Origin: Nitrospirota bacterium
GTDB taxonomy: Bacteria; Nitrospirota; Thermodesulfovibrionia; Thermodesulfovibrionales; UBA1546
Assembly (NCBI GenBank): GCA_009773185.1
Contig: WPIF01000023.1
Location: 1-44,631 of the forward strand
Reading direction: 5' to 3'
DNA: 44,631 nucleotides
Both the position numbers and the translations under genes were made by a program. This document shows positions 1 through 44,631 of this stretch, in pieces (the stretch's first letter is position 1; every line of letters begins with the position of its first letter). The notes below the pieces were generated by a model, which was not told the DNA's origin, searched no databases, and was given only the letters and a program-made list of their open reading frames with translations.

Positions 1-24
1 TCTCCTTTTACGCGCATGTTTTTC

Positions 25-93
25 CGGTAACATGCATTATGAGTCAACGATTCCTTTTTATCCTTTACTTCGGTAACATTTATTGTGAGGCAA
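25..93 (+). repeat. Two tandem copies of a ~24-bp motif at the left edge
   Basis: The motif CGGTAACAT, two bases, ATT, one base, TGAG, one base, CAA occurs at 25-47 and again at 71-93 (46-bp period). A third copy with one extra T lies on the minus strand at 44538-44562, at the other end of the window. Between the copies the phrase GAGTCAACGA is also shared with the right edge (minus strand). The function is unknown; it behaves like a short dispersed repeat. Confidence 0.6.
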
Positions 94-111
94 TTCGCTC
101 ACCCAAAAGAA

Positions 112-140
112 CTCTGAAATATCAGAGAGCATGTTATAAT
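112..140 (+). promoter_or_regulatory. Extended -10 promoter with inverted repeat, 5 bases from the FmdB start codon
   Basis: TGTTATAAT (132-140) is an extended -10 element ending only five bases before the ATG at 146, so transcription would begin at about the A of the start codon. A perfect 6-bp inverted repeat, CTCTGA (112-117) and TCAGAG (122-127), occupies the -35 area and could be an operator. No Shine-Dalgarno lies in front of the ATG. The leaderless reading is inferred. Confidence 0.6.
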
Positions 141-145
141 AATTC

Positions 146-361
146 ATGCCGATTTATGAATATAAATGCTGCAAATGCGAAGAGGATTTTGAGAAACTTG
201 TTTTCGGAAGCCAGAAGGTTACATGCCCGAAATGCAACTCCGATAATATAAAAAAGAAGATGTCCACTTTCGCCATGAGCGGGGTCGAAAAGCCATTCGC
301 AGGCTCATCTTCTGCAAGCTGCTCTTCATGCAGCAAACCGTCCTGTACTTCCTGCCATTAA
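146..361 (+). CDS. FmdB-family zinc-ribbon protein
   Basis: A 71-residue protein of the FmdB/CxxC_CXXC_SSSS putative regulatory family. The N-terminus is the family signature MPIYEYKC followed by CxxC (Cys8 and Cys11) and then CPKC near residue 27, forming one zinc ribbon. The remaining half is a flexible Ser/Cys-rich tail that adds more CxxC-like pairs and ends SCTSCH. The family name comes from a gene of a formamidase operon; the molecular role is not established. The start is fixed by the conserved first residues and by the extended -10 just upstream, which leaves no room for a ribosome-binding site. The gene stands alone; the next gene converges on it with 2 bases between stops. Confidence 0.85.
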
Positions 362-363
362 AC

Positions 364-1647
364 TTATTTTTTCAGAGCGTCTTTTTTCAGCCCGTCCGCT
401 GAATAAACATTGTGAGGGTTCCAGAGCATCCAGCCGTTAGAGCCGAATTTTTCAGCGGCATTTATCTGCTCGCGTATTTCCCTGCCTGTAAAACGCCTTT
501 TGTCAAAGGCATAATCACTGAATGCCTGCAGCCAGGGCCTGAAACGAAGCGGGGAAATATTTGTGCGTTCCTGCGCCCTTTTAATTGAAAGATACACAAT
601 CTCATTAGGGTATGCAACAGGGTTTCTGTAGCCGGGTATCCCAAAGTGAAACCCTGAAGGGTAAAGCATGGGGGACATGTAATCAACAGAAGACGCGAGG
701 TTTTCAAGCCTTTGCCCGATTTTTGTGTCATTAAGGTTCCAGCACACATAACCAAATATATCCGCAGCAAGAAACACATTGTAGGGCATAAGCCGTTTTT
801 TTGCTTCCATGAGAAATCCCGAGATTGCCTGTACCCTGTTTTCCTCTGTGTTTTCCATGGAGAATTTAAGGCCTGCGGCATCAGGAAACCTGACATAATC
901 AAACTGTATTTCATCAAACCCGTATTGGGCGGCCTCTATAGCAATACTGATATTATACTCCCGCACCTCTTTTCTGAATGGATCTACCCATGCAAGCTCT
1001 TCTCCATCGCGCCATATCTCTCCGCTTGCAGTCTTTATGGACAAATCAGGCCTTGTCAGGGCAAGGGGATTATCTTTAAATACTACAATGCGTGCAATTA
1101 AATATATGCCTTTTTCTTTTAGGGATTTCATCAAATCCTTCATATCTCTCACAGTTGTTATTTTTTGGGCGCCAACTTCCCTGGCAAGGAGGACTGAACT
1201 CTTATAAGGTATGAAACCCCTGTCGCCCTTTATATCTATGACAAGCGCATTCAGCTCTGTCTCTTCTATAAGCCTGAGAGCTGAGCCGCGCAGAATTCTT
1301 GAACCTATACCGTAAGGGGAAAGATATAATGCCTTTGGCGTGAAAGGCATCAGCTTTATCTCCAATGACAGGGTGATTAACGGCGCAATGATAATCTGTT
1401 CATTCCTCAGATATCCGTATGCCCTTACAGCTATTTTATTGCCCATGTTCTTTAAGACAAACATGCCGTTTTCATCAGTAAGCACAATATTATTATCCAG
1501 GGTCACGAAAGCGCTGCTTATTGGTTTTCCAGTGACAAAATCTATCACCCTGCCTGTTGTATATCCCATTGCATGCTTTGGCATTGACAGGGAGAGCAGC
1601 ACAAGCAAAACCATTATTAATTTTTTATACTTTTCACACACCATCAT
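364..1647 (-). CDS. Putative glycoside hydrolase (DUF4015/GH-like TIM barrel) with carboxypeptidase-regulatory-like domain
   Basis: About 427 residues. An N-terminal signal or anchor helix (IMVLLVLLSLSMP) is followed by a carboxypeptidase-regulatory-like beta-sandwich (TGRVIDFVTGKPISSAFVTL, then DENGMF) and a large (beta/alpha)8-type domain typical of the DUF4015 putative glycosyl hydrolase family. Diagnostic segments include ALVIDIKGDRGFIPY, ARIVVFKDNPLA, the acidic EIQFDYVRFP and, near the end, SNGWMLWNPHNVY. The substrate is unknown; related proteins are predicted to act on extracellular or wall polysaccharide. The start at 1647 is chosen over one 75 bases upstream because a GAAAGGA box precedes it and it clears the end of the upstream deacetylase. 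It lies 25 bases downstream of the deacetylase, so the two are probably cotranscribed as exported carbohydrate-active enzymes. Confidence 0.8.
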   Translation of the reverse strand: MMVCEKYKKLIMVLLVLLSLSMPKHAMGYTTGRVIDFVTGKPISSAFVTLDNNIVLTDENGMFVLKNMGNKIAVRAYGYLRNEQIIIAPLITLSLEIKLMPFTPKALYLSPYGIGSRILRGSALRLIEETELNALVIDIKGDRGFIPYKSSVLLAREVGAQKITTVRDMKDLMKSLKEKGIYLIARIVVFKDNPLALTRPDLSIKTASGEIWRDGEELAWVDPFRKEVREYNISIAIEAAQYGFDEIQFDYVRFPDAAGLKFSMENTEENRVQAISGFLMEAKKRLMPYNVFLAADIFGYVCWNLNDTKIGQRLENLASSVDYMSPMLYPSGFHFGIPGYRNPVAYPNEIVYLSIKRAQERTNISPLRFRPWLQAFSDYAFDKRRFTGREIREQINAAEKFGSNGWMLWNPHNVYSADGLKKDALKK

Positions 1648-1672
1648 GATGTTCAAAGATATTCCTTTCACT

Positions 1673-2488
1673 TCAATATTTATTTTTATGGGAAGAAAAA
1701 TTTCCCTTAAGTATGTTCTCAAATGTCTTTCCTCTGTCTGAATCCGTCATCAGGTAACGCGGAAGGGACATGATATTACCAGAAACGCCCGCATGTCTCC
1801 GCTCTATGGTAAATGCAGCAACATATCCTGCGGCAATTGCTTTGGAGATAAGCCTGTCATCATAGATGCCAAAAGGCCATGCCAGCATATCTACATGAAT
1901 GCCGAGCTCTTTTTCCAGTTTTGCCTTTGACTGTTTAAGCTGCATCTCCACAGATTTTTCATATTTATCAGGCGCCATCTTTTTTTGGTCCTGTTTGAAA
2001 TTAGGGTGCCAGTATGAATGGGACTGAAAGTCAACAAGCCCTGATTTCTTTATTTCCCTGAGCTGGTTCCAGGTCATGGCATATGAGGCATTGGAGATTG
2101 CAGAAGGATATATAAAAAGCGTGACAGGAATATTGTATTTCTTTATAAGCGGGAGCATGTCTGTATATACAGATTTGTGCCCGTCATCAGCCACAATCAC
2201 TACTGACCCGGCTGGCGGGGTCGGCCCTTTTCCAAGACAGTAATCCACGAGCTGCCTGAGTGATATTACTCGATAGCCATTATCTTTAAGATATTTCAGA
2301 TGAGATTCAAAGACCTTTGTTGTCACAGTCATGCTGTCTGCAACTGCAGGCCCGAAGCGGTGGTAAAGAAGAATTGGTATGTGCTCAGCAGGAGGAGTCT
2401 TTTTTTCATCCTTTGTTCCGCCCTCTGAGGCCGGAAGCCATAACATGAAAACGCTAAATATGCAGAAAGCCAATAAACCTGTTTTCAT
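1673..2488 (-). CDS. Exported polysaccharide deacetylase (NodB-like)
   Basis: About 271 residues with an N-terminal signal peptide (MKTGLLAFCIFSVFMLWLP). The NodB-homology region carries VADDGH, the counterpart of the canonical TFDDG metal-binding motif with the aromatic residue replaced, and HSYWHP, the H-x-x-x-H-P metal motif. IPILLYHRFG is the usual beginning of the PgaB/YadE-like subgroup. The predicted reaction is hydrolysis of N-acetyl groups from exported or wall-associated amino-sugar polymers. An in-frame ATG 48 bases upstream (2536) would add residues before the signal peptide and is less likely; neither start has a convincing Shine-Dalgarno. It precedes the glycosidase gene in the same orientation. 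Confidence 0.85.
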   Translation of the reverse strand: MKTGLLAFCIFSVFMLWLPASEGGTKDEKKTPPAEHIPILLYHRFGPAVADSMTVTTKVFESHLKYLKDNGYRVISLRQLVDYCLGKGPTPPAGSVVIVADDGHKSVYTDMLPLIKKYNIPVTLFIYPSAISNASYAMTWNQLREIKKSGLVDFQSHSYWHPNFKQDQKKMAPDKYEKSVEMQLKQSKAKLEKELGIHVDMLAWPFGIYDDRLISKAIAAGYVAAFTIERRHAGVSGNIMSLPRYLMTDSDRGKTFENILKGNFSSHKNKY

Positions 2489-2622
2489 AAAGTAAGTATA
2501 TCCAAAACATTTATTGTTTATATTCCGGGCACGCATTTTCTATTTTGACATAATCCGCTTTCATTTTGTTTATATCTGTTTTTTTTGAATTACAATAAAA
2601 ATAATAGAGGCAAGTAGCGAGG

Positions 2623-5061
2623 CTAATATAGCAAATATTTTGACCGTATCTTGTTAAACTCGTTAAGCTCATCCTGCCAGTTCATTACAATTGAATCAGG
2701 CTCCCGGCCCTCCTTGATGGCCTGCAGGACCTTTTGCGAGCCGATCATGGACAGTGTTCTGTCAACCTGAAACTCTTCGGGATAAAGCTTATAAAGAGCG
2801 CTTATTATTTCAACTCCCATTGCTGTTGGATCCAATGCCTGGCGGTCAGCAAGGACTACCTGCACTCCATGACACAATTTGTTTTTAAAGCTGCTGCTGG
2901 TTGGCGTGAAGCCAACGGGAATAAAGCTGACGCCCTGAATTTTACGATTGTTCAGATAGGTTGCAAGCTCTTCTGCATTAATCCAGGGAGCGCCAAAAAG
3001 TTCAAACGGTGTATTTGTTCCCCTCCCAACGCTCACGTTTGCGCCCTCGACCATTGCCACTCCGGGATAAAGAACAGCTTCTGTCAGGGTCCTGAGGTTT
3101 GGCGACGGATTTACCCACCTGAGGCCGGTTTTATCGTACCAGTCAGAGCGTTCGTAGCCGTGCATCCTTATGACGTGCAATTTTACCCCAAGCTTATTTT
3201 CTGCATTAAACATTTTTGCCAGTTCACCAACAGTCATGCCATGCCTTACAGGCAGCGGAAAATATCCTGTAAAGGATTTCAAATCCTCATCCATTACAGG
3301 GCCCTGGACCATTGAGGCTGTGATTGGATTAGGACGGTCAAGGACGTAAAAAGCAATTCCTTTCCTTGCCGCAGCTTCCATTGCATAAGCCAGCGTAGTT
3401 ATATAGGTATAGAAACGGGCCCCTGAGTCCTGAATGTCAAAAACCAGCGCATCCAGTCCCTTGAGCATACTATCTGAAGGGCGATAAACTTTTCCGTATA
3501 AGCTGTAAACACGCAAGCCTGTTTTTTGTTCGCGGGTAAAACTGATTGGCACTATTTCATCTACAGTCCCTGAAAAACCATGCTCGGGGCTGAAGATGGC
3601 TTTCAATTTAACCCCGCGTGTTTTGTAGAGCAGGTCTACTGTGCGCTGCCCTGCAGCATCAAGGCCGGAATGATTTGTAATCAGGCCCACACGCAGCCCG
3701 GATAGAGACGCAAATTTTTCAGATTTCAAAACATCAATTCCTGTCCACACCTTCGTATTCCGCTTGTGCGGCACAGTATAATTTTTTTTCTTCATAAGAT
3801 TATAGTAGCTGTTCAGGGGCTGAGAGCCGGCCAATATCTGTTCATTCGTAACAGGCCCTATGGCTGCAGCAACTGTTTTTACGATATCTGCACGCAACTG
3901 CTTCACATTGCCTTTGCCGTCAGGATGGACACGGTTTGTTAAAATAATGATATAAGTTTTTGATACAGGATCAATCCATATAAAAGTTCCGGTATAACCG
4001 GTATGCCCAAAAGAACCCGCAGGAAATAAATCCCCGCGGTTTAATGCAAATGGCGCGGCGATATCCCAGCCAAATCCTCTCAGGACCTTTTTGCCGGCTG
4101 GCGACTGCGGCATTGTCATCTTCTCAACTGTCAATGGGCTAAGTACCTGCGCACCGTTGAAGCTTCCCTTATACAAAAGCATCTGCGCAAAAATGGCAAG
4201 GTCATCAGCAGTTGAAAAAAGCCCTGCATGCCCTGCCACACCGCCCATTCTGTAAGCCGCAGGGTCATGAACTTCACCCTGAAGCATTTCTCCGCACTGG
4301 TATTCGGTTGGTGCAATGCGGTTATGCAGCGAAGGAGACGGCCTGAATCCGGTATCTTTCATCCCAAGCGGCTTAAATATATGCTCGTTACAGTACGCAT
4401 CAAGTGTCTGGCCTGAAAGCCTGTGAACAATTTCGCCAAGGATTTCAAAATTAATATCACTATAAATAAAATGTTTCCCATGGGGAGCTGCAGGTTTCTC
4501 AGCAATAATTTTTTTGAGGGCTGTGTTGTAGCCGGACCACTTTGCCCTGAGGCTAATGTCAGCCCTGAGCCCGGAATAGTGCGTAAGCAATTCGCGCACC
4601 GTGATGCCCTTTTTCCCATTGGCCTTGAATTCAGGCCAGTATTTGGACACAGGGTCTTCAAGCCTGAGCTGCCCTTTTTCAACCAGCTGCATAACAGCAG
4701 TTGTAGTGGCAACGACCTTGGTAAGGGAAGCTATATCAAAGATAGTGTCTGAAGCCATAGGAAGCTTATCAGGCAGCAGAGAACGGTAACCGAATGCCTG
4801 CCTGTAAATGACCTTATCCTGATTCCCTATAAGGATAACTGCGCCCGGTATCTGATTAGCGAGGATTGCCTCTTCAACTATCCTGGCTATCGGAGCAAGC
4901 TGCTCTTCGCGCAGTATGGGAGAATTGGCAGGTTCAATCCAGGCCAGCGCTGTTTTTGCGCCTGGTGTTTCAACCACGATGCACAGCATTATTATTAAGA
5001 CGGCCCTGCTCAGATGGCTCACAGCATTTGTCCTTTTAAAAGGTTTTTGCCTTTGCAGCAT
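2623..5061 (-). CDS. Fusion: AmiE-like beta-lactamase-fold hydrolase + NamZ-type exo-N-acetylmuramidase (DUF1343)
   Basis: 812 residues with a signal/anchor segment at about 20-40. Residues ~45-400 form a serine beta-lactamase/PBP fold with S112-L-T-K115 (SxxK), Y200-S-D and H353-T-G as the third motif. Residues ~438-808 form a DUF1343/NamZ domain (GH171) with ITNHSGL, FSPEHGFSG, DIQDSGARFYTY, LDRPNPI and GTNTPFELFGAPW. In Bacillus subtilis the separate genes amiE (beta-lactamase fold, MurNAc-L-alanine amidase) and namZ (exo-beta-N-acetylmuramidase) sit in one peptidoglycan-turnover operon, so the fusion plausibly joins peptide removal with MurNAc release. All three serine-hydrolase motifs look intact. 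An esterase or carboxypeptidase activity for the first half is possible. Confidence 0.88.
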   Translation of the reverse strand: MLQRQKPFKRTNAVSHLSRAVLIIMLCIVVETPGAKTALAWIEPANSPILREEQLAPIARIVEEAILANQIPGAVILIGNQDKVIYRQAFGYRSLLPDKLPMASDTIFDIASLTKVVATTTAVMQLVEKGQLRLEDPVSKYWPEFKANGKKGITVRELLTHYSGLRADISLRAKWSGYNTALKKIIAEKPAAPHGKHFIYSDINFEILGEIVHRLSGQTLDAYCNEHIFKPLGMKDTGFRPSPSLHNRIAPTEYQCGEMLQGEVHDPAAYRMGGVAGHAGLFSTADDLAIFAQMLLYKGSFNGAQVLSPLTVEKMTMPQSPAGKKVLRGFGWDIAAPFALNRGDLFPAGSFGHTGYTGTFIWIDPVSKTYIIILTNRVHPDGKGNVKQLRADIVKTVAAAIGPVTNEQILAGSQPLNSYYNLMKKKNYTVPHKRNTKVWTGIDVLKSEKFASLSGLRVGLITNHSGLDAAGQRTVDLLYKTRGVKLKAIFSPEHGFSGTVDEIVPISFTREQKTGLRVYSLYGKVYRPSDSMLKGLDALVFDIQDSGARFYTYITTLAYAMEAAARKGIAFYVLDRPNPITASMVQGPVMDEDLKSFTGYFPLPVRHGMTVGELAKMFNAENKLGVKLHVIRMHGYERSDWYDKTGLRWVNPSPNLRTLTEAVLYPGVAMVEGANVSVGRGTNTPFELFGAPWINAEELATYLNNRKIQGVSFIPVGFTPTSSSFKNKLCHGVQVVLADRQALDPTAMGVEIISALYKLYPEEFQVDRTLSMIGSQKVLQAIKEGREPDSIVMNWQDELNEFNKIRSKYLLY

Positions 5062-5070
5062 TGATATTCT

Positions 5071-5079
5071 TTTATAACA
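5071..5079 (-). promoter_or_regulatory. Extended -10 just upstream of the AmiE-NamZ fusion gene
   Basis: On the minus strand TGTTATAAA is an extended -10 whose end lies nine bases from the ATG at 5061. No Shine-Dalgarno is present in the gap. A leaderless or almost leaderless transcript is inferred. No clear -35 is seen. Confidence 0.4.
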
Positions 5080-5205
5080 TATTTATTTTAAGAATGTATC
5101 TCTGTATCTTATCAACAGGCGGCATATGGACATCCCATCAAAAGTGTGTAATTATAAATTAAGGAAGAGGACAAAAAGCAGGTTAATAGGAATGAGGAGG
5201 TTATT

Positions 5206-5715
5206 ATGGTAAAGAATAATTTCTGGTCGCCATACATTGCCGGGATCGGGCTTGGCTTGACCCTCCTTGCAACTTTTTATATTGCCGGATGGGGGCTGGG
5301 GGCATCAAGCGCATTTTCATTATTAACAGGCGTTGGCCTCAAAGATGTCAGTCCCGGGTATGCAGGCACTCTTAAATATTTTTCAGGCTATCTGAACGTT
5401 GAGTCACCATTAATGAACTGGGTTCTTTTTGAAGTTGGCGGGCTTTTCCTGGGGGCCCTCGCAGCCTCGCTTATAAGCGGTAATTTCAAATTCAGATTCG
5501 ATAAAGCTGCGCATATGAGAACGAGGACAAGATTTCTGACAGCCTTTGGAGGGGGTATTCTTATAGGCTTTGCGAGCAGGCTGGCAAGGGGCTGCACAAG
5601 CGGTGTTGCCTTATCAGGAGGCGCGCAGCTGGCAGTATCAGGATGGATATTTGTCATCGCAATGTTTGTAAGCGGCTTTATCATCGCAGCTTTTTTCAGG
5701 AGGTTATGGTCATGA
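5206..5715 (+). CDS. YeeE/YedE-family sulfur transporter, first half
   Basis: 169-residue integral membrane protein of the YeeE/YedE (DUF395) family. Single-chain members such as TsuA import thiosulfate by passing it along conserved cysteines. This chain has about four hydrophobic helices and the family signature with its cysteine, RLARGCTSGVALSGGAQL, near the C-terminus. It is one of two half-size proteins encoded back to back, so a heteromeric transporter of a sulfur compound is likely; the exact substrate cannot be read from sequence. A strong GAGGAGG box precedes the ATG. The stop overlaps the second half-gene (ATGA). Confidence 0.85.
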   Translation: MVKNNFWSPYIAGIGLGLTLLATFYIAGWGLGASSAFSLLTGVGLKDVSPGYAGTLKYFSGYLNVESPLMNWVLFEVGGLFLGALAASLISGNFKFRFDKAAHMRTRTRFLTAFGGGILIGFASRLARGCTSGVALSGGAQLAVSGWIFVIAMFVSGFIIAAFFRRLWS

Positions 5716-6281
5716 CAGCTCCTTTTATATTCAGCCAGAATATCAGCCTTTTGATTGCTGTAATTGCGGGGCTTTTCTTTGGCCTTTTTCTCGAAAGAGG
5801 AGGCCTTGGCAACCCTCACAAATTAACCGGAGTTTTTTATCTGACTGATTTTACTGTTCCAAAGGTGATGTTTACTGCAATACTTGTTGCTGCTTCCGGA
5901 TTATATCTTCTGTCAGACCTGAGGCTTCTGGACATGGACAGGGTCTGGCTTGTGCCGACTTTTTTCTGGCCTCAGATAGTTGGAGGAGCATTGTTCGGGA
6001 TAGGTTTTGTAGTAAGCGGCTACTGCCCCGGGACTGCTGTCGCAGGTTTTGCATCAGGAAGACTGGATGCGGTGGTTACCATGACAGGCATTGGCGCCGG
6101 TTCCCTTTTGTTTGCAGTTCTGTATCCATACAGTGAAAGCTTTTGCATATCTTCGGCAATGGAAGGAGCAACGCTGCCTAAATTATTAAGAATAAACCAT
6201 TGGTTTGTGATAGTATTTTTGATTATTTTTGCAGGAGGTATGTTTTATCTTATGGAGAAGTATGAGAAAAGAGGTTCCTGA
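5712..6281 (+). CDS. YeeE/YedE-family sulfur transporter, second half
   Basis: About 189 residues, membrane protein, partner of the preceding gene. It begins in an ATGA overlap with the stop of the first half, with AGGAGG eight bases upstream, which decides this start over in-frame ATGs further upstream. The sequence has the typical GLFLERGGLGNP opening and a second cysteine signature, VSGYCPGTAVAGFASGRLDA, corresponding to the other half of the pseudo-symmetric YeeE fold. A further Cys near SFCISS is not conserved to my knowledge. Translational coupling suggests equal stoichiometry. Two-gene versions of this family are common in anaerobes; transport of thiosulfate or another sulfur species is family-level knowledge only. 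Confidence 0.85.
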   Translation: MTAPFIFSQNISLLIAVIAGLFFGLFLERGGLGNPHKLTGVFYLTDFTVPKVMFTAILVAASGLYLLSDLRLLDMDRVWLVPTFFWPQIVGGALFGIGFVVSGYCPGTAVAGFASGRLDAVVTMTGIGAGSLLFAVLYPYSESFCISSAMEGATLPKLLRINHWFVIVFLIIFAGGMFYLMEKYEKRGS

Positions 6282-6318
6282 CAAATATTTTTTATAAACA
6301 GGGCTATCCAGTCTTTTT

Positions 6319-6696
6319 TTAAAAAGGTAAAGATATACCTAAATTATGAACCCTTGAAAGCAGCTGGGTTATGTCTATAGGTTTTTCATAATAATGAAAT
6401 GCCCCGCGCCCATACGCCTCTTTCTTAATCTCATCAGACCCGTAAGCTGTCATGATTATAACTGCTGTCTCAGGGCTGAGCTTTTTTATATAGCTGAGGA
6501 GTTCAAGCCCTTCGATGCCCTGTATCCCGCTCATTCTTATGTCAGCTATGACAAGGTCAAATGTATACTGCGAAAGCGCCTCCTCGGCCTTTTCTATTGT
6601 GTTACAGGTAATTACAGTCGTATCTTTATTGCTTAAAATGTAAGAGAGTGATAAAAGAATTGTAGGTTCATCATCAACAATCAATATTTTTTTCAC
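6319..6696 (-). CDS. Single-domain response regulator (CheY-like receiver)
   Basis: About 125 residues comprising only a receiver domain: ILIVDDEP at the N-terminus (acidic pair), DLVIADIRM with the phosphoacceptor aspartate, a conserved TAYGS and the lysine in YEKPID. There is no output domain, so it works through protein-protein contact or phosphotransfer. A GTG start at 6696 is preferred because AAAAGGGA stands about six bases upstream; an in-frame TTG at 6717 would add seven residues. It lies about 110 bases downstream of the PAS-LuxR gene in the same direction, and the two may form a signalling pair, but no histidine kinase is encoded in the window. Confidence 0.85.
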   Translation of the reverse strand: MKKILIVDDEPTILLSLSYILSNKDTTVITCNTIEKAEEALSQYTFDLVIADIRMSGIQGIEGLELLSYIKKLSPETAVIIMTAYGSDEIKKEAYGRGAFHYYEKPIDITQLLSRVHNLGISLPF

Positions 6697-6809
6697 GCGT
6701 ATCCCTTTTAAGTCCAAGAGCCTATTTCTTGACTTGAAGTACTTTGCAGTCTTTGGTGTAAGATAGTCAATCCTACCTGGGTAGGGGATGGAGACAGTCT
6801 TCTTCGATG

Positions 6810-7358
6810 TTATAAGCTAAAATTGTCAGGGGAATTTAAAAGGAAACTTGCCAGTTCAAACCTGTTTTTAACTCCGGCCTTCACATACACGCTGCTCATA
6901 TGGTCTTTTACAGTTTGTTCTGATATATTGAGATCTTCTGCAATTTCAATATTTGCTAAGCCGTTGAGCACACGCCTGAGCACATCTGTTTCCCGCCGCG
7001 TCAGCCTGAATTGATTTCTTGTTTTATTAAGGTCAAGCTTGTTGGAAACCGATTCCTCAATGATAAACACGCAGACACAAGGTTCCGGCCTTTTGTATAT
7101 ACGGAACATAAATGTCCAATTACTCGGTGAACCCGCGAGCTTTTTATGCAGATAAATCTCTCCCGGGAAAAGCTCTTTAATCTTAGCTTTGCTGGCTGAA
7201 TCAAAGATTCTTCCGCATAAGGTGGGTATTTCATCAGGAAGTTTGTGACGTTTAAAGAAATTCTCAGCCTGTTTGTTGGAAAAAATTATTCCCTTCGGGC
7301 CAAAGGCGAGTACGCCCGTGGGCATTGTTTCAAGGATAAAATTTATAACGTCATTCAT
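6810..7358 (-). CDS. PAS-LuxR transcriptional regulator
   Basis: 182 residues. The N-terminal half (about 1-100) is a small PAS-like sensor (ETMPTGVLAFGPKGIIFSNKQAENFF). The C-terminal 65 residues are a LuxR/FixJ helix-turn-helix: LTRRETDVLRRVLNGLANIEIAEDL then ISEQTVKDHMSSVYVKAGVKNR. It has no receiver domain, so activity is probably set by a ligand or redox signal at the PAS domain, or by the receiver protein encoded next to it. A promoter with TTGACA, 18-bp spacer and TATAAC lies upstream (7389-7418), overlapped by a perfect inverted repeat that could be its own operator. The gene diverges from osmC. Confidence 0.85.
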   Translation of the reverse strand: MNDVINFILETMPTGVLAFGPKGIIFSNKQAENFFKRHKLPDEIPTLCGRIFDSASKAKIKELFPGEIYLHKKLAGSPSNWTFMFRIYKRPEPCVCVFIIEESVSNKLDLNKTRNQFRLTRRETDVLRRVLNGLANIEIAEDLNISEQTVKDHMSSVYVKAGVKNRFELASFLLNSPDNFSL

Positions 7359-7388
7359 AGTTACAAAATTCCATATATATTAAAACCT

Positions 7389-7425
7389 GTTATAATTTAA
7401 TTTGTAAAACATTGTCAAATGTTTT
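7389..7425 (-). promoter_or_regulatory. luxR-type gene promoter with overlapping 8-bp inverted repeat
   Basis: On the minus strand TTGACA (7418-7413), an 18-base spacer and TATAAC (7394-7389) make a good promoter for the PAS-LuxR gene. A perfect inverted repeat, AAAACATT (7406-7413), four-base loop, AATGTTTT (7418-7425), covers the -35 box. It sits between the divergent luxR-type and osmC genes and is a candidate operator for both. The binder is not known. Confidence 0.55.
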
Positions 7426-7483
7426 GCCCCGTGGACATTTGTATATTATTATATCCTTAAAGGGTAGCAATAAGGAGGCCATG

Positions 7484-7888
7484 ATGCAAATAAAAATAAC
7501 TTTTCCCGGCAATAAAAAGGTTAACGCAGAAATTAACGGAATGGTCATAAATACTGACCAGCCAAAAGAACTTGGCGGGGACGGCACTGCCCCGAGCCCT
7601 TTTCTTCATTTCCTTGCATCAATAGGCACATGCGCAGGGATTTATGTGCTCAGCTTCTGCAGGGAAAGGAATATCCCTGTTGAAGGCCTCTCTCTTATCC
7701 AGAGTATAGAATATATCACCACTGCTGACGGCAAGACAAAAATGGACAAGATAGTGCTTGATATTATTGTGCCGCAGGGCTTTCCTGAAAAATACCTCAA
7801 TGCAATAATAAAAGTGGCTGACCAGTGCGCTGTGAAAAAGGCTATCATGAACCCTCCGAAATTTGAGGTAAAGGCAACAGTTTCTTAG
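7484..7888 (+). CDS. OsmC-family protein
   Basis: About 134 residues. The OsmC/YhfA fold is indicated by GGDGTAPSPFLHFLASIGTCAGIYVLSFC and the later DQCAVKKA, which bear the two conserved cysteines (GTC and QC). In OsmC and Ohr these form the catalytic pair that reduces organic hydroperoxides; in YhfA-like members the substrate is unknown. A strong TAAGGAGG precedes two adjacent ATG codons (7481, 7484); spacing favours the second. The 3' end overlaps the convergent SprT-like gene by four bases. It is divergent from the PAS-LuxR regulator, hinting at shared control through the palindrome at 7406-7425. Confidence 0.85.
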   Translation: MQIKITFPGNKKVNAEINGMVINTDQPKELGGDGTAPSPFLHFLASIGTCAGIYVLSFCRERNIPVEGLSLIQSIEYITTADGKTKMDKIVLDIIVPQGFPEKYLNAIIKVADQCAVKKAIMNPPKFEVKATVS

Positions 7889-8577
7889 TTCTTTTTCTCC
7901 AGCGCCAGGGCCTTTTCATAATGTTTGAACAGCCTTTCGCGTCTTTTAAATTCCTTTGAATGCACTGAACGCCTGCCCTTGGCGGCTTCGGCATCCATAT
8001 CAGCATGGAGCATTTCGTGATAAACAACATACTCAATGTAATATCGCGGCACTTTTCCGGAATCCAGCACAGGGTTTATTCTTATCATGCCATCGTCTTT
8101 AAAATAGCTCCCGAGTGTTCTGCGCCTTACAGCGCGCCTTGGGCTTTTTGCGCCCCAGGTGATGCGTGCAGAGACCCTGCTGTTAAAGTAATCTTTATTT
8201 AGGGAATCATATATCTCAAGGAGGTTATAGAACTTTCCATGCGCGTTGATTTTTAACCTCTTTGGTCTTCTCTCAATACCAGCAGCATTATTTTTGATAA
8301 ACCTGCTTATATGCGGAGTTTTTCCTTTTTTGTTTTTTATCATTTCTGCTATCTCGGCAAGAACGCCGATTTCAGCAGAAAGAAACAACCTGTGGAGTCT
8401 TAGCGAAACAGAACGCCCGTGTATTTTTACTGATATCATGCTGCTGGAATTTTCAGTAAGGGTGAGCGAAACGGTTCTGCCGGCAGTTTTCTCAAGGTAA
8501 TGCCTCAGGGAGTATTCATCAAAAAACAAAGGAAGCTTCATCTGGCGCTCAGCGTCACTGACAGAATAAACCGGCAT
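7885..8577 (-). CDS. SprT-like zinc metalloprotease-fold protein
   Basis: 230 residues. The C-terminal half is SprT-like: a YDSLNKDYFNSRVSARITWG segment, then YVVYHEMLHADM with the HExxH zinc/catalytic motif, and a third potential ligand in RRSVHSKEFKRRE. The N-terminal 100 residues are not recognised. SprT-domain proteins include the eukaryotic DNA-protein crosslink protease Spartan; bacterial versions are uncharacterised, so only a zinc hydrolase fold is claimed. A minus-strand TATAAT ends eight bases before this ATG and no Shine-Dalgarno is present, so the message may be leaderless; an internal ATG at 8541 is the alternative start. It overlaps osmC tail-to-tail. Confidence 0.75.
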   Translation of the reverse strand: MPVYSVSDAERQMKLPLFFDEYSLRHYLEKTAGRTVSLTLTENSSSMISVKIHGRSVSLRLHRLFLSAEIGVLAEIAEMIKNKKGKTPHISRFIKNNAAGIERRPKRLKINAHGKFYNLLEIYDSLNKDYFNSRVSARITWGAKSPRRAVRRRTLGSYFKDDGMIRINPVLDSGKVPRYYIEYVVYHEMLHADMDAEAAKGRRSVHSKEFKRRERLFKHYEKALALEKKN

Positions 8578-8585
8578 AGATGGAT

Positions 8586-8591
8586 ATTATA
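8586..8591 (-). promoter_or_regulatory. -10 box eight bases upstream of the SprT-like gene
   Basis: TATAAT on the minus strand with eight bases to the ATG at 8577. The -35 is poor. The geometry matches the other predicted leaderless starts in the window (near 146, 23934, 27903, 39825 and 44484). Confidence 0.4.
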
Positions 8592-8616
8592 CCTGTAATG
8601 CCTGAAACAGGTTTAA

Positions 8617-8952
8617 TCAATAAGGCATTTTTTCAGGAGGCCTTCTCTCAGGGACGTATACGTGCGGGATTTTTTCTTCATTCCATTCTTTTGAAACGTA
8701 GAGGTTACAGTAGCAGCTTCCAAACTCTTCAACATCCGGAGCCCTGTATACGCAGGGGCAGACAATATCTTTATCCTTTTCATAATCTCCTGATGCCAGC
8801 CTGCATGGACAGGACATATAGCCGTAACGGTCCTTGTTAATGAGAAGGCCTTTCAGGAGCTCAGACACGACATCCCTGTCCTTATTAAAAAGGTAGCCCT
8901 TGGGTTCGTGGATTTTTCTCAGCATCTCATAAAGCTGCTCAACTGTGATCAT
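8617..8952 (-). CDS. Ferredoxin:thioredoxin reductase catalytic chain (FTR beta-like)
   Basis: 111 residues with the three signature cysteine pairs of the FTR catalytic subunit: SCPCRLA, VCPCVYRAP and SCYCNLYV. In characterised FTR these hold a 4Fe-4S cluster next to a redox-active disulfide, letting ferredoxin reduce a thioredoxin-fold partner by one-electron steps. The third motif is CYC rather than the plant/cyanobacterial CHC, so the histidine beside the active disulfide is a tyrosine. No variable (alpha) subunit is present, as in other non-photosynthetic microbes. The start overlaps the stop of the upstream glutaredoxin gene (ATGA), so the glutaredoxin is the obvious candidate partner. 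Confidence 0.9.
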   Translation of the reverse strand: MITVEQLYEMLRKIHEPKGYLFNKDRDVVSELLKGLLINKDRYGYMSCPCRLASGDYEKDKDIVCPCVYRAPDVEEFGSCYCNLYVSKEWNEEKIPHVYVPERRPPEKMPY

Positions 8953-9200
8953 AACCCCAGAGCCTCCCTGATCTCCTTTTCCTTAAATCCGACAATTACC
9001 TTATTGCCGATAATAATCGTGGGAAATGTGCAATTGGGGTTCAGTTTCCTGATTTCGTCAAAAACAGCCTGTCTTTCTTTACCGGTCAGCAAATCCACAT
9101 CTGTAAATTCATATTTCACAGCGCATTTGTCCATGAATTTTTTTGTAGCATTACAGTGGCTGCAGGTACTAAGTGTATACATTTTAACAGGCGGTTGCAT
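8949..9200 (-). CDS. Glutaredoxin-like redoxin
   Basis: About 83 residues with a glutaredoxin/NrdH-type fold: VKMYTLSTCSHCNATKKFM holds the C-S-H-C active site, NCTFPTIIIGNKVIVGF holds the conserved cis-Pro and the glycine-containing segment that binds the partner. The ATG at 9200 begins a normal-length redoxin; a longer reading to 9263 adds unrelated residues. Its stop overlaps the FTR catalytic-chain start, which implies coupled synthesis. A ferredoxin to FTR to redoxin electron route is therefore inferred. The final target (a reductase, or a regulatory disulfide) is not shown by the sequence. Confidence 0.85.
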   Translation of the reverse strand: MQPPVKMYTLSTCSHCNATKKFMDKCAVKYEFTDVDLLTGKERQAVFDEIRKLNPNCTFPTIIIGNKVIVGFKEKEIREALGL

Positions 9201-9296
9201 ATTAGTTTGCCCTTTCCATCTCTTTTCAGGAATATTAACAAAAGCTGCTGACAGATGCAACAAACCTGAACAGGCTTGAAACCCTGCCGTGCTTGT

Positions 9297-9326
9297 TTGT
9301 ATGGTGCGGATAACATTTTGTATAAT
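9297..9326 (+). promoter_or_regulatory. Probable promoter of the groES-like gene
   Basis: TTGTAT (9297-9302), 18-base spacer, TATAAT (9321-9326), about 47 bases upstream of the start codon. No CIRCE inverted repeat (TTAGCACTC/GAGTGCTAA) is seen, so HrcA control is not indicated. Confidence 0.45.
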
Positions 9327-9373
9327 AATCTACTTTTTGTGTAATAATACTTATTTCTAAGGAGGTAATAACT

Positions 9374-9988
9374 ATGAAATTGAAACCGCTTCATGACTGG
9401 GCAGTAATTAAAAGGCTTAATGCTGAAGAGAAAACTTCAGGCGGTATAATAATACCTGCCTCAGCACAGGAAAAGCCCTCAGAAGGCGTTGTGATCCGGA
9501 TTGGCCCCGGCAGGTACAAGATGGAAAAAGGCAGGTTAAAGTTCACACCTACTACCATAAAACCCGGGCAGAGAGTCTTCTATCCGGAATATTCTGCTAC
9601 CGAGATAGAGCTTGACGGAAGGGAATTCACGCTTGTCAGGGAAGAAGATATCCTTGGCACATATGAGGAAAATGAGATTGTCAAAAAGGAATTATTTGAT
9701 ATTGTTGAAAGGCGTGAATATCCTGTTGCCGTAAAAAAGGAGAGTATTCCTGCAGTTACTCCCGTGAAAAAGAAAGCCGCAGAAAAGAAGAAAGCAAAAA
9801 GGAAGACTGTGAAGGAAAAGAAGGCTTCTTCAAAAACTTTGTCAAAAACAAAGGCAAAAAAGGCCGCCAGGAAAAAAAATCCTAAACCTGCCAAAAAGTC
9901 GGCTAAGAAGACTGTGAAAAAAGAAGCAAAAAAGGCTGTTGCCAAAAAGAAGGCCCCTTCAAAGGGCAAAAAACGAACCAGGAAATAG
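9374..9988 (+). CDS. groES: GroES co-chaperonin with long Lys/Ala-rich histone-H1-like tail
   Basis: 204 residues, about twice the usual GroES length. Residues 1-95 are a regular Cpn10: MKLKPLHDWAVIKRL, a mobile loop containing EEKTSGGIIIPASAQEKPSEG, and the ending REEDILGTYEE. After a linker, residues ~120-204 are a run of KKK, KKAA, KPAKKSAKK-type repeats resembling bacterial histone-H1-like proteins. A strong AAGGAGG stands before the ATG. No groEL follows; a small unknown gene starts two bases after the stop. The co-chaperonin part should cap a GroEL encoded elsewhere. The tail could bind nucleic acid or acidic surfaces; this is inference from composition. Confidence 0.88.
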   Translation: MKLKPLHDWAVIKRLNAEEKTSGGIIIPASAQEKPSEGVVIRIGPGRYKMEKGRLKFTPTTIKPGQRVFYPEYSATEIELDGREFTLVREEDILGTYEENEIVKKELFDIVERREYPVAVKKESIPAVTPVKKKAAEKKKAKRKTVKEKKASSKTLSKTKAKKAARKKNPKPAKKSAKKTVKKEAKKAVAKKKAPSKGKKRTRK

Positions 9989-9989
9989 A

Positions 9990-10334
9990 ATGGAAAAAAA
10001 GGAAAGCCTTAGCAATAAGATACGGTTTTATCATTATGCCTCCGGAGTGCTTATAACCCAAACAGAAGACCCTTTATGCAGCAAATGTAAGGCGCTTACA
10101 AATACAACACGAGCTGTAAGGGAGGGCTTCAGGGAATTTGAGCAGAAGCATACAGGTGAACTGGTGGATATAGATGATGAATTAAGGCTTGTTCTTGCCA
10201 AGACCAGCAGGAATCTTGCTGAACTGATTTCTCCTGAGAATGCCGAGGGGCAGAAAAAAGCAGGCAAGTGCAAAATGCCCGAGGGTGTATGTTTCATAAA
10301 GGCATCAAAATCAATTCTGGATAAGATAGAATGA
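9990..10334 (+). CDS. Small conserved-looking protein of unknown function
   Basis: 114 residues, unrecognised. The ATG at 9990 follows AGGAAA and lies two bases after the GroES stop, so it is almost certainly cotranscribed and coupled. The protein is soluble, charged and mostly helical in appearance, with four cysteines in two pairs (DPLCSKCKAL near residue 30, and KCKMPEGVC near residue 95), which could bind a metal or form disulfides. No signal peptide or membrane segment. Codon use is like its neighbours. Its position behind a modified GroES is the only functional hint. Confidence 0.6.
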   Translation: MEKKESLSNKIRFYHYASGVLITQTEDPLCSKCKALTNTTRAVREGFREFEQKHTGELVDIDDELRLVLAKTSRNLAELISPENAEGQKKAGKCKMPEGVCFIKASKSILDKIE

Positions 10335-10372
10335 AGTGAAGTTATGTTTTTGTTCTTGAGGTAAGTGGTAAT

Positions 10373-11065
10373 ATGAGAAACAGAAGTGTTATTAAGGCCG
10401 GAATAATCCTTTTTTTTATTTTTGTGTCCTCTCTCTTTATTTGTTTATCCGCCCCAGGCGCTGTTGATGCGCCACCCGTTACTCTCGGGTTCAGCGGGCC
10501 GGTTAGCCCGGAAGGTATTCCTTCTCCATGGGAGCTGAAGGTAAAAAAAGGCAAGGCTGACGCAAAGGTCGTTCTGGAAAATGGAGAGCCTGCCTTGCAC
10601 ATGAAGTCCCTGAAATCATCGTTTTCACTTGAACGCGAATTCAGATTAAATGTAAAGGACTACCCTTATGTCACGTGGGCCTGGAAGGCCCTGACACTGC
10701 CTTTGCGGGGCGATGTCCGTAAGGGATCTACAAATGACCAGGGGCTGCAGTTCTTTGTGGCCTTTGAAGGCAGGAAGATACTGAGCTATGTGTGGGATAC
10801 AAATGCGCCTGAGGGGACTGTTACAGAAGAGTCTGTACCGTGGCCTGTAGGCCTTACGATAAAGGTGATAGTGGTGAAATCAGGAATTTCTGATACCGGC
10901 AAGTGGCTTACAGTCAGGAGAAATGTATACGATGATTACAGAAAATTCTTTAATGAAGAACCTCCCCGGGTAGAGGGGATAAGGGTGCAGATGAATACGC
11001 AGCACACAGGCGGAAGCGCTGAAGGTTTTTTCAGGAATATAATTTTCAGCAAGACCTCCAGGTAA
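10373..11065 (+). CDS. Exported DUF3047 protein
   Basis: 230 residues. A signal peptide (IKAGIILFFIFVSSLFICLSAPGA) is followed by a DUF3047 domain, recognisable from GLQFFVAFEGRKILSYVWDTNAPEGT and a concanavalin-like beta-rich layout ending EGFFRNIIFSK. DUF3047 proteins are periplasmic or secreted and uncharacterised; the fold suggests carbohydrate or ligand binding, which is not proven. GAGGTAAG lies about eight bases before the ATG. The gene stands alone between the groES pair and the convergent lipoprotein gene. Confidence 0.75.
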   Translation: MRNRSVIKAGIILFFIFVSSLFICLSAPGAVDAPPVTLGFSGPVSPEGIPSPWELKVKKGKADAKVVLENGEPALHMKSLKSSFSLEREFRLNVKDYPYVTWAWKALTLPLRGDVRKGSTNDQGLQFFVAFEGRKILSYVWDTNAPEGTVTEESVPWPVGLTIKVIVVKSGISDTGKWLTVRRNVYDDYRKFFNEEPPRVEGIRVQMNTQHTGGSAEGFFRNIIFSKTSR

Positions 11066-11106
11066 TCAGAAACCAGCCCAATAACTTCTTATCTGTGAAA
11101 TATCTC

Positions 11107-11526
11107 TTATTCCGGCTGCCTGAATGGATTTGTCCTGAGAATACGGCTGAGCTTTAAGGGCCTTCCTTCAAACACAAAGATAGCCGTGCCCCGCTCCTCT
11201 GTTGTCTGTCCGCTCACAATCCATGTCCCGCTCCACGCTATTTTCAGAGAAACAGCACCCTTGTCTATCTCAACCCATTTATGCGAAAAGGTTAAATCTG
11301 CTTTATCAAAGTTCTTTATTGCGCCGAGAATTTCCCTGTAGCCTTCTTTTGTTGTGTTATTCTCAATGACAGAGAGCTCTCTTTTCAGATAGGCATCCTT
11401 GACTGCCGCTGCAACGGCAAATGCCTCCCTGGCTTTTTTTGACTCGTCAGTCTCCGGTTTAACCTCTTTTGAACTGCAGGACATGAAGACAAATAATGCA
11501 ATTAACAGAATAGTTGTTTTTTTCAT
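11107..11526 (-). CDS. Putative lipoprotein, unknown function
   Basis: About 139 residues. The start MKKTTILLIALFVFMSC is a lipoprotein signal peptide with a lipobox ending in Cys17, so the mature protein would be lipid-anchored. The remainder (helix rich in EAFAVAAAVKDAYLKREL, then beta strands with SLKIAWSGTWIVSGQTTEERGTAIFVFEG) resembles the NTF2/SnoaL-like layout of small periplasmic domains, but I do not recognise a named family. GAGAGG precedes the chosen ATG. It is encoded just downstream of dciA in the same direction, probably the last gene of rpmB-dciA-lipoprotein. Confidence 0.65.
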   Translation of the reverse strand: MKKTTILLIALFVFMSCSSKEVKPETDESKKAREAFAVAAAVKDAYLKRELSVIENNTTKEGYREILGAIKNFDKADLTFSHKWVEIDKGAVSLKIAWSGTWIVSGQTTEERGTAIFVFEGRPLKLSRILRTNPFRQPE

Positions 11527-11546
11527 ATAGCCTCTCAATAACAAAA

Positions 11547-11978
11547 TTATCTTTTGAAAGCCATGGATTTTTCCATAGCCTTTTTAATCTTGTCCCTTAA
11601 TTCATGATCCGGTACAGGAGATATGGTTTCTTCTATATAAGAGTTATCACTTGCTGTAAGCAGGCGCTTTTCCAAAATTGTTTTGTCCTGTTTTTTTTCC
11701 GGCAGGACTCTCCCTATCTTGAATCTGACAGCCGTTATGCCAAAACCATTAAGCTTCTTAATGATGGTATCTTTATAAAAATTAAGCTGTTGCAGCCATA
11801 CAGGGGAATCTACATTAATGAGCAGTTCCTTTTCCTTTATGCCTGCAGGCGCCATATGAAGCGAAACCGGCTTCTCAAATATGACAGCCCACTCATTCCT
11901 TATGCGCCCCAGCCTTACAGAGTCTTCTATCCCGAGGTTTCTGATCAAAGGGGCAAGCAGGGAATCGGCCCTTTTCAC
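11547..11978 (-). CDS. dciA: DciA-like DUF721 protein (helicase-loading factor family)
   Basis: About 143 residues. DUF721 is recognised from the N-terminal [26 protein letters not shown], the tryptophan in RNEWAVIFEKPVSLHMAPAGIKEKELLINVDSPVWLQQLNFYK and the following KLNGFG segment. In bacteria without DnaC or DnaI, DciA loads the DnaB helicase at replication origins; assignment here is by family. The GTG at 11978 shares one base with the TAG stop of rpmB, and AAAGGC precedes it. A C-terminal tail of about 40 residues is charged and likely disordered. Confidence 0.78.
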   Translation of the reverse strand: MKRADSLLAPLIRNLGIEDSVRLGRIRNEWAVIFEKPVSLHMAPAGIKEKELLINVDSPVWLQQLNFYKDTIIKKLNGFGITAVRFKIGRVLPEKKQDKTILEKRLLTASDNSYIEETISPVPDHELRDKIKKAMEKSMAFKR

Positions 11979-12166
11979 TAAACAGCCTTTTTGACACTGC
12001 CTGAGCGCAGGCATCTGGTGCAGACATATTCTCTTTTTGTGCTTCCGCCCGCTAGTATCCTTGTCCTTTGCAGATTTGGCAGCACCTGCCGCTTTGTTTT
12101 ATTATTTGCATGACTGACATTGTTGGCCACTGTCCTTGCTTTTCCACATACGAAACAACTTGCCAC
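11978..12166 (-). CDS. rpmB: 50S ribosomal protein L28
   Basis: 62 residues, the usual length of bacterial L28. The N-terminal [21 protein letters not shown] and the later [21 protein letters not shown] are family signatures, and the two CxxC pairs mark the zinc-binding C+ form. The GTG start has AAAGGAGGG seven bases upstream. It is followed immediately by dciA (one-base overlap) and is divergent from infB. Confidence 0.92.
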
Positions 12167-12193
12167 AGTTTTTCCCTCCTTTCATTTTTGGAT

Positions 12194-12228
12194 GATACAC
12201 GATGCAGGATACAAGAACGAAGACTTGC
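12194..12228 (+). repeat. Degenerate heptamer repeat in the rpmB-infB spacer
   Basis: Five consecutive 7-bp units, GATACAC, GATGCAG, GATACAA, GAACGAA, GACTTGC, each beginning GA. The outer part also makes an imperfect stem with GTGCATCATC near 12232. It resembles in period the heptamer repeats at 14869 and 15490. It lies in the divergent rpmB/infB spacer (12167-12362), in which I see no further feature. Confidence 0.5.
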
Positions 12229-12362
12229 AATTGTGCATCATCATGTCTCTTGTGTAATTGCTTTAAAAAGGTTTTTTATGATAACATTTTAGGATTAATG
12301 TTACAAGGCTTGCCCGCTTGAAGCAGGGGCTTGTTCCTTAAAAAGGGGTTAAAGACAGATAT

Positions 12363-14867
12363 ATGACCAAATTAAGAGTTCATGAGCTTGCCAAAAAGCT
12401 GGGCGTTGACAATAAAGATATCCTGAGCGCGCTTGCAGAACTTGGGATTAAAGGCAAAACGCACTCTTCAGCCATAGAGCCTGAGATTACGGAGAAAGTA
12501 GAAAAGCTTTTAAAGAAAAAGCCGGTGGCAGCAGCCAAAACTAAAAAAACAGGCGCAAAACCGGAAAAGAAAAAATCCGGTGAAGAAAAAAAGACAGAAG
12601 AGAAAAAAGTCAGGGAAAAACCGGTAAAGGCAGCAAAGCCCGGGAAAAAAATAACACAGGAAGTTAAACAAGTTCCGGAAGTTAAACCGGTTTCTGAAAA
12701 AAAGCCAGTCCATGAACCTTCTGTTACGCAAAAAGAAATAAAGCCTGAGGCAGTAAAGGCGCCTGAGAAAAAAACAGCAGAGATATTAAAACCTGAAGTC
12801 CCTGCTGAAGAGGTAAAAATTGAAGAAACCATTACAGAGGCAGCGCCTGAAGAGATACCATCAGCAGAAGAATCCGGCATAACATTGCCGGAAGAGGAAG
12901 TTGAGGGTAAAGTTCCTGATAGATTTAAGAAGGAAATAGAAACAGAAAAAGTAGAAAAATTCAAGGCCAAACCCCAGATGCAGAGGGCATTTCAGGCGAT
13001 AAGGAAAATAGATACCAAAAAATGGCATGATCCAAAGACATTTAAACGGCACGGCAAAGATAAGTTTGGACAAAGAGAAGATCAAAAGCTGCAGCCTCAG
13101 TCTGTAATCACAAGGAAAAAGGTATTAAAACTTCGTGAAGGCGCAACAGTGAAGGAATTTGCCGAGATTATAAGCGTTAAAATCTCAGATGTTATGAAAA
13201 AATTCATGGAACTTGGTTACATGACTACAATAAATCAGCCCGTAGATATAGACGCTGCACTCCTTGTAGCAGACGGTTTCGGGACAAAAATTGAAATTAT
13301 GGCTGTAGAGGAAGAGATGATTACAGAAGGCAAGGAAGAGGATATATTAAAACTTGTTCCAAGGCCTCCTGTTGTCACAATAATGGGGCATGTTGACCAT
13401 GGCAAGACCTCCTTGCTTGACGCAATAAGAGAGACCAAGGTTACGGAGACAGAGGCAGGCGGGATAACGCAGCATATAGGTGCATATAAGGTTACACTTA
13501 AAGGGAAAGAACTGGTTTTCCTTGACACCCCGGGACATGAGGCATTTACTGCCATGAGGGCAAGGGGAGCAAAGGTGACAGATATAGTTGTGCTTGTTGT
13601 TGCGGCAGATGACGGAGTTATGCCGCAGACAATTGAGGCCGTAAACCATGCCAAAGCGGCAAATGTTCCAATAGTTGTTGCCATAAATAAGATAGACAAG
13701 CCTGAGGCGAACGCTCAAAGGGTAAAAACCGAGCTTGCAGAACATGGGATACTGTCTGAAGAGTGGGGGGGGCAGAATATTTTTGTTGAAGTATCAGCCA
13801 AGAAGCGCATAGGCATTGAGCATCTGCTTGAAATGATATTATTGCAGGCAGAGGTAATGGAACTTAAGGCCGATCCCGATAAGATGGCAAAGGGAACAAT
13901 TATAGAGGCAAAGCTTGACAGGGGAAGAGGCCCTGTGGCAACTGTTCTTGTTCAGTCCGGGAAACTTAAGATCGGAGATAACTTCCTTGCTGGAACAAGC
14001 GTAGGAAGAGTAAGGGCGCTGCTTGATGATACAGGCAAACGTGTTCAGGAAGTAGGGCCGTCAACGCCTGTTGAGGTTATCGGTTTTCCTGAGGTGCCTA
14101 CTGCGGGCGATATCTTTACATCTGTAGACGATGAAAAACGTGCGAGACAGATTGCCCTTGCAAGACTTCAGAAGGAAAAGCTTGCCCAGCTGGCCAAGGA
14201 CAGCAAACTGACCCTCGACGACCTTTATGCAAAGATAAAAGAAGGCGAGGTAAAAGAGCTCAACATTATAATAAAGGGCGACGTCCAGGGTTCTGTGGAA
14301 GCTACCCAGGATGCATTAGAGCGCATAACCAATCCGCAGGTGAAGGTTAAAGTTATACATGCCTCTGTAGGGGGTATTAATGAATCAGATGTAATGCTTG
14401 CGGCAGCTTCAAATGCCATTATAATAGGCTTTAATGTCAGGCCTGAGGCAAAGGCTTCTCAGACAGCAGAGAAAGAAAGAGTTGACATAAGGCTTTACAC
14501 AATTATCTATAATGCCATAGAGGATGTAAAAAAGGCGCTTGAAGGACTATTGGCGCCGACACTAAAAGAGAAAATTCTTGGAAGGGCAGAGATAAGGCAG
14601 ACCTTCCAGGTTTCCAGTGTGGGAACGATAGCAGGCTGTTATGTTCTGGACGGTTTTATAAGCCGTGCAAGCGAAGGAATAAGAATAATCAGGGACAATA
14701 TTGTAGTCTATGACGGCAAGATAGCAACTCTTAAGAGATTCAAGGATGATGCTAAAGAGGTTCAGGCAGGATACGAGTGCGGCATAACTATCGAGAACTA
14801 CAATGATCTAAAGGTTGGAGATATCCTCGAAAATTATATAATTGAAAAAATAGCAGGAAAACTGTAA
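12363..14867 (+). CDS. infB: Translation initiation factor IF-2
   Basis: 834 residues. An IF2_N domain opens the protein ([21 protein letters not shown]); then comes a Lys/Pro/Glu-rich flexible linker (~60-210), a second IF-2N domain (~260-310), and the GTPase domain with G1 GHVDHGKT (~342), G3 DTPGHE (~388) and G4 NKID (~441). The C-terminal beta-barrel and C1/C2 domains that bind fMet-tRNA follow, ending in the family-typical [18 protein letters not shown]. It escorts initiator tRNA to the 30S subunit and promotes 50S joining. The order infB-rbfA-nrnA downstream is conserved in many bacteria. No good Shine-Dalgarno precedes the ATG. Confidence 0.97.
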
Positions 14868-14868
14868 C

Positions 14869-14903
14869 AGCTTATAGCTCATAGCTGTCAGCTGTAAGCT
14901 CAA
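14869..14903 (+). repeat. Heptamer repeat AGCTNNN x5 between infB and rbfA
   Basis: Five units of exact 7-bp period: AGCTTAT, AGCTCAT, AGCTGTC, AGCTGTA, AGCTCAA. The outer arms AGCTTATAGCT and AGCTGTAAGCT can pair into an 11-bp hairpin with one mismatch, loop of ten bases. It starts one base after the infB stop and fills the spacer up to rbfA. Confidence 0.7.
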
Positions 14904-14910
14904 ACTAACT

Positions 14911-15279
14911 ATGCTTCCATATAAACGCTCACAAAGAGTCAGTGACTTAATAAGAGAAGAGATCGCTGACATAATAATGAACAAATTAAAAGACCCAAGG
15001 GTCGGATTTATAACGGTTACAGGCGCGAAGATAACAGAAGACCTGAAATTGGCAACTGTTTATGTAAGCGTCCTGAAGCCGGACGAAAAAAAAGGAACCA
15101 TCGAGATACTTAATTCTGCAAAAGGCTTTATCCGCGCAGAACTGTCAAAAAGAGTCAGGATGAAATTTATCCCTTCCCTGACATTCAGGGTAGACGAATC
15201 TATTGAGTATGGAGATAAGATTGAAAGACTTTTAAAAGAAATAAAATCGGGTTCTGCCGGCAACGAGGAGAAAAGTTGA
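14911..15279 (+). CDS. rbfA: Ribosome-binding factor A
   Basis: 122 residues, normal length. Family features: YKRSQRVSDLIREEIADIIMNKLKDPRVGFITVTGAKIT and the KH-like core ending FRVDESIEYGDKIERLL. RbfA binds the 30S subunit near helix 1 of 16S rRNA and is needed for late maturation and cold adaptation. It sits between infB and nrnA as in many genomes. Its leader is the heptamer repeat region, which contains no Shine-Dalgarno. Its TGA overlaps the TTG start of nrnA. Confidence 0.95.
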   Translation: MLPYKRSQRVSDLIREEIADIIMNKLKDPRVGFITVTGAKITEDLKLATVYVSVLKPDEKKGTIEILNSAKGFIRAELSKRVRMKFIPSLTFRVDESIEYGDKIERLLKEIKSGSAGNEEKS

Positions 15280-16229
15280 AGATCCCCGGAAATGTGCTTG
15301 ATTTCCTGCGGAAAGGAAAGCAGTTTTTTATTGCAACCCACATAAGCCCTGATGGCGATGCCCTCGGTTCCTCAATAGCGCTTTCATTAGCCCTTGAATC
15401 GCTTGGAAAAGAAACAATAATATATGACAAAGATCCCGTACCTGAATTTTACAGGTTCCTGCCGGGGCATGAAAGGTTCACCCAGTCAATCTCAAATCTC
15501 AAATTTGAAATTTCAAATTTAATACTGCTTGACTGTAATGAGCTTGAGAGAACAGGCATTGAAAAAATAGAATTTGTCTCCTCAGCAGTCATAGACCATC
15601 ACGAAACAAAGAAGGAATTCGGAGATATAAAATGGATAGAGCCGCAGGCCGCGGCAACAGGGTTGATGCTTTTTTATGTTATCAGGGAATTAGGCGTAAA
15701 GATAACAAAAGAGATTGCCATAAACCTTTATGCTGCAATTGCAATAGATACAGGCACCTTCAGATACAGCAACACAACGCCTGAGGTTCTAAGGGTTGCA
15801 GCTGAATTGATAGAGGCCGGCGCAGACCCGTCTTACATAGCAGAGAGTCTTTATGAGGCCTGGTCAGAGAGCAGGTTCAGGTTGCTGCTGAAGGTTCTCA
15901 ATACACTTGAGATTAATAATGGCATTGCAATTACTCTGGTGACACTGGACATGTTCAAAGAGACCGGGGCTTTGGTTGAGGACACAGAAAACTTTGTAGG
16001 GTTCCCCCGGCTGCTGAAATCAGTAAGAATATCCGCCCTCTTCAGAGAGGTAGAGAATAATTACTATAAAATCAGCCTCCGCTCAAGAGGAAGAGGAATG
16101 AATGTTGCAAAAATAGCCGCAGAGTTTGGCGGCGGCGGCCATAGAAACGCAGCAGGCTACAGAGTCCGGGCAGATTTTAAAACAGCCAAGGAAACTCTCT
16201 TAAAAAAACTGAATACTTTACCCCGATAG
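15276..16229 (+). CDS. nrnA: DHH-DHHA1 phosphoesterase, NrnA-type nanoRNase/pAp phosphatase
   Basis: 317 residues. The DHH domain has the metal motifs THISPDGDALGSS and DHHETK, and the C-terminal DHHA1 domain ends with GGGGHRNAAG, which binds substrate. NrnA degrades 2-5-mer RNAs and dephosphorylates 3'-phosphoadenosine 5'-phosphate. The TTG start (shared with the TGA of rbfA) is supported by GAGGAG just upstream. A 31-bp heptamer repeat (15490-15520) is read in frame as the segment around NLKFEISNL, just before the strand ILLDCNELERTG, apparently replacing the normal sequence without breaking the protein. Confidence 0.92.
   Translation: MKIPGNVLDFLRKGKQFFIATHISPDGDALGSSIALSLALESLGKETIIYDKDPVPEFYRFLPGHERFTQSISNLKFEISNLILLDCNELERTGIEKIEFVSSAVIDHHETKKEFGDIKWIEPQAAATGLMLFYVIRELGVKITKEIAINLYAAIAIDTGTFRYSNTTPEVLRVAAELIEAGADPSYIAESLYEAWSESRFRLLLKVLNTLEINNGIAITLVTLDMFKETGALVEDTENFVGFPRLLKSVRISALFREVENNYYKISLRSRGRGMNVAKIAAEFGGGGHRNAAGYRVRADFKTAKETLLKKLNTLPR
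15490..15520 (+). repeat. Heptamer repeat inside nrnA
   Basis: Units TCTCAAA, TCTCAAA, TTTGAAA, TTTCAAA and a partial TTT, exact 7-bp period. The second half is nearly the reverse complement of the first. It is translated in frame, so it is tolerated in an apparently functional gene. Confidence 0.65.
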
Positions 16230-16282
16230 AAAGAAAGTGGGGTTTACCAACGGTTTGATAAGATGTTAGAATTCTGCATCCT

Positions 16283-16993
16283 ATGTCTTACCAAAGCATA
16301 AAAAACTGGCCTGAAGAAGAAAGACCGAGGGAGAGGCTCCTGAAGATGGGAGCAGAAAGCCTCTCAAATGCGCATCTTCTTGCCATAATCCTGCGGACAG
16401 GCGGCGGGGGCAAAAGCGCAATTGACCTTGCAATCGAGATGCTTGATAAATCCAGGAGCCTGAAAGAAATAGAAAGCGCATCAATAAAAGAATTTGCAGA
16501 GCTGAAAATCAAAGGGCTTGGCCCTGCAAAGGTTGCGCAGATAAAGGCAGCGTTTGAATTAGGCAGAAGGCTTTTCAGGGAGACTGATGAAAAAGGGCCT
16601 GCATTTTCCTCAAGCCACGATGTGTATTCCTACTACCACCCGCTGGTAAAAGACCTGAAAAAAGAGGTATTGTTCTGTGCCATGCTTGATGCAAAAAACA
16701 GGATTTTCAGAGACTGCAGGATTTCTGAAGGAACGCTTACAAACTCTCTCATGCACCCGCGCGAAGCGTTCAGAAATGCTATTAAAGAATCGGCCGCGTC
16801 TGTGATATTTGTTCATAACCATCCGAGCGGAGACCCGACGCCGAGCCGTGAAGACATCTCTGTAACTGAAAGGCTTGTGCACACAGGAGAGGTAGTGGGC
16901 ATAAAGGTTCTGGACCATGTAATAATAGGAGCGGGCAAACATATAAGCCTTATGGACAGCGGATATATAAAAAATACCAAAGGGGGTTTTTAG
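16283..16993 (+). CDS. radC: RadC-family JAB-domain protein
   Basis: 236 residues, usual length. The N-terminus has a UPF0758 helix-hairpin-helix region (WPEEERPRERLLKMGAESLSNAHLLAIILRTG, then KIKGLGPAKVAQIKAAFELGRR), and the C-terminal half is an MPN/JAB metallo-domain with the motif HNHPSGDPTPSREDISVT. The historical DNA-repair role of RadC in E. coli is doubtful; biochemical function is unsettled. It lies 53 bases after nrnA, and purH begins directly after its stop (zero spacing). Confidence 0.92.
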   Translation: MSYQSIKNWPEEERPRERLLKMGAESLSNAHLLAIILRTGGGGKSAIDLAIEMLDKSRSLKEIESASIKEFAELKIKGLGPAKVAQIKAAFELGRRLFRETDEKGPAFSSSHDVYSYYHPLVKDLKKEVLFCAMLDAKNRIFRDCRISEGTLTNSLMHPREAFRNAIKESAASVIFVHNHPSGDPTPSREDISVTERLVHTGEVVGIKVLDHVIIGAGKHISLMDSGYIKNTKGGF

Positions 16994-17593
16994 ATGCCAA
17001 AAATCAAGAGGGCGATTATAAGCGTATCCAACAAAAAAGGGGTTATTGACTTTGCAAAGGCGCTTCATTCACTTGGGGTAGAGATACTTTCAACAGGAGG
17101 CACTGCAAAGGCCATGCGTGATGCAGGCGTAAAGGTGAAAGACGTGTCGGATTACACGGGATTTCCTGAGATGCTTGACGGAAGACTTAAGACGCTTCAT
17201 CCGAAAGTTCATGGAGGCCTCCTCGCAAGAAGGGACAACCCAAAAGATATGGAAGATATAAAAGAGTACGGGATAGAACTGATTGATATGATAGTAGTAA
17301 ATCTTTATCCATTTGAGGAAACAGTAGCAAAACCCAATGGCACATTGGCCGAGGCCATAGAAAACATAGATATCGGAGGCCCTACAATGCTCCGCTCGGC
17401 ATCAAAGAATTTCAAGGACGTTGCTGTGGTTACCGACAATAATGATTTTGACAATATCATAAAAGAGATGAAGGCCGGCAAAGGCGACCTGAGTTATAAA
17501 ACACGCCTTGAACTTGCACGCAAGGTCTTCAGGCTCACGTCAAAATATGACAATGCAATTGCAGATTATCTTACAAAAGTTTCAGCACAATGA
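16994..17593 (+). CDS. purH: Stand-alone IMP cyclohydrolase (N-terminal PurH domain)
   Basis: 199 residues corresponding to the MGS-like N-terminal domain of PurH only. Signatures: [55 protein letters not shown] and [15 protein letters not shown]. It closes the purine ring (FAICAR to IMP). The AICAR formyltransferase domain, about 300 residues in bifunctional PurH, is absent: a true stop follows, and purD begins 25 bases later. The formyltransferase must be supplied by a separate gene (PurH C-terminal-only or PurP type) elsewhere. It forms an operon with purD and purE. Confidence 0.92.
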
Positions 17594-17618
17594 TTTCTGA
17601 AGGAGGCAAATAACAAAT

Positions 17619-18893
17619 ATGAAGGTCCTGGTTATCGGCGGTGGCGGAAGAGAGCATACCATTGTCTGGAAACTATCACAGAGCTCTAAGGTAGACAAAA
17701 TATACTGCTGTCCCGGCAATGCAGGCATTTCTGAAATAGCTGAATGCATAAATATTGATGATAATAATTTTGAGGCAGTGGCTGATTTTGTCAAATATGA
17801 AGGCATAGACCTCACAATAGTAGGGCCTGAGGCGCCATTGTCAAAGGGCATAGTAGATGTATTTGAAAAGAACGGCAGAAAAATCCTTGGCCCTAACAGT
17901 AAGGCTGCGCAGCTTGAAGGGAGTAAGGTTTTTTCAAAAGACCTCATGAGACGCTATGGCATACCAACAGCAGAATATAAGGTCTTCACTTCCTATCTGC
18001 ACGCAGAGGATTACGTGAGGATGAAGGGTGCGCCAATAGTTATTAAGGCAGACGGCCTTGCAGCCGGCAAAGGTGTTATTATGGCAAAGACTGTTGATGA
18101 GGCAATTGCCGGATTGAAGCTTATAATGAAAGACAGGGCCTTTGGCGAGGCCGGGAACAGGGTAGTAGTTGAGGAATGCCTGGATGGCGAAGAAGCATCT
18201 TTCATGGCCTTTACAGACGGCAAGACGATACTCCCCATGGTGAGCTCTCAGGACCACAAGAGGGTCTTTGACGGGGACCAGGGGCCTAACACAGGCGGGA
18301 TGGGTGCATACAGCCCTGCACCTGTTATAACACCTGAGATTGAATCAGTAATAATGGAAAAAATTATGCGCCCCACTGTTAATGGATTGCAATCAGAAGG
18401 CATAAAATATAAGGGGGTTCTTTATGCCGGCCTTATGATCAGGGACAACAAGCCATATACGCTTGAGTTTAACTGCAGGCTTGGAGACCCGGAGACCCAG
18501 CCTGTCCTTTCAAGGCTTAAGACAGACCTTACAGATATTGCCCTGGCCATAGCAGATGAAAGATTATCCGCTATCAATCTGGAATGGAAACCTGAGGTGT
18601 CTGTATGTGTTGTTGCAGCATCAAAAGGTTACCCCGGCGCATACGAAAAAGGAAAGGTAATAAAAGGGCTGGATGATGCCGGGAAACTGGATGACGTCAT
18701 CGTGTTCCATGCAGGGACAGCATTCAATAAAAATAAAATTGTGACAGCAGGGGGAAGAGTGCTTGGTGTAACAGCCCTTGGCAAAGATATAAAAGACGCA
18801 AAAGAAAAGGCATATAAAGCAATTGAAAAGATCCATTTTAGCGGGATGCATTACAGAAAAGATATTGCTGACAGGGCGATAAAGAGGCAGTGA
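17619..18893 (+). CDS. purD: Phosphoribosylamine-glycine ligase
   Basis: 424 residues, normal length, ATP-grasp enzyme that joins glycine to phosphoribosylamine (GARS step). Visible signatures: MKVLVIGGGGREHTIVWKL at the start, APIVIKADGLAAGKGV, DHKRVFDGDQGPNTGGMGAYSPAP, and LEFNCRLGDPETQPVL. GGAGG lies about twelve bases upstream of the ATG. It is in the purH-purD-purE run. Confidence 0.96.
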   Translation: MKVLVIGGGGREHTIVWKLSQSSKVDKIYCCPGNAGISEIAECINIDDNNFEAVADFVKYEGIDLTIVGPEAPLSKGIVDVFEKNGRKILGPNSKAAQLEGSKVFSKDLMRRYGIPTAEYKVFTSYLHAEDYVRMKGAPIVIKADGLAAGKGVIMAKTVDEAIAGLKLIMKDRAFGEAGNRVVVEECLDGEEASFMAFTDGKTILPMVSSQDHKRVFDGDQGPNTGGMGAYSPAPVITPEIESVIMEKIMRPTVNGLQSEGIKYKGVLYAGLMIRDNKPYTLEFNCRLGDPETQPVLSRLKTDLTDIALAIADERLSAINLEWKPEVSVCVVAASKGYPGAYEKGKVIKGLDDAGKLDDVIVFHAGTAFNKNKIVTAGGRVLGVTALGKDIKDAKEKAYKAIEKIHFSGMHYRKDIADRAIKRQ

Positions 18894-18922
18894 ACAGTTT
18901 TTAGTAAAGAATGGAGGGATTT

Positions 18923-19417
18923 ATGAAACCAAAAGTTTTAATAGTTATGGGAAGTGATTCTGATTTGGCGATCATGGAAGAGACAGGGAAAATATTAAAT
19001 GAATTTGGAATTTTATATGAAATGACTATTGCCTCTGCGCATCGCTCGCCTGAGAGAACAGCAAAACTTGCCCTTGAAGCTGAAAAACAAGGCGTAGATG
19101 TGATTATTGCAGGCGCCGGAGCCGCAGCACACCTGGCCGGGGTTATTGCAGCCCATACAATACTGCCGGTAATAGGCGTACCGATAAATTCATCTCCTCT
19201 TCAGGGATTGGATGCTTTGTTCTCTACTGTTCAGATGCCCCCCGGAGTTCCTGTTGCTGCAATGGCAGTTGGAAAGGCAGGTGCAAAAAATGCAGCTATT
19301 CTTGCAGCAGAGATTATTGGAAGGAAGGATGCAGGGATTGTAAAAAGGCTGAAGGAATATAAAACGAAAATGGTATCTGAAGTAGAGAAAAAGGCAAAGG
19401 CTCTCAGGAAAAAGTGA
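18923..19417 (+). CDS. purE: N5-carboxyaminoimidazole ribonucleotide mutase (class I PurE)
   Basis: About 164 residues. The signatures VMGSDSDLAIMEE, SAHRSPERT, AGAGAAAHLAGVIAAHT and PVIGVPI are class I PurE, which isomerises N5-CAIR to CAIR and normally needs PurK. The ATG at 18923 is preceded by GGAGGG at a proper distance; a further upstream ATG at 18911 overlaps that ribosome-binding site and is rejected. The stop overlaps the GTG start of the DUF89 gene (GTGA). No purK is in the window. Confidence 0.95.
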   Translation: MKPKVLIVMGSDSDLAIMEETGKILNEFGILYEMTIASAHRSPERTAKLALEAEKQGVDVIIAGAGAAAHLAGVIAAHTILPVIGVPINSSPLQGLDALFSTVQMPPGVPVAAMAVGKAGAKNAAILAAEIIGRKDAGIVKRLKEYKTKMVSEVEKKAKALRKK

Positions 19418-20259
19418 AGGTACATTTAGACTGCTATCCATGTTTTCTTAACCAGACGATTATCGCAGTCAGGCTCGGAACAAAAGATGAAGCAAAAAGG
19501 CAGTATATTCTCGAGCGTATAGCCGGCGCTATCGGAAGGGTTGATACGTCAAAAACTCCTGCCCATACAACGACCTTTCTTCATAGAGATATTCGTGACC
19601 TTCTCGGAGAAGACCCCTTCAAAGGTATAAAGTCTGAATACAACCAAATTGCCCTTAATCTTTATCCATCTCTTAAAAAGTACGTTGAGGCAAGCGCTGA
19701 CCCTTTATGGACAGCTTCAAGGCTTGCGATTGCCGGGAATGTCATTGACTTCGGCATATTCACATCTGTTGACATAGAAGGCACAGTCAGAAGGGCGCTT
19801 GCAGGGCCTATCACTGTGGATGATTATCCTGCGTTTAAGGATGAGATTAACCGGCATGATGAGATCCTCTATCTGCTTGATAATGCAGGAGAGATAGTCT
19901 TTGACAGGATCCTTATCGAAACCATGCTTTCGTTAGGGAAAAAAGTAAAAGCAGTTGTAAAAGGCTCTGCTGTTATTAATGATTCGACAATCCATGATGC
20001 CCGGGAAACGCATCTTACAGAAATATGCACGGTCATAGAAAATGGTTCTGATGCTGTTGGAACAATCCTTGAGTGGGCATCGCAGGATTTTAAGGATACC
20101 TTTAACAGGGCTTCTTTTATTATCAGCAAAGGACAGGGAAACTTTGAAACATTAGTTGGCCTGCAAAAGAAAATATTTTTCCTCTTTCAGTCCAAATGCG
20201 ATGTTGTTTCAAAAGAATTGGGACTTTCTAAAGGTTCTATGCTTTTAAAGAAATCCTGA
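19414..20259 (+). CDS. DUF89 (ARMT1-like) metal-dependent damage-control phosphatase family protein
   Basis: 281 residues. It opens with the family CxxC motif VHLDCYPCFLNQ, then LLDNAGEIVFDRILIE (aspartate/asparagine metal site), VKGSAVINDSTIHDA and SKGQGNFETL. DUF89 proteins bind a divalent metal and hydrolyse phosphate from damaged or excess sugar phosphates and related metabolites. Coupling by GTGA overlap to purE suggests a house-cleaning role around phosphorylated purine or ribose intermediates; this link is inferred. Full length, no disruption. Confidence 0.85.
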   Translation: MKVHLDCYPCFLNQTIIAVRLGTKDEAKRQYILERIAGAIGRVDTSKTPAHTTTFLHRDIRDLLGEDPFKGIKSEYNQIALNLYPSLKKYVEASADPLWTASRLAIAGNVIDFGIFTSVDIEGTVRRALAGPITVDDYPAFKDEINRHDEILYLLDNAGEIVFDRILIETMLSLGKKVKAVVKGSAVINDSTIHDARETHLTEICTVIENGSDAVGTILEWASQDFKDTFNRASFIISKGQGNFETLVGLQKKIFFLFQSKCDVVSKELGLSKGSMLLKKS

Positions 20260-20297
20260 CCTGCCTGATGGCTGGGAAAATCAGATAAGACTTATCT

Positions 20298-20624
20298 CTA
20301 TCTTCTTCCGCCTCCGCCCGGCCTTCTCTCCCTGAATCCGCCTCTTTCTCTCGAAGGGCCTCCATGCTCTCTCTGGGTTTGCGGTTTTGCTTCGTTTACA
20401 ACAATACTTCTTTCAAGGAAATTGCTGCCATTCAGCATCTCTACAGCCTTCTGAGCTTCTGAATCAGTGTTCATCTCAACAAAACCAAAACCTCTTGGCC
20501 TGCCTGTAGCAGCATCCTTTATCAGTTTTGTAGATACAACTTCTCCTGCCTTTGCGAAAAGTTCTTTCAGGTCATCTTCTGATGCCTGAAAAGAGATATT
20601 CCCTACATAAAGTCTTTTACCCAT
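20298..20624 (-). CDS. Single-RRM RNA-binding protein with Gly/Arg-rich tail
   Basis: 108 residues. One RNA-recognition motif with RNP2 RLYVGNISF at the start and RNP1 RGFGFVEM in the middle, then a tail rich in RERGG and RRPGGGGRR. Proteins of this type in bacteria (Rbp family) are frequently cold-induced RNA chaperones. Start preceded by AGGAGGAAGA. It is monocistronic, convergent with DUF89, and its upstream region (20625-20743) has a small hairpin CCCAG/CTGGG near 20648-20664 but no certain promoter. Confidence 0.92.
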   Translation of the reverse strand: MGKRLYVGNISFQASEDDLKELFAKAGEVVSTKLIKDAATGRPRGFGFVEMNTDSEAQKAVEMLNGSNFLERSIVVNEAKPQTQREHGGPSRERGGFRERRPGGGGRR

Positions 20625-20743
20625 TCTTCCTCCTAAAAATAAAATCCCAGAACCAAGGCCCTGGGGGAATGCTTACATATCACTTAACGTAATGTCATAT
20701 AATTTATTATGGTTAGACTAAATATGCCAGTAATCATAATCTT

Positions 20744-20796
20744 TGTCAAGGGGAATTTATTTTCCTCTTGACAGCCAGGTAAAATATTGATATATT
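20744..20796 (+). promoter_or_regulatory. Cytochrome c7 promoter with 12-bp inverted repeat over the -35 box
   Basis: TTGACA (20768-20773), 17-base spacer, TATATT (20791-20796), about 160 bases upstream of the cytochrome start. An inverted repeat, TGTCAAGGGGAA (20744-20755) and TTCCTCTTGACA (20762-20773), six-base loop, one mismatch, ends exactly with the -35 box: a candidate operator. The wider gene-free stretch 20625-20954 otherwise holds the RRM leader and a roughly 150-base cytochrome leader with no recognised riboswitch. Confidence 0.6.
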
Positions 20797-20954
20797 GAGC
20801 TAATTCCATATCCCTAAATAGGAACAAGTTCTTTAAATCAGGATAAGGCTTTATTTTATTGCTGTAAATTCCAATGTAATTTACTGGCATAGAATTTGAT
20901 TAGTATCCTTTAGAATTTGTTTGGAAAACTTCTTTATGAAAGGGGGTGAAAATA

Positions 20955-21266
20955 ATGAGAGTTCTTACAATTATGTTAACACTTCTGATAGCAGTAGCAT
21001 TTGTTGGCAACGCAATGGCAGTTGGGACAGGAAAGACTGTTGAATTTGCAGGCGCAACTCAAGGCAAGGTTGTATTTGACGGCAAAACACATGCAGAGAA
21101 GGGCGCTAAATGCAATGATTGCCATCCAAAGACATTTGCAATGAAAAAGGGTTCAGCAAAGATAGCAGCTCCTCACAAAGCAGGAGAGTTCTGCGGAACA
21201 TGCCATGACGGCAAAAAGGCATTTGATCAGGCTGGAGACAATTGCGGAAAGTGCCACAAGAAATAA
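20955..21266 (+). CDS. Periplasmic triheme cytochrome c7-type protein
   Basis: About 103 residues. A signal peptide (MRVLTIMLTLLIAVAFVGNAMA) is followed by a short mature protein with three CxxCH haem sites, CNDCH, CGTCH and CGKCH, plus additional histidines (KTHAEKG, PHKAGEF) that could be axial ligands. This is the layout of class III cytochrome c7-like c(7) triheme proteins, which shuttle electrons in the periplasm of metal- or sulfur-respiring bacteria. AGGGGG lies about eight bases before the ATG at 20955. Monocistronic, with its own regulated-looking promoter and a strong terminator. Confidence 0.9.
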   Translation: MRVLTIMLTLLIAVAFVGNAMAVGTGKTVEFAGATQGKVVFDGKTHAEKGAKCNDCHPKTFAMKKGSAKIAAPHKAGEFCGTCHDGKKAFDQAGDNCGKCHKK

Positions 21267-21280
21267 TTTAGAACACAAAT

Positions 21281-21316
21281 AAAAAAAGCTCCGATATTAT
21301 CGGGGCTTTTTTTATT
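21281..21316. terminator. Bidirectional intrinsic terminator
   Basis: A-tract, then GCTCCGATA and the matching TATCGGGGC arms with a T-run on the right and an A-run on the left. It ends the cytochrome c7 transcript and can serve the convergent ilvE transcript. Confidence 0.85.
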
Positions 21317-21340
21317 CTTTACCCGGAAGCTTTTAGTTCT

Positions 21341-22255
21341 TTAAACTCTTGTAAGCCATGATTTATATTTTTTATTCCTGCCTTTTGCTATATCAAAAAA
21401 GACAGACTGCAACTTCCGTGTAATTTCACCTGGCTTGCCGGCGCCGATTGTTCTTCCATCAACTTCTCTTATCGGAGTAACCTCTGCTGCTGTCCCTGTG
21501 AAAAATGCTTCGTCGGCTATATAAAGCTCATCTCGCGTAAACCGTTCCTCTATTACCTCGATACCATTATTGCGTGCAATCTCCATTATACTGTCTCTGG
21601 TAATACCCTCAAGTATCGAGGTCAAGGGCGTGGTCTTGAGCCTGCTGTTTCTGACTATAAACACATTTTCACCGCTTCCCTCTGATACATATCCCTCTGT
21701 GTCAAGCAACAGTGCTTCATCATAGCCACACGAGATGGCCTCTCTTTTTGCAAGCTGGGAATTGATATAGTAACCGCACACCTTGCCCCTGCTCATCTGG
21801 GAGTTTACGTGGTTTCTTATAAATGAGGATACCTTTACCCTTATGCCTTTTTTCAGGCCTTCTTCCCCGAGATATGCACCCCATGGCCATGCGCTGATAG
21901 CAATATTTACAGGATTTTCTTTGGGATATAATCCCATAGCTCCATACCCGATATAAACAATAGGCCTTATGTAACATTCCTTAATTTTGTTTATTTTCAC
22001 AGTCTGAACAATTGCATTCTCAATTTCTTTTTGCGAATAAGGAATCTTAAGCATAAATATATGTGCTGACTTGAACAATCTCTCAACGTGTTCTTTGAGC
22101 CTGAATATAGCAGGGCCGTTTCCGGTCTCATAGCACCTTATGCCTTCAAAAACCCCAAGGCCGTAATGAAGAGTATGCGTCATCACATGCACATTGGCCT
22201 TGTCCCAATCTACAAACTTTCCATCCATCCATATCTTTTCCGTTTTCTTTAGCAT
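21341..22255 (-). CDS. ilvE: Branched-chain amino acid aminotransferase
   Basis: 304 residues, class IV PLP aminotransferase. Signatures: [35 protein letters not shown], then the segment [34 protein letters not shown] and the C-terminal [14 protein letters not shown]. It transfers the amino group between glutamate and valine, leucine or isoleucine keto acids. It is 38 bases downstream of argS in the same direction. A TAGAAT box sits seven bases before its ATG, so a second, leaderless transcript is possible. No Shine-Dalgarno. Confidence 0.94.
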
Positions 22256-22293
22256 AGAAAATATTCTATAACAAATATTGTGTATAAATCCAG

Positions 22294-23934
22294 TTACATC
22301 CTCTCTGGCGCGCTCAGCCCCAATATCTCAAACCCATCCTTCAGGACAATCCTTATGGCCTCGCATAGTGCAAGCCTTGCCAGAGTAAGATTCATGTCAG
22401 CCGTTACCACTTTGTATTTGTGATAGTAAGGATGAAATATACCTGCAAGTTCCTGGAGATAAAATGTAATCCTGTGCGGCTCATGTGCAATGACAGCGCC
22501 CTCAAATACCATTGGATAGGCAAGAAGTTTTTTTATTATCCTTAGCTCCTCATGGGTATTTAACAAACTCAAATCCGTATTTTTAAGTTTATCAACATCA
22601 ATCCCCTGCTCTTTGGCATGAGCAAATATGCTGTTTATGCGGGCATTTGCATACTGTACATAAAAAACCGGGTTTTCTGCTGACTGGGCCTTTGCAACCT
22701 CAAGGTCAAATTCAAGATGGCTGTCAGGGCGCCTCGTGAGGAATATGAATTTTGTTGTATCTGCGCCGACCTCCTCGACCACTTCTTTCAGGGTTACAAA
22801 CTCTCCTGCTCTTTTTGACATCTGGACAGGCTTGCCGCCCCTGAGAAGCGATACTATCTGAACAAGCAAAACCCTGAGGCTCTCCTTTGGATATCCCAGT
22901 GCCTGGATAACTGCTTGAATTCTCGGGATATATCCATGATGGTCAGCTCCCCATATATCTATGAGCTCATCAAATTTTTTCTCGATTTTTTTTCTGTGGT
23001 ATGCGATGTCAGGAGCAAAATATGTATATTCGCCGTCTTTTTTGATTATGACCCTATCCTTGTCATCGCCAAAACTTGTTGATGTAAACCAGGTGGCGCC
23101 TTCTTTTTCATAGATATATCCGCGCTCCTTCAGATCCTTTATTGCTTGTTGCACTTCATCTTCTTCGTAGAGTCCGCGCTCGCTCTGCCACGAGTCGAAG
23201 TAAACCCCAAAATCCTCAAGGTCTTTTTTAATAAGGGCAAGCATTTTTTTGTATGAACTATCTATGAATGTTTCTGCAACCTCATCGAATTCCATTTTCA
23301 GAAATTGTTCTTCATAGGCAATTTTAAGCTCTTTTGCCAGTTCTTCTACGTAGTCACCCCTATAGCCATCCTCAGGGAAAGGATAATCCATTCCGGACAA
23401 CTGCTTATATTTTGCGAATACAGACATGCCCAGCAGCCTCACCTGTCTGCCTGCATCATTTACATAAAATTCCTTTTCCACTTTATATCCGCCTGCCTTC
23501 AGAAGATTGGATAACGCATTCCCGACAGCAGCGCCTCTGCCATGCCCAAGATGTAACGGGCCTGTTGGATTGGCACTTACAAATTCAACCTGGACTCTCT
23601 TGCCCTTCCCTATATCAGACCTCAAAAATACTAAACCATCTCTCATAAGGGCTTTCATCTCTGAATATAAATATGCCTTTGAAAACGTGAAATTGATAAA
23701 ACCGGGCCCTGCAATTTCTATTTTCTCAAAGGTATCCTTTTCTGAGATGGAATGTATTATTTCCTCTGCAATCTTTCTTGGCGGTTTTTTAAGAGTTTTT
23801 GATAATGACATCGCAACAGGCGTTGCAAGGTCTCCATGAGATTCTTCTTTAGGCAGTTCTATATCTACCCCGGAAAAAGAAATCCCAAGACTTTTAAATG
23901 TCTCCTGTAAGATGCCCTGTAGTCTTTTTTTCAT
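22294..23934 (-). CDS. argS: Arginyl-tRNA synthetase
   Basis: 546 residues, typical length. Class I synthetase: N-terminal Arg-specific domain ([18 protein letters not shown]), the HIGH-type motif in [28 protein letters not shown]-type [13 protein letters not shown], and a DALR anticodon-binding domain at the C-terminus ([16 protein letters not shown]). Charges tRNA-Arg. A promoter with TTGATG, 17-base spacer and TAAACT lies eight bases from the ATG, with no ribosome-binding site, predicting a leaderless transcript. Confidence 0.96.
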
Positions 23935-23942
23935 GAAGATTA

Positions 23943-23971
23943 AGTTTACCCAGTTGTTAAAAAAACATCAA
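23943..23971 (-). promoter_or_regulatory. argS promoter, leaderless geometry
   Basis: Minus strand: TTGATG (23971-23966), 17-base spacer, TAAACT (23948-23943), then eight bases to the ATG. Almost the same boxes (TTGATT, 17, TAAACT) precede the acetyl-CoA synthetase gene at 39825. Confidence 0.5.
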
Positions 23972-24032
23972 TGGCCAGGCCTGAACTTGGCACTTGTTAA
24001 AGTCATCTGCGTGGGTAAAAGTTTTCTTAAAC

Positions 24033-24061
24033 TTGACAGGGGCTCGTAAATTAGGTTATTT
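24033..24061 (+). promoter_or_regulatory. Probable promoter of the tRNA-Ile/tRNA-Ala/5S cluster
   Basis: TTGACA (24033-24038), 17-base spacer, TTATTT (24056-24061). Transcription would start near 24068, about 53 bases before tRNA-Ile. The -35 is perfect, the -10 weak. No 16S gene intervenes. Confidence 0.55.
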
Positions 24062-24120
24062 TAATCACTCTGGTTTTGCTCTTTTAAAACTATTTCAGGC
24101 CAATACGGTGGTTTTATTTT

Positions 24121-24197
24121 GGGCCTATAGCTCAGATGGTTAGAGCGCGCGCCTGATAAGCGCGAGGTCGTTGGTTCGATTCCACCTAGGCCCACCA
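24121..24197 (+). tRNA. tRNA-Ile (GAT)
   Basis: A full cloverleaf: acceptor GGGCCTA pairs with TAGGCCC, D-arm with GCTCAGATGG, anticodon GAT at 24155-24157, T-loop TTCGATT, and an encoded CCA end. This tRNA normally lies in the 16S-23S spacer; here it is preceded directly by a promoter. Confidence 0.95.
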
Positions 24198-24199
24198 TA

Positions 24200-24272
24200 G
24201 GGGGTGTAGCTCAGCTGGGAGAGCGCCTGGTTTGCAACCAGGAGGTCATCGGTTCGATCCCGTTCACCTCCA
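24200..24272 (+). tRNA. tRNA-Ala (TGC)
   Basis: Acceptor GGGGGTG pairs with CACCTCC, anticodon TGC at 24233-24235, T-loop TTCGATC. The CCA end is not encoded (CTT follows the discriminator base), unlike the tRNA-Ile two bases upstream, so CCA must be added enzymatically. Confidence 0.94.
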
Positions 24273-24334
24273 CTTGATTTTTTAATCCTTTTAGTGTTAG
24301 TCTACTAACACTTCCCAGAAATAGAAATAGAGTT

Positions 24335-24450
<116 letters not shown>

Positions 24451-24458
24451 TTAAGATT

Positions 24459-24489
24459 AAAAAGCCCAACAGTGATGTTGGGCTTTTTA
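24459..24489 (+). terminator. Intrinsic terminator after 5S rRNA
   Basis: GCCCAAC, six-base loop, GTTGGGC, followed by a T-run and preceded by an A-run. It closes the tRNA/5S transcript and could also act on the convergent fur message. Confidence 0.88.
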
Positions 24490-24515
24490 CTTTTTGTGTG
24501 GTTATCGGGATAGCG

Positions 24516-24956
24516 TTACTTGAGTTTAGCATTGCATTTCGAGCAATAGCCTCTTATTTCAAGGGTATGCGAAATGCTTCTGAAATTTTCTTTTTTACAG
24601 AGTTTTTCCTGCAACCTCTCAAGTTTTTCAGAAAAAAGCGATATTATTCTGCCACACTTTGTGCATATCAGATGATCATGATGCCCATGGCCAAAGGTAT
24701 GTTCATAGTGTGCATGCTTATCAATTTTTTCAACCTGTTCAACAAGCCCGCATTCAAGAAGCAGCGGAAGCGTTCTGTAAATAGAAGCCTTTGATACCCT
24801 TATTCCCTTTTTTCTCATCTTTATTAGAAGGTCATCAGGGTCAAAGTGATTGTGGGTAGAGAATACCTCTTTAAGGACAGCTGCTCTTTCCTTTGTAAAT
24901 TTAAGCCCCTTTTTCTCAAGGAACTCTTTGAAAATTTTATCTTCCATCTGTTTCAT
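24516..24956 (-). CDS. fur: Fur-family metalloregulator
   Basis: 146 residues. Winged-helix N-terminus (KGLKFTKERAAVLKEVFSTHNHFDPDDLL, then VSKASIYRTLPLLLECGLV), His-rich metal site HYEHTFGHGHHDHLIC, and two CxxC zinc pairs, CTKC and CSKC. Fur represses iron-uptake genes when Fe(II) is abundant; PerR or Zur cannot be excluded by sequence alone, but its position three bases after feoB supports Fur. ATG at 24956 or 24947, both without a strong ribosome-binding site. It shares the feoB promoter, so the pair is probably autoregulated. Confidence 0.88.
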   Translation of the reverse strand: MKQMEDKIFKEFLEKKGLKFTKERAAVLKEVFSTHNHFDPDDLLIKMRKKGIRVSKASIYRTLPLLLECGLVEQVEKIDKHAHYEHTFGHGHHDHLICTKCGRIISLFSEKLERLQEKLCKKENFRSISHTLEIRGYCSKCNAKLK

Positions 24957-24959
24957 CTT

Positions 24960-26903
24960 CTAGAACGTTACATTAAATGTCCTTAGAATCCAGTTCAGTA
25001 TCCCCCCGCCCAAAAAAGCTGCCGGAAAAACTATCGCTATAATAGTTAATGCTGTTTTAATGCCTCTTTCTTTTATTATCATAAAAAAGTTTGCAAGACA
25101 AGGAATAAAAAGCGTTATTGTCACAAGACTTACAACAGACTGAACAGGGGTAAGCATTCCCTTTTCTGCCATTGCAAAAAGGCCTGCTGCGCCGTAATCC
25201 CTTCTTAAAAATCCGAGAATAAAAGACTCTGTTGTTTTTTCAGGTAATCCCAGAAGACTTACTACAACAGGAGAAGCTATGGCCTCAAGAGTATTAAGAA
25301 AATTAAGTTTATGCAATGCAAAGAGTATAAATGTCCCCAGAATGAACAGAGGCACAGCCTCTTTAAGGTACCACTCAATCCGTCCTAATGTCTTTACAAG
25401 AATATTCATCAGGTTTGGTTTTCTTATCGGAGGAATTTCGAGAAAGAATTCTGTTTTCTCGCCTCTTATAACTTTTGATGCGAGATATCCGGAAAACAAA
25501 AGCGTTCCCAGGACGGTTCCTGACCATACAAGGGTTGCCTTAAAGGATAATGCCCCGAGCATCCCAAGTATTACACCGAGCTGTGCAGAGCAAGGCACAG
25601 CAAGGGCAAGCAAAAATGTTATTATCAGCCGTTCTCTTTTTGTTTCAAGTATCCTTGATGTCATAACTGCCATAGTTCCGCACCCAAGGCCCAGTACCAT
25701 CGGCAGCACAGCCTTGCCATTAAGCCCCATGATGTTAAATATTCTATTGCTCATTATCGCAAGGCGCGGCAGATAACCGCTGTCTTCGAGAATAGCAAAG
25801 GCAATAAAGAAAGTGGCAGTAATAGGCAGTATTATGGCTATAGCATAAGTGAGGGCAACAGTAAAAAGGCCATATTCGCCAATAAGCATTTGCTGAATAA
25901 AACCAACAGGGATTATTAATTGAACTACCTTTGTAATCATCGGGTTTACATATCTTCCAAAAATTATTTTTTCAAAAAAATTAACGAGGGTTCCTGCGCC
26001 AAATATGCCTACAAAAGCATAAAGCCCATAAAGCACCAATAGTAACAACGGTATGCCCCACAATGGGTGCATGCTTATCCTCCCAATAAAAGACAATAGC
26101 TTCCCGCCTTCCGCAGGAATTTTCTTAAAGACCTTAGCTGTTATTTCATCTGCAATATCAAGACGCCGCTGGTTGATTAAGAGGCTTATTGGTTCTTTTA
26201 CCTTTGACTGACAGTCATCTCTCAGGATTTCAATTTCTTTTATGGCCTTTGGATTAAGGTTAGTAATTAACCATTCTTTCAGGCTTTCATCGTCCGAAAG
26301 AATCATGACGGACAGCGCCCTTCTTGACACGCTAAACTGGGGCAAAAGGGCTGATATCTTTGCGATGTATTCCTCTATGACCGGGAGATATTTAATTTTA
26401 ATGGTTGGGATAGCCGGGGTCGGGATAGCAGCTTTAATATCTTTCAACCCTTTTCTTTGAGGGGCTATGGTGCTTACTGCCTCAACGCCCATAAGAGTTT
26501 TAAGCTGGTTGATATCTATGATAATTCCCCTGTCCCTTGCCTCATCCTCCATATTTAGAACGAGTATTAAAGGCAACCCCAACTCTGCTATCTGCAGAGT
26601 TATAAGGAGAGACCTCCTTATATTTTTTGTATCAGCAACCTGCACCACAGTAAATGGCCGCTCTTTTAAGAAAATGTCTCTTGTAACCTTTTCATCTTCA
26701 CTCATGGGCACAAGGCTGTTAACACCCGGCGTATCAACAATAAGATATTTTTTACCTTCAAGCAGCATATCACCGTAAGAAATCTCAACGGTTGTGCCCG
26801 GATAATTTGATACAGTTACATATTTGTTTGTAAGCAGCCCGAATATTACGCTCTTGCCGACATTTGGATTCCCGACCAGAATGATTTTATTGGATGTGCC
26901 CAT
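24960..26903 (-). CDS. feoB: Ferrous iron transporter B
   Basis: 647 residues. Cytoplasmic G-domain with G1 GNPNVGKS (11-18), G3 DTPGVNS and G4 NMED, then a helical spacer domain and a polytopic membrane region with the two Gate motifs (e.g. LPMVLGLGCGTMAVMTSRI and VPCSAQLGVILGMLG). FeoB imports Fe(II). No feoA or feoC is next to it. Slightly short relative to E. coli FeoB (773). The promoter and a palindrome typical of Fur boxes are just upstream (26942-26993). fur follows after three bases. Confidence 0.95.
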   Translation of the reverse strand: MGTSNKIILVGNPNVGKSVIFGLLTNKYVTVSNYPGTTVEISYGDMLLEGKKYLIVDTPGVNSLVPMSEDEKVTRDIFLKERPFTVVQVADTKNIRRSLLITLQIAELGLPLILVLNMEDEARDRGIIIDINQLKTLMGVEAVSTIAPQRKGLKDIKAAIPTPAIPTIKIKYLPVIEEYIAKISALLPQFSVSRRALSVMILSDDESLKEWLITNLNPKAIKEIEILRDDCQSKVKEPISLLINQRRLDIADEITAKVFKKIPAEGGKLLSFIGRISMHPLWGIPLLLLVLYGLYAFVGIFGAGTLVNFFEKIIFGRYVNPMITKVVQLIIPVGFIQQMLIGEYGLFTVALTYAIAIILPITATFFIAFAILEDSGYLPRLAIMSNRIFNIMGLNGKAVLPMVLGLGCGTMAVMTSRILETKRERLIITFLLALAVPCSAQLGVILGMLGALSFKATLVWSGTVLGTLLFSGYLASKVIRGEKTEFFLEIPPIRKPNLMNILVKTLGRIEWYLKEAVPLFILGTFILFALHKLNFLNTLEAIASPVVVSLLGLPEKTTESFILGFLRRDYGAAGLFAMAEKGMLTPVQSVVSLVTITLFIPCLANFFMIIKERGIKTALTIIAIVFPAAFLGGGILNWILRTFNVTF

Positions 26904-26941
26904 GTTTTCTTAATTCAGTCCTTTGCCGTGGAAATTTTCTA

Positions 26942-26993
26942 TTGCAACTGATTCTCAATTACAATTATACATGAAGCAGAATAGATTTGTCAA
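26942..26993 (-). promoter_or_regulatory. feoB-fur promoter with overlapping Fur-box-like palindrome
   Basis: Minus strand: TTGACA (26993-26988), 18-base spacer, TATAAT (26969-26964). Directly downstream, 26942-26964, is a 23-bp palindrome with arms TTGCAACTGA and TCAATTACAA (8 of 10 pairs), containing the GAGAAT half-element seen in many Fur boxes. It overlaps the transcription start, the normal position of a repressor site. Confidence 0.68.
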
Positions 26994-27088
26994 AAAAAGA
27001 GCTTCCCGGATTGCCGGCACATATTTATAGTATAATAATAACTGCCCGTTGAATAACTCAGTGGACTATTTATCTAAAGGAGCTACGC

Positions 27089-27775
27089 TTGAGAAAGATA
27101 CTTATTGTTGATGACCTGAAACCTTTTGTAGAGGAGGAAAAAAATATTTTAAGCAGATCTGATGTTCATATATTTACAGCAACATCCGGATCAGAGGCCC
27201 TCTCTATTCATAGGAATGTTAAAGTAGACTTAATGGTAGTTGACCTTGATATGCCGTCCATGACCGGAGATGAACTTTGCTCCTTAGTCCGCAAAGACCC
27301 TGACTTGAAGTTTGTTTCAATTCTCATGGTAACAAGGCCGAGAGAAACTGACATTGCAAGATGTAAAAAATGCGGCTCGAATGATTATATTACAAAACCC
27401 ATTAAACCAAAGATTCTTCTTGAGAAGGCAACTGCCCTGCTCGGGGTTGCAATCCGAAAGGCTTACAGGGTATTTGTAAATGTAAGCGTCAAAGGGGAAA
27501 AAGAACACGCAAAGTTTGCTGCCACTTCAGTAAATATAAGTACGGCAGGTCTTCTTGTAGAGACGAAGAAAGCGCTTAATATAGGAGATATTGTAGATTG
27601 CTCTTTCTTCCTGCCTGGAACGTCTGCTATTTCCGTTAGAGGGGAGATTGTAAGGACGATTAAAAAGCCGACAGAAGATGCCTGCCAATACGGAATAAAA
27701 TTCATAACTATCCATGATGTTTCAATTCAGTTAATCGAAGATTTTGTAAAAAGCTATTCTTCTTTGGGGCAGTGA
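27089..27775 (+). CDS. Response regulator with receiver and PilZ domains
   Basis: 228 residues. Residues 1-120 are a receiver (ILIVDDLKP, phosphoacceptor in LMVVDLDMPSM, lysine in ITKPIKP). Residues ~125-225 are a PilZ domain (YRVFVNVSVKG, then TSVNISTAGLLVET and GIKFITI), the c-di-GMP-binding or degenerate fold used in motility and envelope control. The canonical RxxxR-D/NxSxxG signature is only partly kept (R127 area, then NISTAG). TTG start supported by AAAGGAG seven bases upstream; a TATAAT box is at 27031-27036. Alone in its transcript; a parS site follows ten bases after the stop. Confidence 0.85.
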   Translation: MRKILIVDDLKPFVEEEKNILSRSDVHIFTATSGSEALSIHRNVKVDLMVVDLDMPSMTGDELCSLVRKDPDLKFVSILMVTRPRETDIARCKKCGSNDYITKPIKPKILLEKATALLGVAIRKAYRVFVNVSVKGEKEHAKFAATSVNISTAGLLVETKKALNIGDIVDCSFFLPGTSAISVRGEIVRTIKKPTEDACQYGIKFITIHDVSIQLIEDFVKSYSSLGQ

Positions 27776-27784
27776 ACTGTAAAT

Positions 27785-27800
27785 TGTTCCACGTGGAACA
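27785..27800. promoter_or_regulatory. parS: parS site 1
   Basis: Perfect 16-bp palindrome TGTTCCACGTGGAACA, matching the bacterial ParB/Spo0J-binding consensus TGTTNCACGTGNAACA. It is in the spacer between the receiver-PilZ gene and slp. An identical copy is 619 bp away. Confidence 0.85.
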
Positions 27801-27866
27801 ATTTATATCATTTGCCTTGCTCTGGCAGTTCGGGTATAAAATGGCTGACATCAATCTTTGTTATTT

Positions 27867-27896
27867 ATGGCATAGCGGCCCAATAAGCGATATAAT
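27867..27896 (+). promoter_or_regulatory. slp promoter, leaderless geometry
   Basis: ATGGCA (27867-27872), 18-base spacer, TATAAT (27891-27896), then six bases to the ATG at 27903. A second possible promoter, TTGCCT, 17, TATAAA, lies at 27812-27840. Confidence 0.5.
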
Positions 27897-27902
27897 TAAT
27901 GC

Positions 27903-28394
27903 ATGACAAACAACATTTTGATAGCAATAAGTATAATTTGTTTTTTGGGCTGTGGCCATGTGGCCCCAAAAGAGTTAAGGCAAACGGTGGATAAGGACCT
28001 TACAACCGCTGCTTTATTTAAAGACACTGATGCGCACAAGGGAAAGATTGTCATGCTTGGAGGAATAATTGCAAGCTCAAAAAATACTGACGAAGGCACT
28101 TATCTTGAAGTGGTAGAGAAGGAATTGGATTACCGTGGTGAGCCAAAGGATACAGACATATCCCATGGAAGATTTCTTATTCTTTATGACGGCTACCTTG
28201 ACACGGTTATATATGCCAGGGGCAGAGAGGTTTCAGTTGTCGGTGAGATTCTCGGCAAAAAAATTCGTCAGCTTGGGGAGACACAATATCCATATCCTTT
28301 AATAAAAAGCAAAAAGCTTTATTTGTTTGAAAAACAGCGCAAGCAGCGCAATATACCCGTGAGGTTCGGGATAGGGATATTACACACCTTTTGA
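27903..28394 (+). CDS. slp: Slp-family outer-membrane lipoprotein
   Basis: 163 residues. Lipobox at IICFLGC (Cys17), then an Slp-like body: KDLTTAALFKDTDAHKGKIVMLGGIIASS, EVVEKELDYRGEPKDTD, GRFLILYDGYLD and VSVVGEILGKK. Slp (starvation lipoprotein) in E. coli is an outer-membrane lipoprotein induced in carbon starvation and stationary phase; precise function is unknown. No Shine-Dalgarno; the -10 box is six bases from the ATG. The gene is bracketed by two parS sites. Confidence 0.85.
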   Translation: MTNNILIAISIICFLGCGHVAPKELRQTVDKDLTTAALFKDTDAHKGKIVMLGGIIASSKNTDEGTYLEVVEKELDYRGEPKDTDISHGRFLILYDGYLDTVIYARGREVSVVGEILGKKIRQLGETQYPYPLIKSKKLYLFEKQRKQRNIPVRFGIGILHTF

Positions 28395-28403
28395 TCTTCA
28401 AAA

Positions 28404-28419
28404 TGTTCCACGTGGAACA
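28404..28419. promoter_or_regulatory. parS: parS site 2
   Basis: Second perfect copy of TGTTCCACGTGGAACA, ten bases after the slp stop. Together with site 1 it brackets slp. The rest of 28420-28591 has no recognised feature. Confidence 0.85.
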
Positions 28420-28591
28420 TTTCAGCTTATCCAATAGTTTTCTCGCCGTATAACACGTCGAGCGGGCTGGTTTGGAATTTTGTTGTGTACGAAAACCCAT
28501 AAAAAACCTCCCACACTTTTGACCTGTAATATCATAAATTATAAAGTCTCACATTAGCCTGCCTCATTGATATTTAACAAGAATTTTGATA

Positions 28592-28620
28592 TTGCAGTAT
28601 TCAATTCAAAATGCTATCAT
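28592..28620 (+). promoter_or_regulatory. Promoter upstream of the GIY-YIG cassette
   Basis: TTGCAG (28592-28597), 17-base spacer, TATCAT (28615-28620). A short hairpin, ATCTGCC/GGTAGAT, follows at about 28638-28656. It lies outside the cassette boundary at 28661/28662 and would transcribe into it. Confidence 0.5.
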
Positions 28621-28661
28621 GACGCAAATAGTTTGAATCTGCCTTCGAGGTAGATTATATG

Positions 28662-29487
28662 TTAGCACAATAAAGGAACAACCAAATGAATAAACAAGAA
28701 ATTATTTCAGAAATAAAGCGTATTGCAAAAGAATGTAACGGCAAGGCACCTGGTTTTCAGCGTTTTGCTTCTGAGACGGGAGTTCGCAAATCAGAATGGT
28801 ATCCAAATCTATGGTTACGCTGGAGCGATGCCATCATTGAGGCAGGGTGTCGGCCGAATGATTTTAGTGTTGCCTACGATGTTGCATTTCTAATTGGTAA
28901 ATATATTGAACTCATTCGCGAGCTCGATCATTTTCCAATTGAAGGTGAACTCGCAATCAAGAACAAAACTGACAAGAAATTTCCGAGTCGCAGTGCATTT
29001 TCTCAGCTTGGTTCAAAGCAGGAGAGAGTTCAGAAGGTGATCGAATATTGCAAAGAGAAAAGCGAGTTTAATGACATTATTTCGCACTGCAAAGCAGCTG
29101 CAAGATCTACAAGCAATAAATCCGATTCAACCAATTCGAATTCTATCAAGGCTGGTTATGTTTACATTATAAAGCATGGCACACGAAATGAATATAAAAT
29201 TGGTAGGACAAACAATCCTATTCGTCGTGAAGGAGAAGTTCGTTTAGAACTCCCTGAAAAAGTAAAGCCCATTCACTACATAAAAACGGATGATCCTGCT
29301 GGAATTGAAAATTACTGGCATTTACGATTTGCCTGCAAACGAAAAGAAGGCGAGTGGTTTTCACTGACAGCGGAAGATGTCCGTGCATTCAAAAGATGGC
29401 GAAGAATTTATTGATAATAAATATAAATCGAAGCTAACAAATCAATACAGCTGACCCTCGCTCCGCTCGGGCAGCTGATTTCGGATG
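28662..29487 (+). mobile_element. Integron-type gene cassette (826 bp) carrying a GIY-YIG gene
   Basis: Left boundary G|TTAGCAC at 28661/28662; right boundary G|TTAACC at 29487/29488, within an attC-like hairpin. The inner core of that hairpin (GCTAAC, 29433-29438) is the exact complement of GTTAGC formed at the left boundary, as expected when a circular cassette is inserted between G and TT. It contains a single gene in the same orientation as its attC. No integrase is in the window. Confidence 0.7.
28686..29414 (+). CDS. GIY-YIG (T5orf172/MUG113-like) protein with HEAR-like N-terminus
   Basis: 242 residues. The N-terminal ~60 residues (IISEIKRIAKECNGKAPGFQRF, then YPNLWLRWSDAIIEAGC) resemble the homing-endonuclease-associated repeat. 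The C-terminal ~90 residues are a GIY-YIG fold of the T5orf172 type: AGYVYIIKHG, YKIGRTNNPIRREGEV, IENYWHLRFACKRKEGEWFSL. Such proteins are predicted nucleases in phage and accessory DNA. AAAGGAA precedes the ATG. Codon use (CGT, CGC, TTT-rich, few AGG) looks unlike the surrounding host genes. It is the only gene of the cassette. Confidence 0.8.
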   Translation: MNKQEIISEIKRIAKECNGKAPGFQRFASETGVRKSEWYPNLWLRWSDAIIEAGCRPNDFSVAYDVAFLIGKYIELIRELDHFPIEGELAIKNKTDKKFPSRSAFSQLGSKQERVQKVIEYCKEKSEFNDIISHCKAAARSTSNKSDSTNSNSIKAGYVYIIKHGTRNEYKIGRTNNPIRREGEVRLELPEKVKPIHYIKTDDPAGIENYWHLRFACKRKEGEWFSLTAEDVRAFKRWRRIY

Positions 29488-29493
29488 TTAACC
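29432..29493 (+). repeat. attC: attC-like recombination site
   Basis: Outer cores AGCTAAC (29432-29438) and GTTAACC (29487-29493). Inner arms CAGCTG-A-CCC (29448-29457) and GGG-CAGCTG (29469-29477), leaving A29454 extrahelical as in real attC hairpins. AAATC and GATTT extend the fold. Predicted cleavage is after G29487. It starts 17 bases after the GIY-YIG stop. Confidence 0.72.
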
Positions 29494-29515
29494 GCAATGC
29501 CCGGGAAAAATATAT

Positions 29516-30124
29516 ATGGAACAACCAAGTAGAACGCCTAACATAGGACAATCCACAAATAAACAGCTCTGGAATATGAAGACCATTGCATTAGTTTCAT
29601 CTGCTGTTGTAATCGTGATTTCTCTCACGGTATTTTTTGTTAGCAAGAGGTCAATCTATGAGGAACTTGAAACTATGGCTTCGATTATTGCCCTTATTCT
29701 TTTTGTTTTTCTTTCCTATGGCCTTTACAAGGGCGCAACCATAATTGGAAAGCCCTTATTTCCTGAACTTAAATTCGTTGACCTGTCCCTTGCCGATGCT
29801 CCGACAATAGATGTCCCGGATATTGATATAGGGGACGGCATAGGAGGAATAATCGTATCTATTATCCTGTGGATTGTTTTAACAGTTGTTATTTTCTTGC
29901 TGCTGGCGTTTGTTTTCACCACGTTGTGGTCAGTCTTACTCTTACTTGTTTTTGCACTTTACTGGATATTCTATCGCGCTCTGAAAATCGTTTTTTTAAA
30001 AGCTCGGTTATGCAAAGGTAATTTGGGGTTGAGTATAAAGTATTCTTTAATGTACACGGTTCTTTATACAGGATGGTTTTTCGGCTTGATATGGCTGAGC
30101 AATTATTACTTAAACAAAGGATAA
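29516..30124 (+). CDS. Membrane protein of unknown function
   Basis: 202 residues, unrecognised. Two N-terminal membrane helices (ALVSSAVVIVISLTVFFV and ASIIALILFVFLSYGLY), a middle loop with the acidic stretch LADAPTIDVPDIDIGDGIGG, then two or three more helices (VSIILWIVLTVVIFLLLAF, LWSVLLLLVFALYWIFY, and YTVLYTGWFFGLIWLSNYY). No catalytic motif. It begins 22 bases after the attC core of the preceding cassette, so it could itself be cassette-borne, but its own attC is not convincing (a weak GCGGC/GCCGC pair occurs at 30134-30179). No Shine-Dalgarno. Confidence 0.6.
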   Translation: MEQPSRTPNIGQSTNKQLWNMKTIALVSSAVVIVISLTVFFVSKRSIYEELETMASIIALILFVFLSYGLYKGATIIGKPLFPELKFVDLSLADAPTIDVPDIDIGDGIGGIIVSIILWIVLTVVIFLLLAFVFTTLWSVLLLLVFALYWIFYRALKIVFLKARLCKGNLGLSIKYSLMYTVLYTGWFFGLIWLSNYYLNKG

Positions 30125-30279
30125 CTCGCACTGCGGCTAAAAGTAGCGTAAAAGTATATAAACCGAAAGAATGCCGCATACTATAAACAACTATGAATTC
30201 ACCCAACGGTTGATTTTATTTAGCCTCCTGTGTTATAAATATTGACTCCTTGCTCTCTCTTTTTAGGGTAGGGCTAAAA

Positions 30280-30297
30280 ATCCCGACGTGTCGGGAT
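30280..30297. promoter_or_regulatory. Perfect inverted repeat in the rpsF leader
   Basis: ATCCCGAC, two bases, GTCGGGAT: 8-bp perfect arms, 20 bases before the rpsF Shine-Dalgarno and start. A weak promoter (TTGACT at 30242, TAGGGT at 30264) lies before it. It could be an operator or an RNA hairpin for S6/S18 feedback. It does not match the known S6:S18 leader motif clearly. Confidence 0.4.
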
Positions 30298-30319
30298 AAA
30301 TCCATAAGGAGGTGTTCGA

Positions 30320-30694
30320 ATGGACATCTATGAAAATATTATTATCATTAATGCATCGCTCTCTGACGAAGAGATCGAAGCTGCCTCAGGAAAAATAAAA
30401 GACCTCATAACAAGTTCCGGCGGTGAAATACTCAAGGTTGATGTATGGGGCAGAAGAAAGCTTGCCTACGAGATTGAGAAGCAAAACAAAGGATTTTATC
30501 TCCTTCTTTTCTTTAAATCCCCCTCATCAGCAATAAGAAAGCTCGAGGATTACTACAAAGTCTTTGATCCTGTAGTGAAATATATGGTTTTAAAGTTACC
30601 GAAAAAACAGAGCGAAGCCGTATTACAGTCAATTTCTGCCGGGGCAGGCGCACCTGTTTCTGCAGAAAAAGCAGAGCCAAAAAGCGAGGCCTAA
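30320..30694 (+). CDS. rpsF: 30S ribosomal protein S6
   Basis: 124 residues. Family signature: MDIYENIIIINASLSDEEIEA and VWGRRKLAYEIEKQNKGFYLLLFF. The last ~25 residues are an Ala/Lys/Glu tail. AAGGAGG precedes the ATG. It is followed directly by ssb (stop TAA adjacent to ATG) and rpsR, the common bacterial order. S6 binds S18 in the central domain of the 30S subunit. Confidence 0.95.
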   Translation: MDIYENIIIINASLSDEEIEAASGKIKDLITSSGGEILKVDVWGRRKLAYEIEKQNKGFYLLLFFKSPSSAIRKLEDYYKVFDPVVKYMVLKLPKKQSEAVLQSISAGAGAPVSAEKAEPKSEA

Positions 30695-31105
30695 ATGTAT
30701 AACAAAGTAATATTGGTAGGAAATTTAACGAAAGACCCTGAACTTAGATATACGCCCCAGGGGACGGCAGTTGCCTCATTCAGAATAGCCGTAAACTCAA
30801 AGATAAAGCATCAAGGCGAATTCAAAGACGAAACGCTTTTCATCAGTATCGTTGTTTTTGGCAAACAGGCTGAAAATGTAGGCCAGTATCTTAGCAAGGG
30901 GAAATCTGTGCTTGTTGAAGGAAGACTGCAGGAGAGGAGATGGGAGTCTGAAGGGCAGCAGAGGAGCAAATTCGAGGTTGTTGCCAATTCAGTTAGATTC
31001 CTGTCAAAGAGGTCTTCGGCGCAGAGTGAGGGAGGAGCAGAAGATTCTAACGCAGGGGATGATGCTGTTCCGCCCGAAGAAACAACGGATTCAGAGCCAT
31101 TTTAA
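30695..31105 (+). CDS. ssb: Single-stranded DNA-binding protein
   Basis: 136 residues. OB-fold signature YNKVILVGNLTKDPELRYTPQGTAVASFRIAV and the later GKSVLVEGRLQERRWES; the acidic C-terminal tip ends DSEPF, the docking motif for replication and repair partners. Slightly shorter than E. coli SSB because the linker is short. It lies between the two ribosomal-protein genes with no spacer at its start. Confidence 0.95.
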   Translation: MYNKVILVGNLTKDPELRYTPQGTAVASFRIAVNSKIKHQGEFKDETLFISIVVFGKQAENVGQYLSKGKSVLVEGRLQERRWESEGQQRSKFEVVANSVRFLSKRSSAQSEGGAEDSNAGDDAVPPEETTDSEPF

Positions 31106-31138
31106 CAACTGACACTTAAAATAAGAAAGGAGAATATA

Positions 31139-31363
31139 TTGCAGCCGCGAAGAGTTCAAAGGAAAAAATTTTGTAGATTCTGTGCAGAAAAAGTAAAATT
31201 TTTGGATTATAAAGACACAAAAACATTGAGACACTATCTGACAGACAAGGGAAAGATCCTTCCAAGACGGATGACGGGAGCATGTGCAAAGCATCAAAGA
31301 GATCTGAACGAAGCGATAAAAAGGGCAAGGAACATAGCTCTCCTTTCTTTCATAGAAAAATAA
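31139..31363 (+). CDS. rpsR: 30S ribosomal protein S18
   Basis: 74 residues. RRKFCRFC-like start ([11 protein letters not shown]), IDYKD-like FLDYKD, then [25 protein letters not shown]. The CxxC with a later Cys/His indicates the zinc-binding form. TTG start supported by AAAGGAG five bases upstream. rplI, which usually follows, is absent; two DUF507 genes take its place. Confidence 0.94.
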
Positions 31364-31366
31364 GCC

Positions 31367-31648
31367 ATGAGAATCCCCAAAACGTGGGTGACGCTGTTAA
31401 CCAGAAAGGTTATCGACGGCATTGTCGCCAAGGATATTATTGAGCCTCGCGTTCCAATAGATAAGCTGTTGGCAGGCGCTGAAGAGATTATACTAGAAGA
31501 GCTCATGGTAGAAGACAGGCTTAATGATGAGGTAAGAGAGATACTGAAAAAGCATAGCCCTGAGATTGAGCACGGCAGGCTCGACTACAGAAGGCTTTTT
31601 GAACTTACAAAACAGAAACTTGTGAAGGAAAGAAACCTGATATTATGA
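31367..31648 (+). CDS. DUF507 family protein, first copy
   Basis: 93 residues, all-helical and highly charged. The layout WVTLLTRKVIDGIVAKDII, then ILEELMVEDRLNDEVREILKKHSPEIEHGRLDYRRLFELTKQKLVKERNLIL matches DUF507, a small family found mainly in anaerobic and deep-branching bacteria. Function unknown. It starts three bases after the rpsR stop and overlaps the second DUF507 gene by ATGA, so it is translated in the ribosomal operon. Confidence 0.8.
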   Translation: MRIPKTWVTLLTRKVIDGIVAKDIIEPRVPIDKLLAGAEEIILEELMVEDRLNDEVREILKKHSPEIEHGRLDYRRLFELTKQKLVKERNLIL

Positions 31649-31929
31649 TGCTCTCTGAAGAGAAGGTATCCCATCTTACGCATATACTCCTTAAAGGGCT
31701 TATGGACAGAGATTTGATAGCACTCAATGAAGAGGAAGGGACGGTAAGACGCGAGATAAAACGCATAATCTCGAATGAACTTAAAGTAGGCGCTGACATT
31801 GATGAAGCCGTGCGGAAGAAACTCCAGTCCTTTTCTAAAAAACTGGTTGAGGGGAGTCCTGAGTGGGAAATTTTATACAAGAAGTTTTTCAGGGAAGAGG
31901 AGATAAAAAAGGGCAGGGCTTCCGGATAA
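31645..31929 (+). CDS. DUF507 family protein, second copy
   Basis: 94 residues, a diverged tandem paralogue of the preceding gene (VSHLTHILLKGLMDRDLI, then EIKRIISNELKVGADIDEAVRKKLQS). The pair may form a heterodimer. It starts at ATG 31645 or the adjacent ATG 31648, within the stop of the first copy. Its 3' end overlaps the start of the GGDEF gene by 67 bases in another frame. Function unknown. Confidence 0.8.
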   Translation: MMLSEEKVSHLTHILLKGLMDRDLIALNEEEGTVRREIKRIISNELKVGADIDEAVRKKLQSFSKKLVEGSPEWEILYKKFFREEEIKKGRASG

Positions 31930-33911
31930 AAAGAGGCATCCCGCTTCTTTTTATTGTCGTAACGTGGCTTGGCTTATGGCTTGGACAATTTAAAGATTTT
32001 TATGCAACAAACCTTTTGTTCCCTTACCTGTGGTTTTCATTTGCTTCATTAACTTTTGCAATATGCGCTGCTTTTCATTTTATCGAAAAAAGAAAATTTT
32101 TTGCAATTGAGTTTCTTTTTTCGATAGCCTTAATTTATGCCGGGCTTATACATTCCCTGAATTTGTCCTGGCTGAAACTTGCTTATTTCCCTTTTATTGT
32201 CTCTATGGCAGTTTTTTATAACTGGGGAACCATCATACCACTATCACTTCTTATTACATCCCTTGAGTTGAAGGCTTTCCTTGAGAGGGGAACCATCAAT
32301 GAAGAGATAGCCTTTTCAATTTCCTTGCTGTTAACAGCCGTAATTTCCTCTCTCATATTCAACAGGTTTCGGAAAGAAAAAGAAAAGGCGCTTGCTACCC
32401 TGAAAACAATTAAGGACACTGCAAGGGATATAGCGCCCGGGACCGTGATAGAGTCATCTGGCAGTGACGCGGCCATATCCCATTATTTTGCATCCATGCT
32501 TAAAACAGATGAAGAGATAAAAGAACTTCTTCTCACGATTAAGCAGGCAGTCCTTGCTGATTCAGTGAATTTTTTTGTACCGCACCACAACAATTTTACG
32601 CTGAGAAGTTCAACTGAGAAAAAAGGCGATATCATTATTGCCGGCAAGGGTATAATTGCCGCATGCCTGAAAGATAAAAAGACCTTTTACTCCGGAGAGG
32701 TTAATGAAAAGAGATTGGAAATCGGCTACATGAAAAAAGGGAAGATTTCTTCTCTTCTCGCTATTGCTGTAATGGAGGGCGCCGCACTGGTTGGTGTTTT
32801 AACAGTTGACAGTTCCAGATATACAGCCTTCAGTGAGCCGGAAAGGAATACATTGCATATGTTTACTGCCTATCTTGTCAGGATACTGGAGAGGGAAAGG
32901 ATATACCCTAAAATAACGCGTGATTACAATGGGTTAAAGATACTCAATGAAGAGAGTTCTAACCTGGTTTCATCGCTTGATATAAATATAATTGCAGAAA
33001 AACTGTGTGAAGGTGCAGACAAAATTGCATCTTCACAGGTATTTTTATTTATTGCAAAAGGGAAAAAGTTTGAGTTGATACATTATAGAGGAAATATCCC
33101 GGTAAAGAAAAATCAATTTGATTTAAAAGGGACATTTATCAATATGGCGGTTGAAAACATACAACAACTATATATAGCTGATATGACAAATTACCAAATC
33201 CCTGTAATGCCCTTTAAGACAGAAGATATTAGCTCTATTATGGCCTTACCGCTGCTATACGAAAATAAACTGCTTGGCCTGTTCGTGATGCTTTCCGGGA
33301 AAAAAGATTTTCTCGATACTTTTCAGCGAGAGCTGCTTAAAGTGATGTGTAATCAGGCAGCAACATCAATAGCAAATGCTAAATTGCATGCAGAAATAGA
33401 AAAACTGGCGACCACCGACGGCCTGACAACCCTTTTTAATCACAGAATTTTTCAGGAAAAACTATCGGAAAAATTCAAGGAGCTGAACAGGTACTCAGAA
33501 CCAACTTCCCTGCTCCTGATAGATATTGATTTCTTTAAAAAGGTAAATGATGCATATGGGCATCCTGTAGGGGACCTTGTTTTAAAGGGCGTGTCAAAAA
33601 TAATAAAGGAAACAATAAGGGATATAGATGTTCCAGCAAGGTATGGGGGCGAAGAGTTTGCTGCAATACTGCCCAAGACAGATACCAAAGGAGCAAAAAA
33701 TATCGCAGAAAGATTAAGAACAAAGGTCATGGATACGTCTTTTTCAGCAGACGGCGTACCATTTAATATCACGCTAAGCATCGGGATAGCAACTTCTCCG
33801 GGTGACGCAAAGAGCAAAGAAGACCTTATTGAAAAAGCTGACCAGGCACTTTATTACGCAAAGCATAATGGAAGAAACAAGAGCATACTCTGGAGCGAGG
33901 TTGAAAAATAA
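31863..33911 (+). CDS. Membrane-anchored GAF-GAF-GGDEF diguanylate cyclase
   Basis: 682 residues. About five N-terminal membrane helices (20-170), one GAF domain ~215-345, a second ~365-500, and a C-terminal GGDEF domain with active-site RYGGEEF near residue 595 and an RxxD inhibitory site (RDID) five residues before it. It should make c-di-GMP under control of a signal sensed by the GAF or membrane parts. The GTG start at 31863 lies inside the DUF507 gene but has GAGGGGAG six bases upstream, and no other start occurs before the first helix. It is the last gene of the rpsF run before HNH. Confidence 0.87.
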   Translation: MGNFIQEVFQGRGDKKGQGFRIKRGIPLLFIVVTWLGLWLGQFKDFYATNLLFPYLWFSFASLTFAICAAFHFIEKRKFFAIEFLFSIALIYAGLIHSLNLSWLKLAYFPFIVSMAVFYNWGTIIPLSLLITSLELKAFLERGTINEEIAFSISLLLTAVISSLIFNRFRKEKEKALATLKTIKDTARDIAPGTVIESSGSDAAISHYFASMLKTDEEIKELLLTIKQAVLADSVNFFVPHHNNFTLRSSTEKKGDIIIAGKGIIAACLKDKKTFYSGEVNEKRLEIGYMKKGKISSLLAIAVMEGAALVGVLTVDSSRYTAFSEPERNTLHMFTAYLVRILERERIYPKITRDYNGLKILNEESSNLVSSLDINIIAEKLCEGADKIASSQVFLFIAKGKKFELIHYRGNIPVKKNQFDLKGTFINMAVENIQQLYIADMTNYQIPVMPFKTEDISSIMALPLLYENKLLGLFVMLSGKKDFLDTFQRELLKVMCNQAATSIANAKLHAEIEKLATTDGLTTLFNHRIFQEKLSEKFKELNRYSEPTSLLLIDIDFFKKVNDAYGHPVGDLVLKGVSKIIKETIRDIDVPARYGGEEFAAILPKTDTKGAKNIAERLRTKVMDTSFSADGVPFNITLSIGIATSPGDAKSKEDLIEKADQALYYAKHNGRNKSILWSEVEK

Positions 33912-33913
33912 GA

Positions 33914-34213
33914 ATGGAACCCTTCAGTTCTCAAGTGACCGAAATAGAAATTAAGCGGGAGAAGGCGAAAGCCCGTGAACTCAGAAAATCCCAGTGGTGG
34001 AAAAGAAAGTGCGCTGAAGGCAGATGTTATTTCTGCGACAGACAATTCAAACCCAAAGATCTCACTATGGACCACATCGTGCCGATTATCCGCGGTGGAA
34101 AATCTGCAAAGGGGAACGTAGTTCCTGCATGCAAAGAGTGCAATAACAAAAAGAAGCACATGCTGCCGATAGAGTGGGAAGAGTATATGAGTAAAATAGA
34201 TAAAGAAGGCTAA
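33914..34213 (+). CDS. HNH endonuclease domain protein
   Basis: 99 residues. A charged helical N-terminus (EIEIKREKAKARELRKSQWWKRK) is followed by an HNH/McrA-type zinc nuclease: CYFCDRQFKPKDLTMDHIVPIIRGGKS, then NVVPACKECNNKKKHM, with two CxxC zinc pairs, the DH catalytic pair and the asparagine. Stand-alone small HNH proteins of this type are widespread; the target is unknown. It starts two bases after the GGDEF stop, so is in the same operon, and overlaps the convergent Cys protein gene by four bases. Confidence 0.85.
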   Translation: MEPFSSQVTEIEIKREKAKARELRKSQWWKRKCAEGRCYFCDRQFKPKDLTMDHIVPIIRGGKSAKGNVVPACKECNNKKKHMLPIEWEEYMSKIDKEG

Positions 34214-34416
34214 ATTTTTAGTATTTTACCGTCAGGCAGAAGATTGTCAGGAGATTTCCCGCCCTTTTCTTTAATTTTGTATCTTGCGCATTCCTTATAT
34301 TTATCAGGGTTCATGCAATATTCATCTAAAAATGGCTGCAACTGGATTATCCTGACGGAAGTTGTAATGAAATTATACATTGAACAACCTTTCATGTGCT
34401 GGCATTTGAACGACAT
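34210..34416 (-). CDS. Small four-cysteine protein
   Basis: About 68 residues. Four cysteines in the pattern KCQHMKGC and then EYCMNPDKYKECARYKIKEKGGKS, with the end DNLLPDGKIL. I recall this arrangement (CARYK followed by NLLPxG) from small conserved proteins in deltaproteobacteria and relatives, without an assigned function; metal or Fe-S binding is plausible. The ATG at 34416 has GGAGG five bases upstream and is preferred over the TTG one codon earlier. Convergent four-base overlap with HNH. Confidence 0.6.
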   Translation of the reverse strand: MSFKCQHMKGCSMYNFITTSVRIIQLQPFLDEYCMNPDKYKECARYKIKEKGGKSPDNLLPDGKILKI

Positions 34417-34544
34417 CAAATCCTCCGGTATTTATTTCTATATAATAACTATAAATTGACTTTTTTCAAGGGGTATTATAAGTCTATTAAATTAAATAAT
34501 GGGATGGAAGAGCCTTTTTGCGCCTTTTATCGCGGGTTGGATGT

Positions 34545-34627
34545 TGGTGCGAGAGAGGGGAGTTGAACCCCTACGGTCTCCCACAGGATCCTAAGTCCTG
34601 CGCGTCTGCCAGTTCCGCCACTCTCGC
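34545..34627 (-). tRNA. tRNA-Leu (TAG)
   Basis: Minus-strand cloverleaf with acceptor GCGAGAG/CTCTCGC, a long class II variable arm (TGGGAGACCGT region), T-stem GGGG-TTCAACT-CCCC, anticodon TAG in the loop CTTAGGA, and an encoded CCA (TGG at 34545-34547 on +). The gene is complete. Its 5' half is duplicated 1.6 kb away. Confidence 0.95.
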
Positions 34628-34633
34628 TAAGAT
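34589..34633. repeat. 45-bp direct repeat, copy 1 (5' half of tRNA-Leu)
   Basis: Covers the tRNA from the anticodon loop to its 5' end plus six flanking bases. Identical to 36205-36249 over all 45 bases; both flanks then diverge. A likely attachment-site duplication or recombination scar. Confidence 0.85.
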
Positions 34634-34783
34634 TAATTTTAGTTTATTTGTGGATTTCTTGTCCAATATGCAGGAATTTAACAGTTAAGATATTTACAGG
34701 GATGTTCAGCAGAAACTATGATTTAGTTCTTTGCTTCCTGTCATGAATTTTGAGAGAGTGGAGAGATGTTTTTAAATTTTTTT

Positions 34784-34877
34784 GTATAACGACCATGCTC
34801 AGGAGCGCGGGGCAACCACGCTAAAACTGAAAACAAAAAGCAGATAATCCCGCGTCGCCTGGAGCAAATTGTTCGAA
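34784..34877 (-). repeat. attC: Second attC-like site, minus strand
   Basis: Read on the minus strand: inner core TTCGAAC (34877-34871) right after the gene's stop codon, arm GCTC-C-AGG, then CGCGGG, a long loop, CCCGCG, CCT-GAGC, and outer core GTTATAC (34790-34784). The arms pair with one extrahelical C. Length about 94 bases, within the range of known attC sites. Confidence 0.7.
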
Positions 34878-35285
34878 CTCAGAGTTTCTTCATTTTCTTA
34901 TAAAAGTTATCGCCTTTATAGATAATCAGATTTTCTACCGAATTTATTTTGACCAGTTGCATTTCACCCGACTTATATCTGGAAAGAGGCGTAACTTCGA
35001 AATTACCATATACTTGGACGCCGGGCTCTGTAAATAGATCTTCTAATGCTTTTGGCATTTCAGCAGGTTCCGTATCGCCGCCTGGGATGCCAAGAAGCCT
35101 ATTTGTTCCGATAATCCATATTCGGAATGAGGGTGTGCCGTTGTAAATCATTAATCTGCCGTGCAGTTTAAATGGTGAATTTGTCTCTATATATCTTTTC
35201 GTATCGTCTGCATTCCCCGTGAGAGGCAAGAGAAGCAGAAGGAGCAATATTGCAGTTTGTTTATATTTCATTTTATTGGTTCGAA
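34790..35285 (-). mobile_element. Integron-type gene cassette (496 bp) with a secreted-protein gene
   Basis: On the minus strand the cassette begins G|TTCGAAC at 35286/35285 and ends G|TTATAC at 34790/34789. The inner core of its attC (TTCGAAC) is the complement of GTTCGAA formed at the left boundary, the rule for an inserted cassette. One gene, same direction as the attC. Neither boundary coincides with the tRNA duplication. Confidence 0.65.
34879..35271 (-). CDS. Small exported protein of unknown function (cassette gene)
   Basis: About 130 residues. Signal peptide MKYKQTAILLLLLLLPLTGNA, then a mature domain with SPFKLHGRLMIYNGTPSFRIWIIGTNRLLGIPGGD and GVQVYGNFEVTPLSRYKSGEMQLVKINSVENLIIY, looking like a small OB-fold-like beta barrel. 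No recognised family and no cysteines after the signal. The start at 35271 is chosen because a promoter lies at 35321-35349, inside any longer reading. No Shine-Dalgarno. The stop abuts the attC core. Confidence 0.65.
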   Translation of the reverse strand: MKYKQTAILLLLLLLPLTGNADDTKRYIETNSPFKLHGRLMIYNGTPSFRIWIIGTNRLLGIPGGDTEPAEMPKALEDLFTEPGVQVYGNFEVTPLSRYKSGEMQLVKINSVENLIIYKGDNFYKKMKKL

Positions 35286-35296
35286 CATTATTTTTT

Positions 35297-35429
35297 ATGC
35301 CGCATGCGTCTTTTTGATAGATTTTAGGGTAAACCATACGTTCTGTCAATAAAAATCTCTAAACTATGGGTGCTTAACTAATTGAAAAATAAAGCAAATA
35401 ATTTTTAGTTAATTATTATGCCGCATGCG
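35297..35429 (-). promoter_or_regulatory. Promoter between two CGCATGCG operator-like sites
   Basis: Minus strand: TTGACA (35349-35344), 17-base spacer, TAAAAT (35326-35321). The 12-bp word ATGCCGCATGCG (plus strand) occurs at 35297-35308, just after the predicted transcription start, and again at 35418-35429, upstream of the -35. Each has the palindrome CGCATGCG. The arrangement suggests a repressor bridging the promoter. The promoter lies outside the cassette boundary (35285). Confidence 0.55.
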
Positions 35430-35534
35430 ATATAATTTGCGAATTAATTATATTGCTTAAGATTGCTGCTTAAAGCCCGCGATTTGTTAATCAGCGATTG
35501 AGATTATAGAAGGCAATCAGGTAAACTTTAGGCA

Positions 35535-35843
35535 ATGGAAATTCTTTTTGAAGTTAAAACAGCGGCAGGTAAAATTATCAGGACTACTAAAACCCATTGG
35601 GAGCTTATCTCAAAGCTAAAGCATCCGGAGATGGAGGGGAAAGAGACAGAAGTTAAAAGTTGCCTGAGCAATCCGCTTGAGATAAGAAAGAGCTCTGAAG
35701 ATACGGAGGTCTATTTATATTATTCGCCATATATGCAATACTATATCTGTGTAGTTGCAAAGCATTTAAACGGAGACGGCTTTATAATAACAGCATACAT
35801 AACCGATAAGATAAAGGAAGGTGAAACTGTATGGAAAAGATAA
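35535..35843 (+). CDS. Putative toxin, DUF4258/PBECR-like nuclease fold
   Basis: 102 residues. HWELISKLKHPEMEGKETEVKSCLSNPLEIRKSSEDTEVYLYY is followed by YICVVAKHLNGDGFIITAYITDKIKEGE. Helix-strand order, the arginine in EIRKS and the GFIITAY strand fit the RelE/EndoU-like group (DUF4258, PBECR2) of small RNase-type proteins. It overlaps the DUF2283 gene by 13 bases, a typical toxin-antitoxin spacing. Toxicity is inferred. No obvious Shine-Dalgarno. Confidence 0.6.
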   Translation: MEILFEVKTAAGKIIRTTKTHWELISKLKHPEMEGKETEVKSCLSNPLEIRKSSEDTEVYLYYSPYMQYYICVVAKHLNGDGFIITAYITDKIKEGETVWKR

Positions 35844-36046
35844 CAATAACCTTTGATAAGGTCGGCAATACACTTGATGTGTGGTTTGAAAAACCAAGGC
35901 CATGCATTAATGAAGAATTGGGTAACGGGGTTATTATCAAGAAAGACGAGAGCGGCGAGATAATAGGATTTGAAAAAATAAATTACCTTAAAAAAGAACG
36001 ACCTGATAAAGTGCAATCAATCCCCTTAGAGGTGGCCGTTGTCTGA
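35831..36046 (+). CDS. DUF2283 family protein, likely partner of the preceding gene
   Basis: 71 residues, full-length DUF2283: ITITFDKVGNTLDVWFEKPRPC, then NGVIIKKDESGEIIGFEKINYLKKE. These small beta-rich proteins are often found next to DUF4258-type genes and are candidate antitoxins. GAAGGTGAA precedes the ATG inside the end of the upstream gene. Both lie within the tRNA-Leu-flanked island. The stretch 36047-36204 downstream has no recognised feature. Confidence 0.75.
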   Translation: MEKITITFDKVGNTLDVWFEKPRPCINEELGNGVIIKKDESGEIIGFEKINYLKKERPDKVQSIPLEVAVV

Positions 36047-36204
36047 AAAAAAACAGTGTAGCAAATTTGTAGCAGAAAGTATCCGATTTTACATAATCTA
36101 CGGAAAATATTGGAAAGCATAGAAGGTCAATTTATCTTTTCAATCCAATTAGTTAACTAAATATCCAGACCAGAAGCCCACTTACAAAATTCGTCTTTTT
36201 CGGT

Positions 36205-36249
36205 TCCTAAGTCCTGCGCGTCTGCCAGTTCCGCCACTCTCGCTAAGAT
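36205..36249. repeat. 45-bp direct repeat, copy 2 (tRNA-Leu fragment)
   Basis: Identical to 34589-34633. It contains tRNA-Leu sequence from the 5' end to the anticodon loop only; the sequence next to it (36181-36204) is unrelated to a tRNA 3' half, so this is not a functional gene. Confidence 0.85.
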
Positions 36250-36297
36250 GATTTTAAAAGATTGCCTCGGGTTTGGTCAAACGCCGGATTTCCGAAT

Positions 36298-36522
36298 TTA
36301 CATAACCTTTATCTGGAGCCCCAGCTTATTAAAAATAGAAAGAATTTTGTTCGCTTCGATTTCAGCAGGTTCATATTCTATGTTTATAATTCCCGTGGCA
36401 TAGTCGGCCTTTGCTTTTAAAATTCCGACTGTATTATTCAAAATAGTTTCTAAGTCAGTGACACAGCCTGTACAGGAAAATTCTTTTACCCGGAGATTAA
36501 TCTGTTTTGCCGTCTTTTCCAT
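36298..36522 (-). CDS. Heavy-metal-associated (HMA) domain protein
   Basis: 74 residues, one ferredoxin-like HMA domain. FSCTGCVTDLETIL holds the CxxC metal site (here CTGC), followed by GILKAKADYATGIINIEYEPAEI. Such CopZ/MerP-like proteins carry Cu(I) or other soft metals to P-type ATPases or regulators. No partner ATPase is adjacent. It lies just outside the tRNA-fragment repeat, downstream of the DRTGG gene. Confidence 0.82.
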   Translation of the reverse strand: MEKTAKQINLRVKEFSCTGCVTDLETILNNTVGILKAKADYATGIINIEYEPAEIEANKILSIFNKLGLQIKVM

Positions 36523-36655
36523 ATATACTCAAAACCATTTCTGCGGTAGTTTTTTTATATTTGCCTGTAAAATTCAGCAAGCCTTTGCAATAACTTTTCC
36601 ACATCTTAGTGTAACACACGAAGGCTTAAAGCTCGAACAACGCATGTTTTACCCT

Positions 36656-37714
36656 CTAAGGCTTAAGCGCCTTCAAAAACCTTTTCATATCGAATTCAGC
36701 AGCGATTAATTCCGTTGCTCGGGCTATCTTCCCTTCGCCCCTTAGCCTTGTTTTGCCCATTATTGTCTCAATCCTGCTAATTGTAGTAAACGTATCATCC
36801 GTCACTGATATTATAGGAATGCCTTTTGACTGGGCCTTGCCGAGGACAACATCGTTTGTATAAAGTCCACCTGTAAGGACTATGCATTTTGTTGATGTTT
36901 CCATCGCAGCAAGCTGTATGTCGGAGCGGTGTGCGCCTGTGATTACTGCCTTATTTGGAATTCTTCTGAAATAGCTGAGCGCGCTGTCAACGTCCATTGC
37001 GCCTATTGAAAAATTTTCTACAAATTCATCAAGCTTGTCTTCACAGCATAAAACTTTACCGTTCAGCACATCATTCAACTGCCTTATTGTAAAGGATTCA
37101 AGGACGCTGTCTTTTTGAAAGACACCGAATATCTTAATCCCTTTTTTCTCAAGAAATGGCCTTACAGTATCTTTAACGTGATTGAGCGAATTTACAGGGA
37201 CCTTGTTTATAACGCCGCCTATAAACCTTTTACCTAAAATATGCGCTGCACCAAAAATAGAATCTGCAGAAGTATCGCCAGCCCATGATTCCACGATCAA
37301 GGCTTGCGCTTTCATATCTTCTATAAGGCTCAGGCTATCGCTATTCAGTATTGCACCATCAAAAAGGTCAGCAGCACCCCCGATAATAACAAAGTCTTTG
37401 CTTTTCAAAGATTTAAATGCAGCCATTATCTGTTTTCTGGTATCTTTGACTTTCCCCTGAAATATAAGATTTTGGGTTTCATAGCTAAGAACAAAAGGGG
37501 AAATAATATTCAATGGGTCAGGGAGAGATAAGGCCTCTTTTATAAAGACTGCGTCGGCATCAAACACATCGCTGCCTTTTTTTTGAGGCGTTTTGCCGAT
37601 GGGTTTTATGTAACCAACTTTATGCCCCTGCCTTATAAGCTTCATCGCAAGTCCAAGCGCAATAAAAGTCTTTCCGGAATAACTTCTGGTGGATGCTATA
37701 AATATTGGAATCAT
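36656..37714 (-). CDS. BioD/CobQ-like ATPase with DRTGG domain (Pta N-terminal-like)
   Basis: About 352 residues. The N-terminal part (1-200) is a P-loop ATPase of the dethiobiotin-synthetase type (IFIASTRSYSGKTFIALGLAMKL; later NKVPVNS). The C-terminal 120 residues are a DRTGG domain (KAVITGAHRSDIQLAAMETSTKCIVLTGG). The same architecture forms the regulatory N-terminus of long phosphotransacetylases. AGGAGG five bases before the ATG at 37714 decides the start. It is 17 bases downstream of the ADP-forming acetyl-CoA synthetase gene, so a role in sensing or controlling acetyl-CoA/acetate flux is inferred. Confidence 0.82.
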   Translation of the reverse strand: MIPIFIASTRSYSGKTFIALGLAMKLIRQGHKVGYIKPIGKTPQKKGSDVFDADAVFIKEALSLPDPLNIISPFVLSYETQNLIFQGKVKDTRKQIMAAFKSLKSKDFVIIGGAADLFDGAILNSDSLSLIEDMKAQALIVESWAGDTSADSIFGAAHILGKRFIGGVINKVPVNSLNHVKDTVRPFLEKKGIKIFGVFQKDSVLESFTIRQLNDVLNGKVLCCEDKLDEFVENFSIGAMDVDSALSYFRRIPNKAVITGAHRSDIQLAAMETSTKCIVLTGGLYTNDVVLGKAQSKGIPIISVTDDTFTTISRIETIMGKTRLRGEGKIARATELIAAEFDMKRFLKALKP

Positions 37715-37731
37715 ATTTTCCTCCTTTATTC

Positions 37732-39825
37732 TCATTCTTTCCTCTCAAAAATTATCCTTGCATCAAGGGCCACGGCCCCTTTCTCCATAACCACCAATGG
37801 ATTTATATCAAGTTCGCGAACCATTGGGAAATCCGTTACAAAACCCGACAGCCTTAATATTCCATCAATTATGGAATCAATATCCACCGGCTTTTCACCC
37901 CTTGCGCCTTTTAAAAGCGCATTGGTTTTTATCTCATTCACCATTGCTGATGCCTCTCTCTGTAAGACAGGCGCTATCCTGAAGGATACATCCTTTAGAA
38001 CCTCAACATATATACCGCCAAGCCCGAACATAATCATATGCCCGAAGGTCCTGTCAAATGTTACGCCGAGAATTACTTCTTTGCCTGATTTAACCATCTC
38101 ATATATCATTACTCCGTTTATGAATGCATCAGGCATAAGTCTTTTTGCATTTGATGTAATTTCGATGAATGCATCCTCCGCCTCTTTTTTAGAGTTTATC
38201 CTGATTTTAACTCCACCCACATCTGTTTTATGGAGTATATCAGGCGATGAAATCTTCATTACAACAGGAAAACCTATACTTAAGGCCATATCAGAGGACT
38301 CCTTTGATGTCTTTGCCAACGCCCGCCTGGGAAATATAAATCCGTATTCTGAAAGCAAGGCCATTGCGTCATCTTCACCAACCTGAAATCTGCCTGCCTG
38401 TAAAAGATCATTTATCCCGGTTTTTATAATATCTATATTCGATGAATAGGATAGTATCTTTTCTTCCTCAAGGTTTCTCCATGAATTATAATCACTGAGT
38501 TTTTTGAATGCATTTACTGCTGTTTCAGGATAAGAAAAATTAGGGATGAAATTGGCTTTTAGTTTTTCTACCGAGCCCCTGACCCTCATATCCCCCATGA
38601 AGGATGTTATTATCGGCCTGTCTGTTTTCTTTGATGTGCTGATAATTATCTCCGCAGTATTTTCGACATCCACCATTGCCTGAGGTGTGAGTATTACAAT
38701 AATGCCGTCAACATTAGTATCATTGATTGCCTTATCCAATACAACAGCATATCTTTCTGATGTTGCATCGCCTATTATGTCCACTGGATTATAAAGTGAC
38801 GCATTCGGAGGCAGAAGTTTTACAATGGAGTCTATTGTGTTTTTTGTCATCTGCGGCAATTTTAGGCCCAGTTTTTCAGCTGTGTCTGCCGCAATTATTC
38901 CGGGCCCGCCTGCATTTGTAATAATAAGCAGCCTGTCTCCCTGAGGAAGTTTTTTCCCTGAAAAAGCAAGCGCAGTGTCGAAAAGGTCCTGAATGCCCTG
39001 TGCTCTCATAACGCCTGTCTGTTTAAAGGCTGCATTAAATGCGTTTTCCGAGCCTGCCAGAGCGCCTGTATGTGAAGAGGCTGCGCGCGCTCCTGCCTCT
39101 GTGCCGCCTGATTTTAAAAGGATCACGGGTTTTGTTTTTGTGGCTTTTCTGGCAATCTCTAAAAATCTTCTGCCATCAACAACATCTTCTATGTATCCGA
39201 GTATGATATCTGTTTCAGGGTCATTGATAAAATACTCGATGAAGTCTATTTCATTTAAATCGGTCTTATTGCCGAGGCTTATGAATTTTGAAAACCCTAT
39301 TTTATTTCCGATTGCCCAGTCCAGTATTGCAATTCCAAGGGCGCCTGACTGAGAAAAAAAAGCGAGCCTTCCTTTAGGCAGCATTCCTGCTGCAAATGTT
39401 GCATTCATATTATTTGATGTGTTAATGACGCCAAGGCAATTCGGGCCAAGTATTCTGATATTACGTTCTCTGCTGATTTTTCCAAGCTCTTGTTCAAGCC
39501 TTACGCCTTCCGGGCCTGCTTCCTTAAATCCTGCACTTAAAATAACAACTGACCCGGCGCCGGCATCAGCGCTTTTGACTATGGTTTCAGGAACAAATTT
39601 AGCAGGGACCGCAATTACTGCAAGAGCAATCTTCTCTCCGATGTCAGGCAGCCCTGGAAAAGACTTAAGCCCGAGTATTTCTTCGCCTGATGGATTTACC
39701 GGATATATTTGGCCTTTGTAGCCAAACCGTATCAGGTTATTCAGCACAGCATAGCCGACCTTTTTAGGGTCCCTGGAGGCTCCGATTACGGCAATCGAAT
39801 CAGGGTTAAAAAGGGAATTGAGCAT
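37732..39825 (-). CDS. ADP-forming acetyl-CoA synthetase-type acyl-CoA ligase (fused alpha-beta)
   Basis: 697 residues. N-terminal CoA-binding Rossmann domain (SLFNPDSIAVIGASRDPKKVGYAVL), two succinyl-CoA-ligase-like domains with the phospho-histidine in SSHTGALAGSENAF, and a C-terminal ATP-grasp domain (GFPVVMKISSPDILHKTDVGGV, REASAMVNEIKTNALLKGARG). It makes acetate and ATP from acetyl-CoA, ADP and Pi, or works in reverse. The alpha and beta chains are joined in one gene. A protein acetyltransferase (Pat) GNAT domain is absent. Promoter with leaderless geometry just upstream. Confidence 0.88.
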   Translation of the reverse strand: MLNSLFNPDSIAVIGASRDPKKVGYAVLNNLIRFGYKGQIYPVNPSGEEILGLKSFPGLPDIGEKIALAVIAVPAKFVPETIVKSADAGAGSVVILSAGFKEAGPEGVRLEQELGKISRERNIRILGPNCLGVINTSNNMNATFAAGMLPKGRLAFFSQSGALGIAILDWAIGNKIGFSKFISLGNKTDLNEIDFIEYFINDPETDIILGYIEDVVDGRRFLEIARKATKTKPVILLKSGGTEAGARAASSHTGALAGSENAFNAAFKQTGVMRAQGIQDLFDTALAFSGKKLPQGDRLLIITNAGGPGIIAADTAEKLGLKLPQMTKNTIDSIVKLLPPNASLYNPVDIIGDATSERYAVVLDKAINDTNVDGIIVILTPQAMVDVENTAEIIISTSKKTDRPIITSFMGDMRVRGSVEKLKANFIPNFSYPETAVNAFKKLSDYNSWRNLEEEKILSYSSNIDIIKTGINDLLQAGRFQVGEDDAMALLSEYGFIFPRRALAKTSKESSDMALSIGFPVVMKISSPDILHKTDVGGVKIRINSKKEAEDAFIEITSNAKRLMPDAFINGVMIYEMVKSGKEVILGVTFDRTFGHMIMFGLGGIYVEVLKDVSFRIAPVLQREASAMVNEIKTNALLKGARGEKPVDIDSIIDGILRLSGFVTDFPMVRELDINPLVVMEKGAVALDARIIFERKE

Positions 39826-39831
39826 AAGAGA

Positions 39832-39860
39832 AGTTTACTTCTAAACAACTTTGGAATCAA
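39832..39860 (-). promoter_or_regulatory. Promoter of the acetyl-CoA synthetase gene, leaderless geometry
   Basis: Minus strand: TTGATT (39860-39855), 17-base spacer, TAAACT (39837-39832), six bases to the ATG. Nearly the same as the argS promoter. Confidence 0.52.
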
Positions 39861-39876
39861 GTGGTGAGGCTGGTTT

Positions 39877-40959
39877 TCACTCAGCTGCCGGCATAATGGG
39901 TAAGCAATCTAACGCATGGACTGCATTGCCGCCTATTTTTTTTGCCTCGTATAAAGCAGAATCAGCGCGCTTTACAAGGGTGTCTATATTATCCGATGCT
40001 ACATTAAAACATGTAATCCCGAGGCTTAGCGACATTTTTATATTATGATTCTCTGTTATTGCGATCTCAGCCTTTTTTACAGATAAACGAATCCTTTCTG
40101 CGAAATTCTTTGCACCGTCTAAAGGTGTTTCAGGCAGTATTACCATAAATTCATCTCCTCCGTAACGGCCTGTTATATCTGTCCCCCTGAGCGAATCGCG
40201 TATGGCCTGAGAGACAACCTGCAGTACAGCGTCTCCTGCCACATGGCCATAAGTATCATTTATTTCCTTAAAATAATCCATATCGCACAGTATCAGGGAG
40301 AGTTCAGCAGCGTATCGCTTTGCTCTGTCAACTTCATATTCGAGGCTTTCAATAAGCGCCCGCCTGTTCAGCAATCCTGTAAGGCTGTCAGTCTTTGACA
40401 GGAATTCCAGTTTTTCTATCAACCGGGTCCTTTCTTCCTCAGATTTTTTGCGGTCGGTAATGTCTCTGGTATACTCGACAACATGTGATACAGTTCCGGT
40501 TTCGTCAACGATTGGGTAAGTATAGATTTCCACCCATATTTTTAATCCGTTAGGAAAAACCAGGAGCTTATCCTTTGCGCAGGGATCTCCTGATTTGAAA
40601 GTCTTTTCTACCACACAGGCATCGCAGACAGTGTCCCTGTTTTGTAATATTTTATAGCACTTTTTACCAACCAAGTCCTTGGCAAGTTTATTTCTCATTT
40701 GTGCATACGCATCATTAGCCTTTATTATTTTGTAATCACGGTCAACAATGCTGAAGGGGTCACGAATACTGCCGAATATCGTACTGAAAAATCTTTCAGA
40801 CTTGTACAATTCCTCTTCTACGCGCTTACGGTCAATAATTTCCCGGCGAAGATGTTCATTCGCAGCTCTCAGTTCTGCGGTGCGTTCTTCTACCAGCTCC
40901 TTCAGCTGTTCCCTGTGTTTACCTAATTTTTTTTCTGTCTGTTTGCGTTTAGCTTTCAT
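39877..40959 (-). CDS. PAS-GGDEF diguanylate cyclase
   Basis: 360 residues, soluble. A basic coiled coil (1-55) leads to a PAS domain (FSTIFGSIRDPFSIVDRDYKIIKAN, then VEYTRDITDRKK) which holds a Cys cluster (CYKILQNRDTVCDAC and later DPC) that could carry a metal or sense redox. The C-terminal GGDEF domain has RYGGDEF near residue 266 and an RxxD I-site (RGTD) before it, so it is probably active and product-inhibited. Start ATG 40959 with a weak GAGTGAT upstream. It is downstream of DUF4912 in the same direction. Confidence 0.9.
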   Translation of the reverse strand: MKAKRKQTEKKLGKHREQLKELVEERTAELRAANEHLRREIIDRKRVEEELYKSERFFSTIFGSIRDPFSIVDRDYKIIKANDAYAQMRNKLAKDLVGKKCYKILQNRDTVCDACVVEKTFKSGDPCAKDKLLVFPNGLKIWVEIYTYPIVDETGTVSHVVEYTRDITDRKKSEEERTRLIEKLEFLSKTDSLTGLLNRRALIESLEYEVDRAKRYAAELSLILCDMDYFKEINDTYGHVAGDAVLQVVSQAIRDSLRGTDITGRYGGDEFMVILPETPLDGAKNFAERIRLSVKKAEIAITENHNIKMSLSLGITCFNVASDNIDTLVKRADSALYEAKKIGGNAVHALDCLPIMPAAE

Positions 40960-40999
40960 AAATCACTCAGCACCCTGCGGTAACCGCAATAAGCATTGG

Positions 41000-41782
41000 T
41001 TAGAAATAACCAACAGCATGGCTTATTCCGTATGTTTCTTCAGGCGCTGTCCCTTCTTCGGCGACTGCTTTCAGCACAGGGGTTGTTGCCCTGGCTGATC
41101 TTGCTATTGCAGTAAAACTTCCTTCACGGGATACAATACCTATATCAACAATAAAATCCCTGTTAGGCCCCACACCTATATAACTGTCTCCTACTCTCTC
41201 ATGAACCAGGATATCAAAGGCAATATTTGCATTTCTGCCGTCAAAATATATTCCTGTTACGTCATAGACCCTCAGAACAAGCTTGCCCTTAAGTTTGGCA
41301 AGTGTGCTTCCTCTGACTTCCCAATATGCAAACAGTTTCCATGGGTCAACAGTCATAAGGGTAATCCTGTTTTCTCCGTATTCTGCCGGCAGCCCTATTT
41401 TCGATACATCTTTATATATATTTTCAGGCTTTGTTTCTATTGCCCAAAGAGTTCTGGTCGGTAATTTTACCACTTTCTTTCCCGGCATGGCAATTCTCTT
41501 TGGCTCTTTTTCTACGGCTGTTTCTATCCCGGAGGCCTTTGTTATTTTTTTTCTTGGAGTTATTTTTTTTGCTTTTCCTTTAATCTTTTTGACAGGTTTT
41601 TTTACAGCGGTTTTTTTAGTTGTTTTTTTTACTTCTTTTTTTGTTTTTGCCTGCTTCTTTGGTTTTTTTATTTCCTTTATTGGTTTTTTCTTTGTTTTTG
41701 CCTTTGTCTTTGCCGGGGGTTTCTTCGCAGTTTTTTTCCTGGCCGGCTTAGCTGTTTTTTTACTCTTAAGTTCTTTTTTCAT
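41000..41782 (-). CDS. DUF4912 protein with Lys-rich histone-like N-terminal tail
   Basis: 260 residues. The first ~95 residues are Lys/Ala/Pro/Thr-rich repeats (KKTAKPARKKTAKKPPAKT-like), resembling histone H1. Residues ~105-235 are a DUF4912 domain: LPTRTLWAIETKPEN, ITLMTVDPWKLFAYWEV, RVYDVTGIYFDG and YIGVGPNRDFIVDIG. DUF4912 is uncharacterised, with a fold thought to bind other proteins or carbohydrate. AAAGGAGC precedes the ATG. It is the second protein in the window with such a tail (GroES is the first). Confidence 0.8.
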   Translation of the reverse strand: MKKELKSKKTAKPARKKTAKKPPAKTKAKTKKKPIKEIKKPKKQAKTKKEVKKTTKKTAVKKPVKKIKGKAKKITPRKKITKASGIETAVEKEPKRIAMPGKKVVKLPTRTLWAIETKPENIYKDVSKIGLPAEYGENRITLMTVDPWKLFAYWEVRGSTLAKLKGKLVLRVYDVTGIYFDGRNANIAFDILVHERVGDSYIGVGPNRDFIVDIGIVSREGSFTAIARSARATTPVLKAVAEEGTAPEETYGISHAVGYF

Positions 41783-41841
41783 GTGCTTGCTCCTTTCAAA
41801 CTAGATTGTAGCAGATTTTTTTAAAATCACCTATTTTTTAC

Positions 41842-44484
41842 TCAGTGCGCCTCTGCCCAATTCCTGCCATATCCTATATCAACCTTCAAGGGAACTTCAA
41901 GCCTTATTACGCCCTCCATCTCTATTTTAAGGATGTCCCTGGCCATTTCCAACTCTGCCTCAGGCGCCTCAAGCAAGAGCTCGTCATGGACCTGGAGCAA
42001 CATCTTTGTATTAAGGCAGTCCTGTTTTAACCTTCTCCATATATTTATCATCGCTGCTTTTATTATGTCTGCGGCTGTGCCCTGTATCGGCGAATTTACA
42101 GCCAGCCTTTCGCCCTGTGACCTTATATTTGAGTTCTGGCTTTTTAGTTCCGGAACGGGCCTGCGCCTGCCTGATAATGTCATTGCATAGCCATCTCGTT
42201 TTACATTGCTCAAAACTGTTTCTATATATTTCCTGACACCCGGATGCCTGTCAAAATATTTTTCTATATATTTTTTGGCCTCATCCCATGATACAGAAAG
42301 AGTCTCTGAAAGCCCGAATGGCGATATGCCGTAGATAACGCCGAAGTTCACTGTTTTTGCAGTCCTCCTCATTTCAGGAGTTACCCTGTCTGTTGGCACG
42401 CCAAATATCTCTGAAGCTGTCCTTGTATGCACATCAATCCCTTTGGTGAACGCCTCAACCAGCGCCTCATCTTTGCTCAGATGGGCCAGTATCCTGAGTT
42501 CGACCTGTGAATAATCAGCAGAAAGCAGGAGATTGCCTTTTTCCGGTATAAAGGTCTCCCTTATTCTCTTGCCCCATTCTCCCTTTATAGGTATATTCTG
42601 AAGATTAGGGTCGCTGCTGCTCAGCCTCCCTGTTGCTGTTGCAGTCTGGTTAAACGATGTATGAACGCGCCCTGTCTTTGGATTTACAAGTCCCGGCAGA
42701 ACATCCACATAGGTTGTCTTAAGCTTGGTAAGGCTTCTCCATGTGAGTATCTCACGCGGAAGTTCATGCGATAGCGCGAGTTCTTCAAGCACACCGACAT
42801 CCGTTGAAAAGCCCGTCTTTGTTTTCCTGCCCGGCTTAAGGCCGAGGCTGTGGAACAGGACATTTGAAAGCTGTTTGGGCGAGTTTATATTGAATTCCTT
42901 TCCGGAAAGGAAATATATCCTTCTCTGAAGAGAATCAAGTTCTCTTGCCAGTTCCTTTGAGATGTCATTAAGCTTGTCTGCATCTATCTTTACGCCTGCC
43001 TCTTCCATATCTGAAAGGATATTTATCAGGGGCATCTCAACATCAAAATATATGCCCTCAAGGCAGTTTTCTTTCAATTTATTAAATAAGACCTCTTTTA
43101 ACTCCAGGGCAAGAACTGCATCTCCTGCCGAATAAGCAGTTGCATCTTCAACAGGCACATCAGCAAATGAATTTCTTTTATTCAAAACCTCTGCAAAGGT
43201 TTTTTTCCTGCATGACAGGTACTCAAATCCAACTTCCTCAAGGCTGTGGTTGGGTTTATTCGGGTTTATAAGATATGCGGCAAGCATCGTGTCATACAGC
43301 ATGCCTTTTGTATTAATGCCCTCCTGCCTGAGCATCATCGTGTCATATTTCAGGTTATGGCCTATCTTTGCTATCTCAGGGTTCTCAAAAAAAGGAGCGA
43401 ACACATTAAATGCGCCGGTTTTATTAATTTGCTCCGGGGCTCCCGGATATGAATGACAAAGCGGGATATAATATCCTGATTCCTTATTAAGGCTCACTGA
43501 AAAGCCCACAATACTGTCAATCAGTGGATTTTTCCCTGTTGCCTCTATGTCAAAGGCAAACTCTTCCTTAATGGATGATGCTATATCTTTAAGTTTATCA
43601 ACAGAAAGCACTGCCTCAGAATTTCTCTCTGCAGATACCACTGACGGTATCTGTTTCATAAGGCTGGTGAATTCGAATTCCTTATACAAGGACAAAAGGT
43701 TAAGCCAATCAGGCTCTTTTAATCCAAACTCTTTTACATCGATATCAATCGGCACTGCAATATCTATCGTTGCAAGCTTCTGGCTTAATAAGGCAATGTC
43801 TTTATTTTCGGATACCATGGCCCTCAGTCTTTCTTTTTTTATCTTCTCAGGATGCTGAAGGAGTTCATCAAGGCTCCCAAAGGCTGAAAGAAGTTCTCTG
43901 GCAGTTTTTTCCCCTATGCCTTTTATGCCGGGGATATTATCAACTGTATCTCCTGTAAGCGCCATGAACTCTGTAACCCTTTCAGGGCCTACGCCGAATT
44001 TTTCCCTGACATATTCCTTATCCAGAACCCGGTCCTTTACAGGGTCATATATTTTTATCTTTTCATCAACAAGCTGAAGCATGTCCTTGTCAGCAGTGAC
44101 TATGAATACATTCACGTCTTTTTGGGCTGAATTTTTTGCAATTGTGCCTATGAGGTCATCTGCCTCGTATCCCGGGACTTCGAATATCTTTATATTAAAG
44201 GCAGCAATCATCTGCCTTACATAAGGCAACTGCTGAACAAGGTCATTAGGGGTCTCGGGCCTCTGCGCCTTATATTCCTTAAATATCTTGTGCCTCTCAG
44301 TCATGGCAGGCGAATCAAAGGAGACAACCACTCCATCAGGCTTTTTCCCTCTTATTATCTTAAGAAGCGTATTTGTAAATCCATAAATTGCGCCTGTTGG
44401 AAAGCCCTTTGAATTCGTCAGCCCCTTTATTGCATAGAATGCGCGGTAGACATAGGAATTGCCGTCAATAAGGTAGAGGTTCAT
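41842..44484 (-). CDS. polA: DNA polymerase I
   Basis: About 880 residues with all three domains. The 5' nuclease (1-290) begins MNLYLIDGNSYVYRAFYAI. The 3'-5' exonuclease keeps its motifs (FDIEATG, GHNLKYD, YSAGD), so proofreading is expected. The polymerase has motif A SADYSQVELRILAHL, the O-helix RRTAKTVNFGVIYGI and motif C LQVHDELLLEA. It fills gaps, removes RNA primers and repairs. The ATG at 44484 is chosen because family members begin there and a promoter sits seven bases upstream. A longer reading to 44547 has no support. Confidence 0.96.
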   Translation of the reverse strand: MNLYLIDGNSYVYRAFYAIKGLTNSKGFPTGAIYGFTNTLLKIIRGKKPDGVVVSFDSPAMTERHKIFKEYKAQRPETPNDLVQQLPYVRQMIAAFNIKIFEVPGYEADDLIGTIAKNSAQKDVNVFIVTADKDMLQLVDEKIKIYDPVKDRVLDKEYVREKFGVGPERVTEFMALTGDTVDNIPGIKGIGEKTARELLSAFGSLDELLQHPEKIKKERLRAMVSENKDIALLSQKLATIDIAVPIDIDVKEFGLKEPDWLNLLSLYKEFEFTSLMKQIPSVVSAERNSEAVLSVDKLKDIASSIKEEFAFDIEATGKNPLIDSIVGFSVSLNKESGYYIPLCHSYPGAPEQINKTGAFNVFAPFFENPEIAKIGHNLKYDTMMLRQEGINTKGMLYDTMLAAYLINPNKPNHSLEEVGFEYLSCRKKTFAEVLNKRNSFADVPVEDATAYSAGDAVLALELKEVLFNKLKENCLEGIYFDVEMPLINILSDMEEAGVKIDADKLNDISKELARELDSLQRRIYFLSGKEFNINSPKQLSNVLFHSLGLKPGRKTKTGFSTDVGVLEELALSHELPREILTWRSLTKLKTTYVDVLPGLVNPKTGRVHTSFNQTATATGRLSSSDPNLQNIPIKGEWGKRIRETFIPEKGNLLLSADYSQVELRILAHLSKDEALVEAFTKGIDVHTRTASEIFGVPTDRVTPEMRRTAKTVNFGVIYGISPFGLSETLSVSWDEAKKYIEKYFDRHPGVRKYIETVLSNVKRDGYAMTLSGRRRPVPELKSQNSNIRSQGERLAVNSPIQGTAADIIKAAMINIWRRLKQDCLNTKMLLQVHDELLLEAPEAELEMARDILKIEMEGVIRLEVPLKVDIGYGRNWAEAH

Positions 44485-44491
44485 AGCTGGA

Positions 44492-44521
44492 ATTATACAT
44501 GTATGGTTAGAGGCATGTAAA
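44492..44521 (-). promoter_or_regulatory. polA promoter, leaderless geometry
   Basis: Minus strand: TTTACA (44521-44516), 18-base spacer, TATAAT (44497-44492), then seven bases to the polA ATG. No ribosome-binding site fits. Confidence 0.6.
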
Positions 44522-44537
44522 TCATCCCTTGCTACCA

Positions 44538-44562
44538 GTTGCCTCATAATAAAATGTTACCG
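44538..44562 (-). repeat. Third copy of the edge repeat
   Basis: Minus-strand copy of the motif at 25-47 and 71-93 (CGGTAACAT, TTTATTATGAG, GCAA), with one additional T. It overlaps the stop of the partial reading frame at the right edge. Confidence 0.6.
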
Positions 44563-44631
44563 AAGGCTCGTTGACTCAACGTGTTTTTTATAATACAGAG
44601 AGAAGATTTTTTTCAGCTTCTCTTCCATGCC
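44557..44631 (-). CDS. C-terminal end of a gene cut by the window edge
   Basis: A minus-strand frame open from the window edge and ending at a TAA at 44557-44559; the last residues read MEEKLKKIFSLYYKKHVES then TSLR. It is directly upstream of polA. The product cannot be named from 24 residues. It may be a chance frame. Confidence 0.3.
   Translation of the reverse strand, partial: GMEEKLKKIFSLYYKKHVESTSLR

Follow-up and report, generated by a model that had tools for sequence, protein, structure and literature searches.

How cassettes without an integrase arise, whether by off-target insertion, by loss of intI or by rearrangement, is an open question in integron research. Cassette DNA that bears attC sites with no intI nearby is known as a CALIN (PMC9024848), and loss of intI is among the origins that have been proposed for it (PMC8618304); by default, IntegronFinder 2 reports a CALIN from at least two attC sites, single-attC cases being optional. 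In the inactivated chromosomal integrons of Xanthomonas, intI has been deleted at a chromosomal platform while the cassettes have been kept (PMC12444791). Single cassettes at a chromosomal G|TT are known as attG insertions, attG being, in the work as it is cited in PMC12444791, a site that is neither attI nor attC. The delta-attI unusual gene cassettes of mobile integrons, finally, involve attI-derived and oddly placed sites that still recombine (PMC12901181). Here we analyzed a window of 44,631 nucleotides from a Nitrospirota bacterium (GCA_009773185.1, contig WPIF01000023.1; the genome is G000 below), in which an earlier note had described a lone gene cassette. The element in this window is very probably a decayed sedentary chromosomal integron that has kept its predicted promoter, its attI and a GIY-YIG cassette (Table 1).

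Table 1. Features of the two integron units in the window and of their flanks.
Feature	Position	Strand	Basis or remarks
slp lipoprotein gene, left chromosomal flank	27903..28394	+	Pfam Slp 1.5e-36; 92% identical flank in G002
intI 3' remnant, SPLDVLYGEKTIG-stop	28427..28468	-	matches IntI C-terminus
intI 5' remnant, ~11 codons from the start codon on (MGFRTQQNSKP)	28469..28500	-	same start as broken intI of G005:C238
attI region, lineage A	28483..28661	+	homology to other attI sites; ends at crossover base G28661
Predicted cassette promoter Pc, TTGCAG - 17 bp - TATCAT, extended TGC	28592..28620	+	sequence; conserved
Gene cassette	28662..29487	+	boundary rule; orthologues in cassettes elsewhere
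GIY-YIG nuclease-like ORF, 242 aa	28686..29414	+	Pfam MUG113 1.8e-14, T5orf172 7.8e-9; weak N-terminal HNH_repeat
attC site	29432..29493	+	covariance model; crossover G29487|T29488
Orphan membrane-protein ORF	29516..30124	+	between attC and rpsF; without G002 counterpart
Right flank, rpsF promoter and gene	30205..30694	+	homology resumes: 98% to G002:C254, 82% to G003:C29
Second-cassette attC	34784..34877	-	R1 28.7 bits; TTCGAAC core complementary to left edge
Second-cassette ORF, 130 aa, signal-peptide-like start	34879..35271	-	ORF after boundary G35286|TTCGAAC
Second attI, lineage C, predicted Pc TTGACA-17-TAAAAT	35286..35451	-	90% to G009:C17 attI adjoining intact intI

The GIY-YIG unit is a true integron gene cassette, as had been proposed from a hairpin and its matching edges. 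The covariance model R1, whose training set consisted of 16 attCs from related genomes with the window sequence left out, recovered the attC at 30.9 bits (E 4.7e-5), 21 bits above the second-best match anywhere in the window (9.9 bits, filters off). The attC core GCTAAC at 29433-29438 can pair with the left edge, G28661|T28662 TAGC, and the cassette thus obeys the boundary rule for insertion as a circle; hairpin, boundaries and coordinates all stood as first described. In other genomes, orthologues of the gene are carried by cassettes: one lies between two attC sites in G007:C13, another ahead of an attC in G013:C36, and others in Cycloclasticus and Kuenenia bins, where they precede different attC-like sites. 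The model match, the paired edges and these orthologues together establish that the cassette is real. The significance of the attC likewise rests on how well it scores with the model, on its matching boundary and on the relatives. Taken by itself, the free hairpin would be weak support: its folding as single-stranded DNA was modest (z -1.35 to -1.69) and a custom stem scorer found equally good stems in shuffled sequence. An Rfam search gave no match to an attC family. A difference in codon use from the neighbouring genes, which had also been put forward, proved too small to be of use as an argument (GC 0.398 and GC3 0.325 in the GIY-YIG gene, 0.39-0.45 and 0.36-0.43 in its neighbours). The encoded protein exceeded the curated cut-offs of both Pfam families (54.5 bits for MUG113, cut-off 22.3; 36.4 bits for T5orf172, cut-off 20), and we infer a DNA-cutting role for it. 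The cassette proteins had no match in PADLOC-DB at E 0.1, the GIY-YIG protein being thus unmatched to known anti-phage defence.

The DNA to the left of the cassette was also recognizable. The 178 bp 5' of it (28483-28660) had another copy in the same genome (G000:C41) with 81% identity, and the attI region was 82% identical to those of G005:C238, G015:C49 and G012:C16; 70 bp of the same stretch were present at 84% in a sister species. A family-wide search revealed more copies, nearly all of which stop at ATATG|TT, with unrelated sequence beyond it. In G005:C238, a divergent, broken intI that starts MGFRAQEQNSEPVLPEF... has the window-type attI upstream of it, which is the standard integron layout; among the relatives, this broken copy was the only intI beside exactly the window type of attI, and no intact one was found. 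In the window, the minus strand from 28500 to 28427 carries the first intI codons fused to SPLDVLYGEKTIG and a stop, that is, an intI with an internal deletion. Its C-terminal remnant is short (about 14 residues) and matches the C-terminus ...NAPQSPLDALYG... of the IntI proteins from G010, G025, G046, G018 and G004, the diagnostic SPLDVLYG of the remnant corresponding to SPLDALYG of complete IntI proteins. The presence of both intI ends beside attI therefore indicates an integron remnant rather than a cassette that landed at a G|TT by chance, and the left site is, as judged from its sequence, the attI of an integron with a deleted intI. Hence, of the parts of a complete integron, the window retains an attI with a G|TT crossover and a cassette with its attC and complementary left boundary, but just the two ends of intI.

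We infer the following events for this decay. A standard intI-attI-cassette platform would formerly have been located between slp and rpsF, and the cassette would have entered it as a circle by attC x attI recombination. This entry is strongly indicated, since it would account for both the left edge TTAGC and an attC that now ends with the other half of attI, TTAACC. An internal deletion would have taken out almost the whole of intI, of which about 11 codons from the start and 14 from the end are left, and attI, the outward-facing Pc and the one GIY-YIG cassette with its attC would have been retained. Transcription of the nuclease gene probably still starts from Pc.

The flanks of the element were compared with those of the sister genome G002, in which slp and rpsF are adjacent without an insert (rpsF 98% and slp 92% identical). 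G002 lacks more than the cassette: the whole 28430-30204 block is missing there, and this block is either an insertion in the window genome or a loss in G002. The orphan ORF of the block is possibly a second cassette that has lost its attC; as such it is unsupported, since no GGTTAAC attC core was found for it and it has no relatives in 60 related genomes.

With regard to the integrase, its reported absence was borne out for the assembled genome: no IntI above the TIGR02249 cut-off was detected in the 44 contigs of G000, an assembly broken enough to hide an intI that fell on a contig break. None above the family cut-off was detected in the three other genomes of the same genus either, and elsewhere in the family six genomes each encode one or two IntI above the cut-off. 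In G000:C41, a hicBA toxin-antitoxin pair was observed in place of the middle of intI, with both intI ends kept (L028/L058); the HicBA genes lie between the intI start and a C-terminal fragment that is 86% identical to a complete IntI. The first 154 bases of the contigs C5 and C26 of G004 (L100 and L101) encode nearly identical IntI C-termini, which suggests that repeated intI copies break that assembly.

The cassette had also been called solitary, and in this respect the description did not hold, as a second attI-cassette-attC unit, likewise with no intI, lies 6 kb from the first one (34784-35451, minus strand). These two units belong to a much larger set, since 60 attI sites of three lineages (A, B and C) were found, spread over 15 of the 16 genomes of the family, with as many as 12 sites in G004 and 8 in G000. 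GTT is present at the boundary in 50 of the 60, and a boundary-matched attC followed 19 of the 59 testable sites, compared with 24 of 900 control G|TT positions. Only one site, that of G009:C17, is located beside an intact intI, and intI fragments accompany a few others. Where lineage A sites are eroded, conservation is reduced to about 75 bp, the minimum of which (-71 to -80) begins at the predicted -35 box of Pc; such shrinkage to a promoter-attI core would fit selection for keeping cassette expression.

Two further observations concern the movement of these sites. At one chromosomal place, a lineage C attI is found in G010:C111 (L157) and a lineage A attI in G015:C274 (L082) and G012:C19 (L086), as if attI modules had been swapped or repeatedly inserted at one spot. 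Lineage B units at unlike loci (L091, L098, L092, L094 and L090) have a common left end near -240, inside the intI remnant, which suggests the spread, in one piece, of a unit whose truncation had come first. This common end also raised the idea that the attI units are transposon-like in origin; inspection by eye showed no terminal inverted repeat.

Several sites point to changes of cassette after intI had been lost. G015:C49 and G012:C16/C128 represent one locus in two species, with homologous left flanks, right flanks 91% identical and overlapping G012 contigs at the joint; the truncated intI is the same in both, the 245-bp attI region is 96% identical, and from G|TT on their cassettes are wholly different. 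The same locus is present without the element in G004 and G009. Similarly, G000:C38 and G012:C71 have the stretch from -392 to 0 in common, truncated intI included, and differ in their cassettes. G000:C41 (lineage A) and G000:C20 (lineage B) do not differ over the 55 bases that begin at +1. This 55-bp start, found after G|TT at two unlike attI sites of one genome (L058 and L091), contains an inverted repeat and is possibly a very small cassette. Taken together, the differing cassettes at orthologous attI sites and the common 55 bp suggest cassette turnover in trans, and IntI acting in trans is the simplest reading of these cases, although homologous recombination between repeated attI units may also be their source.

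These data raise the alternative that intI-less attI-promoter sites remain active docking sites for an IntI that acts in trans and is either encoded at another place in the genome or present transiently, in which case the window cassette may have entered after the loss of intI. The sister loci with flanks of about 90% identity or more and the same truncated intI, the pair with the common -392..0 region, the 55 identical bases and the ratio of 60 sites to one intact intI beside them all speak for this possibility. Nevertheless, G000 has no IntI today, homologous recombination between attI units or import of a whole locus could also swap cassettes, and no allele of the window locus with another cassette was found, so that we regard this alternative as possible but rather unlikely. 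Only tentatively, then, may the family integron be pictured as distributed, with many attI-promoter docking sites of several lineages whose cassettes are replaced by an integrase in trans. In this picture, which is doubtful though conceivable, the sites, of which a single 2.3-Mb genome has up to 12, would each hold one or a few cassettes but no integrase of their own, while intI genes would come and go.

Returning to the decayed integron, its origin at the window locus does not need an integrase in trans. The earlier note had taken the left edge as a secondary G|TT site and a lone cassette there as evidence for integrase activity in trans. The second claim finds its support away from the window, at the sister loci with the same intI truncation and unlike cassettes and in the 55-bp identity; the first one fails, since the site is an attI with a predicted promoter and the two ends of a deleted intI. 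A single cassette, a genome without intI and the lack of the insert at the G002 locus would all be expected if an integrase in trans had placed the cassette at an attG site, but such a target should be unrelated to attI or attC, whereas the left flank is the conserved attI of many cassette boundaries, joined to both ends of the deleted intI, and what G002 lacks extends beyond the cassette; this origin is therefore highly improbable. Finally, a chance hairpin behind an unrelated GIY-YIG gene, which the unexceptional folding energy alone would allow, is refuted by the 21-bit lead of the R1 match together with the attI homology, the matched boundary and the orthologues in cassettes, and deserves practically no credence.

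The family makes the steps of integron decay readable side by side, from the intact integron of G009:C17 through the broken intI of G005:C238 and the deleted middle of the window copy to the HicBA genes that replace intI in G000:C41 and then to bare promoter-attI cores, and its attI sites offer a natural test for cassette exchange in trans at integrase-less attI. IntegronFinder seeks attI in class 1 integrons only (PMC9024848), and dispersed sites of this kind are therefore likely to have been missed elsewhere. In a literature search that took in a minority of the subscription papers, nothing on point was found on intI-less, orphan or multiple attI sites.

Among the known systems, CALINs and the inactivated integrons of Xanthomonas are the closest to the window element. 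Like a CALIN, it has an attC without a neighbouring intI; unlike one under the IntegronFinder 2 default, it has one recognizable attC instead of two (R1, block 28430-30204), and its attI, its predicted promoter and both intI ends can still be identified, so that an origin by intI loss is visible in the window itself. The Xanthomonas integrons share the deletion of intI at a chromosomal platform with retention of cassettes, but they occupy one platform locus (ilvD), whereas here there are many dispersed attI sites, several lineages per genome and mostly one or two cassettes at each (PMC12444791). The attG insertions, as far as they are described in PMC12444791, resemble the window element in the single cassette at a chromosomal G|TT and differ from it in that the window site is attI-homologous and abuts intI remnants. 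In the delta-attI cassettes, which belong to class 1 and 2 integrons, pieces of attI follow resistance genes, whereas the attI described here is upstream of its cassette, carries a predicted promoter and is chromosomal (PMC12901181). At the level of the family, novelty lies in the multitude of dispersed attI sites, in their division into several lineages and in the apparent turnover of cassettes after intI loss.
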